NCBI GenBank assembly: GCA_021845985.1
Contig: JAJZES010000007.1
Location: 1 to 64,000 of the forward strand
DNA: 64,000 nt
Direction of reading: 5' to 3'
Source: Pseudomonadota bacterium
GTDB taxonomy: Bacteria; Pseudomonadota; Alphaproteobacteria; Acetobacterales; Acetobacteraceae
The stretch's first letter is position 1, and the number at the start of each line of letters is the position of its first letter. Below are positions 1 to 64,000 of the stretch, piece after piece. The notes beneath the pieces are model-generated. The model did not search any database and was not told the DNA's origin. It was given only the letters and a program-made list of their open reading frames with translations. A program made the translations under genes and the position numbers.

Positions 1-1
1 G

Positions 2-1471
2 TCCAAGCCTGCACCCTTCGATGTGGTGATTGTCCATTCGTTTAGCCGCTTCTTCCGCGACGCGTTTGATATGGAATTCTACGTCCGCAAGCTGGCGAAG
101 AGCGGCGTCAAGTTGCTGTCGATCACTCAGGAGATTGGCGACGATCCGGTGCATCAGATGATGCGGCAGATCATGGCGCTGTTCGACGAGTATCAATCCA
201 AGGAGAACGCCAAGCACGTCATCCGCGCCTTGAAGGAGAACGCCCGGCAGGGTTTTTGGAACGGTTCGCTGCCGCCCATCGGCTACCGTGTCGTCGCGGC
301 CGAGCAACGCGGCGCCAAGGTCAAGAAGAAGCTGGAGATCGACCCGCTTCACGCCGAGACGGTGCGGCTGATCTACCGGCTCGCGCTCCACGGCGACGGC
401 GCCAAGGGCCAGATGGGCGTCAAGACCATCGTCAGCCACCTGAACCGCAACCGCATCTTCACGCGCGACGGCGGCCGCTGGGGCATCGGCCAGGTCCACC
501 GCATCCTGACCCGACGCACCTACATGGGCGAGCACGAGTTCAACAAACGATCCAAGTCCAAGGAGCTGAAGCCGGTCAGCGAGATCGTGGTCGTGCCGGT
601 GCCGCCGATTATCGACAGCGAGACCTTCGACACGGTGCAGGCGCTGCTCAAAGGCCGCCATCCCACGGTAACGCCATCCGCCGTCATCAGCGGCCCCACC
701 CTCCTTACCGGCCTGATCCACTGCGCCAAGTGCGGCGGCGCCATGACCATCCGCACCGGCAAGGGCGGGCGCTATCGTTACTGCGCCTGTTCGATGAAAG
801 CCCGGCAGGGGCCGACAGCCTGCGAAGGCATGGCGGTGCCGATGGACAAGCTTGACGATCTTGTCGCCAGACATCTCGAAGACCGTCTCCTCCAGCCCGA
901 AAGGCTGGAAACGATCCTCGCCACCGTGCTCGATCGGCGGCAGGAGCGATCCGAGCGACAGTATGAGCACATCGCGGAGCTAAACAAGCGTGCGGCGGAA
1001 TCGGATGCCCGGCTCAAGCGCCTCTACGACGCCATCGAGGCGGGTGTCGCCGACCTGCACGACCCGGCGCTCAAGGACCGTATCGACGGCCTCAAGGCCA
1101 TCCGCGATCAGGCGAAGGTCGATGCCGAGCGCGCCCAGGCCATGCTTGAGAACTCCGGCAGCAAGGCCGTTACTCCGCAGATGGTGCGTACCTTCGCCGA
1201 AACCGCGCGGCGGCGTATCCGCCTTGAAGGGGGTGGCTATCGCCGCGACCATCTTCGCGCGCTCGCCCAGCGCGTGGAGGTCGCAGATGGCGAGGTCCGG
1301 ATCATGGGATCAAAGTCCCGGCTGCTCCAGGCGCTCGTGGCAAATGGTGGCGGAAACGCAGTGCCCACTCAGGGACTGAAATGGCGGAGGGAGTGGGATT
1401 CGAACCCACGGTACGCGTTAACGTACACACGCTTTCCAAGCGTGCGCCTTAAGCCGCTCGGCCATCCCTCC
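2..1471 (+). CDS. Large serine recombinase, 5' end cut by window edge
   Basis: Site-specific recombinase of the resolvase/invertase superfamily, presumably the integrase of an element lying to the left. The frame is open from base 2, so the N-terminal catalytic serine is outside the window. Visible parts in order: the end of the resolvase domain with a SRFFRD helix; a Recombinase domain beginning near PPIGYRV (about base 275); a zinc ribbon with CAKCGG and later cysteines (about 720-830); and a charged, coiled-coil-like C-terminus (about 940-1160). The frame has no stop where family members usually end. It runs through the antisense of tRNA-Ser and stays open to 3484, antisense to lepA. The end given here is the tRNA boundary, not a stop codon. 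Integration into the tRNA 3' end probably supplied the present tail (inference). Confidence 0.75.
1382..1471 (-). tRNA. tRNA-Ser (anticodon GGA), CCA encoded
   Basis: The reverse complement folds as a class II tRNA. The acceptor strand GGAGGGA pairs with TCCCTCC, followed by discriminator G and an encoded CCA at 1384-1382. The anticodon arm is CACGC-TTGGAAA-GCGTG, giving anticodon GGA. A long variable arm (about 1408-1424) and a T-loop with TTCGAAT are also present. About 90 bases with CCA, typical of serine tRNAs. It lies 66 bases after the lepA stop on the same strand. Its 3' end abuts the serine recombinase gene, so it is the likely attachment site of the element to the left. Confidence 0.96.
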
Positions 1472-1537
1472 GGCGTGCGGTCGGCGGAAAATACCAGCCG
1501 GTGGGCGCGGCGCAAGCTGTTCCGGCGGTGGTGTGGC

Positions 1538-3343
1538 TCAGGCGTCCATCTTCAATGCCGCCAGGAAGGCGCTCTGCGGGATTTCCACCTTGCCGAACTG
1601 GCGCATCCGCTTCTTGCCTTCCTTCTGCTTCTCCAACAGCTTGCGCTTGCGGCTGATGTCGCCGCCATAGCATTTGGCGGTCACGTCCTTGCTCAGCGCG
1701 CCGATCGTCTCGCGCGCGATCACCCGCCCGCCAATCGCCGCCTGCACTGCGATCTTGAACAATTGCCGCGGAATCAGGTCCTTCAGCTTGACGCAGATCG
1801 ACCGACCGCGCGCCTCGGCGGCGCTGCGATGGGCGATGAACGACAGCGCATCGACCGGGTCGCCGTTGACCATGATCGAGATGCGCACCAGTTCGCCCGG
1901 CTCATAGCCGTCCATCTGATAGTCGAAACTGGCATAGCCGCGGCTGACGGATTTCAGCCGGTCGTAGAAATCGAACACCACTTCATTCAGCGGCAGCCGA
2001 TACACCGCCATCGCCCGGTTGCCGACATAGGTGAGGTCGGCCTGCTGGCCGCGCCGGTCGTTGCAAAGCGTCAGCACCGCGCCCAGATGCTCGTCCGGCA
2101 CCATGATCGTCGCCTTGATCCATGGCTCGTCGATATGGTCGATGACGCTGCCGTCGGGCATGTCGGCCGGGTTGTGCAGCTCCTCGGTGGTTCCGTTGGT
2201 GCGGTGCACGCGATAGACCACCGAGGGCGCGGTGGCGATCAGATCAAGATCGAACTCGCGCGACAGCCGCTCCTGGATGATCTCCAGATGCAGCAGGCCG
2301 AGAAAGCCGCAGCGGAAGCCGAAGCCGAGTGCCGCCGAGGTCTCCGCCTCGTAATGGAAACTGGCGTCATTCAGCCGCAGCTTGCCCAGGCTGTCGCGCA
2401 GCTTCTCGAAATCGTCGGAATCGGTGGGATAGAGGCCGCACCACACCACCGGCACCGACGGTTTGAAGCCGGGCAGCGCCGTCGTCGCCGGGTTGCGGTC
2501 GTCGGTCAGCGTGTCGCCGACATTGCAATCCGCCACCGTCTTGATGGCGGCGGTGATGTAGCCGATCTCGCCCGGCCCGAGATCATCGACCGGCACCATG
2601 CGCGGGCTGAACACGCCGACCTGATCGACCACATGCGCCGCCCCGCTGGACATCATGCGGATGCGCTGGCCGCGCTTGAGCCGCCCGTCCTTGATCCGCA
2701 CCAGGATGACGACGCCGAGATACTGGTCGTACCAGCTATCGACCAGCAGCGCCGTCAGGGCGGCCCCGGCATCGCCGGTCGGCGGCGGCAGGCGGCGGAC
2801 CAGCGCCTCCAGCACGCCCTCGATATTGAGGCCGGTCTTGGCGCTGATCAGCACCGCGTCGGCGGCATCGAGGCCGATCACGTCCTCGATCTGCTGGCGC
2901 ACCCGCTCCGGCTCGGCAGCCGGCAGATCGACCTTGTTGAGCACCGGCACGATCTCGTGCCCGGCGTCGATCGCCTGATAGACATTGGCCAGCGTCTGCG
3001 CCTCCACCCCCTGGCTGGCATCGACCACCAGCAGCGAGCCTTCACAGGCGGCAAGGCTGCGCGACACCTCATAGGCGAAATCGACGTGGCCCGGCGTGTC
3101 CATCAGGTTCAGCGTATAGGTCTGCCCGTCCTGCGCCGGATAGGCGAGGCGGACGGTCTGCGCCTTGATGGTGATGCCGCGTTCGCGCTCCAGATCCATG
3201 TTGTCGAGGACCTGGTTGGTCATCTCGCGATCGGTCAGCGCCCCGGTCGCCTGGATCAGCCGGTCGGCAAGCGTCGATTTGCCGTGGTCGATATGGGCGA
3301 TGATGGCGAAGTTGCGGATGCGGCTGAGCGGAGTGTCGGTCAT
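1538..3343 (-). CDS. lepA: Elongation factor 4 (LepA), ribosomal back-translocase GTPase
   Basis: Translation factor GTPase that binds the ribosome and is linked to 30S maturation and back-translocation. The 601 residues are full length for the family. G1 is AHIDHGKST near residue 16, the switch region reads [11 protein letters not shown]3 is DTPGHVDF with the catalytic histidine, and G4 is NKVD. The LepA-specific C-terminal domain follows, with a lysine/arginine-rich tail ([18 protein letters not shown]). The ATG at 3343 directly precedes the conserved [11 protein letters not shown] start. It lies 74 bases downstream of an EF-G-like gene on the same strand, probably in one operon, with tRNA-Ser following. 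Confidence 0.97.
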
Positions 3344-3417
3344 GGCGCGTCACATAGGGCAGGCGGCGGAACTTATCCACCGGCGGTGCCGGCGCGGTGC
3401 GGGGCCAACCCGCCGGC

Positions 3418-5370
3418 CTACCCCGCCGCCGCCTGCGCCGCCCGCCCGTGCGCCTCCGCCAGATGGTCGAAGCGCCGGGCGTAGCAGCCCAGGCCCATGG
3501 TCACCGAGCGCAACTCGATGATCAGGTCGTGCAACTCGGACTGCGGCACCAGCGCCTCGACATTGTCCCAGCCGGCCCAGCCGGGGCGCGCGGCATAGCC
3601 GAGAATCTGCCCCCGCCGGCCGGTCAGCAGCCGTTGCGCCGCCGCGGTATAGTCGTTCGGCACGCTCAGCGTGACGTGATCGACCGGTTCCAGCAGCACC
3701 GGGTCGGCCTTCGGCAGCGCCTCGGCGATCGCCGCGCGGGTGGCGCTGCGGAACGCCATGTCGGAACTGTCCACCGCGTGGAACTGGCCATCGACCAGGG
3801 CGACCTCGACATCGACCACCGGATGGCCGAACACGCCGCGGCTCAGCGCCTCCTCGGCCGCTTCGCCGACGGCGGGGATGAAGTTGCGCGGCACCGCACC
3901 GCCGACCACGCGATCGACGAAGCGGAAGCCTTCGCCGCGCCCGCGCGGGGCGATGTCGAGCTTGACGTCGGCGAACTGGCCATGTCCGCCGGTCTGGCGC
4001 TTGAGCCGGCCATGCTGATGCACCGGCCGGCGGATCGTCTCCTTGAACGGCACTTTCGGCCGCTGTCCGGCGACCCGCACGCCATAGACGCCGGCCAGCC
4101 GCTCGATGGCGCCGCGCAGATGCAACTCGCCCTGGCCGCACAGCAGCGTCTCCCCGGTCTCGCGGTCCTGGCGCAGCCGCAGCGTCGGGTCCTCGTCGGC
4201 GAGTTTCTGCAGCGCCCCCGACAGCCGCACATCGTCCTTGCGATCGACGGTGGCGATGGCGATGGAGTAGCTCGGCTCAGGCGCGTCGGGAAACGGCAGC
4301 ATGGCATCGCCCGCCTCGCCAAGCACGGCGCCGGTCGCCACCCCCTCCAGCCGGCCGAGGGCGACGATCTCGCCGGTCTCCGCCTCGGCGATCTTGGCCG
4401 GTTCGCCGCCCGGCAGGCGCCAGATGCCGGACAGCCGCACCCCGCCCGGCGTCGCGCCGTCCTTGAGCGGCCCGCGCCAGACCCGCGCCCACGACACCTT
4501 GCCGCCATGCCCGCCATTGATGCTGCGCAGTATCTGGAGCAGCGCGCCGCCCTCGGCGCCGACGCCGCGCCGCTCGGCGGTGTCGGCGGCGGCGGGCGCG
4601 TCGTGGCGCAGCGCCTTCCACAGCCGCTGCACCCCCCACAGCCGATCGGCGGCGCCGAGCAGCACGCCGGCCACCGTGCCCGCCGCCTCGTCGGCGCGCA
4701 GCCGGTCGTAGATTTCGCTGGCGCTCGGCGCGATGTCGTCCACCAGTTTTTCCAGCAGCGCGTCGTCGTGGTCGGCCAGCACCTCGACCAGCCCGGCGCG
4801 CGCCTCGCGCTCGCGCGCCGCCATCGCGCCGGGCAGCGCCACCACGTCGGAGGCGGCGCCGCGGCGGTAGCGATAGGCCCGCTCGCTGACCACATCGACA
4901 TAGCCGGTGACGGCGGCGGCCTCGCGGATCGGCACCTGGCGCAGGACCAGGGTGCGGCTGGTACAGGGTTGCAGCGCCGCCACCGTGTCGCGTGCCCGCC
5001 CGGCCAGGGTATCGACGCGGTTGATCAGCACGACGAACGGCACGCCATAGGCATCCAGCGCCCGCAGCACCGGCGCCGCGGTTGCCGCCCGCGCCGGGTC
5101 CGGCTCGACCACCAGCACGGCGAGATCGACCAGCGCCGCCGCCGACTGTGCCAGATAGGCGAACTCCACCGAACCCGGACAATCGATCAGCGCCCAGGGT
5201 TCATCAAGATAGCTGCAATGGGCCAGCCGCAGTTCGCCGGCGGCGCGGTCGCCGCCGCGGCGCGGCGGGCTGCCGGCGGCGCTCAGCAGCGCGTCGAACA
5301 GCGTCGATTTGCCGCTGCCATAGGGGCCGACGAGCGCGACGCTGCGAGTCCCGATCGGGGATGTGCGCAT
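3418..5370 (-). CDS. EF-G-like translational GTPase paralogue (atypical)
   Basis: A 650-residue protein with the domain layout of elongation factor G but divergent GTPase motifs. G1 is GPYGSGKST at residues 15-23, G3 is DCPGS at 63-67, and G4 is NRVD at 117-120. Canonical EF-G has DTPGH, so the catalytic histidine is replaced by serine. The RGITI switch I motif is not visible. The C-terminal half keeps EF-G domain IV/V features such as the PVVDVEVALVDG and FRSATRAAI stretches. I chose the ATG at 5370 because GGGAGGA sits 7 bases upstream; the in-frame ATG at 5397 has no ribosome site. Such EF-G-like proteins accompany a normal fusA in many alphaproteobacteria; the role is unknown. It is followed by lepA. 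Confidence 0.85.
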   Translation of the reverse strand: MRTSPIGTRSVALVGPYGSGKSTLFDALLSAAGSPPRRGGDRAAGELRLAHCSYLDEPWALIDCPGSVEFAYLAQSAAALVDLAVLVVEPDPARAATAAPVLRALDAYGVPFVVLINRVDTLAGRARDTVAALQPCTSRTLVLRQVPIREAAAVTGYVDVVSERAYRYRRGAASDVVALPGAMAAREREARAGLVEVLADHDDALLEKLVDDIAPSASEIYDRLRADEAAGTVAGVLLGAADRLWGVQRLWKALRHDAPAAADTAERRGVGAEGGALLQILRSINGGHGGKVSWARVWRGPLKDGATPGGVRLSGIWRLPGGEPAKIAEAETGEIVALGRLEGVATGAVLGEAGDAMLPFPDAPEPSYSIAIATVDRKDDVRLSGALQKLADEDPTLRLRQDRETGETLLCGQGELHLRGAIERLAGVYGVRVAGQRPKVPFKETIRRPVHQHGRLKRQTGGHGQFADVKLDIAPRGRGEGFRFVDRVVGGAVPRNFIPAVGEAAEEALSRGVFGHPVVDVEVALVDGQFHAVDSSDMAFRSATRAAIAEALPKADPVLLEPVDHVTLSVPNDYTAAAQRLLTGRRGQILGYAARPGWAGWDNVEALVPQSELHDLIIELRSVTMGLGCYARRFDHLAEAHGRAAQAAAG

Positions 5371-5734
5371 GGCTTGGTCCTCCCGAGCCTGCCCCATGCC
5401 GATCGGCCCGGATTGTTGCGGGCCGGGTCAGGCGTCGGCGCCATCAGACCAGCGGCGGCGGCGGACTGCCAAGCAGATTTTTCGACCGTTACGCGCCGCC
5501 CGCGCCGGCCGCGCGCGGCGATGGGGCGTTGGCCCGGAACTTGCCGAGATTGCGGCAGTCATCGGCGCTGCCTTGCGCGGCACGCGGCGGCTGCATAGGC
5601 TCGGACGCGGCAGGCGCGGCTGCCCAGCTCGGAAGGGGGGCCTGCCGGGTGGTGGCGGATGGCGCGGTCGCCGGAAATCTCCGGCAAGCCTGCGCCGGGC
5701 CCGGCGAGCCGCAACACGAGGCAGGAGCTGACGC
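5371..5734. other. Intergenic region between EF-G-like gene and toxin-antitoxin locus
   Basis: This 364-base stretch separates the leftward EF-G-like gene from the rightward antitoxin. A GC-rich inverted repeat (CGGCCCG at about 5404 with CGGGCCG at about 5419) is present without a following T-run. The only short frames are without good start sites or family signatures. No gene is assigned. Confidence 0.5.
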
Positions 5735-5929
5735 ATGCATGCTGCCGCCCTGATGGAGAAAATCCAGATGCTGCCGCCGGAGCAACAGGCGGAGGTCGAG
5801 GATTTCGTGGATTTCATCCGCCTGCGTGAGCGGCAGCGCGTGCTGACGCGTGCCGCCGCTGCGGCCAGTAATCCCGCCTTTGCCGAGGTCTGGGACAACC
5901 CGGATGACGCCGCCTACGATGCCGTGTGA
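5735..5929 (+). CDS. Antitoxin, DUF2281-like
   Basis: A 64-residue acidic, helical protein with the pattern MEKIQMLPPEQQAEVEDFVDFI typical at the N-terminus of small DUF2281 antitoxins: Leu-Pro, then a helix ending in Val-x-Asp-Phe-Ile. AGGAG lies 7 bases before the ATG. Its stop at 5929 overlaps the start of a PemK/MazF-type gene at 5919, the classic antitoxin-first arrangement. Expected to bind and neutralise that toxin and repress its own promoter (family knowledge). DNA binding cannot be seen directly. Confidence 0.7.
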   Translation: MHAAALMEKIQMLPPEQQAEVEDFVDFIRLRERQRVLTRAAAAASNPAFAEVWDNPDDAAYDAV

Positions 5930-6245
5930 GTTCGGCGACATCGTCCTGGTGGCATTTCCGTTCACCGATCAGACCCGGACCAAGCAGCGGCCAGCCGTTG
6001 TCGTCAGCAGCCGCGCCTATGCCTTGGCCAGGCTGGATGTGATCGTGATGGCCGTGACCAGTCAGCTTCGGGCTGAGCGGGCATTCGGCGACACCTGGAT
6101 CAACCAATGGCAGCAGGCGGGTCTGCTCAAACCGTCCGCCGTCAAGCCGGTCTTTGCCACCATTGAGCAGCGCCTCGTGCTTCGCCGCCTCGGCTCTCTC
6201 CTGGCCGCGGACGCTGAACCGCGCCGCAGGATGCCCGCTTGCTCA
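5919..6245 (+). CDS. PemK/MazF-family toxin with lost stop codon
   Basis: An RNase toxin of the MazF/PemK fold. The start FGDIVLVAFPFTDQ and the segments KQRPAVVVSS, MAVTSQ, GLLKPSAVKP and ATIEQRLVLRRLG match the family from residue 4 to about 93. The ATG at 5919 overlaps the antitoxin by 11 bases. After RRLG the sequence no longer resembles the family. The frame has no stop until 6617, running antisense through the gapR-like gene, so the end given is only where similarity fades. A 3' frameshift or stop loss is likely, and activity is doubtful. The nearly complete core could still fold. Confidence 0.55.
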
Positions 6246-6311
6246 GCCTGTCACTGCGGCTTGCGCGGGCGTTGTCCCGGACCTGCGCGACGGCGCGGCG
6301 CCGCGCGGCGG

Positions 6312-6596
6312 TCACACCATCCCCAGCGCCCGCCGATAGACGTCCAGCAGCGTCTCCTGCTCCTCCACCTCCGCCGGCTCCTTGCGGCGCAGCGAGATCA
6401 GCGCGCGCAGCACTTTGGGGTCGAAACCGGCGCTTTTCGCCTCGGCATAGATGTCCTTGATGTCGCTGCTCAGCGCCTTGCGCTCCTCCTCCAGCCGCTC
6501 GATGCGTTCGACGAGGCTGCGCAGCCGGTCGGCGGCGACGTTGCCCCATTGGGCGTTGTCGTCGGTGGTGTCCTTGCCGGTGGCGTCCAGGGCCAT
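6312..6596 (-). CDS. gapR: GapR-family nucleoid-associated protein (DUF2312)
   Basis: A 94-residue coiled-coil protein. The segment LRSLVERIERLEEE, then IYAEAKSAGFD and KVLRALISLRR, ending LLDVYRRALG, matches the DUF2312 family typified by Caulobacter GapR. GapR clamps overtwisted AT-rich DNA ahead of replication and transcription forks and stimulates topoisomerases. The ATG at 6596 has GGGGAGG 5 bases upstream; the longer frame from 6647 adds a low-complexity stretch unlike the family. A DUF1244 gene lies just upstream on the same strand, 57 bases away, so they may be cotranscribed. Confidence 0.85.
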   Translation of the reverse strand: MALDATGKDTTDDNAQWGNVAADRLRSLVERIERLEEERKALSSDIKDIYAEAKSAGFDPKVLRALISLRRKEPAEVEEQETLLDVYRRALGMV

Positions 6597-6653
6597 GTGC
6601 GCCTCCCCGCGCGGTGATGAGCGGGCGGGCTTAGCGGCGGCGGCCATGCCGGG

Positions 6654-6935
6654 TCAACGCGGATCGTGCGGCTGTTTCGCTCCGGTCTGATACTTCGCCT
6701 GCCACTCTTTATACGGCATGCCATAGACGATCTCGCGCGCCTCGGGGTCGGGCAGGGCGATGCCGTGGCCCTCCGCCGCCTCGCGGTACCAGCGGCTGAG
6801 GCAGTTGCGGCAGAAGCCGGCAAGGGTCATCAGGTCGAGGTTCTGCACGTCGGTCCGGTCGCGCAGATGCGCGACCAGCCGGCGGAAGGCGGCCGCCTCA
6901 AGTTCGGTGCGGGTGGCGGCGTCGATCTCGGTCAT
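6654..6935 (-). CDS. DUF1244 domain protein
   Basis: A small 93-residue protein of the DUF1244 family found in proteobacteria, function unknown. Family features: AFRRLVAHLRDRTDVQN, then a CRNCLSRWY motif with a cysteine pair three residues apart, and the end GMPYKEWQAKYQ. The ATG at 6935 has GGAGGA 7 bases upstream. It is divergent from the glycerate kinase gene at 6997, leaving about 60 bases for two promoters, and is followed by the gapR-like gene. Confidence 0.85.
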   Translation of the reverse strand: MTEIDAATRTELEAAAFRRLVAHLRDRTDVQNLDLMTLAGFCRNCLSRWYREAAEGHGIALPDPEAREIVYGMPYKEWQAKYQTGAKQPHDPR

Positions 6936-6996
6936 GCACTGGTCCTCCGTGCCCCACACATGGCGCGGGCGGCGGCATTTCGCCATACTCGCCGCC

Positions 6997-8271
6997 ATGA
7001 GCTGGACCGATCAGCGCGCCCGCGCGGCGCTGCGCCACGTCTTCGAGGCCGCCATCGCCGCCGCCGATCCGCGCCGAGTGCTGGCGACCTATCTGCCCGA
7101 ACGGCCGCGCGGGCGCTGCGTCGTCGTCGGCGCCGGCAAGTCGGCGGCGCTGATGGCCGCGGCGCTGGAGCGGGCGTGGCCCGAGGTGACGCTCACCGGC
7201 GTCGTCGTCACCCGCTACGGTCATGCGGTGCCGACGCGGCGGATCGAAGTGCTGGAATCGCGCCATCCGGTGCCGGACGCCAACGGCGCGGCGGCGGCGG
7301 CGCGCATTCTCGCCGCGGTCGGCGGGCTGGGGCCGGATGATCTGGTGCTGGCGCTGATGTCGGGCGGCGCCTCGGCGCTGCTGCCGCTGCCGGCGCCGGG
7401 GCTGACGCTGGCCGACAAGCAGGCGGTCAACCGGGCGCTGCTCGCCTCCGGCGCGACCATTGCGGAGATGAACTGCGTCCGCAAGCATCTCTCCGCCATC
7501 AAGGGCGGCCGGCTCGCCGCCGCCGCCGCGCCGGCGCGCGTGGTCACGCTGGCCATCAGCGACGTGCCCGGCGACGATCCGGCGGTGATCGGCAGCGGCC
7601 CGACCGTGCCCGACCCGACCAGCTTCGCCGAGGCGCGCGCCATCCTGGCCCGCTACGGCATCACCCCGCCCGACGCCGTCGCCGCCCATCTGGCGCGGGC
7701 GGAGGCGGAAACGCCCAAGCCCGGCGCCCTGCCGCATGCCGATTTCCGCCTCATCGCGACGCCGATGCTGGCGCTGGAGGCGGCCGCGGCGGCGGCGCGC
7801 GCGCTTGATCTGACGCCGCTCATTCTCGGCGATGCGCTGGAGGGCGAAAGTCGCGAGATGGGCACGCTGCTCGCCGGCATCGCCCGCAGCGTGCGCGCGC
7901 ACGGCCGGCCGCTGGCGCCGCCGGCGCTGCTGCTGTCGGGCGGCGAGACCACGGTGAGCATCGGCGCCGGACCCGCCGGGCGCGGCGGGCGCAATACCGA
8001 GACGCTGCTGGCGCTGGCGGTGGCGCTCGCCGGCGCGCCCGGCATCTGGGCCGCCGCCGGCGACACCGACGGCATCGACGGCACCGAGGATGCGGCCGGC
8101 GCCGTCGTCACCCCGGAGACGCTGGCGCGCGCCGCCGCGCTCGGGCTGGTGCCGCGTCAGGTGCTGGCCGGGCACGACAGTTATTCGCTTTTCGCCGCGC
8201 TCGGCGATCTCATCGTCACCGGCCCGACGCTGACCAACGTCAACGATTTGCGCGCCGTGCTGATCGCCTAA
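6997..8271 (+). CDS. Glycerate 2-kinase (MOFRL/TtuD type)
   Basis: A 424-residue kinase of the type II glycerate kinase family, which phosphorylates D-glycerate to 2-phosphoglycerate in serine-cycle, glyoxylate or tartrate metabolism. Older annotations call it hydroxypyruvate reductase TtuD. N-terminal GckA-like domain: VVVGAGKSAA near residue 45, SGGASALLPLP, NCVRKHLSAIKGGRLA and DVPGDDPAVIGSGPT. C-terminal MOFRL domain: SGGETTVSI, GRGGRNTE and GDTDGIDGTEDAAG. The ATG at 6997 is the first methionine matching the family start. Its stop overlaps, tail to tail, the stop of the transporter gene on the other strand. Confidence 0.9.
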   Translation: MSWTDQRARAALRHVFEAAIAAADPRRVLATYLPERPRGRCVVVGAGKSAALMAAALERAWPEVTLTGVVVTRYGHAVPTRRIEVLESRHPVPDANGAAAAARILAAVGGLGPDDLVLALMSGGASALLPLPAPGLTLADKQAVNRALLASGATIAEMNCVRKHLSAIKGGRLAAAAAPARVVTLAISDVPGDDPAVIGSGPTVPDPTSFAEARAILARYGITPPDAVAAHLARAEAETPKPGALPHADFRLIATPMLALEAAAAAARALDLTPLILGDALEGESREMGTLLAGIARSVRAHGRPLAPPALLLSGGETTVSIGAGPAGRGGRNTETLLALAVALAGAPGIWAAAGDTDGIDGTEDAAGAVVTPETLARAAALGLVPRQVLAGHDSYSLFAALGDLIVTGPTLTNVNDLRAVLIA

Positions 8272-9560
8272 CCGGCGGCGAGGATTTCGCGGCTGGCACG
8301 CACCCGCTCGACGCGGCGACCGTCCATCGCGGTGACCTCGAACAGCCAGCCGCCGAAGACGATGCGGTCACCCATCTGCGGCACCCGCCGCAGCAGCGCC
8401 AGCAGCAGTCCGGCCAGCGTGTGATAGCTGCCCTCCGCCGGCAGGTCGGGCAGCGCCAGCCGGTGCTTGAGTTCATCGACCGGCATCATGCCGTCGAGCA
8501 GCAGCACGCCCGGCGCCGACGGCTCGGTGGCCGGCGCGGGGTCGTCCGGCTCGCCGACGATCGCCGCCAGCACGTCGGCCGCCGTTACCACGCCCTCGAA
8601 GCTGCCGTATTCGTCGAGCACCAGGGCGAGGCCGAGCGGGTCGGGCTTGAGCCGCTCCAGCGCGTCGAGCGCGGTCACCGTGTCGGGCATCACCATCGGC
8701 TGGCGCAGCGCCGCGCCGATGGAGAGTTCCTTGCCATCGAGGATGCGGTCGAGAATGTCCTTGGCCTGGACCACGCCGACGACGTTATCGACCGAGCCGT
8801 CGCACACCACGAAACGTGAATGCGGCGCGCTTTTCAGCGTCGCGGCGATCTCGCGCGCCGGGTCGGTGCGGTCGATCCAGGCGATTTCGGTGCGCGGCGT
8901 CATGATCGCGCGCACCGGCTTGTCGGCCAGCCGCAGCACCCGCTCGATCATGTCGCGCTCGCCGCTTTCCAGCACGCCGGTCTGCTCGCCCTCGGCCAGC
9001 AGCGCCTTCAGCTCCTCCTCGGTCACCGTCTGCGGCAGCTTGCGGTCGGCGCCGAGCAGCCGCATGGCCAGCGCCGAGGACTGGCTGAGCACGAAGACGA
9101 ACGGCCCGACCAGCGCGGCGATGACCGACAGCGGCCGGGCCACCGCGGCGGCGACACGCTCGGGCTGGCGCAGCGCCAGTTGCTTGGGCACCAGTTCGCC
9201 GAGCACCAGGGTCAGATAAGTGATGACGACGACGACGAGGCCGAGCGAGAGGCTGCCGGCGAACCGCCCGACCAGGGGCAGCGGCGCCAGCAGCGGCATC
9301 ACCCGCGCGCCGACACGGGCGCCGCCGAACACGCCGGTCAGGATGCCGACCAGGGTGATGCCGACCTGCACCGTCGGCAGGAAGCGTTGCGGGTCCTCGG
9401 CCAGCACCCGCGCCCGCGCCGCGCCCGGCAGACCGGTGCGCGCCAGCACCGCCAGCCGCGCCCGGTTGGCCGAGACCAGCGCCATTTCGCTCAGCGAGAA
9501 TACCCCGTTGATGACGATGAGCAACAGGATCACGAGCAGTTCGGTGGCGATGGCGATCAT
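8268..9560 (-). CDS. CNNM/CorC-type (TlyC, hemolysin-family) membrane transporter
   Basis: A 430-residue integral membrane protein with the CNNM (DUF21) domain. Several membrane helices occupy residues 1-180, starting ELLVILLLIVINGVFSLSEMAL. Two CBS domains follow (MTPRTEIAWID; VVGVVQAKDILD), then a C-terminal CorC_HlyC domain (EGSYHTLAGLLL). The family exports or exchanges Mg2+/Co2+; the name hemolysin is historical. The ATG at 9560 gives the conserved membrane start, with no strong ribosome site. Longer in-frame starts (to 9719) run back across the divergent DUF3429 gene. The stop overlaps the stop of the glycerate kinase. Confidence 0.88.
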   Translation of the reverse strand: MIAIATELLVILLLIVINGVFSLSEMALVSANRARLAVLARTGLPGAARARVLAEDPQRFLPTVQVGITLVGILTGVFGGARVGARVMPLLAPLPLVGRFAGSLSLGLVVVVITYLTLVLGELVPKQLALRQPERVAAAVARPLSVIAALVGPFVFVLSQSSALAMRLLGADRKLPQTVTEEELKALLAEGEQTGVLESGERDMIERVLRLADKPVRAIMTPRTEIAWIDRTDPAREIAATLKSAPHSRFVVCDGSVDNVVGVVQAKDILDRILDGKELSIGAALRQPMVMPDTVTALDALERLKPDPLGLALVLDEYGSFEGVVTAADVLAAIVGEPDDPAPATEPSAPGVLLLDGMMPVDELKHRLALPDLPAEGSYHTLAGLLLALLRRVPQMGDRIVFGGWLFEVTAMDGRRVERVRASREILAAG

Positions 9561-9645
9561 GCGCCGCAGTATAGCCTGATCGACCCTGCGCCGCGCCCCG
9601 CTTTGCGCTACGTAGGGGAGTACCAGCGCTTCGAGGACACGCATC

Positions 9646-10143
9646 ATGCAACCGCGCCTGCCGCCCGCCGCCATCGCCATTGGCATTGTCGGGCTGGTGC
9701 CCTTCGTGGCGCTGTCCATCGCCGCGCTGGCGACGCCCGACCCCGTCGCGGCGCAGCGCTATCTGCTCGGGCTGGTCGGCTATGGCGGCGTCGTGCTGGC
9801 CTTTCTCGGCGGCGTACACTGGGGCTTCGTGCTGCATCCGGTGCTGCCGGAGGGGCTGACCGCGGACGCGCGGCGCGATGCCACCCGGCTCGGCCTCGGC
9901 GTGCTGCCGTCGCTGATCGGCTGGGCGGCGCTGCTGACCCCGGCCTTCGGCATCCCCGAGATCGGGCTGGCGATCCTGATCGTCGGCTATGTCGCGACCG
10001 TGGTGACCGAGGCGCAGTACCGCCGCCGCGACATGATCCCGCCCGGCTACATGGCGCTGCGCTGGGGGCTGAGCGTGGTGGTGATCGCCGTGCTGGTCAC
10101 GGTGCTGGTGTTGCGGCTGATCGGGGCGAAGATCATTCTTTAA
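9646..10143 (+). CDS. DUF3429 membrane protein
   Basis: A 165-residue protein with about five hydrophobic segments and little else. The motif GYGGVVLAFLGGVHWG in the second helix and the following GWAALL segment are typical of DUF3429, an uncharacterised inner-membrane family in proteobacteria. The ATG at 9646 lies 86 bases from the divergent CNNM-type gene. No functional inference beyond membrane location. Confidence 0.82.
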   Translation: MQPRLPPAAIAIGIVGLVPFVALSIAALATPDPVAAQRYLLGLVGYGGVVLAFLGGVHWGFVLHPVLPEGLTADARRDATRLGLGVLPSLIGWAALLTPAFGIPEIGLAILIVGYVATVVTEAQYRRRDMIPPGYMALRWGLSVVVIAVLVTVLVLRLIGAKIIL

Positions 10144-10209
10144 CGAATCGTCTCGCTTTTTGATGCGAATTGCGTTCTATTGCGATTGTCGCATCGCATG
10201 GAGCGCGCC

Positions 10210-10506
10210 ATGACCGTCATCGCCTTTCCCACGCCCGCCGCCGACGGCGCCGCGCGGCTGCGCCTCGCCCTGGTTCGGCTCGATGCGGCGATGGCGGCGC
10301 AGCGCGCGGCGGTGGCGGGATGGCGCGACGCCCTGGCCCGGCTGGAGGGCGCCACCGGCACGCTCGGCCGCTCGCTGAGCGCGCATCAGCACGGTCTCGC
10401 CGCGCTGGGCGCCAAAATCGGCCAACTGCAGGCGGCGTCGCAGCATCTGGAGGAACTGGCCGACCACATGCTATCCTTGCCCGATGAGCGATCCTTCCCT
10501 GCTTGA
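10210..10506 (+). CDS. Small helical protein of unknown function
   Basis: A 98-residue protein I do not recognise. It is mostly alanine/arginine/leucine helix with heptad-like spacing (residues 15-90) and no cysteines. The ATG at 10210 has GGAG 6 bases upstream, itself part of an alternative start at 10198. The last 23 bases overlap the start of the aldolase gene, so the two are probably translated in sequence. The coding bias (GC-rich third positions) supports it as a real gene. Confidence 0.6.
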   Translation: MTVIAFPTPAADGAARLRLALVRLDAAMAAQRAAVAGWRDALARLEGATGTLGRSLSAHQHGLAALGAKIGQLQAASQHLEELADHMLSLPDERSFPA

Positions 10507-11110
10507 CCGGCTGCGCGCCGCCCGCGTCGTGCCGGTGGTGCGCACCCGCAATGCCCGCCACGCCGCCACCGGCATCGCCTGGCTGCGCGAGGCCGGGTTG
10601 CGCATCTTCGAGATCACCATGACCATCCCGGACGCGCCGGCGCTGATCCGCGATCTGGCCTCCGACACGTCGCTGCTGATCGGTGCCGGGACGGTGCCGG
10701 ACGTGGCCACGGCGGAGGCGTGCCTGCAGGCCGGGGCGCGATTCATCGTCGCCCCCTGGGTCGATCCGGCGCTGGCCGCGCCCTGCCGGGCGCATGGCGC
10801 GGGGCTGCTGCTCGGCGCGATGACGCCGACCGAGGTGCGCGCGGCGCGCGCCGCCGGCGCCGATGTGGTCAAGATCTTCCCCGCCGCCTCGGCCGGCGGC
10901 CCGGCGCATATCAAGGCGCTGGCGAGCGTCTTCCCCGACGTTGCCTTCTGCCCGACTGGCGGCGTCGATCCGGGCAATTTCCAGAGCTACCTTGCCGCCG
11001 GCGCCGCCTTCGTCGGCATGGGCGGCAACCTGATGGACGAAGCGCGCATCGCCGCCGGCGACCGTGCGGCGATCCTGGCGGCGGCGCGCGCGGTGCTGCC
11101 GGCCGACTGA
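10484..11110 (+). CDS. eda: 2-dehydro-3-deoxy-phosphogluconate (KDPG/KHG) aldolase
   Basis: A class I aldolase that splits KDPG to pyruvate and glyceraldehyde 3-phosphate (Entner-Doudoroff), or the 6-carbon analogue KDPGal. 208 residues, the usual size. The Schiff-base lysine is K130 in VVKIFPA, the catalytic glutamate is E43 in FEITM, and the phosphate-binding segment is CPTGGVDPGN. The usual EITLRT reads EITMTI here, so the substrate could differ from KDPG. Overlaps the preceding small gene. No edd or dehydratase is adjacent. Confidence 0.9.
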   Translation: MSDPSLLDRLRAARVVPVVRTRNARHAATGIAWLREAGLRIFEITMTIPDAPALIRDLASDTSLLIGAGTVPDVATAEACLQAGARFIVAPWVDPALAAPCRAHGAGLLLGAMTPTEVRAARAAGADVVKIFPAASAGGPAHIKALASVFPDVAFCPTGGVDPGNFQSYLAAGAAFVGMGGNLMDEARIAAGDRAAILAAARAVLPAD

Positions 11111-11137
11111 GCGGCGCCGGTCGGGCGTCCGGCACGC

Positions 11138-13939
11138 TCACGGCATCTGAAGAAACCGCCGCGTCTCCGCCACCGCCTCGGCCAGCCCGACGCGGCGCGT
11201 CTCGACGCCGGGCGGGAAGGCGGACAGCAGCCGGCTCGGCGTCTGCCGGTCGAGCAGGATGAACACCCCGCGATCGGTGGCGCTGCGGATCAGCCGCCCG
11301 AAGCCCTGGCGCAGGCGGAAACGGGCCAGCCGGTCGTCGAAGGTTTTCGGCGCGCCGTCGGAGAGATGGATGCGCCGCTCGCGGTGCAGAATGTCCGGGC
11401 GCGGCCAGGGCACCCGCTCGAACACCACCAGCCGCAAAGCGCGGCCGGGAATATCGACGCCGTCGCGCATCGCGTCGGTGCCGAGCAGGCAGCTCGCTTC
11501 CTCGGTGCGGAACACATCGACCAGGGTGGCATTGTCCATCGCATCGACATGCTGCGCCAGCAGCGGCAGCCCGGCCGCCTCCAGCGCCGGGGCGATGCGC
11601 GCCTGCACCGCGGCGAGGCGGCGGATCGCCGTGAACAGCCCGAGCGCACCGCCGCCGGCGGCGAGGAACAGCGCCCGATAGGCTCCGGCCAGCGCGTCGA
11701 TGTCGCCGGGCGCCAGGTCGGTGACGACGAAGGCGCGGGTCTGCGCCGCGTAGTCGAACGGGCTGGCGACGGCGACGCGCAGGGCGGGCGCCGGCAGATG
11801 CGCCGCCCCGGCGCGCGCCTCGGCCGCCGCCCAGGCGATCTCGGGGTCGTCCTCACCGGCGTCGCGCAGGGTGGCCGAGGTGACCAGCATCCCATGCGCC
11901 GGCGCCGCCAGCGTCGCCGCGAACGGCACGGTGGGGTCGAGCCAGTGGCGGTGCAGTCCGACATCGCTGTCGCGCCCGCCCTCCTGGCCGCTCAGGCCGC
12001 GCCGGTCGATGCGGACGAAATGCACATGCGTCGGCCGCATGCCCGGCACCGGCGGCGCGGCGGCGACGCTGCGCAGCATTGCCTGCCATGCGGTCAGCGG
12101 GTCGGCGGCGCGGCGGCGCAGGGTGCGGCCGATCGCCTCGATGCGGCTGCGCTGGCTTTCCTCCAGCGTCTCGGCGCCCGCATCGAGCCGCGCGGCGAGG
12201 CGTTCGATCAGCGTCGCAATCGGCGCCGCCAGCCGGGCCAGTGCGCGGCCGAGAGCATCGGCGGCGTCCGCCACCTCGGGCGCCACCGGATGCAGGTCAC
12301 ATTCCAGGGCGAAGGGCCCGGGTTCGCCGCCGCCCTTCTGCCGCGCCAGCACCTGCCGGCGCAGCGCCCGCAGCAACGCCTCGGTCGGGTTGATCCGGCC
12401 CGGCTCCGACCCCGCGGCCTCTGGCGCATCATCGACCAGCCGCGGTGCCCAGCCGGGGCCGGGCAGGGCGCGGGCGGCCTGCAAGGTCGCCTCCAGCGGC
12501 GCCTGCAGCTCGGGTGCGTCGGCGACCAGGTCCTCGATGCGGCGCTTGAGACCGCGCGCGCGTGAGCGCATGCCCTCGGCGCCGAGCAGCCAGCGGCGCA
12601 GCTCCGCCGCCTCCGCCCCCGACAGCGTCGCGGCGAAGGCGGCGTCGGCGGCGTCGAACAGATGGTGGCCCTCGTCGAACACGTAGCGCAGCGGCACCGT
12701 CGCATCGTCGATGCCGCCCCAGGCCGCCTGCGCCATCACCAGTGCGTGATTGGCGACGACGAGATCGGCGCCGCGGGCGCGGCGGATGGTGTGTTCGACG
12801 AAGCAGCGCTTCCAGTGCGCGCAGGCGGAATGGATGCATTCGCCGCGGCGGTCGGCGATGCCATAGAGCAGCCCGGCGCCGAACAATTCGGCGAACCAGC
12901 CCGGCAGATCGCCGCCCGAGAGGTCGCCATCGGCGGTCGCCAGCACCCAGCGGGCGATCAGGCCGAGCGGCACCGGCGCCGCGCGGGCGTTCACCGCATC
13001 CTCCAGATTGAGCAGGCAGAGGTAATTTTCTCGCCCCTTGCGCACGACGACGCGGCGGCGGCGCTCCTGCGGGTCGGGGTAGAGGCGCGCCAGTTCGCCG
13101 TCGATCTGGCGCTGCAGATGGCGGGTATAGGTGGAGACCCAGACGGCGGCGCCGTTGCGCTCTGCCCACAGGCTGGCCGACGCGATGTAGCCGAGCGTCT
13201 TGCCGGTGCCGGTGCCGGCCTCGGCCAGCACCGCATGCGGCGCGCCGCGGCGTTCCCGCGCGGCGAAGGCGGCGGCGACGGCGGCGGCATAGTCGGACTG
13301 GCCCGGACGCTGTTCGGCGCCCGGCCCGAGCATCTCGGCGAGTCGGGCGCGCGCCTCGGCCGGATGCACCGGATGGGTGGAGGGCGGCGGGGCAGGGGCG
13401 ACCTCCTCCCATTCCGGCAGATGACGCCACGGCCGCAGCGCCGCCGGCTCCGCTGCCGCGCCCGGCGCGCCGAGCGCGGCCAGCACGAACGGCGCCCAGC
13501 CCCAGCCGGCGCGGCCCATCTGCGCCGCGAGGCCGGCGGCGTCGCGGTTGAGCGGCGCCGCGCGTTCGGCGCGCAGTTCGGCCAGCAGGTCGCGGACCAT
13601 GCCGGGCAGGGCGGCGGCGGCGGCCTCGGTGGTGGCGGGCGGCGGCAGATCGAGCGCCAGCGCCATGCCGCGCGGCGTCGGCGCCACCGGCCGGGCCGGA
13701 CGGACGAAGGCATAGAGTTCCAGCAGATCGAGCGCGCCGCCCCCGGCAAGGCCGAGCCGGCGCAGCGTCGCCGGGGCATGCACCAGCAGCGGCGGCGCCA
13801 TGCCGCGCAGCGCGTGCCCGGCCTCCGCGGCCGGCAGGTCGCGCAATTCGCCCTCGCTGGTCAGGATCACGGCGCGGCCGGTGCCGGCGACCACCGCAGG
13901 CGCGTCGGGCAGGAGCAGACGCAAGGCGGGCTGCGGCAT
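11138..13939 (-). CDS. DinG/XPD-type ATP-dependent DNA helicase
   Basis: A 933-residue superfamily 2 helicase. Walker A is EAGTGTGKT (near residue 265), and motif II is DEGH within FDEGHHLFDAAD, the DinG/YoaA form of DEAH. Four cysteines between these (YLCLL, then GECIHSACAHWKRC) fit the Fe-S cluster of XPD-like helicases. Motif VI is QGFGRLIRS near the C-terminus. The N-terminal 200 residues are a family-specific extension, not an exonuclease. Presumed 5'-3' unwinding of damaged or structured DNA. The ATG at 13939 is 61 bases from the divergent lysyl-tRNA synthetase gene. Confidence 0.9.
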   Translation of the reverse strand: MPQPALRLLLPDAPAVVAGTGRAVILTSEGELRDLPAAEAGHALRGMAPPLLVHAPATLRRLGLAGGGALDLLELYAFVRPARPVAPTPRGMALALDLPPPATTEAAAAALPGMVRDLLAELRAERAAPLNRDAAGLAAQMGRAGWGWAPFVLAALGAPGAAAEPAALRPWRHLPEWEEVAPAPPPSTHPVHPAEARARLAEMLGPGAEQRPGQSDYAAAVAAAFAARERRGAPHAVLAEAGTGTGKTLGYIASASLWAERNGAAVWVSTYTRHLQRQIDGELARLYPDPQERRRRVVVRKGRENYLCLLNLEDAVNARAAPVPLGLIARWVLATADGDLSGGDLPGWFAELFGAGLLYGIADRRGECIHSACAHWKRCFVEHTIRRARGADLVVANHALVMAQAAWGGIDDATVPLRYVFDEGHHLFDAADAAFAATLSGAEAAELRRWLLGAEGMRSRARGLKRRIEDLVADAPELQAPLEATLQAARALPGPGWAPRLVDDAPEAAGSEPGRINPTEALLRALRRQVLARQKGGGEPGPFALECDLHPVAPEVADAADALGRALARLAAPIATLIERLAARLDAGAETLEESQRSRIEAIGRTLRRRAADPLTAWQAMLRSVAAAPPVPGMRPTHVHFVRIDRRGLSGQEGGRDSDVGLHRHWLDPTVPFAATLAAPAHGMLVTSATLRDAGEDDPEIAWAAAEARAGAAHLPAPALRVAVASPFDYAAQTRAFVVTDLAPGDIDALAGAYRALFLAAGGGALGLFTAIRRLAAVQARIAPALEAAGLPLLAQHVDAMDNATLVDVFRTEEASCLLGTDAMRDGVDIPGRALRLVVFERVPWPRPDILHRERRIHLSDGAPKTFDDRLARFRLRQGFGRLIRSATDRGVFILLDRQTPSRLLSAFPPGVETRRVGLAEAVAETRRFLQMP

Positions 13940-14000
13940 GCCGGCACTATAGGGCGGCCGAGCGATTGACCAAGCCATGCCCGGTCCATAGCTTGCCCGG

Positions 14001-15569
14001 ATGGCCGAAACGCTTCGTAACACGCCGCCAAAAGCATGGCCGTTCCAGGAAGCGGCGAAGCTCGCCGCCCGCGCGCCCGAGACCGCCCTGTTCGAGACCG
14101 GCTATGGCCCGTCGGGCCTGCCGCATATCGGCACCTTCGGCGAGGTGGCGCGGACCAGTTGGGTGCGTCACGCCTATACGGTGCTGACCGGCCGCCCCTC
14201 CCGCCTGCTGGCGTTCAGCGACGACATGGACGGGCTGCGCAAGGTGCCGGACAATGTGCCCAACAAGGAGATGCTGCGGCCGTTTCTCGGCCGTCCGCTG
14301 ACCCGCATCCCCGATCCGTTCGGCACCCATGACAGCTTCGGGGCGCACAACAATGCCCGGCTGCGCAGCTTCCTCGACGGGTTCGGCTTCGACTACGAGT
14401 TCGCCTCGGCGACGGCGTATTACGCCGCCGGCCGGTTCGACGCGGCGCTGCGCCGGGTGCTGGAGTGCCACGCCGAGATCGTCGCCGTGGTGCTGCCCAG
14501 CCTCGGCGCCGAGCGGGCGGCGAGCTATTCGCCGATCCTGCCGATCCATCCGCGCAGCGGCATCGTCATGCAGGTGCCGATCGAACGTGCCGACGCCCAG
14601 GCCGGCACCGTGGTCTGGCGCGATCCCGACAGCGGGGCGTTCATCGAGACCGCAGTGACCGGCGGCGCCTGCAAGCTGCAATGGAAGGCCGACTGGGCGA
14701 TGCGCTGGCACGCGCTCGGCGTCGATTACGAGATGTCGGGCAAGGACCTGATCGATAGCGTAACGCTGTCCGGGCGGATCTGCCGCATCCTCGGCAGCAC
14801 GCCGCCGGTCGGCTTCACCTACGAGCTGTTTCTCGACGAGCACGGCCAGAAGATCAGCAAGAGCCGCGGCAACGGATTGTCGGTGGAGGACTGGCTGCGC
14901 TATGCGCCGCCGGAGAGTCTGGCGCAGTTCATGTTCAACGCGCCGCAGCGCGCCAAGCGGCTCTATTTCGACGTCATCCCCAAGGCGACCGACGAATACC
15001 TCGCCAATGCCGAGAAGGCGCGGGTGCAGGAGGGCGCCGACGCGATGGCCAACCCGGCCTGGCACATCCATGCCGGCAGGGTGCCGGAGAGCGCCCATTC
15101 GCCGCTCTCCTTCGCCATGCTGCTCAACCTCGCCAGCGTGGTGAATGCCGAGACGCCGGATATTCTGTGGGGCTTCATCCGCCGCTACACCGGCGCGGCG
15201 CAGGCCGAGACGATGCCGTTCCTGGCCGGGCTGGTCGGCTGTGCGCTGGCCTATTACCGCGACTTCGTGCGCCCCGAAAAACGCTATCGCGCCGCCGATG
15301 CGGTCGAGCGGGCGGCGCTTGCCGACCTTGCGGCGGTGCTGGCGGCGCTGCCCGCGGGCAGTCCGGCCGAGGACATCCAGAGCGAAATCTACAGCGTCGG
15401 CAAGCGCCACCCGTTCGCCGAGCTGCGCGCCTGGTTCGGCTGCCTCTATCAGGTGCTGCTCGGCCAGAGCGAGGGGCCGCGCTTCGGCCAGTTCGTGGCG
15501 CTGTACGGCCTGGCCGAGACGGTGGCGCTGATCGAGACCTCGCTCGCCCGGCCGGACGCGGCGGCCTGA
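14001..15569 (+). CDS. lysK: Lysyl-tRNA synthetase, class I
   Basis: Charges tRNA-Lys with lysine. The 522 residues show the Rossmann fold signature HIGT (residues 42-45) and the KMSKS-type loop KISKSRGNG (from 284), which identify the class I enzyme of archaea and many alphaproteobacteria rather than class II LysS. Other family segments: [32 protein letters not shown] and GKDLIDS. It begins 61 bases from the divergent helicase gene. A truncated MprF-like gene follows after 16 bases, which would use the same lysyl-tRNA pool if it retained lipid aminoacylation. Confidence 0.95.
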
Positions 15570-15585
15570 CGGGGCGGACGCTGCC

Positions 15586-17607
15586 GTGGGCACGCCGCGC
15601 GATGGGGGCGGATATGCACGCTGGCTGCGCCACGCCCCGGCGGTGCTCGGCGTGCTGCTGCTGGTCGGCGCCGTCTATGTCGTGCAGCGCGAGTTCCGCA
15701 GCCTGCGCGTCGAGGACATCCATCGCGCCCTGACGGCGATCCCGCTGCGCGCGCTGGTCATCGCCTTCGGCTGGACGCTGGTGGCCTATGGCGTGCTGAC
15801 GTTCTACGACCGGCTCGGCACCCTCTATGCCGGGCGGGCGGTGAGCTACCGCCGCGTCGCCTTCGCCTCGTTCTGCGCCTATGCGCTGTCGCATAATCTC
15901 GGTTTCGCCGCCGTCTCGGGGGCGGCGGTGCGCTACCGGCTGTATGCCCACTGGGGGCTGACGACGGCGCAGATCGCCCGCGTCATCGCCTTCTGCTCGC
16001 TGACCTTCGGCCTCGGCGGCATGGCGCTGGCCGGGCTGATCCTGGTGATCGAGCCGGGATCGGTGCCGTTCCTCGGCGATCATGTGCCGCGCTGGGTGAT
16101 GTATGTCGGCGCCGCGGTGCTGTGGGGCATCGACATCGCCTATGTCACCGCCGCGCGGGTGTTCCGCCGCTTCCAGGCGTTCGGCCACACGATCGAGCTG
16201 CCGGGGCTGCGCATGGCGCTGGCGCAGGTGTTGCTGGCGACCGCGGATGTCGCGGTGACGGCGGCGATCTTCTACGCCCTGCTGCCGCCGGCGCCGGGGC
16301 TGAACTTCATGCGCTTCGTCGGGGTTTATCTGGCGTCCTATTCGGCTGGGCTGCTGGCCACCCTGCCGGGCGGCATCGGCGTGTTCGACGGCGCCATGCT
16401 GCTCGGTCTGGCACCCTATCTCGATGCGCCGCGCATCGTCGGCGCCATCCTGGTGTTCCGGCTCTATTATTACATCATTCCGCTGTTCCTGGCCGGCAGC
16501 CTGTTCGCCGGCAACGAGTTCCTGCTGCGCGGGCGGCTGCTGCTGCGGCGCGGCGACGGGCAGTCGATCACCAGGCTGGCCGAGCCGGATTTCGCCGTCG
16601 CCGCGGCGACCGGGGCGGTGGCGCTGTGCGGCTTCCTGCTGCTCAGCCTCGGCGTGCTTGAGCAGCGGCCGGATTTTTCCTGGATCGATGCCGACTTCGC
16701 CGCGGTGGCGGCGCAGGCCGGAGAGTTCGTGCCGTCGCTGATCGGTGCCGCGTTGATGGTGCTGGCCGGGGCGCTGTCGCAGCGCGTCAACCTCGCCTGG
16801 AGCGCCACCATCATTTTGTTGCTGGTCGCCGCCGCCTTCACTGTGGCGCAGAGCGAGCCGCTCTGGGTGCCCTGCGTGCTGGTGCTGGCGGCGCTGCTGG
16901 TGGCGCCCTACCGGCGGGCGTTCTACCGCCATGCGCGGCTGCTGGCCGGGCCGCTGGATGCGGCGACGGCGCTGCCGCTGTTTGCCCTGGTGGTCTGCGT
17001 GCTGGCGCTGGCGACGTTCGAGCGGCATGTCCGCTGGCTCGCCGACGACAGTTTTTGGGAGGTCATTCTCTCGCCCGACGTGTCCAATTCGCTGCGCGCC
17101 TCGGTGGCGCTGACGGTGGTGCTGGCGCTGGGCGCGATGTGGCGGCTGCTGCGCCCGCGCCGGGTCGGCTGGCTGCCGTGGAACGCCGAGCAGCGGCTGC
17201 GCTACGCCGCGCTCGGCGGCATGCCGCCGGCGGTGGCGGAGGGGATCGTCTGGGGCGAGGCGGAGCGCGCCGGCATGCCGTTCCGCCGGCTCGGCCGGGC
17301 GCTGGTGGCGCTGGGCGACCCGGCGGGGGCGCAGAGCGACCTCGTCTCGGCGGTGTGGCGGCTGCGCGATCTGGCGCGTCAGGAGGGGCGGGCGCCGGCG
17401 GTGTGGCGGGCCGGGCCGGAGCTGCTCGCGGTCTATGCCGATCTCGGCCTGACGGCGCTGCGGCTCGACACGGCGGGCATGCCGCTCGACGGCAATATCG
17501 ATCCGCGCGCGCTGGCCGGGGCCGCGGATACGTTTCTGGTCTGTCAGGCCGAGCGCGACCTGCCGGGGCTGCTGGCGGCGCTGCGGCGGCTCTCGGTCAC
17601 CGCATAG
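15586..17607 (+). CDS. MprF-like membrane flippase with truncated synthase domain
   Basis: A 673-residue membrane protein. Residues 20-330 form the UPF0104 / lysyl-phosphatidylglycerol synthase transmembrane region (FASFCAYALSHNLGF, LLATLPGGIGVFDG, RLYYYIIPLFLAG). More helices follow to about 520. The C-terminus starts like the DUF2156 aminoacyl-lipid synthase (ALGDPAGAQSDLVSAVW, ELLAVYADLGLTALRLD) but ends about where the first of its two GNAT folds ends. Full MprF is about 850 residues. Lipid flipping may remain; lysyl transfer is doubtful. Start GTG at 15586, 16 bases after the class I LysRS. No frameshifted remainder is seen downstream. Confidence 0.8.
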   Translation: MGTPRDGGGYARWLRHAPAVLGVLLLVGAVYVVQREFRSLRVEDIHRALTAIPLRALVIAFGWTLVAYGVLTFYDRLGTLYAGRAVSYRRVAFASFCAYALSHNLGFAAVSGAAVRYRLYAHWGLTTAQIARVIAFCSLTFGLGGMALAGLILVIEPGSVPFLGDHVPRWVMYVGAAVLWGIDIAYVTAARVFRRFQAFGHTIELPGLRMALAQVLLATADVAVTAAIFYALLPPAPGLNFMRFVGVYLASYSAGLLATLPGGIGVFDGAMLLGLAPYLDAPRIVGAILVFRLYYYIIPLFLAGSLFAGNEFLLRGRLLLRRGDGQSITRLAEPDFAVAAATGAVALCGFLLLSLGVLEQRPDFSWIDADFAAVAAQAGEFVPSLIGAALMVLAGALSQRVNLAWSATIILLLVAAAFTVAQSEPLWVPCVLVLAALLVAPYRRAFYRHARLLAGPLDAATALPLFALVVCVLALATFERHVRWLADDSFWEVILSPDVSNSLRASVALTVVLALGAMWRLLRPRRVGWLPWNAEQRLRYAALGGMPPAVAEGIVWGEAERAGMPFRRLGRALVALGDPAGAQSDLVSAVWRLRDLARQEGRAPAVWRAGPELLAVYADLGLTALRLDTAGMPLDGNIDPRALAGAADTFLVCQAERDLPGLLAALRRLSVTA

Positions 17608-17683
17608 CGGCCGGCCTGACCGCAAGGCTTGCCGCGCCGTGCCGGGCCATCCACATCGCGACAGGACGGACGGAGACGGCGTG

Positions 17684-18715
17684 ATGCGGCTTTCAGTGCT
17701 TGACCAATCGACGGTGGTGACCGGCCGCTCGCCGGCCCAGTCGATCCGCGAGAGCCTCGACCTGGCGCGGCATTGCGAGGCGCTCGGCTATCACCGCTAC
17801 TGGCTTGCCGAGCACCACAATTCCGCCGCTGTCGCCGGCGCCGCGCCGGAAGTGCTGATGGCGGCGATTGCGGCGACGACGCGGCGCATCCGCGTCGGCA
17901 GCGCCGGGATCATGCTGCCGCATTATTCGGCGCTGAAGGTCGCCGAACAGTTCCGCGTGCTGGAAGCCATCGCCCCCGGCCGCATCGACATGGGCCTCGG
18001 CCGCGCCCCCGGCTCGGACGGCATGACGGCGCATGCGCTCAACCCCAATGCGGCGACGGCGGCCGAGCATTTCCCGGCACAGGTGCGCGACCTGCTGAAC
18101 TGGGTCGGCGGCACGGCGCTGGTCGAGGGCCACCCGTTCCGCGACATCATCGCCCAGCCGGCCGGGCCGGGCGCGCCGGAAGCATGGATTTTGGGCAGCA
18201 GCGACTATGGCGCGCAGGTGGCGGCGCATTTCGGCCTGCCGTACTGCTTCGCCCATTTCATCACCGACGGGCACGGTGCGGCGGAGGCGATCGCACTCTA
18301 CCGTGAGCTGTATCGGCCAAGCGCGCGGCATGCGGCGCCGTATGTGTCGGTCTGCGTCTGGGCGCTGGCGTCCGACAGCGAGGCGGAGGCGGAGCGGCTG
18401 TTCACCTCGCGCGCGCTGTGGCGGCTGTATCGCGACCGCGGCAGCTTCGTCGCCACCCCCTCGCCCGAGGAGGCGGCGTTGCACGCGTGGGCGCCGGCCG
18501 AGCAGGCGCGGGCGGAGACGCTGCGCCGGCGCGCGGTGATCGGCACCGGCGCGGCGGTGGTGGCGCGGCTCGACGCGCTGGCGCGCACACTCGGCGCCGA
18601 TGAGATCGCGGTGCTGAGCACGCCGCATGACGCGGCGGCGCGGCAGCGCTCCTATGCGCTGATGGCGGCGGCTGCCGGGCTAGGGACGGAACAGGTCGCG
18701 GCTGCCGCCGAGTGA
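17684..18715 (+). CDS. LLM-class flavin-dependent oxidoreductase (luciferase-like)
   Basis: A 343-residue bacterial-luciferase-fold monooxygenase. Family features: LSVLDQS start, RYWLAEHHN near residue 45, GSAGIMLPHYSALKVAEQFRVLEA, and GRIDMGLGRAPG. This subgroup (MsnO8-like) uses reduced FMN and oxygen; the substrate is unknown. The ATG at 17684 has GGAG 9 bases upstream; the frame to 17639 lacks family similarity. Its 3' end overlaps a small membrane protein gene on the other strand by 36 bases. Confidence 0.9.
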   Translation: MRLSVLDQSTVVTGRSPAQSIRESLDLARHCEALGYHRYWLAEHHNSAAVAGAAPEVLMAAIAATTRRIRVGSAGIMLPHYSALKVAEQFRVLEAIAPGRIDMGLGRAPGSDGMTAHALNPNAATAAEHFPAQVRDLLNWVGGTALVEGHPFRDIIAQPAGPGAPEAWILGSSDYGAQVAAHFGLPYCFAHFITDGHGAAEAIALYRELYRPSARHAAPYVSVCVWALASDSEAEAERLFTSRALWRLYRDRGSFVATPSPEEAALHAWAPAEQARAETLRRRAVIGTGAAVVARLDALARTLGADEIAVLSTPHDAAARQRSYALMAAAAGLGTEQVAAAAE

Positions 18716-18991
18716 GCCGCGGCGGGCGCGCCATGCCTGCAGCCGCACCGCGACATAGGCGATGGCGCCGGCGCCGAGCGCGATCGGCAGCAGCGTCATC
18801 GCCAACCAGAAGGCCAGCGCCGCCAGGGCGACGGCGCCGGCGAGTATGGCGATGACGGCGGCGGCGACGATGATCTGCGGCAGCAATCTCGGCGCCCGCG
18901 GCGGCGCGGCGAAGGTGCCGTCCGGCATCATGTCGATCACCGGGCGGGTCGTCCCCTGGCGCGGCGGCCAGCGTGCCTCGAATTGAACCAT
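18680..18991 (-). CDS. Small two-helix membrane protein, unknown
   Basis: A 103-residue protein with a proline-rich soluble start and a roughly 50-residue alanine/leucine/isoleucine stretch (residues 38-86). This reads as two membrane helices, ending in a basic cytoplasmic tail. No family recognised; similar short proteins are frequent in Rhodospirillales. It overlaps the end of the convergent oxidoreductase by 36 bases, which lowers confidence. Confidence 0.5.
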   Translation of the reverse strand: MVQFEARWPPRQGTTRPVIDMMPDGTFAAPPRAPRLLPQIIVAAAVIAILAGAVALAALAFWLAMTLLPIALGAGAIAYVAVRLQAWRARRGSLGGSRDLFRP

Positions 18992-19068
18992 GCGCCGGAG
19001 GTGGCATGGCGGCGATCGGGGTTCAAGGGGACGCGCCCGTCGGGACTTTGGCGGGGCGGCAGGTCGGG

Positions 19069-19325
19069 CTATGGATGCGGCGTCGGCAGGTAGCGGATCG
19101 CTGCAAGCAATACACCAACGGCTACGACAAGCATGCCGCCCAGGCGGATGGTCAGCCGTAGTTCGAGGTCGCGCAGCCGCAAATCCAGGTGGTCCTTCGT
19201 CACCAGATGAGCTGTCGCCCCGACCTCTGCCAGTGCGAAGCGGCGGCCCTGGCCTGCTCAGCGGTGAAGCCGCCAGCCGCCGGCCGTTCGGAGAGCTTCA
19301 GTGTGTCGAAAGGCACAGCGTTCAT
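19069..19325 (-). pseudogene. DUF1640-type coiled-coil membrane protein, frameshifted
   Basis: Two reading frames together give a DUF1640-like protein. The start at 19325 reads MNAVPFDTLKLSERPAAG, then FTAEQARAAA, and hits a stop at about 19203. A second frame picks up as ALAEVGATAHLVTKDHLDL, then RDLELRLTIRLGGM, with a hydrophobic tail LVVAVGVLLAAI, and stops at 19069. A one-base indel near 19234-19243 would rejoin them. The halves match the family order: FDTLKLA start, coiled coil, C-terminal membrane helix. Function unknown even in intact members. Confidence 0.7.
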
Positions 19326-19474
19326 GGGGCCTGGCGATCGAAGCTGCAGCCACATTACCGGCCGACACGGTAGCCCTCCGGCAATGCGGTGGGCAAGGGC
19401 AGCCGACAGGCGGCGGCACGCCACCTCGACGCCTCCGCGCCCGCCGGCTAGGCTCACCCGTGGGAGGGACGACA

Positions 19475-20482
19475 ATGACCATCACCCGCCGCCGCCTGCT
19501 CGCGGGCACCAGTGCCCTGCCGCTGGTGGCGATCCGCACCCGCCCGGCCGGCGCGGCGGCGATCGTGTGCAAATTCGCCAACAACCTGCCGCCGGCGCAT
19601 CCGCTCAATCTGCGCGCCACCGAAGCCGCCGGGCGCATCGCCGCGGCGACAGGCGGTGAGGTGCAGTTGCGCATCTTTCCCTCCAGCCAACTCGGCTCCG
19701 ATACCGACACGCTGGCGCAACTGCGGGCCGGCGGCGTCGAGTTCTTCACCCTCTCCGGGCTGATCCTGGCAACGCTGGTGCCGGCCGCGTCGATCAACGG
19801 CATCGGCTTCGCCTTCAACAGCTACGATCAGGTGTGGCCGGCGATGGATGGCGCGCTCGGTGGCTTCATCCGCGAGGCGATTGCCGCGCGCGGCCTGCTG
19901 GCGATGACCAAAATCTGGGACAACGGCTTCCGTCACATCACCACCAGCAGCCACCCGGTTTCCGTGCCCGACGATCTGCACGGCATGAAGCTGCGGGTGC
20001 CGGTCAGCCCGCTGTGGACCTCGCTGTTCCAGGCGTTCGGCGCCGCCCCGGTGAGCATCAATTTCAACGAGGTCTATCCGGCGCTGCAGACCCATCTCGC
20101 CGACGGCGAGGAAAACCCGCTGGCGGTGATCGACGCTGCCCGGCTCTACGAGGTACAGAAATACTGCTCGCTGACCGGGCATATGTGGGACGGTTTCTGG
20201 TGCCTTGCCAACCGCCGCGCCTTCGCCCGCCTGCCGGCCGACGCGCAGACCATCGTGGCGCGCGAACTCGACCGCGCCGCGCTCGACGAGCGCGGCGACG
20301 TGGCGGCGCTGAACGCCTCGCTGCGCGGCAAGCTGACGCAATCCGGCATGGTGTTCAACGAGGTCGATACCGCACCGTTCCGCGACGCGCTGCGGCGCGC
20401 CGGATTCTATGCCGAGTGGCGGCGGCGCTACGGCGACGCCGCATGGACGGTGCTGGAAGGCGCCGTCGGCACCCTTTCCTGA
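19475..20482 (+). CDS. dctP: TRAP transporter substrate-binding protein (DctP family)
   Basis: A periplasmic binding protein for organic acids. 335 residues with a Tat-type signal (MTITRRRLL, then hydrophobic to AGAAA near residue 29). The DctP pattern is present: KFANNLPPAHPLN, then IFPSSQLGSD, and GMKLRVP, whose arginine normally binds the substrate carboxylate. GGGAGG lies 6 bases before the ATG at 19475. No DctQ or DctM membrane genes are present in the window, so it must work with components elsewhere. An acyl-CoA dehydrogenase gene follows after 12 bases, suggesting uptake of a degradable organic acid (inference). Confidence 0.88.
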   Translation: MTITRRRLLAGTSALPLVAIRTRPAGAAAIVCKFANNLPPAHPLNLRATEAAGRIAAATGGEVQLRIFPSSQLGSDTDTLAQLRAGGVEFFTLSGLILATLVPAASINGIGFAFNSYDQVWPAMDGALGGFIREAIAARGLLAMTKIWDNGFRHITTSSHPVSVPDDLHGMKLRVPVSPLWTSLFQAFGAAPVSINFNEVYPALQTHLADGEENPLAVIDAARLYEVQKYCSLTGHMWDGFWCLANRRAFARLPADAQTIVARELDRAALDERGDVAALNASLRGKLTQSGMVFNEVDTAPFRDALRRAGFYAEWRRRYGDAAWTVLEGAVGTLS

Positions 20483-20494
20483 AGGAAGACGCTG

Positions 20495-21787
20495 ATGGAT
20501 TTCGAGTATTCCGAGAAGGTGCTGGCGCTCAAAGCGCGTGTCGAAGCCTTCATGTCCGAGCACATCTATCCCAACGAAGCCGCCATGATCGCCGAAACTG
20601 CCGAGGGCGACCGCTGGCAGGCGCCCAGGCTGCTGGAGACGCTGAAGACGCGCGCCCGCGCCGCCGGATTGTGGAATCTGTGGCTGCCGGCAAGCGGCCA
20701 CGGCGCCGGGCTGACCAATCTCGAATACGCGCCGCTGTGTGAGGTAATGGGGCGTTCGCCGTTCGCGCCGGAAGCGTTCAACTGCTCGGCGCCGGATACC
20801 GGCAACATGGAGGTGCTGGAGCGCTACGGCACCGCCGCGCAGCAGGAACGCTGGCTGAAACCCCTGCTGGACGGCGAGATCCGCTCCGCCTTCGCCATGA
20901 CCGAACCCGATGTCGCATCGTCGGACGCCACCAACATCGCCACCCGCATCCGTCGCGAGGGCGACGAATACGTCATCACCGGCCGCAAATGGTGGATTTC
21001 CGGCGCGCCCGATCCGCGCTGCCGGATCATGATCGTGATGGGCAAGACCGATCCCGACGATCCCGACCGGCATCGCCAGCAATCGATGGTGCTGGTGCCG
21101 CTGCCGCATCCGGGGGTCGTCATCAAGCGGTCGCTGCCGGTGTTCGGCTTCGACGACGCGCCGCACGGCCATGCCGAGATCATGTTCGACTCGGTGCGCG
21201 TGCCGATCGACAATGTCCTGCTCGGCGAGGGCCGCGGCTTCGAGATCGCGCAGGGCCGGCTCGGACCGGGACGCATCCATCATTGCATGCGCCTGATCGG
21301 GCTGGCCGAACGCGCGCTCGAACGCATGTGCCGGCGGGCGCAGACGCGGGTGGCGTTCGGCCGCGCCGTGGCCGAGCAGACGGTGACCATGGAGCGCATC
21401 GCGGACAGCCGCATCATGATCAATCAGGCGCGGCTGCTGACGCTGCACGCCGCCGACATGATGGACCGGCACGGCAACAAGGCGGCCCGCGCGGCGATCG
21501 CCATGATCAAGGTGGCGGCACCGAACATGGCCTGCCGGGTCATCGACTGGGCGATCCAGGCGTTCGGCGGCGCCGGCGTCACCGAGGATTACGGGCTCGC
21601 CCAGGCCTATGCCACGGCGCGCTATCTGCGTCTGGCCGACGGGCCGGACGAGGTCCACCGCAACCAGATCGCGCGGCTCGAACTGCGCCGCTATCAGGGT
21701 CCGGAGAGCCTGACCGGCGGGTCCGCCGCGGTGGTCCCGGCCGATCCCGGGGAGGCGATACGCGGCGCCCCGGTCTGGGTCGCATGA
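20495..21787 (+). CDS. Acyl-CoA dehydrogenase (ACAD10/11-like)
   Basis: FAD enzyme oxidising an acyl-CoA to the enoyl-CoA. 430 residues with the N-terminal helical domain, [15 protein letters not shown] (flavin contact) near residue 133, a middle beta domain, and [17 protein letters not shown] followed by [16 protein letters not shown]. The sequence resembles ACAD11-type enzymes, whose partner is a phosphotransferase domain. Exactly such a kinase gene follows, overlapping by 4 bases (ATGA). ACAD10/11 can act on 4-hydroxy-acyl-CoAs via phosphorylation, so this pair may degrade hydroxylated acids. The real substrate is unknown. Confidence 0.92.
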
Positions 21788-22800
21788 CCGCCCAGGACCC
21801 CGATCCGCAGCGTCTGGCGGCATGGCTCGGCGCCCATGTGCCGGGCTATGTCGGGCCGCTCGACATCGAGCGGTTCAAGGGCGGGCAGAGCAACCCGACG
21901 TTCAGGCTGCGGGCGGGCAGCGGCCTCTATGTGCTGCGCCGCAAGCCGGCCGGCGAGGTGCTGCCGAGCGCGCATGCCGTCGATCGCGAGTTCCGCATCC
22001 TCTCGGCGCTGTCGGGGACCGCGGTGCCGGTGGCGCGCCCGCTGGCGCTGTGCACCGATCCCTCGGTGATCGGGAGCATGTTCTACGTCATGGAGCATGT
22101 CGAGGGCCGCATCTTCTGGCAGCAGAGCCTGCCGGAGGTGTCGCCGGCCGAGCGGACGGCGATGTACGACGCCATGAATGCCACCATCGCGGCGCTGCAC
22201 GGTCTCGATTACGCGGCGCTGGGGCTGGCCGATTTCGGCCGGCCGGGCAATTACTTGGCGCGCCAGATCGGCCGCTGGGCGACCCAGTACCGGGCCAGCG
22301 AGACCACCCCGATCCCGGCGATGGACCGGCTGATCGCGTGGCTGCCGACGCGCATACCGGCGCATGAGGCGCCCGCCATCGTGCACGGCGACTTTCGCAT
22401 GGACAACCTCGTCTTCCACCCCAGCGAGCCGCGCATCATCGCCGTGCTCGACTGGGAGCTTTCGACGCTCGGCGACGCGCTGGCGGATTTCGCCTATCAT
22501 GTGATGTCCTACCGGATCAGCCCGGAGCTGTTCCGCGGTCTGGCCGGGCTGGATCTGCCAGCGCTCGGCATTCCCGCCGAGGCCGACTACGTCGCCACCT
22601 ATTGCCGCCGCACCGGGCAGACGGTGCCGCAGGCGTGGGATTACTACATCGTCTTCGGCATGTTTCGCATTGCCGCGATCCTGCAGGGGGTGCTCAAGCG
22701 GGGCCTCTCCGGCAGCGCGGCGAGCGCGCAGGCGCTGGAGGTGGGGGCGCGCGGGCGCATCCTCGCCGAACAGGCGTGGGCGCTGGCCGAACGCCTGTAA
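21784..22800 (+). CDS. Aminoglycoside-phosphotransferase-like kinase, ACAD10/11 partner
   Basis: A 338-residue APH-fold kinase. The nucleotide loop region is near [10 protein letters not shown], catalytic HGDFRMDN is about residue 201, and metal-binding DWE follows in [11 protein letters not shown]. These give an active phosphotransferase, not an antibiotic resistance enzyme by context. It overlaps the acyl-CoA dehydrogenase gene by 4 bases. In animals the two activities are fused in ACAD10/11, where the kinase phosphorylates 4-hydroxyacyl-CoA. A similar job is likely here (inference from pairing). Confidence 0.87.
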
Positions 22801-22934
22801 ACCGCTCTCGCTCACGCGCAGGCTGCAGGGAGACGGCCGCGTTTGGTAAGCATGGGTCATGGTGCTGCGGCGCGCCAGCTTGGCTCTGCGTCAGCCGGTC
22901 AGGCACGGTTCCTTCTGTTCACACCTGCCAAGGT

Positions 22935-24416
22935 TCAGGCGGCGACACGCAGCCGTGCCTTCAGCTTCTTGGCCACTTTGGCATAGGCCAGCGGATTGAC
23001 CGGAACCTGCCATTCCATGAATCGCTGCGCGCGGGAGATAGACAGGCCGAGATCGTCGAGCATATCGTCGATCTGATGCATCGAGAATGGAATGATGTTG
23101 GTGCCGCGGGCATGCTTGCCCTCGGTGCGCGCTTCCATCCAGGCGAGTCGTTCGTCGGTCAGGGCAATCTGTTCGGCGCGCGACGGCAATTTGAGGTCGC
23201 CCGCGAACAATGCGGCGATCCAGAGCGCGCCCATTTCAGCCGAGAGCGGCGAAAAGAACGACGAATTATAGCCATTGAACAGGAGGTTGTTGGCATCGGG
23301 CGGCAGCATGTAGCGATACAGACGGAAATTGCCCCGTGCGTCGAATATGCGCGCCTGCGTCGCCGCGTCGAGGAAGGGAATCTCCTGCTTCCATCCCGTG
23401 CCACAGATCACGATGTCGGCCGGTAATTTTTCGCCCGTGCTGAGGGTCGCGAAGGTCCGTCCGCCTTCTGCGCTCAATTCGCGAATTTCGCTGTCGCGTT
23501 TGACGGCAATCTTGCCCGCCGCGACGCGCTCAAAGAAACCTTCGGTCACCAGCGAGACAGTCGAACGGGCGATGCGTTCGAACGGTCCACGCGGCATGAG
23601 GCCGAGTTTTTTCAGTCCCAGTTGCGCCGTCGTCAACGCCTGCACGCTGCCGACCATCTGGTTGCGGACTCCCTTGCCGGCGCCGTGCAAAAAGGCCTCC
23701 GCACCCTTCAGCCGGATATAGGGAAACAACGCCTCGCCCATGCGCGTCAGCAGCAGATATTTGTAGTTGAGCACGCCGGCCAGCTTCTTGGGCACTTTCC
23801 AGATGATCTCTCGCGCCACCACGGTCACCGACGCCACGTCGTCGCCGACGCCGACCGCAACATCGCAGGAGGATTTTCCATAGCCGACGACCAGCACATG
23901 CTTTCCCTTCGCCTGCGCGGGATCGGTGAATTCCGACGAGTGACAAACCCGTCCTCCGGCCGCGGCAAACGCAGCCGCGCCGGCAAACTCCGGCACCGCG
24001 GGACGCGAGAAGATGCCATTACACAGAATGAGCTTGTCGAAAATCTCCGTGCTCTCGCCTTGCGGTCCGCGCGCGGTGACGCGCCAGCGCTGATCCGGCT
24101 CTTGCGTCGCCGCCAGCACTTCGGTGTTGAGATGCACCCGAGGCAAAAGCTGGAACCGTTCGGCATAGGCCTGCAAATAGGCCTGAACCTGCGGCCCCGA
24201 AGGCCATTCCGGATATGATTTCGGCATCGGAAAGTCGCTCAGGCAATACGTGTCCTTGCCGTTTTGCGTGGAAACACCCGGATAGGTGCGCGTCCTGGAC
24301 CAGACGCCGCCAACGTCGCCGACCTTCTCGAACACTTTTGTCTCATGGCCGAAATCATGCAAATGGCGTGCGGTCGTCAGACCCGCAAAGCCAGCCCCGA
24401 TAATGGCGATCTTCAC
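22935..24416 (-). CDS. Flavin-containing monooxygenase
   Basis: A 493-residue FAD/NADPH monooxygenase of the FMO/Baeyer-Villiger type. The FAD motif GAGFAG is at residues 7-12. The FMO fingerprint is approximated by GGRVCHSSEF (H and F spaced as in FxGxxxHxxxF). The NADPH motif is degenerate GYGKSSCD, and an ATG-type CGTGWKQEIPFL occurs late. Start GTG at 24416 with AGGAG 6 bases upstream, just before KIAIIGAGFAG; the longer ATG frame to 24473 lacks both. The DNA is visibly lower in GC than its neighbours. SDR upstream and the AraC gene beyond suggest a catabolic unit for a ketone, amine or sulfide. Confidence 0.85.
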   Translation of the reverse strand: MKIAIIGAGFAGLTTARHLHDFGHETKVFEKVGDVGGVWSRTRTYPGVSTQNGKDTYCLSDFPMPKSYPEWPSGPQVQAYLQAYAERFQLLPRVHLNTEVLAATQEPDQRWRVTARGPQGESTEIFDKLILCNGIFSRPAVPEFAGAAAFAAAGGRVCHSSEFTDPAQAKGKHVLVVGYGKSSCDVAVGVGDDVASVTVVAREIIWKVPKKLAGVLNYKYLLLTRMGEALFPYIRLKGAEAFLHGAGKGVRNQMVGSVQALTTAQLGLKKLGLMPRGPFERIARSTVSLVTEGFFERVAAGKIAVKRDSEIRELSAEGGRTFATLSTGEKLPADIVICGTGWKQEIPFLDAATQARIFDARGNFRLYRYMLPPDANNLLFNGYNSSFFSPLSAEMGALWIAALFAGDLKLPSRAEQIALTDERLAWMEARTEGKHARGTNIIPFSMHQIDDMLDDLGLSISRAQRFMEWQVPVNPLAYAKVAKKLKARLRVAA

Positions 24417-24509
24417 GCCTTTCTCCTGCTTTTCGTGGGTTTGGCCAGCCAGTGGCCCGATGCCACCGGGCACTTCCGTCGGTTGGATGAATCGGCCTGC
24501 AAAATCAAT

Positions 24510-24557
24510 CCAGTGCTCTGGCCCATGCGGCGCCTTCTGAGTGAGTCAGAGCACTGG
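24510..24557. promoter_or_regulatory. 11-bp perfect inverted repeat between SDR and monooxygenase
   Basis: CCAGTGCTCTG at 24510-24520 and its exact complement CAGAGCACTGG at 24547-24557, separated by 26 bases, lie in the 143-base gap between the SDR stop and the monooxygenase start. The loop is long and no T-run follows, so an intrinsic terminator is unlikely. An operator, an mRNA stem limiting read-through, or an mRNA-end structure are possible. Position and symmetry are seen; role is inferred. Confidence 0.4.
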
Positions 24558-24559
24558 CC

Positions 24560-25339
24560 TCACGCCATCAGCAACGGAATCGCCGGCTCGGCGCGCTCGG
24601 GACCCATCGCGGTATAGCCACCGTCCACGCAGATATCCGTGCCGGTGATGAAACTCGCCTGGTCGGAGAGCAGGAAGGCGACGGTTTCGGCGACTTCGCC
24701 GGCGTCTCCCTCGCGCCCGAGCAAATGGAACGGCGCCGCCACTTTGTCAGCCTTTGCGCGGTCATTGTTAGTGAGCTGGACCATGATGTTCGACCAGGTC
24801 CAGCCCGGGGACACGGCGTTGACGCGAATTCCGTCGGGGGCGAGATCCATCGCCTGATTGCGCGTCAATTGCAGGATCGCCGCCTTGCTGACTGGATAGA
24901 CCCAGCGGCCGATCTGCGCGACGCGCGCCGAGATGGAGCCGAAATTGACGATGGCGCCTTTGTTCCTTGCCAGATGCGGCCTCGCCGCCTGCATCAGAAT
25001 GATGGAGCCGACGACGTTAACGTCAAACGCCTTCAACCAGTCTGCGCGCGAGGTCTCGGCGGCGTTATCGAGATAGGTGCAGGCGACATTGACGAGATAA
25101 TCCAGCCTGCCGGTCTCGCTCACCGTCCGCGCGACGAGGGCGTGGATGTCGTCATCGACGGTTATGTCGGTGCGGATGAAGCGGGCGCCCAGCCGTGCCG
25201 CCGCCGGCGCGCCGTCGGCCTCATTGAGGTCGGCGATCACCACGTTGACGCCGTATTCGGTCAAGGTCTGGGCGACCGCCTGACCGATCAACGTGGCGCC
25301 GCCGGAGACGATGGCGGTCTTGTTCTGCAGTCCTTTCAA
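24560..25339 (-). CDS. SDR-family oxidoreductase
   Basis: A 259-residue NAD(P)-dependent dehydrogenase. The cofactor loop GGATLIG follows residue 12. N84 is in VAC rather than the usual NNAG. The catalytic set is Ser135/137, Tyr148 and Lys152 (YPVSK), and the C-terminal VDGGYTAMG segment is typical of classical SDRs. It reads toward the flavin monooxygenase on the same strand. Together they could convert an alcohol to a ketone and then to an ester or hydroxyl product (inference). It is divergent from the AraC-type regulator, with a 229-base shared control region. Confidence 0.9.
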   Translation of the reverse strand: MKGLQNKTAIVSGGATLIGQAVAQTLTEYGVNVVIADLNEADGAPAAARLGARFIRTDITVDDDIHALVARTVSETGRLDYLVNVACTYLDNAAETSRADWLKAFDVNVVGSIILMQAARPHLARNKGAIVNFGSISARVAQIGRWVYPVSKAAILQLTRNQAMDLAPDGIRVNAVSPGWTWSNIMVQLTNNDRAKADKVAAPFHLLGREGDAGEVAETVAFLLSDQASFITGTDICVDGGYTAMGPERAEPAIPLLMA

Positions 25340-25568
25340 GACAAACTCCCATCAGTTTGAACCAGGGCGGCGGTGGAGCGGCGGCGCAGGACGCGCGTCC
25401 TGGTCATGTCCTGCCGCATTGCGTTTGGCATCATTTTATGCTTAAACTATCGCTCAGGATCAGACGGAAGCGCCGTGGCGGCAAGCCAAATCGCGCGGAG
25501 ACTGTCCAGATTCGGCAAAAATCTGCATGGAAGGCGCGACGTACGCCGGCCAGCCCGGAGGATGCGGC
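25340..25568. promoter_or_regulatory. Divergent control region between SDR and AraC-type regulator
   Basis: This is a 229-base region between divergent starts. The AT-rich part at about 25425-25455 stands out against GC-rich neighbours and is the likeliest promoter or operator location. I see no clear paired operator half-sites. A ribosome site GGAGG occurs just before the regulator's ATG at 25569. Confidence 0.45.
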
Positions 25569-26546
25569 ATGGGGACCCTGAGATCCTCGCCTTTGGAGCG
25601 TTTTCAGTGCGTTCACACGCGCGATGTCGATGAGGCGCGCGAACAGATCGGACGCATTTTTTGCCCACACCGGCTCACCCCCGGCGCCGGACCGTTCCTG
25701 GCCCGCCATCATACCGCGCGGCAGGCGGGCTGGTCGGTCAACTATGTGTCCTATGGCGCTGAGGTCGAGATCGATCCCGGCGAGCTTGCGCAGTTTTTTC
25801 TCCTGCAAGTGCCGTTGCGCGGCGGCGCCCAGGTGCGTTGCGGATCGCGTCTGGCGGAGGTCGAGGCGGGGCGGCGGGCTTCGCTGCTGTCACCGACGCT
25901 GCCGTCCCGCATGCTTTGGCGCGCGGGGTGCGAGAAGCTGATCGTGTTGATTTCGCGCCAGCAGGTGGAGGCGGTGTTCGCCGCGATGTCGCCGGGGGCG
26001 GCCGGTCCGCTGGAGTTCGACACCGACATCGATCTGACCACCCCGACCGGGCAGGCGGTCGCACGCCATGCGGCCCTGTCGCTTGAGGCGGCGGAACAGG
26101 CCGACGCCTTGCCGGGCGCTTATCGCGCGATGCTGCGCGACGGACTGATCTGCTTGCTGCTGTCCGGGCTTGCGCATAACCGCTCGAAACGGCTGGCGCG
26201 GTCGGACTCGGAGGGCGGCCCGCGCGCGGTGCGGCGGGCGATGCACTATCTCGACGCCCATTACGCGCGGCCGTTTTCGGCGGTGGATGTGGCGCAGGCG
26301 GCCGGCGTCTCGCTGCGCGCGCTGCAGGACGCCATGCGCAAGGCGCGCGGCGAGACGCTGTGGCAGGCGGCGCAGAACGTCCGGCTGGAAAAGCTGCGCG
26401 GCCTGTTGCTGGCCGCCGAGGAGCCGACGACGGTGGCGGGCGCAGCCTATGCCTGCGGGCTTGGGCATCCGGGCCGGGCGGCGGCGGCCTATCACAGCCG
26501 CTATGGCGAGACCCCCTCACAGACGCTCAAGCGCGCCGCGCGCTGA
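25569..26546 (+). CDS. AraC-family transcriptional regulator
   Basis: A 325-residue regulator. The N-terminal half resembles the AraC_binding_2 (ligand-sensing, AraC/OruR-like) domain. The C-terminal 100 residues form the two helix-turn-helix domain (MHYLDAHYARPFSAVDVAQAAGVSLRALQ, then the second helix pair near YACGLGHPGRAAAAY). GGAGG precedes the ATG at 25569. It is divergent from the SDR/monooxygenase genes and probably activates them in response to the substrate. Confidence 0.88.
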   Translation: MGTLRSSPLERFQCVHTRDVDEAREQIGRIFCPHRLTPGAGPFLARHHTARQAGWSVNYVSYGAEVEIDPGELAQFFLLQVPLRGGAQVRCGSRLAEVEAGRRASLLSPTLPSRMLWRAGCEKLIVLISRQQVEAVFAAMSPGAAGPLEFDTDIDLTTPTGQAVARHAALSLEAAEQADALPGAYRAMLRDGLICLLLSGLAHNRSKRLARSDSEGGPRAVRRAMHYLDAHYARPFSAVDVAQAAGVSLRALQDAMRKARGETLWQAAQNVRLEKLRGLLLAAEEPTTVAGAAYACGLGHPGRAAAAYHSRYGETPSQTLKRAAR

Positions 26547-26567
26547 CAGCTCAGGCCGCCGGATCGG

Positions 26568-26597
26568 CGCCGGTTCGGCAATCGTGCGAAACCGGCG
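26568..26597. terminator. Hairpin between convergent araC-type and pdxJ genes
   Basis: CGCCGGTT at 26568-26575 pairs with AACCGGCG at 26590-26597 around a 14-base loop, in the 61-base gap between two convergent stops. No T-run follows on either strand. A shared transcription end is plausible but unproven. Confidence 0.35.
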
Positions 26598-26607
26598 GAC
26601 GCCGGCG

Positions 26608-27363
26608 TCACCCGGCCGGGGTTTGCGCCGCCAGCGTGTCGCGGTACATCGCCACCGCGCCGGCCCAGCCGAGCACCAGCGCATCGGCCGTCAACTCATG
26701 GCCGATCGACGCCTCCGCCACCGCCGGCAGGGCGGCGAGCAGCGGCGGCAGATTGTCGAGATTGAGGTCGTGGCCGATATTGACCGCCATGCCCAGCGCC
26801 GCCGCCGCCCGCGCCGTTGCCGCGCAGGCGGCGCGCGCCGCCTGCGCGTCGCCGGCGCGGAACGCCGCGGCGTAGCCGCCGGTGTAGATCTCGATCGCAT
26901 CCGCCCCGACCGCGCGCGCCGGCGCCACCGCGGCCGAATCGGGATCGACGAACAGCACCACCCGGCAGCGCCAGCGATGCAGCCGCGCCACCGCGGCCGC
27001 CACCAGCGCCGCCGTCTGTCCGCTCAGCCGCCAGCCTTCCTCGGAGGTCAGCACGCCCGGTGCGTCGGGCACCAGCGTCACCTGTTCCGGCTGCACGGTC
27101 TCGACCAGAGCGAGGAAGTCGGCGTCGGGAAATCCCTCGATGTTGAACTCGAAGCCGGGACGCCAGGGGGCGATCACCTCGGCCAGGGCGGCGATATCGG
27201 CGCGGCGGATATGCCGCTCGTCGGGGCGCGGATGCACCGTGATGCCATGCGCCCCCGCCGTGTGAACCGCCCGTGCGAAGCCCGCCAGGTCGGGCACGCC
27301 GGTCCGCCGCGCATTGCGCAGCAGCGCGATCTTGTTGAGGTTGACCGACAGCCGCGCCATCAT
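26608..27363 (-). CDS. pdxJ: Pyridoxine 5'-phosphate synthase PdxJ
   Basis: Condenses 1-deoxyxylulose 5-phosphate with aminoacetone 3-phosphate to pyridoxine 5'-phosphate, the last ring-closing step of the DXP-dependent vitamin B6 pathway. 251 residues with SVNLNKIALLRNARR at the start, GITVHPRPDERHI, FNIEGFP and TLVPDAPG, the usual PdxJ segments. The ATG at 27363 (ATG ATG) has GGAG 5 bases upstream, and that site overlaps the stop of the upstream dioxygenase gene, two bases away, so translation is coupled. The pdxA gene starts divergently 0.8 kb away. Confidence 0.95.
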   Translation of the reverse strand: MMARLSVNLNKIALLRNARRTGVPDLAGFARAVHTAGAHGITVHPRPDERHIRRADIAALAEVIAPWRPGFEFNIEGFPDADFLALVETVQPEQVTLVPDAPGVLTSEEGWRLSGQTAALVAAAVARLHRWRCRVVLFVDPDSAAVAPARAVGADAIEIYTGGYAAAFRAGDAQAARAACAATARAAAALGMAVNIGHDLNLDNLPPLLAALPAVAEASIGHELTADALVLGWAGAVAMYRDTLAAQTPAG

Positions 27364-27365
27364 TC

Positions 27366-28106
27366 TCACTCCCGCCGGAAGGTCAGCACCAGCACATCCC
27401 GCCATGCCGGCGCCGCCGGGTCCAGGGGCAGGATCGGCGTCACCCCGTGGAACACCCGCGCGTCATCGACCAGCGCCGCGTCTTGTGGCGCGGTCAGCAC
27501 GAAACTGCCGAGCGGGGCGCCGCGCAGGTCACAGACGCGGGTTTCGCCGCTGGCGACGTTCTGCCGCCGCACCAGCAGCACCAGCACCCAATCGACCCCG
27601 TCGCGGTGCATGCCCTCGGGCGTCGGCCGGCCCTCGCTGTCGGCCCGCGCCTCGATGCGGAACTGGTGCATCTCGACATGCCACACCGCGGGGCGCGTCG
27701 CCGGCGGGGTGAGGGCGCTGAACAGGGCATCGCTGGTGGCGATGATCGCCTGCGTCGCCGGGTGGGCGGCGATGGCGTCGGTCACCGGCTCGAACCAGCG
27801 GGCGATGCCGCCGTTGAGCGCGTTGTAGTCGCGGCTCTGATAATGCGGCTGCTGCGGCTTGCGGCGCAGCTCGCCGGCGGCGACGGCGAAGGTGGCGAAG
27901 CGGCGGCGGCGGTAGCGTCCGCCATCGGCCATGTAGAGATCGAGGCCGAGATCGTCCCAGCTTGCGGCGAACCCGTCCCAGTCGGCCAGCCCGCCGTGGC
28001 GCAGCACTGGGCGCAGCACCTCGGCGCGGACATGGGCGAAGCCCTCGGCGTCCAGCGATGCGGCGGCCTCCGCCAGTCCGGCCGGTAGCTTCACGCCCTG
28101 ATCCAT
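27366..28106 (-). CDS. 2OG-Fe(II) dioxygenase family protein (PF10014-like)
   Basis: A 246-residue protein of the 2-oxoglutarate/Fe(II)-dependent family that includes amino-acid hydroxylases such as isoleucine dioxygenase. The iron site is H-x-D in MHRDGVDWVLV (near residue 167) with a distal histidine in FHGVTPI (about 225). The 2-oxoglutarate arginine is likely in the final DVLVLTFRRE. Start ATG at 28106 with GGGAGAG upstream. Coupled to pdxJ two bases downstream and divergent from pdxA. The substrate is unknown. The link to B6 metabolism is only by position. Confidence 0.82.
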   Translation of the reverse strand: MDQGVKLPAGLAEAAASLDAEGFAHVRAEVLRPVLRHGGLADWDGFAASWDDLGLDLYMADGGRYRRRRFATFAVAAGELRRKPQQPHYQSRDYNALNGGIARWFEPVTDAIAAHPATQAIIATSDALFSALTPPATRPAVWHVEMHQFRIEARADSEGRPTPEGMHRDGVDWVLVLLVRRQNVASGETRVCDLRGAPLGSFVLTAPQDAALVDDARVFHGVTPILPLDPAAPAWRDVLVLTFRRE

Positions 28107-28191
28107 CGCGCCACTCTCCCGCCCGCGTCGCCGACAGGGTATCCAACGCCGCGCCGCGCGCCACTCCCGGCGCGGCAGAGGAGCGATGCCC

Positions 28192-29166
28192 ATGCAACAG
28201 GCGCCGATCGCGGTGACGATGGGCGATCCGGCCGGGATCGGCCCGGAGATCGCCGCCCGCATGTTCGCCGAAGGACCGCCGGCGCCGGCGCTGCTGATCG
28301 GCGACGCGGCGGCGTTGCGTCGGGCGCTGGCGTCGATCGGCGCCGATCTGGCGGTGCGCCCGATCGCCGACCCGGCGGAGGCCCGGTTTGATCCCGGCAG
28401 CATCGACCTGCTGGCGGCCGGCCCGCCCTGCGCGGTCGCGGCCGGGCGGATCGACGCGGCGGCCGGCGCGGCGAGCTTCGCCTATGTCGAGCGGGCCATC
28501 GCCGAGGCGCTGGCCGGACGGGTGCGCGCCATCGTCACCGCGCCGATCAGCAAGGCGGCATGGCATGCGGCGGGCATCGGCTTCCCCGGTCATACCGAAC
28601 TGCTCGCCGCCCGTGCCGGGGTGACGGAGTTCGCCATGATGATGGCCAACGAGACGCTGCGGGTGGTGCTGGTCAGCATCCATGTGGCGCTGGCCGAGGC
28701 GGTGCGTGCCGTCACCCCGGCGGCCGAGGGCCGCGCCATCCGCCTCGCCGATGCGGCGCTGCGCCGCGCTGGCATCGCCCGCCCGCGCATCGCCGTCGCC
28801 GGCCTCAACCCGCATGCCGGCGAGGACGGACAATTCGGCCGCGAGGAGATCGACATCATCGCCCCCGCCATCGCGGCGGCGCGCGAAGCGGGCATCGACG
28901 CCAGCGGCCCATGGCCGGGCGACACCGTGTTCATGCGCGCCCGGCGGGGTGATTTCGATGCGGTGGTGGCGCAGTACCACGACCAGGGGCTGATCCCGGT
29001 GAAGTATCTCGGCCTGGATGACGGAGTGAATGTGACGCTCGGCCTGCCGTTCGTGCGCACCAGTCCCGACCACGGCACCGCCTTCGACATCGCCGGCAGC
29101 GGGCACGCCCGCGCGGCCAGTCTGATCGCCGCGGCGCGGCTCGCCGACAGCATGGCGCGGGGCTAG
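28192..29166 (+). CDS. pdxA: 4-hydroxythreonine-4-phosphate dehydrogenase PdxA
   Basis: NAD-dependent oxidation of 4-hydroxythreonine phosphate to the ketone that becomes aminoacetone phosphate, the step feeding PdxJ. About 324 residues. MGDPAGIGPEI at the start is the family signature; metal ligands lie in FPGHTELLA, VSIHVALAE and AQYHDQGL; the C-terminal SPDHGTAFDIAG is conserved. I prefer the ATG at 28192, 8 bases after GAGGAG; the ATG at 28186 is closer to that site. Likely heads an operon with the DUF423, RlmM-like and VOC genes (spacings 2, -4, -4). Confidence 0.95.
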   Translation: MQQAPIAVTMGDPAGIGPEIAARMFAEGPPAPALLIGDAAALRRALASIGADLAVRPIADPAEARFDPGSIDLLAAGPPCAVAAGRIDAAAGAASFAYVERAIAEALAGRVRAIVTAPISKAAWHAAGIGFPGHTELLAARAGVTEFAMMMANETLRVVLVSIHVALAEAVRAVTPAAEGRAIRLADAALRRAGIARPRIAVAGLNPHAGEDGQFGREEIDIIAPAIAAAREAGIDASGPWPGDTVFMRARRGDFDAVVAQYHDQGLIPVKYLGLDDGVNVTLGLPFVRTSPDHGTAFDIAGSGHARAASLIAAARLADSMARG

Positions 29167-29168
29167 GC

Positions 29169-29528
29169 ATGGACCGTCTGTGGATCGGCCTCGGCGCCCT
29201 CGCCGGGCTGCTGGCGGTGGCGATGGCGGCGGCGCTGGCGCATCTGGTGGCGCAGCCGCAGGCGCAGGCGATCGCCGGGCGTGCCCTGCAGATGCAGGGG
29301 TGGCATGCGCTGGCGCTGTTCGGGGTCGGGCTGTGGGCGCGGCGCGGCGGGGTGCTGGCGCATCTCGCCGGGGCGGCGTTCGCCCTCGGCCTGCTGGCGT
29401 TTTGCGGTGCGGTCTATGCGCTGGCGCTGCGCGGGGTGCATCTCGGATCGCTGGCGCCGGTCGGTGGCACGCTGCTGATGCTGGGCTGGCTGCTGCTCGG
29501 CCTGTCGGCACTGCGCCCGCGCGCATGA
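29169..29528 (+). CDS. DUF423 inner-membrane protein
   Basis: A 119-residue membrane protein with four hydrophobic segments and little polar sequence. It has the DUF423 pattern: GALAGLLAVAMAAALAHL, then MQGWHALALFGVG, and PVGGTLLMLGWLLLG. Function unknown. It begins 2 bases after pdxA and overlaps the next gene by ATGA. Confidence 0.85.
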   Translation: MDRLWIGLGALAGLLAVAMAAALAHLVAQPQAQAIAGRALQMQGWHALALFGVGLWARRGGVLAHLAGAAFALGLLAFCGAVYALALRGVHLGSLAPVGGTLLMLGWLLLGLSALRPRA

Positions 29529-30433
29529 TCGCCAGCGCCTATCTGGCAGCCGAGGGACTGGACAGCGTGCTGGCCGAGGCGCTGGCCCGGCGCGGCATCG
29601 GCATTGCCGGGTGGCACGGCAGTCTCGCCCTGTCGCCCGATCCGCCGGCGGCGATTGCCTGGGCGCTCGACACCTGGATCGCGCCGGTGGAGCTTGCCGC
29701 AACCTCGGTCAAGGCGGCGGCGGACGCGCTGCGCGAGGTGCAGCGCAACTGGTCCAACTATGCCGCCGGACAGCATCGCCGCTCCGCCCTGATCGCCGCG
29801 CGGCTGCCGCCGGTCAGTGCCCGGCCGCTGGTGTTTCCCGCCGCCGCGCCGACCGCGCCGCTCGGCGCCTGGACCCTGCTGGCGCCGCAGCGGATGCTGG
29901 CGAGCGCCGCCAAGACCAGCCCGTTTCCCAACGGCGCATGCCGCTTCGTCGAGGACCGCGCCAACCCGCCGAGCCGCGCCTATCTCAAGCTGTGGGAGGC
30001 ACTGACGCTGTTCGGCGCGTGGCCGGGGCCGGGCGCGCGGTGCCTCGATCTCGGCGCCGCGCCGGGCGGCTGGACCTGGGCGCTGGCGGCGCTGGGGGCG
30101 TCGGTGACGGCGGTGGACAAGGCGCCGCTGGCGCCCGGCGTCGCCGCCATGCCGGGGGTGGTCTGGCGCCAGGGCAGCGCCTTCGCCGAGCCGCCAGAGC
30201 CGGTCGATTGGCTGGTCTGCGACGTGATCGCCTATCCGCGCCGGCTGCTGGCGCTGGTCGAACGCTGGATCGCCGCCGGCGCGGCGCGGCACATTGTCTG
30301 CACGGTGAAGTTTCAGGGCGCCACCGACCATGACGCGGCCGACGCCTTCGCCGCCATTCCGGGCGGCCGGCTGTGCCATCTGTGGCACAACAAGCACGAG
30401 CTGACCTTTCTCTGGAGCGGAGCGGCGCGATGA
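29525..30433 (+). CDS. RlmM-like rRNA 2'-O-methyltransferase (FtsJ fold)
   Basis: A 302-residue SAM-dependent methyltransferase. The RrmJ/FtsJ pattern is present: SRAYLKLWEAL (catalytic Lys in a K-x-W context), motif I LDLGAAPGGWTW, motif IV VDWLVCDVIAYP and a late lysine in CTVKFQGATDHD. The N-terminal 110 residues form a THUMP-like RNA-binding part. Closest family is RlmM, which methylates the ribose of C2498 in 23S rRNA. Overlaps DUF423 upstream and the VOC gene downstream by 4 bases each. Confidence 0.85.
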   Translation: MIASAYLAAEGLDSVLAEALARRGIGIAGWHGSLALSPDPPAAIAWALDTWIAPVELAATSVKAAADALREVQRNWSNYAAGQHRRSALIAARLPPVSARPLVFPAAAPTAPLGAWTLLAPQRMLASAAKTSPFPNGACRFVEDRANPPSRAYLKLWEALTLFGAWPGPGARCLDLGAAPGGWTWALAALGASVTAVDKAPLAPGVAAMPGVVWRQGSAFAEPPEPVDWLVCDVIAYPRRLLALVERWIAAGAARHIVCTVKFQGATDHDAADAFAAIPGGRLCHLWHNKHELTFLWSGAAR

Positions 30434-30888
30434 CCCCGCGCATTACCCATGTCCTGGAGACCGCGCTCTACGTCGCCGATCTCGATCGCGCGGCGGCGCT
30501 CTACCGCCGCCTGTTCGGCTTCCCCGAGTTCATGCGCGATGCGCGGATGTGCGCCCTCGGGGTGCCGGGGGCGCAGGTGCTGCTGCTGTTCCGCCAGGGC
30601 GCCACGACGGCGCCGAGCCGCACGCCGGGCGGCATCATCCCGCCGCATGACGGGCAGGGGCGGCTGCATCTGTGCTTCGCCATTCCGGCCGCTGATCTGG
30701 AGGGCTGGCAGGCCCGCCTCGCCGCGCAGGGCGTCGCGGTGGAGAGCCGGGTCGTCTGGCCCGGCGGTCTCAGCGTCAGCCTCTATTTCCGCGACCCGGA
30801 CGAACACTCGCTGGAACTGGCGACGCCGCGCCTGTGGCCGAACTACGTGGCGTCAGCGGACGCTTCGCCGCCCGCGCCAGCAGGGTGA
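30430..30888 (+). CDS. VOC-family (glyoxalase-fold) protein
   Basis: A 152-residue single-domain protein of the vicinal-oxygen-chelate superfamily. It has HVLETALYVADLDRAAALYRRLFGFP at the start, the second repeat LHLCFAIP, and a metal-binding EHSLELATP end (Glu). The substrate is unknown; dioxygenases, lyases and resistance proteins share the fold. Overlaps the methyltransferase by ATGA. Its last 113 bases overlap the 3' end of the FTR1 gene on the other strand. Confidence 0.85.
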   Translation: MTPRITHVLETALYVADLDRAAALYRRLFGFPEFMRDARMCALGVPGAQVLLLFRQGATTAPSRTPGGIIPPHDGQGRLHLCFAIPAADLEGWQARLAAQGVAVESRVVWPGGLSVSLYFRDPDEHSLELATPRLWPNYVASADASPPAPAG

Positions 30889-31657
30889 TGGCGAGCACCG
30901 TGCCACCCCAGGCGAGCAGCTGCAGCGCGTCCGGCTGTTCGGTGTAGCCGATCAGCGTGTGCAGCAGCCGGCCGGGGATCGACTGCTCGGACAGCAGGCC
31001 CGAACTGTCCCACAGCGGCGTCAGCATGGTCTGTGCCAGCCCGCCCTGTTGCAGGAAGCCCACCGCCTGCGCCGCCATGCCGGCGGCCAGCAGGGTGATG
31101 AGGAAACTGGTCGCCTGGAACAGCCGCCCGGCCGGGATCGACAGCAGGCCGAGATACATCAGCACCGCCACCGCGCCGCCCGCCGCGATGCCCAGCGCGC
31201 CGCCGGCGGCGACCGCGGTGGCGGAGGCACCACCGCCCGACACCACGCCATAAAGAAACAGCACAACCTCGGCGCCCTCGCGCAGCACGGCGATGCCGAC
31301 CACCACCGCAAGCGCCGCCGGCGGTCGCTCGCCGGCGGCGACGCGGGCGCCGACCTGGCGCAGCTCGCGCGTCATCTCCCGCGCATGCCGAGACATCCAG
31401 ATATTGTGCCAGGCCAGCATCAGCACCGCGGCGAGCAGCACGGCGGCGTTGAACACCTCCTGGCCGGCGCCCTGGAACAGGGCGGCAAGGCGGCCGGCGA
31501 ACACGGCGAGCAGGCAGGCGCCGAGCACCCCGCCGAGCACGCCGCCGGCCACCATCCGGCCGCGCCCGGCGACGCCGCGCGTCGCCGCCAGCACGATGCC
31601 GACGATCAGCCCGGCCTCGATGATTTCGCGAAAGACGATGATGAGGGCGGCGAGCAT
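30776..31657 (-). CDS. FTR1-family high-affinity iron permease
   Basis: Inner-membrane ferric/ferrous iron permease. 293 residues with seven hydrophobic helices and the two diagnostic iron-binding motifs, REIIE at residues 10-14 and REGAE at 126-130. The last 40 residues are a charged Pro/Arg/Ser tail overlapping the convergent VOC gene by 113 bases. Transcribed after a cupredoxin-like gene 9 bases upstream. The pair resembles the core of FtrBC/EfeUO systems, but no P19-type periplasmic iron protein or ferredoxin is present here. Confidence 0.9.
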   Translation of the reverse strand: MLAALIIVFREIIEAGLIVGIVLAATRGVAGRGRMVAGGVLGGVLGACLLAVFAGRLAALFQGAGQEVFNAAVLLAAVLMLAWHNIWMSRHAREMTRELRQVGARVAAGERPPAALAVVVGIAVLREGAEVVLFLYGVVSGGGASATAVAAGGALGIAAGGAVAVLMYLGLLSIPAGRLFQATSFLITLLAAGMAAQAVGFLQQGGLAQTMLTPLWDSSGLLSEQSIPGRLLHTLIGYTEQPDALQLLAWGGTVLAITLLARAAKRPLTPRSSATGAASPVPASVRPGRGNRG

Positions 31658-31666
31658 GTCCCGATC

Positions 31667-31993
31667 CTACTCCGCCACCAGCACGCCGTGGGCGCTGTCT
31701 TCGTGATATTCGCCGACGAACTTGTAGCTGCCGGGCCGGAGCGGGCGGATGCGGATGATCGCCGTGCCGTTGCCGGCGATGATCTTTTCGACCTTCAGCG
31801 CGGTCGATTCAAACTCCTCGGCGGTCGCGTCCTGGTTCTTCACCTGCAGCACCACCGGCTGCCCGGCCTTCACGTGGATCTCGGCCGGGGAGAACACATG
31901 GCCGCTGATCGTCAGCTCCTGCACCGGGTCGTCGGCGCGGGCGGCGAGCGGGGCGAGCAGCAGCGCGACAAGCAGGAGGCGGGACAAGGGCAT
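31667..31993 (-). CDS. Periplasmic cupredoxin-like iron-uptake protein
   Basis: A 108-residue secreted protein: a signal peptide MPLSRLLLVALLLAPLAARA, then a single cupredoxin domain (SGHVFSPAEIHVKAGQPV, ending GSYKFVGEYHEDSAHGVL). This matches the EfeO/FtrB-type cupredoxins that pair with FTR1 permeases, probably oxidising or passing iron. The ATG at 31993 begins the signal peptide; the frame to 32047 does not. Directly upstream is a Fur-box-like palindrome over the promoter. Metal ligand identity is not certain from sequence. Confidence 0.82.
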   Translation of the reverse strand: MPLSRLLLVALLLAPLAARADDPVQELTISGHVFSPAEIHVKAGQPVVLQVKNQDATAEEFESTALKVEKIIAGNGTAIIRIRPLRPGSYKFVGEYHEDSAHGVLVAE

Positions 31994-32030
31994 GCTCCGG
32001 GCGGCGGAGGCGCGGCATGCGCCTCTGCGG

Positions 32031-32064
32031 TTGCGAATTACTCGCAATTGCCGGCCGACGTCAA
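32031..32064 (-). promoter_or_regulatory. Sigma70-like promoter with overlapping Fur-box-like palindrome
   Basis: On the minus strand, TTGACG (32064-32059) and AGTAAT (32042-32037) are 16 bases apart, a good -35/-10 pair upstream of the cupredoxin start. A near-perfect palindrome TTGCGA-ATTAC-TCGCAA at 32031-32047 covers the -10 element. It has the 7-1-7 form TGCGAAT-T-ACTCGCA (one mismatch), close to Fur boxes. Repression of the iron-uptake pair when iron is plentiful is the natural reading. The operator identity is inferred. Confidence 0.6.
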
Positions 32065-32071
32065 GCCCGCT

Positions 32072-32413
32072 TCATTTGCGGGCCTTGCGGGCAGCGTAGC
32101 GGGCGTCGCGCGCCGCCTTCTGCTGGGCGGCCAGCGCGCGGACGGCGGCGGCCTCCTCGGCGGCGATGCGGGCGGCCTCGGCTTCCTGTGACTTCTTTTC
32201 AGCCAGCAGGCGGGCTTCCTCGGCGGCGCGTTCGGCGGCGCGGATGGCCTGCCGCTCCTCGCGCGCCTTGGCCAGCGCCATCTGGGCGGCGATGCGCTCC
32301 TGCACCGCCGGATCATCCGGACCGGGCTGGGCCTTGAACTTTTCGAGGATGGCGCGCTTGGCCGCGGCGGCGGCCGTGCGACGGTCGTTGAAGGTATCCT
32401 TGTGGCCGGCCAT
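32072..32413 (-). CDS. DUF6481 family protein
   Basis: A 113-residue, highly charged Ala/Glu/Arg/Lys helical protein. It has FNDRRTAAAAAKRAILEKFKAQP at the start, a long single helix, and the tail QQKAARDARYAARKARK typical of DUF6481. Common in alphaproteobacteria; function unknown. It is upstream of the iron genes on the same strand but separated by their own promoter. Confidence 0.8.
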   Translation of the reverse strand: MAGHKDTFNDRRTAAAAAKRAILEKFKAQPGPDDPAVQERIAAQMALAKAREERQAIRAAERAAEEARLLAEKKSQEAEAARIAAEEAAAVRALAAQQKAARDARYAARKARK

Positions 32414-32548
32414 TCCTGCTCAGTCTCCTTGTGGCGTCAGCGGCATAGCCGATCGGGCGGCGCCGTCCAAGACATTGCTTGGTACGCAATTTGCTGTGTC
32501 TGCGCGGCGCGCGTAGCATCGCGGCTCGCCACAACAGCGGGGCCGCGG

Positions 32549-33535
32549 ATGACCGGGGGCGCAGTGAAACGGGCGTCGCTGCTGATCGTGCTGGCCGCCC
32601 TGCCGATGCTCGTCGCCGCCGCGGCAGCCGCCGACACCGTCAGGATCGCCCATGCCACCTGGGTCGGCTTCGGCCCGCTGTACATCGCCCGCGACCGCGG
32701 CTTGTTCAAGAAGAACGGCGTCGATGTCGCGTTGATGACGAGCGAGGATGCGAGCGAGCGGTTTGCCGCGCTGGGCGCCGATCGCATCCAGATGATCGCC
32801 GGCAGCGTCGCTGCCGGGGTGCTCCATCTGGCCACGCCGGGCGACCTCAAATACGTCGCCGCCCTCGACGATTCGGACGGCGGCGACGGCATTCTCGCCC
32901 GCCGCGACATCACCACCCTGGCCGCTCTCAGGGGCCGGACGGTGGGCTTCAACGACGGCTCGGCGGCGGAGTTCTACCTCAATGTGCTGCTGGCCAAGGC
33001 GGGACTGAGCGAGCGTGACATCAGCATCGAGCGGATGAGCGAGGCTGCGGCCGGCCAGGCCTTCACCGCCGGCCGGCTCGACGCCGCGGTCATCCGGCAA
33101 CCCTGGCTCAGCCGCGACCGGGCAACGCCGTCGGGGCATCTGCTGGTCGATAGCGCGACCACGCCGGGCCTGATCACCGACGCGCTGATCGTCAGGACCG
33201 GCTGGGCGGCGTCGCACCCGGCCGCGGTCGCGGCGGTGGTGCGGTCGTGGAACGAGGCGGTTGCCTTCTACGCCGCCCATCCCGACGACGCGATCCAGAT
33301 CATGGCCAGGGCGGTTGGCGGCGGCACCACCGACCCGGCGGCGTTCAAGGCGATGCTCGGCGGCGTCCGCTTCTACGACGCCGCCGCCAATGCGGCGTTC
33401 TTCGGCACCCCGGCGCGACCCGGCCCGCTCTATGACACGGTGCAGGCGGCGATCGAGATCTGGTCGAGCCGCGGCATGCTGCGGGTCGCGGCGACGCCGG
33501 CCGAGCTGATCACCGACAGCTACCTCAGCCAGTAG
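32549..33535 (+). CDS. ABC transporter substrate-binding protein, NMT1/SsuA-like
   Basis: A 328-residue periplasmic binding protein. After a signal peptide (hydrophobic to about AAAAADTVRI) the family pattern follows: IAHATWVGFGPLYIARDRGLF, with a typical NMT1/THI5-like fold and the RGRTVGFNDGSAAEFYLN segment. These proteins bind nitrate, sulfonates, taurine or pyrimidine precursors; which one cannot be told. Start ATG at 32549, or GTG at 32564 with GGGGGC upstream. There are no permease or ATPase genes next to it, so it is an orphan. Confidence 0.8.
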   Translation: MTGGAVKRASLLIVLAALPMLVAAAAAADTVRIAHATWVGFGPLYIARDRGLFKKNGVDVALMTSEDASERFAALGADRIQMIAGSVAAGVLHLATPGDLKYVAALDDSDGGDGILARRDITTLAALRGRTVGFNDGSAAEFYLNVLLAKAGLSERDISIERMSEAAAGQAFTAGRLDAAVIRQPWLSRDRATPSGHLLVDSATTPGLITDALIVRTGWAASHPAAVAAVVRSWNEAVAFYAAHPDDAIQIMARAVGGGTTDPAAFKAMLGGVRFYDAAANAAFFGTPARPGPLYDTVQAAIEIWSSRGMLRVAATPAELITDSYLSQ

Positions 33536-33657
33536 CCGGCTTGCGGCGCTGGCGGCGGCCGGCCGATGCGTCGCCCGCGCCCGATAGCGCAGCACGATAC
33601 GGAGTGCCCGCAGCACGCCGCCGGCACAGGATTTCCCCACTGGCACAGGAGAGTCCG

Positions 33658-34149
33658 ATGACCGCGTTTCGCTGCATTGCCATCCCGACCGAAACCGCCG
33701 AGCGCTTCCGCCGCACCGATGCCGACGACCGCGGCAACCCGCTGCGCCATGTCACCGCCGCCGCCGCCGTCGGCTTCCCGTGCCGCCATTGCCTGGAGTT
33801 TGCCGCACCGGGCGAGATGATGTTGCTCGGCTCCTACGACCTGCCCGGACCGCAGGGCATCTATTGGACCCCCAGCCCGATCTTCGTGCATGCGCGGCGC
33901 TGCGACCGCTTCACCGCCGACACGGTGGCGCCGATCGTCGCCCGCGGCAGCCTGGTTTCGGTGCGCGCCTATGATGCCGCCGACCAGTGCCTCTATGATC
34001 TCGGCGAGGTTTCGCCCGGACCCGACGCGCCGGCGCTGCTGGAACGCGCCTTCGCCGACCCACGCACGGCGTTCGTCAACGTCCACACCGCCCGGCCCGG
34101 CTGCCTGCTGTCCCGCGTCGAGCGGGCCGCCGGGCATATTGCCACCTGA
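33658..34149 (+). CDS. DUF1203 domain protein
   Basis: A 163-residue soluble protein of the DUF1203 family: MTAFRCIAIP at the start, FPCRHCLEFAAPGE with two cysteines, GIYWTPSPIFVHARRCDRF, and FVNVHTARPGC at the end. AGGAGAG lies 5 bases before the ATG. No function is known; the cysteine pair CRHC could bind metal or form a redox site (speculation). Confidence 0.8.
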   Translation: MTAFRCIAIPTETAERFRRTDADDRGNPLRHVTAAAAVGFPCRHCLEFAAPGEMMLLGSYDLPGPQGIYWTPSPIFVHARRCDRFTADTVAPIVARGSLVSVRAYDAADQCLYDLGEVSPGPDAPALLERAFADPRTAFVNVHTARPGCLLSRVERAAGHIAT

Positions 34150-34203
34150 CGCCGGCTTGCCCATCATGTTGAGCAAGGGGTGACCCTATAGGCGAGCCGC
34201 AGC

Positions 34204-34524
34204 ATGGCCGAACCACAGCTCTCCGTGCGCAGCCTGAAGGCACGCGATCTCGCCCACCGGCTTGCGCGCCGGGAGCGGCGTTCGGTCGCCGAGGTGGTGG
34301 AGCGTGCGCTTGAAGCCTACGCGGCGCGCGCGGCCGGCGGCGAATCCGCCGAGGACTTCTACGCACGCCTGTCAGCCGATTACGGCAGCGACGTCGAACT
34401 GGAGGCGGTAATCCGCGCGGGCCGGCGACCCAATCCTGGCCCGGATTTTTGGTCCTTCTTGATACCAACGTCATTTCGGAAGCGCTGCGTAAGGCGCCCG
34501 ATGCCCGTGTCATCGCATGGTTGA
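34204..34524 (+). CDS. VapB-type antitoxin, C-terminally extended
   Basis: A 106-residue antitoxin of the FitA/plasmid-stability type. It has a ribbon-helix-helix start (LSVRSLKARDLAHRLARRERRSVAEVVERAL) and the toxin-wrapping tail AEDFYARLSADYGSDVELEAVIRAGRRPNPGP. Family members stop right after NPG-x-[DE]. Here the frame continues another 24 residues, overlapping vapC by 76 bases. Changes at the usual TATGA stop/start junction (34447-34452 reads TTTTGG) would explain both the lost stop and the toxin's TTG start. Confidence 0.72.
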   Translation: MAEPQLSVRSLKARDLAHRLARRERRSVAEVVERALEAYAARAAGGESAEDFYARLSADYGSDVELEAVIRAGRRPNPGPDFWSFLIPTSFRKRCVRRPMPVSSHG

Positions 34525-34865
34525 CGGAAAGCGACGCCGAATTGGGATTGCCAACAGTGGTGCTCGCCGAAATTGTGTTCGGCATTCGCAAAATCAGCCC
34601 CGATCAGAGGGCGCTGCGGCTGGAGCAGGGCCTCGCCAGTTGGCGCCGCCGCTTTGCCGACCGCATCTACGGTTTTAGCGAAGCCGCCACATTGGCATAT
34701 GGCGACATCATGGCTGATGCGGTCAAGCTGGGGCGGCCGATGACTGTTCAGGACGGCATGATCGCGGCAACCGCCCGCGTCAACAGCGGGCGGCTTGCAA
34801 CCCGCAACGTGACCGATGTTGCCGCAGCCGGTCTGGAGCGTATCTGCCCGTGGAGCGCCAAATGA
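34449..34865 (+). CDS. vapC: VapC-type PIN-domain ribonuclease toxin
   Basis: A 138-residue PIN-domain RNase. The acidic metal site includes D5 in LLDTN, E41 in VLAEIVFG and the late Asp in VQDGMIAATA. The domain is complete, ending GLERICPW. Translation would begin at TTG 34449 (the ATG expected here is absent), in a different frame from the antitoxin and overlapping it by 76 bases. The antitoxin-first order and overlap define a type II toxin-antitoxin pair; VapC toxins usually cut initiator tRNA or rRNA. Confidence 0.78.
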   Translation: MVLLDTNVISEALRKAPDARVIAWLTESDAELGLPTVVLAEIVFGIRKISPDQRALRLEQGLASWRRRFADRIYGFSEAATLAYGDIMADAVKLGRPMTVQDGMIAATARVNSGRLATRNVTDVAAAGLERICPWSAK

Positions 34866-35304
34866 GCGAACCCTGTTGCCCCGTTCCGCTCAGTCGCGCT
34901 TCCATCAGACGGTCATGCGCCAGTTCGTGCCCGACGTGATGCCGGCCATGAAGCCACCCAACGCTGGCACCGCGATCGCGCCCATCGGCAGACTCGACTT
35001 CGCGGACCAGTTCGATCCTGTCTTGATCGCCAGGGCACAGGAGAATCCGGCAACGCTGCCGGAAGGCACGCAATCGCAGGTTGGCAGACTGGCGGTCCTG
35101 TTTTCCCCGAGGTCTCCAGCGTCAGCCGTTTTCACCACAACCAGCCCGTTGAACGTCGGATGGGCGCCTTTTGGCCCGCGCCCCGCCACGCGGCGCAGCG
35201 GTGCGCGGCCGCGGATGTCCGTCCGATCGACCGTCGCCTTTGCCCGTCCGTCCGGGCGCATTGCCGCACCAGATTGAGCGCGCGAACCCGCCTGTGGCCA
35301 GTCG
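34866..35304. other. Unassigned 439-base stretch between vapC and hldE
   Basis: No recognised gene. A minus-strand frame at 34905-35261 (118 codons from ATG at 35261) has GC-rich third positions and a hydrophobic end (MGAIAVPALGGFMAGITSG), but no family signature and no clear ribosome site. A competing plus-strand frame (34816-35277) is equally unconvincing. It could hold a short or decayed gene left by the mobile TA module. Confidence 0.4.
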
Positions 35305-36804
35305 TCACGCGCCGCGGTTGATGCGGCGGATCGTTGCCGTGGTGCTGTGTCCGGCTTCCAGGTCGATCAGCCGCACCTCGCCGCCATGCGCGCGAACGAT
35401 GTTCGCCCCCACCACCTGATCCAGGCGGTAATCCGCCCCCTTGAACAGCAGGCTCGGCAGCAGCGTGCCGATCAGTGCTTCCGGCGTATCCTCCTCGAAC
35501 AGCGTCACCAGATCGACCGCCGAGATCGACGCCATCACTGTCGCCCGCGCCGTCTCGGTCTGCACCGGGCGTTCCGGCCCCTTCAGCCGGCGGACCGAGG
35601 CGTCGCTGTTCAGCCCCACCACCAGCCGGTCGCAGGCGGCACGGGCGCGCGCCAGCAGGCGCACATGGCCGGGGTGGATGAGGTCGAAACAGCCATTGGT
35701 GAAGCCGACGCGCAGGCCCGCCGCCCGCCACGCCGCCACCTGCGCCTGCGCCGCGTCACGCTCGGCGATCTTCTCGTCGAGTGCGAGAACCTCGCGCCGG
35801 TGCAGCGCCTCGGCCAGTTCGGCGTGGCTCACCGTCGCCGTGCCCGGCTTGCCGACCGAAATGCCGGCGGCGACATTGGCCAGCATCGCCGCCGCCGGCA
35901 TCTGCGCCCCGGCGGCGAGGCCGATGGCGAAGGCGGCAATCAGCGTGTCGCCGGCGCCGGAGACATCGGCCACCGCCTGCGCCCGCGTCGGCACATGCAG
36001 CGGCGGCAGGCCGGTGCGCACCAGCGTCAGGCCGCGCGCCGAGCGTGTCACCAGCACCGCGCCGGCCGCCGCCGCGGCGCGCGCATGCTCGCCGGCGCGG
36101 GCGGCGCCGGCGTCGTCCTCGCATGGATGGCCGGTGGCGCGCGCCGCCTCCGCCTCGTTCGGGGTCAGCACATCGACGCCGCGATAGGCGGCAAAGCTGG
36201 CGCGCTTGGGATCGGCGATCACCGGCTTGCCGGCGCGCCGCGCCGCCGCGATGGCGCCGGCCAGCACCGCGTCGGTCAACACGCCCTTGGCGTAGTCGGA
36301 CAGCACCACCACGTCGGCGCGCGGCAGGGCGGCCACGAACTCGGCCAATAACTGCGCCTCGGTCGCCGCGTCGATGTCGCCCGCCTCCTCCTCATCCAGC
36401 CGCAGCAACTGATGGCCACCGGACATGAAGCGCGTCTTCACCGTGGTCGGCCGCTGCGGCACCGGCACGAGGCAGGAGCCGATGGCGCTGCCGGCGGCCA
36501 GCAGCCGGCCGATCTCGGTTGCCGCATCGTCCATGCCGACCACCCCGGCCAGGATCGCCCGCGCGCCGAGCGCCGCCACGTTCTGCGCCACGTTGGCCGC
36601 ACCGCCGAGCACCGCCCGGCGCTGCTGCGCCCGCAGCACCGGGATCGGCGCCTCCGGCGAGATGCGCCGCACCTCGCCCAGCACATAGCGGTCGAGCATG
36701 ATGTCGCCGAGCACCAGCACGCAGCATCCGGCGAACTGCGGCAGCAGGGCGGCCAGGGTGCCGTCGGCGATTGCGGAGTCGTGGGGTGCGGCGGAGACGG
36801 TCAC
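35305..36804 (-). CDS. hldE: HldE: heptose 7-phosphate kinase / heptose 1-phosphate adenylyltransferase
   Basis: Bifunctional enzyme making ADP-heptose for the lipopolysaccharide inner core. 499 residues. The N-terminal PfkB-like kinase domain has GDIMLDRYVLGEV, GGAANVAQNVAALG and the catalytic DVSGAGDT loop. The C-terminal nucleotidyltransferase has FTNGCFDLIHPGHV (HxGH motif), LNSDASVRRLKGPERPV and the end GHSTTATIRRI. Typical full length for the fused form. Divergent from the DUF6635 gene. Confidence 0.96.
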   Translation of the reverse strand: MTVSAAPHDSAIADGTLAALLPQFAGCCVLVLGDIMLDRYVLGEVRRISPEAPIPVLRAQQRRAVLGGAANVAQNVAALGARAILAGVVGMDDAATEIGRLLAAGSAIGSCLVPVPQRPTTVKTRFMSGGHQLLRLDEEEAGDIDAATEAQLLAEFVAALPRADVVVLSDYAKGVLTDAVLAGAIAAARRAGKPVIADPKRASFAAYRGVDVLTPNEAEAARATGHPCEDDAGAARAGEHARAAAAAGAVLVTRSARGLTLVRTGLPPLHVPTRAQAVADVSGAGDTLIAAFAIGLAAGAQMPAAAMLANVAAGISVGKPGTATVSHAELAEALHRREVLALDEKIAERDAAQAQVAAWRAAGLRVGFTNGCFDLIHPGHVRLLARARAACDRLVVGLNSDASVRRLKGPERPVQTETARATVMASISAVDLVTLFEEDTPEALIGTLLPSLLFKGADYRLDQVVGANIVRAHGGEVRLIDLEAGHSTTATIRRINRGA

Positions 36805-36872
36805 GGTGCTATCCTGTCACGCTGTCGGCGCGGCGGTTTTACCGCGGGCGCCGCGCCCGGTGCGAGTGCGGA

Positions 36873-37772
36873 ATGCAAGCTGCCGATCCCGACCGTGTCG
36901 AACTGGCCGAACAGGCGGTGCGCGCCGGGCTGGAGCGCTATTTCGCCGAGCGGCAGGGACGCATCGACGGCTTCGTCGAGCGGCATTTTTCGCTGCGCGG
37001 GGCGCTGCGGCTGCACCGCGCCGCGCTCGGCTGGGATATTCTGCGCGCCCCGGTCAATCTGACGCTGGCGCTGCCGCAACTGCTGCTGACGCTGGCCGGC
37101 AGCCGGCGCCATCTGCTGCTGCGGACCGATGTGGCGCGCGAGATCGACTGGCTGATCCGCACCGATCTGCTGGAACTGCCGGCGCTTGACGGGGCCCGGG
37201 TGGCGCGGCGCGATGCGCTGGCCGCCGCCATCCTCGATCAACCGGCGGTCGCCGCCGCGCTGGTGCCGGGCGATGCACGGGTGGGCGCGGCGATGGCGGT
37301 CTATTGCGGCAGCCGTGCCGCGGCGGCGGAGATGACCACCGGGCTGGTCAGCCTCGGCACCGGCGCGCTCGCCTTCAGCAAGCTCACCCCCGGCCTCGCC
37401 ACCCTCGGCCCGACGCTGGCGGCGCTGCTGGCGCAGCAGGCGGCGGTGGCGTCGTTTCCGCTCGGCGGGGCGCTCGGCGGGGTATGGTACGGCATGTTTC
37501 CCGCTGCCCCCTCGACCGTGCTGGTCGGCGGCATGACCGCGGCGCTGATGCTGGCCGGCAGCCTGTTTGCCGCCTTCGCCGGCATCGTCGCCGACCCGGT
37601 GCAGCGCCGGCTCGGGCTGCATCAGGCGCGGCTGCGGCGGCTGCTGGCGGCGCTGGAGCGGCAGGCGGCGGACCCGACGGCGCCGGGGCTGGCGCTGCGC
37701 GACCCGTATGTCGCGCGGCTGCTCGATCTGTTCGACCTTGCCGGCGTCGCCTGGCGGATCGCGCATGCCTGA
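36873..37772 (+). CDS. DUF6635 family membrane protein
   Basis: A 299-residue protein. It has a soluble start with YFAERQGRIDGFVERHFSLRGALRLHRAALGWDI, typical of DUF6635, and a central membrane region with about four helices (about 138-245). Family found mainly in Rhodospirillales and relatives; function unknown. The ATG at 36873 matches the usual family start; the upstream frame is low complexity. A DMT transporter gene follows after 68 bases. Confidence 0.78.
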   Translation: MQAADPDRVELAEQAVRAGLERYFAERQGRIDGFVERHFSLRGALRLHRAALGWDILRAPVNLTLALPQLLLTLAGSRRHLLLRTDVAREIDWLIRTDLLELPALDGARVARRDALAAAILDQPAVAAALVPGDARVGAAMAVYCGSRAAAAEMTTGLVSLGTGALAFSKLTPGLATLGPTLAALLAQQAAVASFPLGGALGGVWYGMFPAAPSTVLVGGMTAALMLAGSLFAAFAGIVADPVQRRLGLHQARLRRLLAALERQAADPTAPGLALRDPYVARLLDLFDLAGVAWRIAHA

Positions 37773-37840
37773 TCCGCAGGGCCGGCGCGACGGCGCCCGT
37801 GCTACAGCTTGGGGACCGCAGAGCGGCCTGGGGAGGGCGC

Positions 37841-38740
37841 GTGACCGGTCCGACCTCTGTTGCCCTGCCGCCGATTGCCGCCCAGCGCGCCGACGAGCCG
37901 TTGCGCGGCATCCTGCTGGTGATCGGCGCCCTGCTGCTGTTCTCGACCTCCGACGCCACGGCAAAATACGTCACCCGGACGCTGCCGGCGATCGAGGTCG
38001 CCTGGGTCCGCTATGCGGTGTTCGTGCTGCTGACGCTGGCGCCGGCGGTGCGCCAGGGGCCGGCGCTGCTGCGCACCCGCCGGCTGTGGCTGCAGCTCGG
38101 CCGCGGCGTCGCGGTGGCGCTGTCGGCGCTGCTGTTTATTCTCGGCCTCGGCAAGCTGCCGTTGGCCGAAGCGGCGGCGATCAACTTCGTCTCGCCGCTG
38201 TTCATCACCGCGCTGTCGGTGCCGATGCTGGGCGAGAAGGTCGGGCTGCGGCGCTGGCTGGCGCTGGCCGTCGGGCTGGGCGGCGTGGTGCTGGCGGCGC
38301 ATCCGGGCAGCGGCGCGTTCCAGGCGGCGGCGCTGTATCCGCTGCTGTCGGCGGCGGCCTGGGCGATCGGCATGATCTTCACCCGCCAGCTAGCCGCCAC
38401 CGACCGGCCGGCGACGACGCTGGCGTGGTCGGCGCTGAGCGGGCTGGCGCTGCTCAGCGTGTTCCTGCCCGGCGAGGCGCGGCTGCCGGATGCGACGGAA
38501 CTGTGGCTTTGCATCCTGATCGGGGTGGTGGCGGCCAGCGGACAGTTTCTCGTCGTGCTCGGCTACCGGCTGGCGCCGGCCTCGCTGCTGGCGCCATTCT
38601 CCTACCTGCAGCTGATCTCGTCCGGGCTGCTCGGCTACATCGTGTTCGCGGCGCGGCCGGGCAACAGCACCATTCTGGGTGCCGCGGTCATCGCCGGCAG
38701 CGGCCTCTACACCGCCAGCCGCGAACGCGCCCGCAGATGA
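37841..38740 (+). CDS. DMT-family (EamA) transporter
   Basis: A 299-residue drug/metabolite transporter with ten membrane helices in two EamA repeats. The first repeat starts LLVIGALLLFSTSDATAKYV and shows LPLAEAAAINFVSPLFITALSVPMLGEKVG; the second starts at about residue 165 (ALYPLLSAAAWAIGMIF). The substrate is unknown; amino acids or metabolites are usual. Start GTG at 37841 with GGGGAGGG 4 bases upstream. Confidence 0.9.
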   Translation: MTGPTSVALPPIAAQRADEPLRGILLVIGALLLFSTSDATAKYVTRTLPAIEVAWVRYAVFVLLTLAPAVRQGPALLRTRRLWLQLGRGVAVALSALLFILGLGKLPLAEAAAINFVSPLFITALSVPMLGEKVGLRRWLALAVGLGGVVLAAHPGSGAFQAAALYPLLSAAAWAIGMIFTRQLAATDRPATTLAWSALSGLALLSVFLPGEARLPDATELWLCILIGVVAASGQFLVVLGYRLAPASLLAPFSYLQLISSGLLGYIVFAARPGNSTILGAAVIAGSGLYTASRERARR

Positions 38741-38766
38741 TGCTGCGGGGGCGTTGCGGGGACGGC

Positions 38767-39045
38767 TCAGCTTCCGGCGCGGTTGGACATCCGGCGGCTC
38801 TGGGCGAAGGCCGGGTCGAACACCCGCGGCAGGTCCGAGCGGGTCAGGCCGATATCGGCCAGTTCGTGGTCCGACAGCGATCCCAGCGTCTCCAGCACGG
38901 CACGCCGGCGCGGCATCTGCACCAGCCACGTCACCGCGCCACCGAGGCGCTTCGCCAACCCGGCCTTGCGGCTCGGGGCCGTCGCCTTGCGCGACCCCGC
39001 CACAGGCAGGAAATCCATCCCGTCCTTGGCAACATGCGCGTTCAT
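38767..39045 (-). CDS. DUF1127 domain protein
   Basis: A 92-residue protein whose C-terminal half carries the DUF1127 motif (RRAVLETLGSLSDHELADIGLTRSDLPRV). In several alphaproteobacteria short DUF1127 proteins bind RNA and affect phosphate and carbon metabolism. This one has an extra 40-residue basic N-terminus. Convergent with the DMT transporter and divergent from the aminopeptidase. Confidence 0.85.
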   Translation of the reverse strand: MNAHVAKDGMDFLPVAGSRKATAPSRKAGLAKRLGGAVTWLVQMPRRRAVLETLGSLSDHELADIGLTRSDLPRVFDPAFAQSRRMSNRAGS

Positions 39046-39217
39046 CTGATTCTATCCTCTTGCTCTCTAAGGCCGCTCTGTCGGCCTACCGCAGCGCAAC
39101 ATAAGAAGCCGGCCGGCGAACAAAATGTGCCATTGCGCGGCGCCAGATATGCGTCCAATGCAACTCGAAACCGTGAGCTATGACTTTTTGGCGACATAAT
39201 TGTGAAGGCCACCTGCA

Positions 39218-40978
39218 ATGAGTTCTGCGCCTCTCGCTGATCTGCGGGCCGAACTGGTCCGTCGCGGCCTCACCGGGCTGATCGTGCCGCGGGCCGATGA
39301 GCATCTCGGCGAGTATGTCCCGCCGGGCGCCGAGCGGCTGGCCTGGCTGAGCGGCTTCACCGGCAGCGCCGGGCTGGCCGTGGTGCTGCCCGACCGCGCC
39401 GCGCTGTTCGTCGATGGCCGTTACGTGCTGGCCGCCGCGGCGCAGACCGATGCGACGCTGTGGGAGCGCCATCATTTCACCGAGCAGCCGCCGCCGGCCT
39501 GGCTCGCCGCCGCCGCGCCGGGGGGGCGCATCGGCTATGATCCGCTGCTGATCGCCGAGGAGACGCTGCAGCGCTTCACCGAGGCCGGCATCGACATGGT
39601 GGCGGTCGAGTCGAACCCGATCGACGAGGTGTGGCGCGAGCGTCCCGGCCCGCCGCTGCATCCGGCCGAGCCGCATCCGCTCGCTTTCGCCGGGCGCAGC
39701 AGCGCCGACAAGCGGGCCGAGATCGGCCAGGCCCTGACGGCGGCGAAGCAGGATGCGGCGGTGCTGACCGATCCGGCGTCGATCGCCTGGCTGCTCAACA
39801 TCCGCGGCAGCGACGTGCCGTACACGCCGTTCGCGCTCGGCTTCGCCATTCTCCGCGCTGACGCTTCGGTGACGCTGTTCATGGACCCGCGTAAGGTACC
39901 GCCGCCGACGCGGGCCTGGCTCGGCAGCGCGGTCGCGGTGGCGCCGCGCACGGAACTGGCGCCGGCGCTGGCGGCGCTGGCCGGTCTGAGCGTGCGGGTC
40001 GATCCGGCGACCGCGCCGGCCTGGTTCGCGCAGCGCCTGCGCGCCGCCGGTGCCCGCGTCATCGCCGGCATGGACCCATGCCTGCTGCCCAAGGCGTGCA
40101 AGAACACGGTGGAGCAGGAGGGCGCGCGGGCGGCGCATCGGCGCGACGCGGTGGCGCTGTGCCGCTTCCTGCACTGGCTCGACGGTGAGGCCGGGCGCAC
40201 CACCGAGCGCGGCGCGGCGGCGCGGCTGACCGAGTTCCGCAGCGCGCTGGCCGATTTCCGCGGCGAGAGTTTCGCCGCCATCTCCGCCGCCGGTGAGCAC
40301 GGCGCGATCATGCATTACCGCGTCGATGCCGCCAGCAACCGGCCGATCCGCACCGACGAGCTTTATCTGATCGACAGCGGCGCGCAGTTTCCCGACGGCA
40401 CCACCGATGTCACCCGCACCGTCTGGACCGGCACCGGCACCGCCCCCGCCGAGCTGCGCGACCGCTACACCCGCGTTCTCAAGGGCCACATCGCCATCGC
40501 CACGCTGCACTTTCCGCACGGGGTCACCGGCGCCCATCTCGACGGCTTCGCCCGCCATGCGCTGTGGCAGGTGGGGCTGGATTTCGATCACGGCACCGGC
40601 CACGGGGTCGGCAGCTATCTGTCGGTGCATGAAGGGCCGGTCAGCCTGTCGCGGCTGTCCAGGCCGGTGCCGCTGGCGGCCGGCATGCTGCTGTCCGACG
40701 AGCCGGGATTCTACGCGCCGGGCCGGTTCGGCATCCGGCTGGAAAACCTGCTGCTGGTGCAGCCGGCGGCGCTGCCGGAGGCGAGCCGGCCGTTCCTGTG
40801 CTTTGAGACGCTGACATTGGCGCCGTTCGATCGCCGGCTGATCGAGCCGGCACTGCTGACGCTCGATGAGCTGGCGTGGCTCGACCGCTATCACCAGCGC
40901 GTGCTGGCGGACATCGGGCCGGCGCTGGACGCTTCGGCGCAGGCATGGCTCACGGATTCGTGTGCCCGCCTCGGATGA
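39218..40978 (+). CDS. Aminopeptidase P family protein (Xaa-Pro peptidase, M24B)
   Basis: A 586-residue peptidase cleaving the N-terminal residue ahead of proline. Two creatinase_N-like domains are followed by an M24B catalytic domain with the five metal ligands in order: D in LIDSGAQF, D in GTTDVTRT, H in GTGHGVGSYLSVHE, E in SDEPGFY and E in RLENLLL (late). The C-terminal extension (LAWLDRYHQRVL) is of the longer eukaryote-like or alphaproteobacterial type. Start ATG at 39218, divergent from DUF1127. Confidence 0.93.
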   Translation: MSSAPLADLRAELVRRGLTGLIVPRADEHLGEYVPPGAERLAWLSGFTGSAGLAVVLPDRAALFVDGRYVLAAAAQTDATLWERHHFTEQPPPAWLAAAAPGGRIGYDPLLIAEETLQRFTEAGIDMVAVESNPIDEVWRERPGPPLHPAEPHPLAFAGRSSADKRAEIGQALTAAKQDAAVLTDPASIAWLLNIRGSDVPYTPFALGFAILRADASVTLFMDPRKVPPPTRAWLGSAVAVAPRTELAPALAALAGLSVRVDPATAPAWFAQRLRAAGARVIAGMDPCLLPKACKNTVEQEGARAAHRRDAVALCRFLHWLDGEAGRTTERGAAARLTEFRSALADFRGESFAAISAAGEHGAIMHYRVDAASNRPIRTDELYLIDSGAQFPDGTTDVTRTVWTGTGTAPAELRDRYTRVLKGHIAIATLHFPHGVTGAHLDGFARHALWQVGLDFDHGTGHGVGSYLSVHEGPVSLSRLSRPVPLAAGMLLSDEPGFYAPGRFGIRLENLLLVQPAALPEASRPFLCFETLTLAPFDRRLIEPALLTLDELAWLDRYHQRVLADIGPALDASAQAWLTDSCARLG

Positions 40979-41059
40979 CATGAACCGGCGCGTTAACACT
41001 TTTCCGGGCGAATCGTGCTATCTTGCATCTATTCCGATTCGGCCGGAGTTCTGAGCGTG

Positions 41060-41377
41060 ATGTTAAGACGGGTGGATTTGCAGATCCTTGCCGAATGGTG
41101 CCGTCGCCGGCGTATGTGCTGGTCGCCGGGTCGATCGGAGGATGCCGCGCCGGCGCTGTTGCTGGAGCCGCGCGGGCGGGGCGATGCGCGGCCGATGTTG
41201 CTGGTGGTTCGGGCGGGCGAATGGTGTCTGGTTGATCAGGACGGCGATACGCTGGCCACCGCGTCGGATCTGCCGGCGCTGCTCGATGCGTTGGATGGCG
41301 GCGTCGCCGATCCGGTGTGGCAGCGCCCGGCCATCGCCCATGGCGGCCTGCCGGCGGCGGTTGCCTGGGCGGCCTGA
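41060..41377 (+). CDS. Small hypothetical protein
   Basis: A 105-residue protein I do not recognise. A Trp/Arg-rich start (MLRRVDLQILAEWCRRRRM) is followed by a possible beta-rich core (LLVVRAGEWCLVDQDGD) and an Ala-rich end. GGAG is 11 bases before the ATG at 41060 (8 before an alternative GTG at 41057). A TATCTT-like -10 element near 41020 suggests its own promoter. Convergent with the response-regulator gene. Confidence 0.55.
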   Translation: MLRRVDLQILAEWCRRRRMCWSPGRSEDAAPALLLEPRGRGDARPMLLVVRAGEWCLVDQDGDTLATASDLPALLDALDGGVADPVWQRPAIAHGGLPAAVAWAA

Positions 41378-41479
41378 CGCGGGGCCGTTGCGGCCCGAGG
41401 TTCACCCGGCGCGTCACCCGCCCTTTGCACGCCAAAGCCGGCGTGTGATCGGTTCACCGGGGCACCAGCCGGCGGCGGT

Positions 41480-42286
41480 TCAGTCTTCTGTGGCAGCAAC
41501 CAGCGGCCGGGGCTGGCCGTCATTCGACACGCCGGTCGGGACACTGAAGCGCGACGGGTCCGCGATCACATAACCTTGCCGCCGCGCCGCCAGAATCGTC
41601 CGATCGGCTGCCCCGACCGCGCTCAGCTTGCGGCGCAGTTTCAAGACGAGCTGATCGACGCTGCGATCGTCGGCGTGCAGCGGACGCTTCAGCGCCACCC
41701 GGCCGAGCCAGTCGCGCGAGACCGGCGCGCCATCGGCGTCGAGCAGCGTCTCCAGCGCGATGAACTCTGCCTCGCTCAACGCCGTCCGTTCGCCGCGCAG
41801 GCCGACCACACAGCGATGCGCCGGATCAAGCGCCAGCATGCCGGTGTCGCCAACCGCGACCATCTGCGCCACGCGCTCCAGCCGCCGGTGCAGCGCCCGG
41901 ATGCGGGCCAGCAGTTCGGCCGGCGCCACCCGGCGGGGCACCACATCATCGGCGCCACGGTCGAGACAGGCGATCCGCCCCGGCTCGTCGTCGCGCGCCA
42001 GCATCACCATCAGCCCGGCCGCACCGACGGCGGCCAGCCGGTCGATCTGTGCCATCGCATCACGCCCGGTATCATCGAGATCGAGCAGCAGCACACTGGG
42101 GGCGAAACCGGGGATCACCCGCACCGCATCGCCGACCGACGCAACCGCATCGACCTGCTGCCCCGCCGCCCGTGCCGCAATGGTGATCGCCGTCGCCAGT
42201 ACCGTCGGATGGGCGACAAGTAACAGCCGCGGCACCAGGGGCGATAGTGGCGGGATTGTGGCGTGGCGCATGTCCATGGCCGCCAT
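41480..42286 (-). CDS. Atypical OmpR/PhoB-type response regulator
   Basis: A 268-residue protein: a receiver domain, then a winged-helix output domain (TALSEAEFIALETLL, DRSVDQLVLKLRRKL, RQGYVIA). The predicted phospho-acceptor Asp69 is present (LLLDLDD). The acidic pair at the end of strand 1 is missing (LLLVAHPT in place of LVDDE), and the usual lysine of strand 5 reads VPRRVAP. It is therefore likely an atypical receiver that may not be phosphorylated normally. No kinase gene is adjacent. It sits just past the end of ligA, with its own 76-base upstream gap. Start ATG at 42286, or the ATG five codons later. Confidence 0.82.
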   Translation of the reverse strand: MAAMDMRHATIPPLSPLVPRLLLVAHPTVLATAITIAARAAGQQVDAVASVGDAVRVIPGFAPSVLLLDLDDTGRDAMAQIDRLAAVGAAGLMVMLARDDEPGRIACLDRGADDVVPRRVAPAELLARIRALHRRLERVAQMVAVGDTGMLALDPAHRCVVGLRGERTALSEAEFIALETLLDADGAPVSRDWLGRVALKRPLHADDRSVDQLVLKLRRKLSAVGAADRTILAARRQGYVIADPSRFSVPTGVSNDGQPRPLVAATED

Positions 42287-42362
42287 TCGTGGTGCTGCGC
42301 GACGCCTAATTCAACTGGAACGCCCCCCCCAGACAGAAAACGATTCCTAAATGTGACGACAT

Positions 42363-46141
<3,779 letters not shown>

Positions 46142-46151
46142 GCCGCCCGGC

Positions 46152-47006
46152 TCAGAAGATCCAGCCGAAGGCGCGGCTGATCAGACCCGGACGGTCGCGC
46201 GACGGCACTTCCTTCTGCTGGTTCTTGACCTGCCCGTCGGCGACCAACTGGTCGTAGCTGTCGGCATACCAGATGCTGCCCGGATAGTTATGACCAAGCA
46301 CCGCGGCGGTACGCCGCGCCTGCTCGGGCAGGCCGAGCATCAGATAGATCTCGGTCATCCGATGCAGCGCCTCGGCGACATGGTTGGTGGTCTGGTAGTC
46401 ATCGACGACGCGCTGAAACCGGCCGATGGCGGCGGCATAGAGGTGCTGGCGCTCATAGAAGCGGCCGATCTCCATTTCCTTGCCGGCAAGGTGATCGCGG
46501 GCGAGGTCGATCTTCAACTTGGCATCGCGGGCATAGGCGCTGTCGGGGAAGCGGTTGACCACCTCCTGCAGCGCGGTCATGGCGTCTTCGGTGCCCTTCT
46601 GGTCGCGCCGGATGTCTTCGATCTGCTCATAATAGCAGATGGCCCGCAGGTAATAGACATAGCCGATGTCGCGATGCGCCGGATGGAGCTGGATGAAGCG
46701 GTCGAGCGTGGCGATGGCGTCGGGAAACTTGTTCTCCAGAAATTGCCCATAGGCCTGCATGATCTGCGCATTGGAGGCCCAGGGCGAAAACGGGTAGTAT
46801 TGCTCGACATCGTCGAACTGCGTCACCGCCACGTCGTAATGGCGCGCCATCAGGGCGTCGGCGCCGCGGTTATACAGCACCTCCACCGGCAGGCTGGAGG
46901 CGTCCTCTTTCGGCGGCGGGGCGGCGAACATGGAACAGCCGCCCAGCACCAGCAATGCAGCAAACAGGCTGAACCGTAACAGGTGGGCAGGAAGCAAGGG
47001 GATCAC
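46152..47006 (-). CDS. bamD: Outer membrane assembly lipoprotein BamD
   Basis: Part of the BAM complex that folds outer-membrane proteins. A lipoprotein signal with lipobox LVLGGC places the acylated cysteine near residue 23. Five TPR-like repeats follow (YNRGADALMARHYDVAVTQF, FVQLHPAHRD-type turns, PDSAYARDAKLKIDLARDHLAGKE). The start codon is uncertain. GTG at 47006 gives a normal signal peptide and is used here, but lacks a ribosome site; a TTG at 46997 is an alternative. A TTGCCG-N15-TATAAC promoter lies just upstream. Confidence 0.93.
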   Translation of the reverse strand: MIPLLPAHLLRFSLFAALLVLGGCSMFAAPPPKEDASSLPVEVLYNRGADALMARHYDVAVTQFDDVEQYYPFSPWASNAQIMQAYGQFLENKFPDAIATLDRFIQLHPAHRDIGYVYYLRAICYYEQIEDIRRDQKGTEDAMTALQEVVNRFPDSAYARDAKLKIDLARDHLAGKEMEIGRFYERQHLYAAAIGRFQRVVDDYQTTNHVAEALHRMTEIYLMLGLPEQARRTAAVLGHNYPGSIWYADSYDQLVADGQVKNQQKEVPSRDRPGLISRAFGWIF

Positions 47007-47025
47007 CGCACGATGGAAGCGCCGC

Positions 47026-47052
47026 GTTATAGCACGACCGCGGGGGCGGCAA
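47026..47052 (-). promoter_or_regulatory. Possible bamD promoter
   Basis: On the minus strand TTGCCG (47052-47047) and TATAAC (47031-47026) are 15 bases apart, shorter than the ideal 17, in the lpxC-bamD gap. It would give a very short leader before the GTG start at 47006. Confidence 0.35.
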
Positions 47053-47068
47053 GCCTGTCCTGACAGAC

Positions 47069-48016
47069 TCAGGCGGCTTCGGCCTCGGCACGGCGGCGCG
47101 GGGCGATGGCGGGCTGGGCGGGCAATACCAGCCGCCAGTTGGCGGCTTCGGCGAACAGCGCGCGCAGCAGCCGGTTGTTGAGCGCATGGCCGCACTTGTG
47201 GGCGACGAAGCGGGCGCGCAGCGGCGCCCCGGCCAGCGCCAGATCGCCGACCGCGTCCAGCAGCTTGTGGCGGACGAATTCATCGACCATGCGCAGCCCG
47301 CCGGGGTTGAGCACCCGCGCGCCATCGACCACCACCGCATTTTCCAGGCTGCCGCCCCGCGCCAGACCGGCGGCGCGAAGCTGTGCCACCTCACCGGCGA
47401 GGGTAAAGGTGCGGGCGCGGGCCACTTCGTCGCGGAAACTGTCCGGCGTCAGCCGCAGCGACAGCGCCTGCCGGCCGATGGCGGCGGCGTCGAAGGCGAT
47501 CGAGACGGCCATGTCGAGGCCGAACGGCGCCGGGCGCAATTCGGCAAAGGCGTCGCCCTGGGCGACGCGGACCGTGCGGCGCACCTCGATCTGCGGCATC
47601 ATCTCGTCCAGCTCGACGCTGCCGGCGCAGTCGAGCAGGAACAGGAACGCGGCGGCGGAGCCGTCATGGATCGGCAATTCCGGGCCATCGACCTCGACCA
47701 GCGCGTTATGAATGCCGGCCCCGACCAGCGCCGCCATCAGATGCTCGACGGTGCCGACACGCACCAGGGGCTCGTCCGGCAGGCCGAGCACGGTGCACAG
47801 ACGGGTATCGACGACATGATCGAAGCGGGCCGGAATGTCGCGGCCGAGATCGCTGCGGCGGAAGACGATGCCGGTGTCGGCCGGCGCCGGCGACAGCACC
47901 AGACGCACCCGCCGCCCGCTGTGCAGGCCGATGCCGACACAGTCGATCGGTGCGGCTAGCGTGCGCTGAACCGTCAGCGTCGTCTGCAGCGGCAGCGTGA
48001 GCGGCAACCCGTCCAT
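47069..48016 (-). CDS. lpxC: UDP-3-O-acyl-N-acetylglucosamine deacetylase LpxC
   Basis: Zn-dependent deacetylase, the committed step of lipid A synthesis. 315 residues in two repeats. Zn ligands: H92 in GTVEHLMA, and the H and D in RHKLLDAVGD near 247-251; the catalytic histidine is in HKCGHALNN. Start segment QRTLAAPIDCVGIGLHSGRRV is typical. Located after ftsZ with a 229-base gap containing two hairpins, so it probably has its own promoter. Confidence 0.97.
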   Translation of the reverse strand: MDGLPLTLPLQTTLTVQRTLAAPIDCVGIGLHSGRRVRLVLSPAPADTGIVFRRSDLGRDIPARFDHVVDTRLCTVLGLPDEPLVRVGTVEHLMAALVGAGIHNALVEVDGPELPIHDGSAAAFLFLLDCAGSVELDEMMPQIEVRRTVRVAQGDAFAELRPAPFGLDMAVSIAFDAAAIGRQALSLRLTPDSFRDEVARARTFTLAGEVAQLRAAGLARGGSLENAVVVDGARVLNPGGLRMVDEFVRHKLLDAVGDLALAGAPLRARFVAHKCGHALNNRLLRALFAEAANWRLVLPAQPAIAPRRRAEAEAA

Positions 48017-48162
48017 GCCTGTTTACCTGGCCTCGTTTTGCGCGGGTGAATCCGAACACCCTAAACGTGGCAGCCCCCGGCGACCCTGGCCAGTCAATCA
48101 TTATTGCCGGATATTTCTGGATAACCATATGATTTTACGGAAGATTGTGTTCCGCGAAATGT

Positions 48163-48217
48163 GACCGCCGGTAATCTCTCGGCGGTCTTGCACCGGCCGC
48201 CCGATCCCGGCCGGTGC
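48163..48217 (-). terminator. Two tandem hairpins downstream of ftsZ
   Basis: GACCGCCG (48163-48170) pairs with CGGCGGTC (48180-48187), and GCACCGGCCG (48190-48199) pairs with CGGCCGGTGC (48208-48217), both perfect, directly after the ftsZ stop in transcription order. They have short loops (9 and 8 bases). There is only a weak T-rich stretch after the second one in minus-strand order. Likely partial termination or attenuation between the division and lpxC parts of the cluster. Confidence 0.5.
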
Positions 48218-48245
48218 CGGGAGCGGGCGGTGCGCTGCGCCGCGA

Positions 48246-49853
48246 TCAGGACGACTGGCGGCGCAGGAAGGCGGGAATGTCGATCGGCATTTCCTCCCCG
48301 CCGGTCTGGCGGACATCGGCGCGCATCGGCTCGTTGCGCGCCGCCGGCGGTTCGGCGGCGGGCTGCGGCGCCGTCGCTTCGGCGCTGGCACCGCGGATGG
48401 CGCCGGTGACCAGATTGAACAGGCTGCGCCGTTGCGGCACCGCGGCGGGGGCCGTGGCCGGCTGCGGCTCGGAGAACAGCGGCGAGCTGCGCACAGCCGG
48501 TCGCGCCGCCGCGCGAGGCGGCGCCGCGCGCAGTGGCGCGGCGAGGCCGGCGGCCGGGCGCGGCGGCTCGGCATAGCTCGCCGGGTCGGTCTCCGGCTCT
48601 GGCTCCGGCATCGGCTGCGGGCGGGCGACCTGCGGCTGCAGCGTATAGGGCTGCGGCGCCGGCTGCTGGCGACCCTGCGGCTGGAACTGCGGCGCTGGCT
48701 GTGGCTGTGGCTGCGGCGCGGCGCGGCCCGGCATCGGCGCGGCCGGGCGCATCGCCGGCATCCCGGCGGGGGGGGCGGTGACGATGCCGAAGTTTCCCGC
48801 CGGTGTCGCCGCCGCCGCCACCGCCTGCACGCCGCCGCCGCCGACGGCAACCAGCTTCGGCCGCTCGGCCGAGCGCTGGAGCGGCGTGTCGATGCCGGTC
48901 GCCACCACCGAGACGCGGATCTTGCCGATCAGCGTCTCGTCGATGGCCGAGCCGAAGATGATGTTGGCTTCCTCGTCCACTTCCTCGCGGATGCGGTTGG
49001 CCGCCTGATCGACCTCGAACAGCGTCATGTCCTCGCCGCCGGTGATGTTGATCAGCAGGCCGCGCGCCCCGGCCATGCTGGTATCCTCCAGCAGCGGATT
49101 GCTGATCGCCGCCTCGGCGGCGCGGATGGCGCGGTTGTCGCCGTCGGCCTCGCCGGTGCCCATCATCGCCTTGCCCATCTCCGCCATTACCGTGCGGATA
49201 TCGGCAAAGTCGAGATTGACCAGGCCCGGCGCGACCATCAGGTCAGTGACCCCGCGCACGCCCATGTAGAGCACGTTGTCGGCCATCTTGAACGCTTCCT
49301 TCCAGCCGGTGCGCTCATTGGCCAGGCGGAAGAGATTTTGGTTGGGAATGACGATCAGCGTATCGACGAACTGCTGCAGCTCGTCGATGCCCTGCTCGGC
49401 CGAGCGCATCCGCCGCGTGCCCTCGAAGGTGAACGGCTTGGTCACCACGCCGACGGTGAGGATGTTGCGCTCACGCGCCATGCGGGCGATCACCGGTGCC
49501 GCCCCGGTGCCGGTGCCGCCGCCCATGCCGGCGGTGATGAACACCATGTGCGCCCCGTCGAGATGACGGTACAGCTCCTCCGCCGCCTCCTCCGCCGCGG
49601 CGCGGCCGATCTCCGGCTTGGCGCCGGCGCCGAGGCCCTGGGTGATGTGCGGGCCGAGCTGGATGCGGCGGTCGGCGCGGCTGTGCAGCAATTGCTGCGC
49701 ATCGGTGTTGGCGACGACGAACTCGACCCCGGCGAGGTTCATCGCGATCATGTTGTCAACGGCATTGGTGCCGCCGCCGCCGACGCCGATGACGGTGATG
49801 CGCGGGGTGAAATCGGTGTGCGAGTGCTGCGAGATGGTCAGGTTGAGGGTCAT
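48246..49853 (-). CDS. ftsZ: Cell division GTPase FtsZ
   Basis: Tubulin homologue forming the division ring. 535 residues. The GTP-binding tubulin signature GGGTGTG is at 111-117, the T7-loop segment [11 protein letters not shown] near 207, and the conserved core spans to about 320. A long Pro/Gln/Ala linker (about 340-515) follows, ending in the C-terminal anchor peptide DIPAFLRRQ. The linker is longer than in E. coli, as in many alphaproteobacteria. Start ATG at 49853 with AGGGGAA upstream, 55 bases after ftsA. Confidence 0.98.
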
Positions 49854-49908
49854 GCGCTGGTTCCCCTGAGGCGCGGATGGCGGGACGACGGATCGGTGGG
49901 GCGGGGCA

Positions 49909-51207
49909 TCACACTCTGTCCCGCAGAAAATGGACGAAACGGCGGAACAGACCGCCCTGACGCTCGGCGTCGAGGTCGATGTCGGGCAGCGCCCGGCCGG
50001 CGCCACCCGCCCAGGCGAGCAGCCCGACGGCGGTGGCGAAGGCCGGGCCCGAGGCCGAATCGGGCATGCCGCGTGGCGCCGCCGGGCGGCCCTGGCGGAT
50101 CTGCCGGCCGAGGATACGCCCGGCCATGTCGCGCACCCCCGACATCTGGCTGGCGCCGCCGGCCAGCACGACGCGGCTGCCGGCGGCCCGGCCAAGCCCT
50201 GAGCTGTCGAGTCGCTCCTTGACCATCTCGAAGGTTTCTTCCAGCCGCGGCTTGATGATGTTGACCACCATGCTGCGCGGCACCTTGGCGAACTGGTGCT
50301 CCTCCTCGCCGACCAGCGGCACCGGCAGCATCTCGCGATCGTCGTCGGGGCTGGCATGGGCGCTGCCGTACAGCGTCTTCAGCCGTTCGGCATGGGCGAT
50401 CGGGGTCGACAGCACGCGGGCGATGTCGTTGGTGACGTGGATGCCGCCGATGCCGATCTGCGAGGTGTGCAGCAACTGGCCATCGGCGAACACCGCCAGC
50501 CCGGTGGTGCCGCCGCCCATGTCGATGACGGTGGCGCCGAGCTGGCGCTCATCTTCGACCAGCGTGGCCATGCCGGCGGCCATCGGCGACGAGACCATCT
50601 CGGCGACCTCCAGCTCGCAGCGGGCGATGCAGGCGCCGAGCGACAGCAGCGCCGTCTTCTGCGCATCGACCACATGCAGCCGCGCCGACAGCACCTCGCA
50701 ATGCAGCCCGCGCGGGTCGCCGACGCCTTGGACATCGTCGGCGGAAAAGGCGAGCGGCAGGGCGTGGATGATGTCGCGCCCCTCGCTGACCGCGCGGGCG
50801 CGGCCCTCCAGCAGCACCCGGCGCACGTCATGGTCGGTCACCGCGCGCCCGCCAACCGGCCATTGCACGTTGAACAAATGGCTTTCCGGCTGGCCGCAGG
50901 ACAGATTGACGGTGACCGACCGCAGCCTGATGTCGGCCTCGCGCTCGGCCTGCCCGACGGCGGCGCGGATGGCGCGTTCGGCTTCCTCGATGTCGGTGAT
51001 GCCGCCGCCGCGCACCCCGCGCCCGCGCTGCCAGCCGAAGCCGAGCACGCGCATGGTGCCGTCCGACTCGCTGCGGCCGATGACGCAGACGATCTTGGTG
51101 GTGCCGATGTCGAGCACGCCGAACGGCCCGGAGGCGCGCAGCCGCGGCCGTGTCGGCTCGCCATCGTCCTCGCCGGGCGGCAGGATGCGACGCGACAGGT
51201 CGTTCAT
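49909..51207 (-). CDS. ftsA: Cell division protein FtsA
   Basis: Actin-like ATPase tethering FtsZ to the membrane. 432 residues. It has [17 protein letters not shown] (phosphate 1), the SHS2 (1C) domain, [14 protein letters not shown] (phosphate 2), adenosine motif [12 protein letters not shown], and a C-terminal amphipathic helix ([15 protein letters not shown]) for membrane binding. AGGAGG lies 6 bases before the ATG at 51207, which overlaps the ftsQ stop. Confidence 0.97.
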
Positions 51208-52097
51208 GTCGGCCTCCTGGAGGGATTGGGCGCGGTCTCTTTCGGTGCCGCCTGCGGGCGAAACACCAGGCGGTCGGGCAGCCGCAGGTCGATCGCCTGC
51301 AGCGGCCGGTCGAGCAGCGCGTGCTCGGTCTGCAGCTCGTCCAGGCGGCTCAGCGCCTGCCGCTCGGCGCCCTCGGGCAGCAGGACATCGGTGCCGTTGT
51401 TCAGCCGCAGATTCCACCGCCGCTCGCCGACCCGCACCGCGGCGGTGAGGCGCCGCTGAATGTCCGGGTGCTGCGCCAGCAGGTCGAGCAGCGCCGCCGC
51501 CTCGCTCGGGGCGCCGACGCCGACGACCAGCGGCAACTGGCCGGCGAAATCGGCGACATCGGAGTCGGTGACGACGTTGCCGTCATGGTCGATCAGCCGG
51601 AACCGCCCTTCGTGCTGCCAGACGGCGAATGGCCGCCGCTCCTCGATCTGCACAATCAGCGTGTCCGGCAGGCGGCGTTCGACCGTCGCCGCGCGCACCC
51701 AGGGAATCTGCTCGATACGCGTGCGCGCCGCCTGCACCGAATAGGCCAGGATCGGCATGCCCGGCACCATGCCGATGGCGGCGCGCAGCAGCGGCTCCGG
51801 CGTCTTGACGCTGCCCTTGATCTCAACATGGGCGAGGCGCAGCCCGAGCAGGCCGGTGGACGCGCCGAGCCGTTCGCCCAGCCCGCCGCCGACCGCCGGG
51901 CCGGACAGCCGCAGCGCCAGCGTGCCGACGCCGATGACCACCAGCGCCGCCAGTCCGATCGCCGCCGGCACCAGCAGCCGGCGTTGCCGGCGGATCAGCA
52001 CCTGCCACTTGCCGGGGCGGTCCTGCACGTCGTTCCAGCGCGCCGGTCTGGCGGCAGCGGCGGCCGGGCGCGGCGGGGCTTGCTTCACGCGCGGCAT
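51204..52097 (-). CDS. ftsQ: Cell division protein FtsQ
   Basis: Divisome membrane protein linking early and late components. 297 residues: a basic cytoplasmic start, one membrane helix (LLVPAAIGLAALVVIGVGTLAL), then a POTRA domain (LAHVEIKGSVKTPEPLL) and the FtsQ beta domain (PWVRAATVERRLPDTLIVQIEERRPFAVW). ATG at 52097 with GGAGCAGG upstream; overlaps ddl by 13 bases and ftsA by 4. Confidence 0.95.
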   Translation of the reverse strand: MPRVKQAPPRPAAAAARPARWNDVQDRPGKWQVLIRRQRRLLVPAAIGLAALVVIGVGTLALRLSGPAVGGGLGERLGASTGLLGLRLAHVEIKGSVKTPEPLLRAAIGMVPGMPILAYSVQAARTRIEQIPWVRAATVERRLPDTLIVQIEERRPFAVWQHEGRFRLIDHDGNVVTDSDVADFAGQLPLVVGVGAPSEAAALLDLLAQHPDIQRRLTAAVRVGERRWNLRLNNGTDVLLPEGAERQALSRLDELQTEHALLDRPLQAIDLRLPDRLVFRPQAAPKETAPNPSRRPT

Positions 52098-53002
52098 TCG
52101 GCCTGCTCCACCATCCAGGCGCACAGCTCGGGGAAGGCGATGCCGCGATGCGCCGCCTGTTCCGGCAGCAGCGAGGTCGGGGTCAGCCCCGGCTGCGTGT
52201 TCACCTCCAGCAGCACCAGCCGGCCGGGCTCGCCGACGGTGTCGTCATAGCGGAAATCCGCCCGCGTGGCGCCGCGGCAGCCGAGCGCGCGATGCGCCGT
52301 CAGCGCCATTGCCAGCGCCGCGTCATGCACCTGCGCATGCACCGTGGCGGGAATGATGTGGCGCGAGCCGCCCTCGGCGTATTTGGCGTCGTAGTCATAG
52401 AAGCCGGCGCGCGGCGCAATCTCGGTGACGGTAAGGGCGCGGTCGCCGAGCACGCCGACGGTCAGTTCGCGGCCGGGCACGTATTCCTCGACGATCGCGG
52501 TGGCGCCGTACTCCCATTCGCGGGCGACCCGGCCGCGGCGGTTGTCGCCGTCGCGGATGATGATGACGCCAACCGAGGAGCCTTCGTTCAGCGGCTTGAC
52601 CACATAGGGCCGCGGCATCGGGTCCTGGCTGATCAGGCCGGCCACCGGCACCACCCAGCCGGTGGGAACCGGCAGCCCGGCGGCGGCGAACACCGCCTTG
52701 GCCGCCGGCTTGTCCATCGCCAGCGCCGAGGCGCGGATGCCGGAATGGGTGTAGGGGATGCCGAGCCAGTCGAGCACGCCCTGAATCGAGCCGTCCTCGC
52801 CGAAACGCCCGTGCAGCGCGTTGAACACCACGTCCGGCGCCGGGTCGAGCGCGGCGAGCAGGGCGCGCAGATCGGCGCCGACCTCGATCGGCGTCACCGC
52901 GTGGCCGAGCCCGCGCAGCGCCGCGATGACCTGCCGGCCGGAGGCGAGGCTGACCTCACGTTCGGCCGAGATGCCGCCATGCAGCACGGCGATGCGGCTC
53001 AT
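52085..53002 (-). CDS. ddl: D-alanine--D-alanine ligase
   Basis: Makes the D-Ala-D-Ala dipeptide added by MurF. 305 residues with an ATP-grasp fold. It has AVLHGGISAEREVSLASG, the NALHGRFGEDGSIQG loop, PYVVKPLNEGSSVGV (ATP/phosphate), EEYVPGRELTVGVLG, and the end EVNTQPGLTPTSLLPEQ, which binds Mg. DdlB type by position. The ATG at 53002 overlaps the murB stop by 4 bases. Confidence 0.96.
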   Translation of the reverse strand: MSRIAVLHGGISAEREVSLASGRQVIAALRGLGHAVTPIEVGADLRALLAALDPAPDVVFNALHGRFGEDGSIQGVLDWLGIPYTHSGIRASALAMDKPAAKAVFAAAGLPVPTGWVVPVAGLISQDPMPRPYVVKPLNEGSSVGVIIIRDGDNRRGRVAREWEYGATAIVEEYVPGRELTVGVLGDRALTVTEIAPRAGFYDYDAKYAEGGSRHIIPATVHAQVHDAALAMALTAHRALGCRGATRADFRYDDTVGEPGRLVLLEVNTQPGLTPTSLLPEQAAHRGIAFPELCAWMVEQAECRA

Positions 53003-53937
53003 GTCACCGCCTCCGGCCGGCCGGCGGGAATGCCGATGCGGCGGATTTCCCACTCCAGCACGACGCCGCTTGCCGCATGCACGCGCCGGCGCACCTCCTC
53101 GCCCAGGCCTTCGATGTCGGCGGCGCTGGCGGCGCCGGTGTTGAGCAGGAAGTTGCAGTGCTTGTCGCTGACCTGGGCGCCGCCGCGGATCAGTCCGCGA
53201 CAGCCGGCGGCGTCGATCAGCTCCCACGCCTTCATCCCCGGCGGATTGCGGAAGGTCGAGCCGCCGGTGCGTGCGCGCACCGGCTGCGTCGCCTCGCGGC
53301 TGGCGCGGATCTCTGCCATGCGCGCGGCGATCACCGTGGCGTCGCCCGGCACCGCGCGGAACCGCGCGCGCACGACGATGCCGCCCGGCGGCAGCGCCGC
53401 ATGGCGATAGGCGAAGGCCAGACGCGCCGCCGGCAGGCGCAGCAATTCGCCGCTGCGGGTGACCAGTTCGGCCCAGTCCAGGCAGGTGGCGACATCGCCG
53501 CCATAGGCGCCGGCATTCATCGCCACCGCCCCGCCGATGCTGCCGGGAATGCCGCAGAGAAACTCGAGTCCCGCCAGCCCCGCCGCCGCGGCGTGTTCGG
53601 CCACCGTCGCATCCAGCGCCGCCGCGCCGGCGACCACGCCATCGGCCTCCACCACAATGGCGTTGCAGCCGCGGCCGAGCCGCACCACCACGCCATGCAC
53701 CCCGCCGTCGCGCACGATCAGGTTGGAGGCGGCGCCGATCGGGGTGACCGAGACTTCCGGCGGCAGCGCCGCGAGGGCGGTGCAGAGATCATCGGCATCG
53801 GCCGGACGCAGCAACAGCTCCGCCGCGCCGCCGACGCGAAACCATGTCGCCGGCGCCAGCGTCGCCATCGCCTGCGCCCGGCCGCGCAGCGTCGGCAGCA
53901 TGTCGCCCAGCGTTGCGCTGTGCTCGGCCGCCATCAT
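52999..53937 (-). CDS. murB: UDP-N-acetylenolpyruvoylglucosamine reductase MurB
   Basis: FAD-linked reduction to UDP-N-acetylmuramate. 312 residues with [13 protein letters not shown] (FAD), [56 protein letters not shown] (catalytic Ser) and [19 protein letters not shown] at the end. Type I MurB pattern. The start at 53937 (ATG ATG) has GGGAAGCG upstream and overlaps murC by 4 bases. Confidence 0.96.
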
Positions 53938-55373
53938 CGCCCGCTTCCCGCGCGTCGTGGCTGCGCACCCTGCAACGCGGCTAGCTGCGCCGGCAAGGCC
54001 GCCGCCCATTGGGTGATCGTGCCGGCGCCGAGGCAGACGACGAAATCGCCCGAGCGCGCGATGGCGTGGACCATCTCCGCCAGATGCTCCGGCCCCGGCA
54101 GCGGCACCACCGAGCGGTGGCCGCGCGCCCGCAGCCCTTCGACCAGCGCGGTGCGATCGACCCCGTCGATCGGCGCCTCGCCGGCGGCATAGACGTCGGC
54201 GATGATCACCGTGCCGGCATCGTTCATGCAGGTACAGAACGCCTCGAACAGCGAGGCCAGCCGGGTGTAGCGATGCGGCTGCACCACGGCGACGACGTCG
54301 CGCGCGCCGGCCTGGCGCGCCGCCTTCAGCACCGCCGCGATTTCCACCGGATGATGGCCGTAATCGTCGATCACGGTGATGCCGCCGGTCTCTCCGGTCT
54401 TGGTGAAGCGGCGCTTGACGCCGCGGAAGGCGGCGAAGGCGCTGCGCAGCGTGGCGTCGTCGATCTCCATTTCCATGCCGATGGCAACCGCGGCGAGCGC
54501 GTTCTGCACGTTGTGGTTGCCCAGCATCGGCAGCCGGAACGGACCCATGCGGCGGCTGCGGTTGCGGGTGCGGTCGGTCGCCGTGACCTCGAACGTGGCA
54601 CCCAGCTTGTCGGCCACCACCCGTTCGGCGCGGATATCGGCCTGCGGCGAGAAACCGTAGGTGACGATGCGGCGATCCGACAGGCGCGGGATCATCTGCT
54701 GCACGCCGGGATGGTCGATGCACAGCACGGCGAAGCCATAGAAGGGAATGTTCTGCACGAAATGCTCATAGCCGAGCGCCATCGCCTCGGCGGTGCCCCA
54801 ATGGTCGAGATGCTCGGGGTCGATATTGGTCACCACGGCGATGGTGGCGGGCAGGCGCAGGAAGCTGCCGTCGCTTTCATCGGCCTCCACCACCATCCAG
54901 TCGCCCGAGCCGAGCCGAGTGTTGCTGCCATAGGCGTTGATGATGCCGCCGTTGATCACCGTCGGATCGAGCCGCGCCGCCTCCAGCACCGCGGCGACCA
55001 AACTGGTGGTGGTGGTCTTGCCGTGGGTGCCGCCGACGGCAATCGCCCAGCGCAGCCGCATCAGCTCGGCCAGCATCTCGGCCCGCCGCACCACCGGGAT
55101 CAGCCGCCCACGCGCCGCGCGCACCTCCGGGTTGTCGGCGCCGACGGCGGTGGACACCACCACCACCTGCGCCGAGCCGAGATTTTCCGCCGCATGGCCG
55201 ATGGCGACGGCGATGCCCGCCTCACGCAGCCGCCGCACATTGGCGTTGTCGGCAATGTCGCTGCCCTGCACCGCATAGCCGAGCGTGTGCAGCACCTCGG
55301 CGATGCCGGACATGCCGATGCCGCCGATGCCGACGAAGTGGATGGTGCCGATCGAGAGCGGCAGGGCCCTCAT
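53934..55373 (-). CDS. murC: UDP-N-acetylmuramate--L-alanine ligase MurC
   Basis: Adds L-alanine to UDP-MurNAc. 479 residues. The N-terminal Rossmann start is [16 protein letters not shown], the ATP loop is [14 protein letters not shown] near residue 112, with EADESDGSF and the [10 protein letters not shown] motif in the C-terminal domain. ATG at 55373 overlaps murG. Confidence 0.97.
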
Positions 55374-56530
55374 GCTGCGTGCTCCGTCGTGCTCGATGTG
55401 CCGCGATGCGCGCTCATCAGGTCGTCCACCGCGTCGGCCAGGGTCACCGCGGCGCCGACATGCCCCTGCGCCGCGGCATGGGCAGCGGCGTCGGCCAGCG
55501 TCGCCGGGTCGGCGAACAACTGCTCCAGCCGCTGCGCCAGCGCCGCGGCGCTGCAGTGCGCCTGCGGCATCAGCCACGCCCCGCCGGCCGCGGCCAGCGC
55601 GCGGGCGTTTGCCGTCTGATGGTCGTCGATGGCGTGCGGCAGCGGCACCAGCACCGCCGGCCGGCCGATGGCGGCGAGTTCGGCGACGGTGGAGGCACCG
55701 GCCCGCGCGATCACCAGATGCGCACGCGCCAGCAGCCCGGCGACATCGGCGAAGAACACCGCGAGCTCGGCCTCGATCCGCGCCGCGGCATAGGCCTGAC
55801 GCACCCGCTCGATATCCTCGGCGCGGCATTGCTGGCTCACCCGCAAACGCCCGCGCAGCGCCGCCGGCAGCAGCGCCAGTGCCGCCGGCACGATGTCGCT
55901 GAACACCCGCGCGCCGAGCGAGCCGCCGAGCACCAGCAGCCGGATGTCGTGCTGCGCCGTCACATAGGGCAGCGCGGCGCGGGCGGCGATGGCCGGGCGC
56001 ACCGGATTGCCGGTCAGCCGCGTGGTCACCCCCGGCGGCACGCGCTGCGTCGTCGCGTGGCTGAGTGCCAGCAGATCGGCGCGCCGCGACAGCATCCGGT
56101 TGGCCCGGCCGAGCACCGCGTTTTGTTCATGCAGCAGAATGGCCGGAGGGTGGCGCAGCAGCCGCGCGCCGAGCACCGGCGCCACCGACGGATAGCCGCC
56201 AAAGCCGACCAGAACGGTGGCGTTGAGCCGGGCCAGGATATGCCGCGCCTGCAGCGTGCCGACCGCCAGCGCCGCCAGCGCCGTGGCGCCGCGCCACGCG
56301 CCGCGCCCGGCAATGCCGGCGCCGCGCAGCACGAAGCGCTCGCGCCCGGCCAGCACCGACGCGCCGCCGCCCGACCCCGAGGCCGACGGCGCGGCGCGGC
56401 GTGCATCGGTGAACAGCACGACGCGCTGACCGCGCCGCACCAGTTCGGCGGCGAGCGCCTCGGCGGGAAAGAAATGCCCGCCGGTACCGCCGGCCGCGAT
56501 CACCACCGGGCGCGCCAGCGGCCCCCTCAT
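55370..56530 (-). CDS. murG: MurG: UDP-GlcNAc transferase making lipid II
   Basis: Transfers GlcNAc to lipid I at the inner face of the membrane. 386 residues in the two-domain GT-B form: [16 protein letters not shown] (first glycine-rich loop), [33 protein letters not shown], and the donor-site [29 protein letters not shown] at 56530 overlaps ftsW by 4 bases. Confidence 0.97.
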
Positions 56531-57672
56531 GCCGGCTCTCCCGCATGCGCCGGCGCCATGTCGGTGACCACACGCCGCCGCGTCAGCGCCAGCAGCAGAC
56601 CCATGCCGAAGGCGATGGCGATGGCCGAGGAGCCGCCATAGGAAATGAACGGCAGCGTCATCCCCTTGGTCGGGATCAGATGCAGCGTCGAGGCCATGTT
56701 GACGAACGCCTGCAGGCCGAAACTGGCAATCAGCCCGGTGGCCGCGAGCACGACAAAATAATCGCCCTCCACCAGCAGCCGCAGCAGGCCGCGCAGCACG
56801 ATGAAGGCGAACACGCCGAGGATGACCATGCACAGGATCATCCCGAACTCCTCGCCGGCGACGGCGAAGATGAAGTCGGCATGGGCATCCGGCAGCACGT
56901 CCTTGACATGGCCCTCGCCCGGCCCGCGGCCGAGCAGGCCGCCGGCGCCGAACGCTTCCAGCGCACGGTTGACCTGATAATTGTCGCCCGCCGCCGGATG
57001 CAGGAAACGCTCGACGCGGCTGCGCACATGCGGAAACAGCGCATAGGCGGCGACACCGCCGGCAGCGACGAGGCCGACCAGCCCACCGACGATGACCACG
57101 TTCAGCCCGGCGACGAACAGCTGCAGCACGAAAACACCGGTGATCACCGCCAGCATGCCGATATCGGGCTGTGATTTCAGCAGCAGCGCGATCAGCAGAT
57201 AGGTGCCGGCGGCGATGGCGGTGCCGAACGGCAGCCGGCCGCGCTTGCCCTCGGCGATCAGCCACGCGGCGACGACGGCGAAGCACGGCTTGAGAAACTC
57301 GCTCGGCTGGATGGTCATGCCGGGCAGCGCGATCCAGCGTTGCGCGCCCTTGATCTGCACGCCGATCATCAGCGTCGCCGCGGTCAGCACCAGCGCCGCG
57401 GCGCAGCCGGCCAGGGCGACGCGCCGCACGCCGCGCGGCGTCAGCAGCGAACCGGCAACCACGATCAGACCGGCCAGGGAGAGGAACACCACCTGTTTGA
57501 GGATGAACATGTCGCGCGCGCCGCCGATGCGCTCGGCCACGGCGGGCGAGGCCGCCAGCATCATCACGTAGCCGAAGCCGATCAGCACGCCGACGGCGAG
57601 CAGCGTCCAGCGATCGACCGTCCACCACCAGCGGCCGAGAACCGAAGTATCGGCGCGCGACAAGGTCGGCAT
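56527..57672 (-). CDS. ftsW: FtsW, lipid II glycan polymerase
   Basis: SEDS-family membrane enzyme polymerising peptidoglycan at the septum with the FtsI transpeptidase. 381 residues with about ten membrane helices. It has the SEDS pattern GAQRWIALPGMTIQPSEFLKP, HADFIFAVAGEEFG and PTKGMTLPFISYGGSS near the C-terminus. Start ATG at 57672 touches murD. Confidence 0.96.
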   Translation of the reverse strand: MPTLSRADTSVLGRWWWTVDRWTLLAVGVLIGFGYVMMLAASPAVAERIGGARDMFILKQVVFLSLAGLIVVAGSLLTPRGVRRVALAGCAAALVLTAATLMIGVQIKGAQRWIALPGMTIQPSEFLKPCFAVVAAWLIAEGKRGRLPFGTAIAAGTYLLIALLLKSQPDIGMLAVITGVFVLQLFVAGLNVVIVGGLVGLVAAGGVAAYALFPHVRSRVERFLHPAAGDNYQVNRALEAFGAGGLLGRGPGEGHVKDVLPDAHADFIFAVAGEEFGMILCMVILGVFAFIVLRGLLRLLVEGDYFVVLAATGLIASFGLQAFVNMASTLHLIPTKGMTLPFISYGGSSAIAIAFGMGLLLALTRRRVVTDMAPAHAGEPA

Positions 57673-58974
57673 CTATGCGGCCTCCGCGACCAGCGTGCGG
57701 AAACGCTCGCCGCGCGCCTCGAAGCCGCTGAACTGATCGAAGCTGGCGCAGGCCGGCGACAGCAGCACCACCGGCACCGCCAGCCGCCGCGCCGCCGCCG
57801 CGGCGACGGGAACCGCAGTGTCGAGGGTTTCGACGATACTGTGCGACACCGCATGCGCCGCCAGCGTCGCCGCCAGCGTCGCCGCATCGCGGCCGATCAG
57901 CAAGGCGTGGGCGATGCGCGGGAACCACGGCGCCAGTGCGTCGATGCCGCCGGCCTTGGCGATGCCGCCGGCGATCCAGATCAGCCGCGGATAGCAGGCG
58001 AGGGCGCGCGCCGCGCTGTCGGCATTGGTCGCCTTGCTGTCGTTGATGAAGACGATGCCGTCGATGCTGCCGACGCGCTCCTGCCGGTGCGGCAGGCCGG
58101 GGAAGCCGGCGATGCCGCGGGCGATGGCCGCGCGCGGCAGCCCGAGCGCCAGCGCCAGCGCCGCCGCCGCCGCGGCATTCTGCGCATTATGCGCGCCGGG
58201 CAGGGCAACAGCGTCGCCCAGCAGGTCGAACGGCGCCGTCGCGGCCGAGATCGTCGTCACCCGCGCGCCCAGCGACTCGGCCATCATGCGGCTGTCAACA
58301 TCGTCGATGCCGATGATCGCCGTATCATGCCCGTCCTGGCGGGCAAAAATTGCCCGCTTGGCGCGCGCATAGCCGGCCATGTCGCCATGCCGGTCGAGAT
58401 GATCGGGGGACAGATTGAGCATTGCCGCGGCATCAAAGCGCAGCGTCTCGAGTCGTTCCAACATGTACGACGACATTTCGAGAACGTACAGCCCGGCGTC
58501 GGGCAGCAGCGGCAGCGCCAGCGCCGCTGTGCCGAGATTGCCGCCGGCGGCAACCGGCACCCCGGCCTGTTCGGCGATACAGGCGAGCAGCGCCGTGGTG
58601 GTCGATTTGCCGTTGGTGCCGGTGATGCCGGCGAAGCGGGCGCGCGATCCGGCGGCGCGCACCGCGCGGTACAGCAACTCGGCATCCGACAGGATCGGTA
58701 CCGCGGCGGCGCGCGCCGCCGCGGCCAGCGGATGCGGTGCCGGCAGGGTGTGGGCGATGCCGGGCGACAGCAGCAGTGCCGTCAGCCCCGCCATCTCCGG
58801 CAACGCCACGCGCAGGCCGGCGGCGGCAGCGGCGGTGCGCGCCGCTGCAGCGTCGTCCCAGGCGATCAGCTCTGCCCCCATGGCGCGCAGCGCCAGCGCC
58901 GCCGGCAGCCCGTTGCGGCCGAGGCCGACCACCGCGAAGCGCTGGCCGGCGAAGATGTCTGCTGGAAACATCAT
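57673..58974 (-). CDS. murD: UDP-N-acetylmuramoylalanine--D-glutamate ligase MurD
   Basis: Adds D-glutamate to UDP-MurNAc-L-Ala. 433 residues. It has [13 protein letters not shown] at the start, the ATP loop [38 protein letters not shown], and [13 protein letters not shown] in the C-terminal domain. Starts ATG ATG at 58974, overlapping mraY by 4 bases. Confidence 0.96.
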
Positions 58975-60059
58975 CGGATTTTCAAGGTGGCCAGACCCAC
59001 CAGGGCGAGGATCATGGAGATGATCCAAAAGCGGATGACGATGGTTGGCTCGGCCCAGCCCTTTTTCTCGAAATGATGATGCAGCGGCGCCATGCGGAAC
59101 ACCCGCCGGCCGGTGCGTTTGAACCAGAACACCTGGACGATGACGCTGACCGTCTCGACCACGAACAGCCCGCCGACGATCGCCAGCACCACCTCGTGCT
59201 TGACCGCGACGGCGATGGCGCCAAGCGCTCCGCCGAGGGCGAGGCTGCCGGTGTCGCCCATGAACACCGCCGCCGGCGGCGCATTGAACCACAAAAAGCC
59301 CAGACCGGCGCCGATCAGCGCCGAGCAGAACACGGCGAGTTCGCCGACGCCGGGCACATGGTTCAGCTGCAGATAATCGGCAAACACGCGGTTTCCGACG
59401 AGATAGGCGATCAGGCTGAACACGCCGGCGCAGATGATGGTCGGCACGATCGCCAGCCCGTCCAGCCCGTCGGTCAGATTGACCGCGTTGGAACTGCCGA
59501 GGATGATCAGCATGCCGAGCAGCGGAAAGGCGATGCCGAGCTGCAGCGACACCTCCTTGACCACCGGGAAGGTCAGCGACGTGGCCAGCGGCGCATGCGT
59601 CAGCCAGGTGATCCAGATCGCCGCGGCGAGACCGAGCACCGCCTGCACCGTCAGCTTGCCGCGCCCCGACAGGCCGCGAAAATTGGCCCGCGAAAGTTTG
59701 ATGTAGTCATCGACGAAGCCGAGCGCGCCATAGCCGAGCGTCAGCAGCAGCACGGCCCAGACATAGCCGCTGCGCAGATCGGCCCACAGCAGCGTCGAAG
59801 CGGTCAGCGCCGACAGGATCAGCACGCCGCCCATCGTCGGCGTGCCCTTTTTTTCGATCAGATGGCGTTCCGGCCCGTCCGGGCGAATCGGCTGGCCGTT
59901 GCGCTGGACGCGGCGCAGCCAGCGGATGAACACCGGCCCGATGACGAAGCTGACCACCAGCGCCGTCAGGCACGCCGCACCCGAGCGGAAGGTGATGTAG
60001 CGGAACAGGTTGAACAGGATGAACTGTTCAGCGTACGGCCGGGTCAGGCTGTAGAGCAT
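58971..60059 (-). CDS. mraY: MraY phospho-MurNAc-pentapeptide transferase
   Basis: Transfers phospho-MurNAc-pentapeptide to undecaprenyl phosphate, giving lipid I. 362 residues and ten membrane helices. The signature [12 protein letters not shown], catalytic [18 protein letters not shown] and the late [13 protein letters not shown] are all present. Overlaps murF by one base. Confidence 0.97.
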
Positions 60060-61420
60060 CAGCGCGCCTCCATCGTGGCGGCGGCGTCGATTGCGGCGAC
60101 AATGCGGGCCATGCGGCTACCCAGGCTTCCTTTGACCAGCACGGCGTCGCCCGGTCGCAGCGCCGCCACCACGGCGGGCGCCAGCGCCGCCGAGTCGTCG
60201 GCATGCACAGTGCGGATACGCTGCGGCAGCGACTCGTGCAGCCGCTGCGTCAACGTGCCGCAGGTAAAAACCATGTCGGCGACAGATGCAATCGAAGGTG
60301 CGAGAGCGGAATGCTCGGCCGGCCCGTGGGCGCCGAGTTCCAGCATGTCGCCGAGCACGACGAGGCGGCGGGTCGCCGGCTGCAGCGCCAGCACATCGAG
60401 TGCCGCGCGCACCGAGGCGGCGGAGGCGTTGTAGCTTTCGTCGAGCAGCAATGCGCTGCCGCCGGCAATGGCGACACGCCGGCGCACGCCGCGCCCGCGC
60501 ACCGGCGCGAAGGCGGCGAGCGCGGCGGCGGCGGCGGCGACATCGAGACCGAGCGCATCGACCGTGGCGAGCGTCGCCAGCGCGTTCATCGCCATGTGGC
60601 CACCCGGCGCATTCAGCCGCAGGCGAACCGGCCTGCCGCCGACCATGGCGGTGATGTCGCTGCCCTCGGCATCGGCGACCCGGTCGAGCAGCCGCGCATC
60701 GGCGCCGGCGGCGGCGCCGAAGCTGCGCAGCGTTGCCGTCGTCTGGCGCAGCACCGGCAGCATCGCGTCATCGGCCGGCAGCACGGCGATGCCGTTGGCT
60801 TCCAGCCCATGCAGGATCGTCGCCTTCTCGGCGGCGATCGCCGCGAGGCTGCCGAAATGGCCGAGATGGGCGGCGGCGATGCCGGTGATGATGGCGAGAT
60901 GCGGGCGCACCAGCCGGCTCAGCGGGGCGATCTCGCCGGGATGGTTGGTGCCGATCTCGGCCACCGCGAACGCCGCATCGGCCGGCATCCGCGCCAGCGT
61001 CAGCGGCACGCCCCAATGATTGTTATAGGAGGCGTCGGCGGCATGGGTCGCGCCGATAGCGCTGAGCGCCGTGCGCAACATCTCCTTGGTCGTGGTTTTG
61101 CCGACGCTGCCGGTGACGGCGACGATGCGGCCGGCGAAGCGGGCGCGGGCAGCGGCGCCGAGCGCCTGCAGCGCGGCGCGGGTGTCGGGCACGCGCAGGC
61201 CGGCGCCCTTGTGCACCAACGCGCCGGCCGCCCCGCGCGCCAGCGCGTCGGCGACATGGTCGTGGCCGTCGCCGTTGTCGCCGACCAGGGCGACGAACAG
61301 ATCGCCCGGCGCCAGCGTGCGGCTGTCGATCGACACGCCGGTCGCGTCGAAGGTGGTGGCGGCGCCGGTCGCCGCAGCGAGCTCGGCGGCGCGCCACAGC
61401 GGCGCTGGGGCGCGGCTCAT
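60059..61420 (-). CDS. murF: MurF: UDP-MurNAc-tripeptide--D-Ala-D-Ala ligase
   Basis: Adds the D-Ala-D-Ala made by Ddl. 453 residues. It has [13 protein letters not shown] at the N-terminus, the ATP loop [15 protein letters not shown], the [15 protein letters not shown] block, [10 protein letters not shown], and [17 protein letters not shown] in the C-terminal domain. The ATG at 61420 overlaps murE by 4 bases. Confidence 0.96.
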
Positions 61421-62919
61421 GCCACCCCCGCCAGACGCCGCACCACGGCGACATCGTCGAACGGCAATACCTCGGCGCCGACGATCTGCCCCTGTTCGTG
61501 GCCCTTGCCGGCGACCGCCAGAACGTCGCCGGGCGCAAGGTCGGACAGCGCCGCGGCAATCGCCGCCGCCCGCCCGGCGATCTCCACCGCCTCGGGGCAG
61601 GCGGCGCGGATCGCCGCGCGGATCGCCTCGGGCCGTTCGCTGCGCGGATTGTCGTCGGTCACCACGACGCGATCGGCCAGCCGCGCCGCCACCGCGCCCA
61701 TCATCGGCCGCTTGCCGGGATCGCGGTCGCCGCCGGCACCGAACACCACCGCCAGCCGCCCCGCCGTATGCGGCCGCAGCGCCAGCAGCAGCCGCTCCAG
61801 CGCGTCGGGCGTGTGGGCATAATCGACATACACCGCGGCGCCGTTGGCCAGCCGCGCCGCCAGTTCCATCCGCCCGCGCACGCCGACCAGATGCGCCAGC
61901 AGATCGAGCGCGTGCGGCACGCCGGTCGCCAGCGCCAGCGCCGCGGCCAGCAATGCGTTGTCGGCCTGAAACCGCCCCGGCAGCGCCAGCTTCAACTCGC
62001 GCCGGCCATCCGCGGTGGCCACCCGCAGCACCTGCCCGTCGGGTAAAGTCGTTGTGCGCAGCAGCGAGATTGCCGACCCGCCGGGACCGACGAGGCGCAG
62101 GTCGAGCCGCCGTGCCGCCGCCACCGCGCGCAGCGCCGCCAGGGTCGTGGCATCAAGCGCGGTGCTGACGATCGCCGGTGCCCCCGGCGGCAGCAGTTCG
62201 CCGAACAGCCGCAGCTTGGCGGCGCGGTAGGCCGCCATGCTGTGATGATAGTCGAGATGGTCGCGGGTCAGATTGGTGAAGGCGCCGGCGGCGAGCGTCA
62301 GCCCGTCGAGGCGGAACTGGTCGAGCCCGTGCGACGAGGCTTCGAGCGCCGCATGCTGCACGCCGTGGCGGGCCAGCGCCGCCAGCGTATTGGCCAGCAC
62401 GACCGGGTCGGGCGTGGTCAGGCCGCCGCCGGAGGCGCCCGCCGCAGCGCCGGGGGCGATGACCCCGAGCGTGCCCAGGCTGGCCGCCGGCCGCCCGGCC
62501 AGCGTCCACAACTGGCGCAGGAACTCCACCGTCGAGGTCTTGCCGTTGGTGCCGGTCACCGCAACCTGCGTCGCCGGCAGCGGGCCTGCGAGATGCGCGG
62601 CGATCTGCGCCAGCCGCCGCCGCGGCTCGGCGTCCTCGATCAGCGGGCGCGGCGGCACGCCGGGCGGCCATTCGGTGCCGGGCGGTGCGATCACCGCCGC
62701 GGCACCGCGGCTTACCGCATCGGCGATGAAGGCGCGGCCATCGACCCGTCCGCCGGCAATGGCGACGAACAGCGCTCCATCCGCCGCCTGCCGGCTGTCC
62801 GCGGTCACCCCGCGCACGGCGACGCCGAGGCGCCACGCCGCCGGCAGCGCGCCCGGCAACTGCCCCGCCTGCTGCATGCGGCTGGCCAACTCAGCGAACT
62901 GCATTGGCGGGCGCGACAT
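61417..62919 (-). CDS. murE: MurE: UDP-MurNAc-tripeptide ligase, meso-DAP type
   Basis: Adds the third stem residue. About 500 residues. The ATP loop is AVTGTNGKTSTVEFL, EASSHGLDQFRLDG and LTRDHLDYH follow, and the substrate motif DDNPRSE (C-terminal) is the form selective for meso-diaminopimelate, as expected for a Gram-negative. The ATG at 62919 is preferred (GAGGCGG upstream); ATG 62904 is an alternative. Overlaps the ftsI stop by 29 bases. Confidence 0.94.
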   Translation of the reverse strand: MSRPPMQFAELASRMQQAGQLPGALPAAWRLGVAVRGVTADSRQAADGALFVAIAGGRVDGRAFIADAVSRGAAAVIAPPGTEWPPGVPPRPLIEDAEPRRRLAQIAAHLAGPLPATQVAVTGTNGKTSTVEFLRQLWTLAGRPAASLGTLGVIAPGAAAGASGGGLTTPDPVVLANTLAALARHGVQHAALEASSHGLDQFRLDGLTLAAGAFTNLTRDHLDYHHSMAAYRAAKLRLFGELLPPGAPAIVSTALDATTLAALRAVAAARRLDLRLVGPGGSAISLLRTTTLPDGQVLRVATADGRRELKLALPGRFQADNALLAAALALATGVPHALDLLAHLVGVRGRMELAARLANGAAVYVDYAHTPDALERLLLALRPHTAGRLAVVFGAGGDRDPGKRPMMGAVAARLADRVVVTDDNPRSERPEAIRAAIRAACPEAVEIAGRAAAIAAALSDLAPGDVLAVAGKGHEQGQIVGAEVLPFDDVAVVRRLAGVA

Positions 62920-64000
62920 AGGCCGCCTCGTGGCGCATGTCGTGCGTCGTGCAGATGGTGCAGTCATGCGCCGCCGGCACCGTCGGCAGCGTCAGCGGCG
63001 GCAGCAGGCGCGCCGCCGGCGCCGCCGGCCTGGCCGCCGCCATCGGCCGTCCCGGTTCCAGCGGGATCGCCAGCGCCGCGTTGATCTCTGCCGCGTGCTC
63101 GACATCCGGCAGCAGTCCGAGCATCGGCGCGGCGCGTGCGATCACCTTCGCCGCCACCGGCGCCACCACCCAGCCGGCGGTGGCGTAGCCATGCGTGCTG
63201 GCGTTCGCCTTCGGCTCGTCCAGCATCATATAGACCGCGTAGCGCGGCGCATTCATCGGGAACACGCCCATGAACGCATCGACGCGCGCGTCTTTCTTGT
63301 AGCCGTGCCCGCCGGAGGTCTTCTGTGCCGTGCCGGTCTTGCCGCCGACGAAGTAGCCGGGCACTTCGGCCGAGGTGCCGACACCCTCGGTGACCACCGC
63401 GCGCATCAGCCGGCGCACGATGTCCGAGGTTGCCAGTTTCATCACCCGCACGCCAAGCGGCGGCGGCGCGTCGGGGTCGGCGGCGAGAATGGTCGGATGC
63501 AGCAGGATGCCGCCATTGGCGACCGCCGAACTGCCGACGACGACATGCAGCGGCGTCACCGCGATGCCCTGACCAAAGCCGATGGTCATGGTGGCGAGTG
63601 ACTTCCAGCTCCGCTCGCTCGGAAACAGCGGCCCCGCCGTCTCCGGCAGCTCGAACGGCACCCGCGTCAGCATGCCGAGTTTTTGCAGCCACGCCCGCTG
63701 CCGCTCGGCGCCGACCGCATCGGCCATGTGGGCGGCGCCGATGTTGGACGAATAGGCGATGATCTCGGGCACATAGAGGTAGCGGTGCTTGCCCTGGAAA
63801 TCGTTGATCGTGTAGCGCCCGACCCGGATCGGGTTGGTGGCGTCGAAGCCGTTGGCGATGGTGACGACGCCGTCGTCGAGCGCCGCCGACACGTTTTGCA
63901 GCTTGAACGTGCTGCCCGGCTCATAGACGCCGCCGATGGCCCGGTTGCGCCGCTCCTCGGGGGCGGCGCGGCCGAAATCATTGGCGTCATAGTCTGGCAA
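62891..64000 (-). CDS. ftsI: Division transpeptidase FtsI/PBP3, C-terminal part
   Basis: Class B penicillin-binding protein crosslinking septal peptidoglycan with FtsW. Only the C-terminal 370 residues lie in the window; the 5' part continues past the right edge. The three active-site motifs are visible: STFK (Ser at about 63913), SSN in IIAYSSNIGAA, and KTGTAQ in GGKTGTAQK. A Pro/Ala-rich tail with CTICTTHDMR follows, ending ANAVR. Confidence 0.92.
   Translation of the reverse strand: MPDYDANDFGRAAPEERRNRAIGGVYEPGSTFKLQNVSAALDDGVVTIANGFDATNPIRVGRYTINDFQGKHRYLYVPEIIAYSSNIGAAHMADAVGAERQRAWLQKLGMLTRVPFELPETAGPLFPSERSWKSLATMTIGFGQGIAVTPLHVVVGSSAVANGGILLHPTILAADPDAPPPLGVRVMKLATSDIVRRLMRAVVTEGVGTSAEVPGYFVGGKTGTAQKTSGGHGYKKDARVDAFMGVFPMNAPRYAVYMMLDEPKANASTHGYATAGWVVAPVAAKVIARAAPMLGLLPDVEHAAEINAALAIPLEPGRPMAAARPAAPAARLLPPLTLPTVPAAHDCTICTTHDMRHEAAYVAPANAVR

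Follow-up and report, generated by a model that had tools for sequence, protein, structure and literature searches.

A class I lysyl-tRNA synthetase (LysRS) gene and a gene for a short MprF-like protein lie side by side in the window, i.e., the whole 64,000-nucleotide stretch of DNA that was analysed. We consider it fairly probable (about 0.64) that they represent a conserved unit of the LysRS and a synthase-dead, MprF-derived flippase or scramblase with a docked GNAT lid. The two-gene unit would be one of Acetobacteraceae, and its derived MprF would have had GNAT fold 2 excised in frame. The features of the locus are listed below.

14001..15569, + strand: class I LysRS, 522 aa, ATG start (NF001968 and PF01921 matches)
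15586..17607, + strand: short MprF-like protein, 673 aa, GTG start (NF033480; PDB MprF chains)
15586..16521, + strand: flippase/scramblase domain, residues 1-312, TM1-8 (PF03706, identity, pocket residues)
16522..17145, + strand: TM9-14, residues 313-520 (matched to MprF structures)
17173..17472, + strand: half-GNAT, i.e., GNAT fold 1 (PF09924 28-99/298; AF2; identity)
17473..17532, + strand: variable linker, residues 630-649, putative site of the GNAT fold 2 deletion (alignment; superposition)
17533..17601, + strand: closing strand and helix, residues 650-672, putative equivalent of the strand-helix that ends full MprF

The LysRS open reading frame (ORF) scored 815.1 bits against NCBIfam NF001968 (cut-off, 648) and 402.2 bits against Pfam PF01921, and its translation contains HIGH- and KMSKS-type motifs (HIGT and KISKS); the score over the equivalog cut-off and the presence of both motifs assign it to class I LysRS. 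The MprF-like gene follows after 16 bases on the same strand as a separate ORF, so that the ORFs and profile scores confirmed the arrangement described in the earlier note. Neither a promoter nor a terminator was detected in a scan of positions 13800-18000, for which the chance expectation was 0.1 promoters and 1.4 terminators. A flavin oxidoreductase encoded downstream was rejected as a member of the unit, because it occupied this position in just 3 of the 71 named-contig relatives having 1200 bases of room. A divergent helicase was found near LysRS in 31 of 54 relatives.

The MprF-like ORF matched positions 6-625 of 841 in the bifunctional MprF model NF033480 with 331.8 bits, which neither reaches the equivalog cut-off of 600 nor spans the whole model. 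Its match to LPG_synthase_C (PF09924) covered only positions 28-99 of 298, compared with 2-297 in a full-length protein (L034), and a complete tandem-GNAT synthase is thus missing. The PDB MprF chains 9goe, 7f47, and 6lvf matched the protein both by sequence and by fold. PF03706 was matched over positions 2-301 of 302 with 33.0 bits, just under the gathering score of 33.4, as was likewise the case for full-length L034. Mean identity among 32 family members was 59% for flippase residues 61-312 and 52% for half-GNAT residues 561-632, and TM9-14 were poorly conserved (39% for residues 313-520). The protein is not a stand-alone LPG_synthase_TM flippase, since TM9-14 and GNAT fold 1 are also there; both parts are missing together in flippase-only relatives. 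In comparisons with five relatives, dN/dS was 0.23-0.34 for the flippase and 0.24-0.52 for the half-GNAT, and the tail evolved fast (dN, 0.45-0.58; dN/dS, 0.35-0.60).

According to the earlier note, the protein ends after the first GNAT half. The synthase domain is incomplete as claimed, but the last ~25 residues resemble the C-terminus of the full synthase in the predicted structure and weakly in profile comparisons, so the missing part would be internal. The AF2 model of the whole protein (pLDDT, 83.5) matched 9goe and 6lvf with Z of 30.9 and 29.5, respectively; block means were 92-97 for residues 531-610, 86-87 for residues 611-630, and 70-86 for the tail, which comprised a strand (E650-653) and a helix (H655-672). 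The GNAT part modelled alone reached a pLDDT of 92.4 and a pTM of 0.86. Its superpositions on MprF chains gave Z of 10.8-15.7, and all 11 rows ended between chain residues 847 and 874. Residues 526-673 of the whole-protein model spanned chain residues 523-848 of 4v36 and 546-874 of 4v34. Superpositions of the GNAT part that include the tail had rmsd values of 3.7-4.4 Å, and the 9j8q row stopped at model residue 137; Foldseek aligned 75-135 of 153 residues for the MprF rows, ranges not given. Against single-domain acetyltransferases, the GNAT model reached Z values of up to about 8, a common level. Profile-profile comparison placed the C-terminal end within the top 5 of 86 windows at a probability of at most 36%, and a single-sequence search with a tail HMM ranked the C-terminus first in three of eight full-length proteins, above all shuffles in one. 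A first alignment that placed the tail soon after GNAT fold 1 (AERD with GERD) was dropped, because the profile ranked that region second (17% vs 36%) and the superpositions reached the C-terminus. The models, the superpositions, and a weak profile match indicate that GNAT fold 2 was excised from inside and that fold 1 was re-closed by the terminal strand and helix of the full synthase.

Our best reading of the sequence is that the MprF-like protein no longer makes lysyl-phosphatidylglycerol (lysyl-PG) and is synthase-dead. The accessible text of a study of Staphylococcus aureus MprF states that exchange of any of six residues abolished lysyl-PG production (PMC2774229); by spacing, these residues map to E552, R626, T629, or the deleted part, and none remains. 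The position of the essential Lys, also mapped by spacing, was occupied by Asp in 67 and by Glu in 3 of the 70 rows of alignment A2. When the entire genome was searched in six frames, with stops read through, there was no second LPG_synthase_C match at E <= 0.001, and among the 36 nearest family genomes a further near-complete match occurred only in G010, G015, and G020. The earlier note had offered two outcomes. The first, a loss of synthesis that leaves only flipping, is supported with respect to the loss, by the absence of the essential residues and of a second LPG_synthase_C match, and flipping would be the activity retained. For a partner supplying the missing half, no candidate emerged, a separate DUF2156 protein being absent from the genome itself (E <= 0.001). 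A sequencing error or frameshift hiding a full synthase, by which the note could have been refuted, was rejected, because closed ORFs of like length recur in relatives and the six-frame search was negative. The name lysyl-PG synthase would probably be a misnomer for this protein.

Homology and the retained pocket residues suggest that the protein is most likely a lipid flippase or scramblase in the inner membrane. Pocket and docking residues were taken from the available portion of a study of RtMprF (PMC8131360). Asp234, Arg304, Tyr307, and Glu280 of RtMprF correspond to D221, R292, Y295, and D268, respectively, each in 70/70 rows of A2, and with these four the flippase domain keeps most of its lysyl-PG pocket residues; Asn117, Ser238, and Tyr303 are replaced by H103, T225, and F291. 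Three docking residues have counterparts, namely Arg456 in R448 (70/70), Glu611 in D595 (69/70), and Asp635 in D619 (63/70). Other residues docking fold 1 are changed (Asp604 to S588, Arg639 to T623, Arg136 to H122, and Thr145 to A131); fold 2 is gone, and with it the second docking interface that it forms in RtMprF. We propose that the kept GNAT fold 1 covers the flippase as a lid from the cytoplasmic side, retaining part of the known contact between fold 1 and the flippase, and that this lid may stabilise or gate the flippase. PaMprF is described as a promiscuous scramblase in the part of PMC11980842 at hand. An OlsB-type PF13444 match was present in 59 of 60 genomes, and none of the 9 examined genomes without the MprF-like protein lacked it; because it also occurs where this protein is absent, it is uninformative on ornithine lipid as a cargo, and the idea that this lipid is the specific cargo gains nothing from the OlsB distribution. 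AcvB/VirJ (PF06057) gave no match, but no control matched either.

The short form and its linkage to LysRS recurred in the family. Among the 80 best named-contig relatives, 74 had closed ORFs, all of 662-702 aa, and LysRS lay upstream on the same strand in 79/79 of those with room upstream. The short form was present in 32 of the 36 family genomes nearest to, and including, the one analysed here, a set overlapping with the 80 relatives; it lay behind LysRS in 32/32, with gaps of -4 to 192 bases (16 or less in 22). The pairing thus withstood the test that the earlier note had set for itself, namely conservation in relatives. In the whole family, an MprF-type match was found in 231 and a LysRS match in 242 of 249 genomes; up to the best four candidates per genome were scored in the family and class searches (A1) and up to the best six in the family LysRS search, and protein form and adjacency were counted in the examined sets, among the 231 genomes with an MprF match. 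The seven genomes without a LysRS match also lacked an MprF match, as expected if both genes fall in one assembly gap. A LysRS match without an MprF match occurred in 11/249 genomes, including all four sampled of genus g78 and all four of g120, which implies that the MprF-like protein is dispensable. On translation, the TGA in the LysRS match of G027 proved to be the gene's own stop and not the sign of a broken gene.

Flippase-only relatives, all six fitting a stand-alone flippase, were located behind LysRS in 6/6 loci examined, and the LysRS linkage is thus independent of the GNAT part. On the tree, the flippase-only form needed three changes, with unsettled bootstrap and some long branches; several origins were not adopted, since a single origin was not rejected (p-AU 0.147). 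G130 shares its genus code with the half-form genome G008. Outside the family, no flippase and half domain in one short frame appeared among the matches listed for 285 sampled genomes, and full-length MprF was near LysRS in 0 of the 18 other-family genomes with both (same contig in seven; closest, 48 kb).

In a rival reading, the half-GNAT might still sense or dock LysRS or lysyl-tRNA, which would couple lipid flipping to tRNA charging or anchor LysRS at the membrane. The linkage throughout the family and the purifying selection on the half-GNAT, whose 52% identity is above expectation for a dead remnant, speak for such a role; nevertheless, the linkage is kept where the flippase stands alone, and the likely lysyl-tRNA site of full MprF, according to the accessible text of PMC8131360, is the cleft that fold 1 forms with fold 2, the fold that is gone here. 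We regard this role as improbable, and a fuller version, in which the re-closed fold senses lysyl-tRNA or LysRS, gates the scramblase, and so ties the remodelling of the membrane in Acetobacteraceae to the charging of tRNA, as very improbable. Alternatively, the protein may be a decaying MprF with a useful flippase, a slowly eroding half-GNAT remnant, and LysRS as a neighbour by descent. The graded series from half form to flippase-only form to absence would fit such decay, as would the poorly conserved TM9-14 and the fast-evolving tail, but half-GNAT identity close to that of the flippase and a length that stays at 662-702 aa across the 74 closed ORFs make it an unlikely account.

There is also a slender chance that a partner supplies GNAT fold 2, or that the two half-GNATs of an MprF dimer combine into a single active site: parts of S. 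aureus MprF work in trans and RtMprF is a dimer, as given in the available sections of PMC2774229 and PMC8131360, respectively. The MprF-like protein itself is, however, the sole LPG_synthase_C match in the genome, and the synthesis residues of fold 1 are replaced, including the essential Lys by Asp or Glu in every row. Under the preferred reading of a LysRS beside a synthase-dead flippase with a GNAT lid, the link to LysRS would probably be an operon retained from an ancestor with a full-length, lysyl-tRNA-using MprF, and neither protein would presently need the other.

We compared the short form with the bifunctional MprF/LpiA synthase-flippases (RtMprF, 6lvf/7duw; PaMprF, 9goe; R. etli, 7f47). 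Common to both are TM1-14, GNAT fold 1, the pocket Asp, Arg, and Tyr, the Arg of the TM10-11 loop contacting fold 1, and, by prediction, the closing C-terminal strand-helix. The short form differs in lacking GNAT fold 2 as well as the six essential synthase residues, in having His103 for Asn, Phe291 for Tyr, and Asp268 for Glu, and in being linked to a class I LysRS, whereas full-length MprF was unlinked in the 18 other-family genomes. The analogy to LysX drawn earlier, with LysRS feeding a lysyl-lipid synthase, fails because no synthase remains and the linkage persists with the flippase alone. Unlike LysX, whose LysRS part we take to be class II, the Acetobacteraceae pair consists of separate proteins with an incomplete synthase and a class I LysRS. 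The two do resemble each other in that an MprF-like part and a LysRS share one genetic unit (available text of PMC9437257). Stand-alone MprF transport domains, for which the accessible part of PMC11980842 names YbhN, likewise lack the synthase, but the short form retains TM9-14 and GNAT fold 1, and in the flippase tree it was separate from the five included matches to stand-alone flippases in other families. In the full-text literature, with subscription journals mostly outside, we found no description of a short LysRS-linked MprF form and no paper joining MprF, LysRS, and Acetobacter, lysyl-PG and Acetobacteraceae or Gluconobacter, or class I LysRS and lysyl-PG.

The synthase half was absent from every LysRS-linked form examined (32 half forms and 6 flippase-only forms), and reading these proteins as lysyl-PG synthases would therefore be wrong for the family. 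In Acetobacter fabarum, an 'mprF' gene is annotated as phosphatidylglycerol lysyltransferase, and one of two transposon mutants had altered fly persistence, which was attributed to lysyl-PG translocation, according to the accessible portion of PMC10269862. If this gene encodes the short form, another lipid would be needed to explain persistence. The short form would offer a flippase that is naturally separated from synthesis and still carries one GNAT fold, and may be useful for probing the effect of a docked synthase domain on the flippase.

The pair of genes under study lies on the plus strand of the window:

14001–15569, + strand: class I LysRS gene (815.1 bits on the equivalog model)
15586–17607, + strand: MprF-like gene encoding 673 aa, 16 bases behind the LysRS gene

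By sequence, the nearest solved relatives of the 673-aa protein were the MprF proteins of P. aeruginosa, R. etli, and R. tropici. Pfam gave 33.0 bits for LPG_synthase_TM (gathering score 33.4) and matched only positions 28–99 of 298 of LPG_synthase_C. This half form, consisting of the flippase (TM1–8), TM9–14, GNAT fold 1 (the half-GNAT), and a short tail, is an MprF superfamily member by ancestry, yet its score on the bifunctional MprF model was 331.8 bits, below the cut-off of 600, with positions 6–625 of 841 covered. No paper describing it was found in the literature library searched.

The gene pairing reported in the earlier note proved conserved in relatives. The half form was found in 32 of 36 Acetobacteraceae genomes (the window's own genome counted), always with LysRS upstream on the same strand, at a gap of −4 to 192 bases (≤16 in 22). 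Same-strand LysRS also preceded it at 79/79 loci with room among the best 80 of 482 relatives on named contigs, a set overlapping the 36 genomes; the 80th locus had no room. A sequencing error as the cause of the short ORF was rejected, since closed ORFs of similar length recurred in 31/32 family half forms (633–712 aa, start codons picked by script) and at 74 of the best 80 named-contig loci (every one 662–702 aa). Among the four genomes without the protein, G004 and G011 matched neither MprF nor LysRS, the LysRS gene of G006 lay at the end of its contig, and that of G027 was intact, with no MprF match in the 4.7 kb taken behind it. Across 249 family genomes, 231 had a match to the MprF alignment A1, of whatever form, and 242 a LysRS match; all seven genomes lacking LysRS fell among the 18 lacking MprF.

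Several features of these loci were recorded separately. A DinG/DEAD-type helicase-like gene (11138–14023, − strand) diverges from LysRS in the window, and 31 of the 54 named-contig loci with enough room had a relative of it close to LysRS, making it a frequent rather than constant neighbor. Most record titles of the named-contig relatives read Acetobacteraceae, Rhodospirillales, or Proteobacteria, and the genera named included Rhodopila and Acidisphaera; the contigs of loci L045 and L117, titled "Solirubrobacterales" and "Acidobacteria", bear an Acetobacteraceae-type pair and are probably misnamed. The two genes of L117 are ~1.7 kb apart. Locus L035 (G010:C57:36107-38519) holds a further MprF in two consecutive frames (509 and 474 aa), a flippase part and a near-complete synthase part, representing a split gene or a frameshift.

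Outside the family, we scored at most four candidates per genome in a class sample of 289 genomes, 4 of them Acetobacteraceae. In the 285 others, 22 matches (20 genomes) spanned flippase and GNAT half, all in frames of 841–918 aa. The remaining matches covered the flippase region alone (query end ≤349), except in G338 (a 598-aa frame without TM1–8) and G039 (a weak fragment). LysRS was matched in 18 of the 20 genomes with full-length MprF (weakly in G292), on the same contig as MprF in 7, at closest 48 kb (G509), and on separate contigs in 11. Because non-family frames were this long and LysRS was distant or on another contig, the half form and its LysRS pairing were seen in Acetobacteraceae only, among the sampled genomes and candidates.

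The earlier note had left two alternatives, loss of lysyl-PG synthesis or a partner supplying the missing half. In S. aureus MprF, exchange of K547, K621, E624, D731, R734, or K806 abolished lysyl-PG production (PMC2774229). These residues were placed on our alignment through the distances between four motifs (D-K, K-L-G-E, D-L-M-R, and F-K-x-K) rather than by aligning the S. aureus protein itself; the first three map to E552, R626, and T629, and the last three fall in the deleted part. Across 70 relatives, position 552 was occupied by Asp (67) or Glu (3), position 626 was Pro in 63, Arg in 3, and Lys in 1, and position 629 was variable (Glu in 6). No second LPG_synthase_C match occurred elsewhere in the window's genome, which speaks against a separate partner. 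Since essential residues are replaced or deleted and no such match exists, lysyl-PG synthesis is predicted to be lost, in favor of the first alternative.

Structural prediction modified the view that the protein ends about where the first GNAT half ends. The AF2 model (70 sequences; pLDDT 83.5) had, in blocks of ten, pLDDT 92–97 for residues 531–610 and 86–87 for 611–630, and the tail formed a strand (650–653) and a helix (655–672) at 70–86. VIA-align showed residues 526–673 spanning synthase domains from start to end (4v36 523–848, Z 15.2; 4v34 546–874, Z 14.5). The GNAT domain folded alone (pLDDT 92.4) superposed on MprF chains up to chain residue 847–874 in 11/11 rows (rmsd 3.7–4.4 Å); the 9j8q row ended already at model residue 137, and the tool reports first and last residues alone, Foldseek's own alignments spanning 75–135 columns. 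When a tail profile was slid along an alignment of eight full-length MprF sequences, the five top-ranked of 86 windows lay over the C-terminus (probability 23–36%), followed by the region just past GNAT fold 1 (17%); a single-sequence tail test was weak, placing the C-terminus first in 3/8 full-length proteins. Taken together, the model, superpositions, and profile ranking led us to read GNAT fold 2 as excised and the closing strand–helix of fold 1 as retained. Fold 2 is thus missing as proposed, but the deletion would be internal, because the tail superposes, loosely, on the C-terminus of the full synthase.

The flippase domain is kept. Pocket residues of R. tropici MprF (RtMprF; PMC8131360) were mapped by hand on printed alignments and alignment columns, for 70 (A2) and 31 (A1) relatives. 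Asp234 corresponds to D221 (Asp in 70/70 and in 29/31, with Glu in the other two), Arg304 and Tyr307 to R292 and Y295 (each 70/70 and 31/31), Glu280 to D268 (70/70; 30/31), and Ser238 to T225 (67/70, A2); Asn117 and Tyr303 are substituted by H103 (70/70) and F291 (69/70). The same source describes fold 1 as linked to TM14 and forming the first docking interface, and fold 2 as forming the second, which is gone in the half form. At the first interface, R448 (Arg456, 70/70), D595 (Glu611, 69/70), and D619 (Asp635, 63/70) are retained, whereas S588, T623, H122, and A131 replace Asp604, Arg639, Arg136, and Thr145. An unlikely rival reading is that of a decaying MprF with a useful flippase, in which the half-GNAT is a slowly eroding remnant. 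Mean identity among 32 family members was 59% (61–312), 39% (313–520), 52% (561–632), and 29% (633–673), and dN/dS against five relatives was 0.23–0.34 for the flippase, 0.24–0.52 for the half-GNAT, and 0.35–0.60 for the tail.

Further reduction was found within the family. Flippase-only ORFs (TM1–8; 300–322 aa from 10 residues ahead of the match to the stop) lay directly behind class I LysRS at 6/6 loci examined, from 2/4 sampled genomes of genus g93, 3/4 of g114, and G130:

L134 (G249)
L135 (G167)
L136 (G117)
L138 (G130)
L147 (G177)
L149 (G254)

Linkage therefore survives without the GNAT part, which argues against LysRS–GNAT contact as the reason for it. A 50-row flippase tree placed the half form and the flippase-only form together (support 100/99), separate from the full-length and other flippases, and had three changes between the two forms; flippase-only ORFs apparently derived from the half form, and a single origin of the flippase-only form was not rejected. 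G130 and G008 (half form) share a genus code. LysRS without an MprF match occurred in 11 of the 249 genomes: g78 (4/4), g120 (4/4), G027, G006, and G172 (66% complete). At L141 (G162:C1:2161500-2167000), a short MprF frame was broken after ~390 residues; its genus mates G088, G210, and G247 had frames of 701–715 aa.

As to cargo, almost every genome sampled from the family carried the ornithine-lipid gene, which does not discriminate. Overall, a synthase-dead MprF acting as a lipid flippase or scramblase, on which GNAT fold 1 would dock as a lid and whose LysRS neighbor would reflect an inherited operon, is the best reading, at a probability of about 0.64, lowered from 0.66 because the tail superposition is loose.
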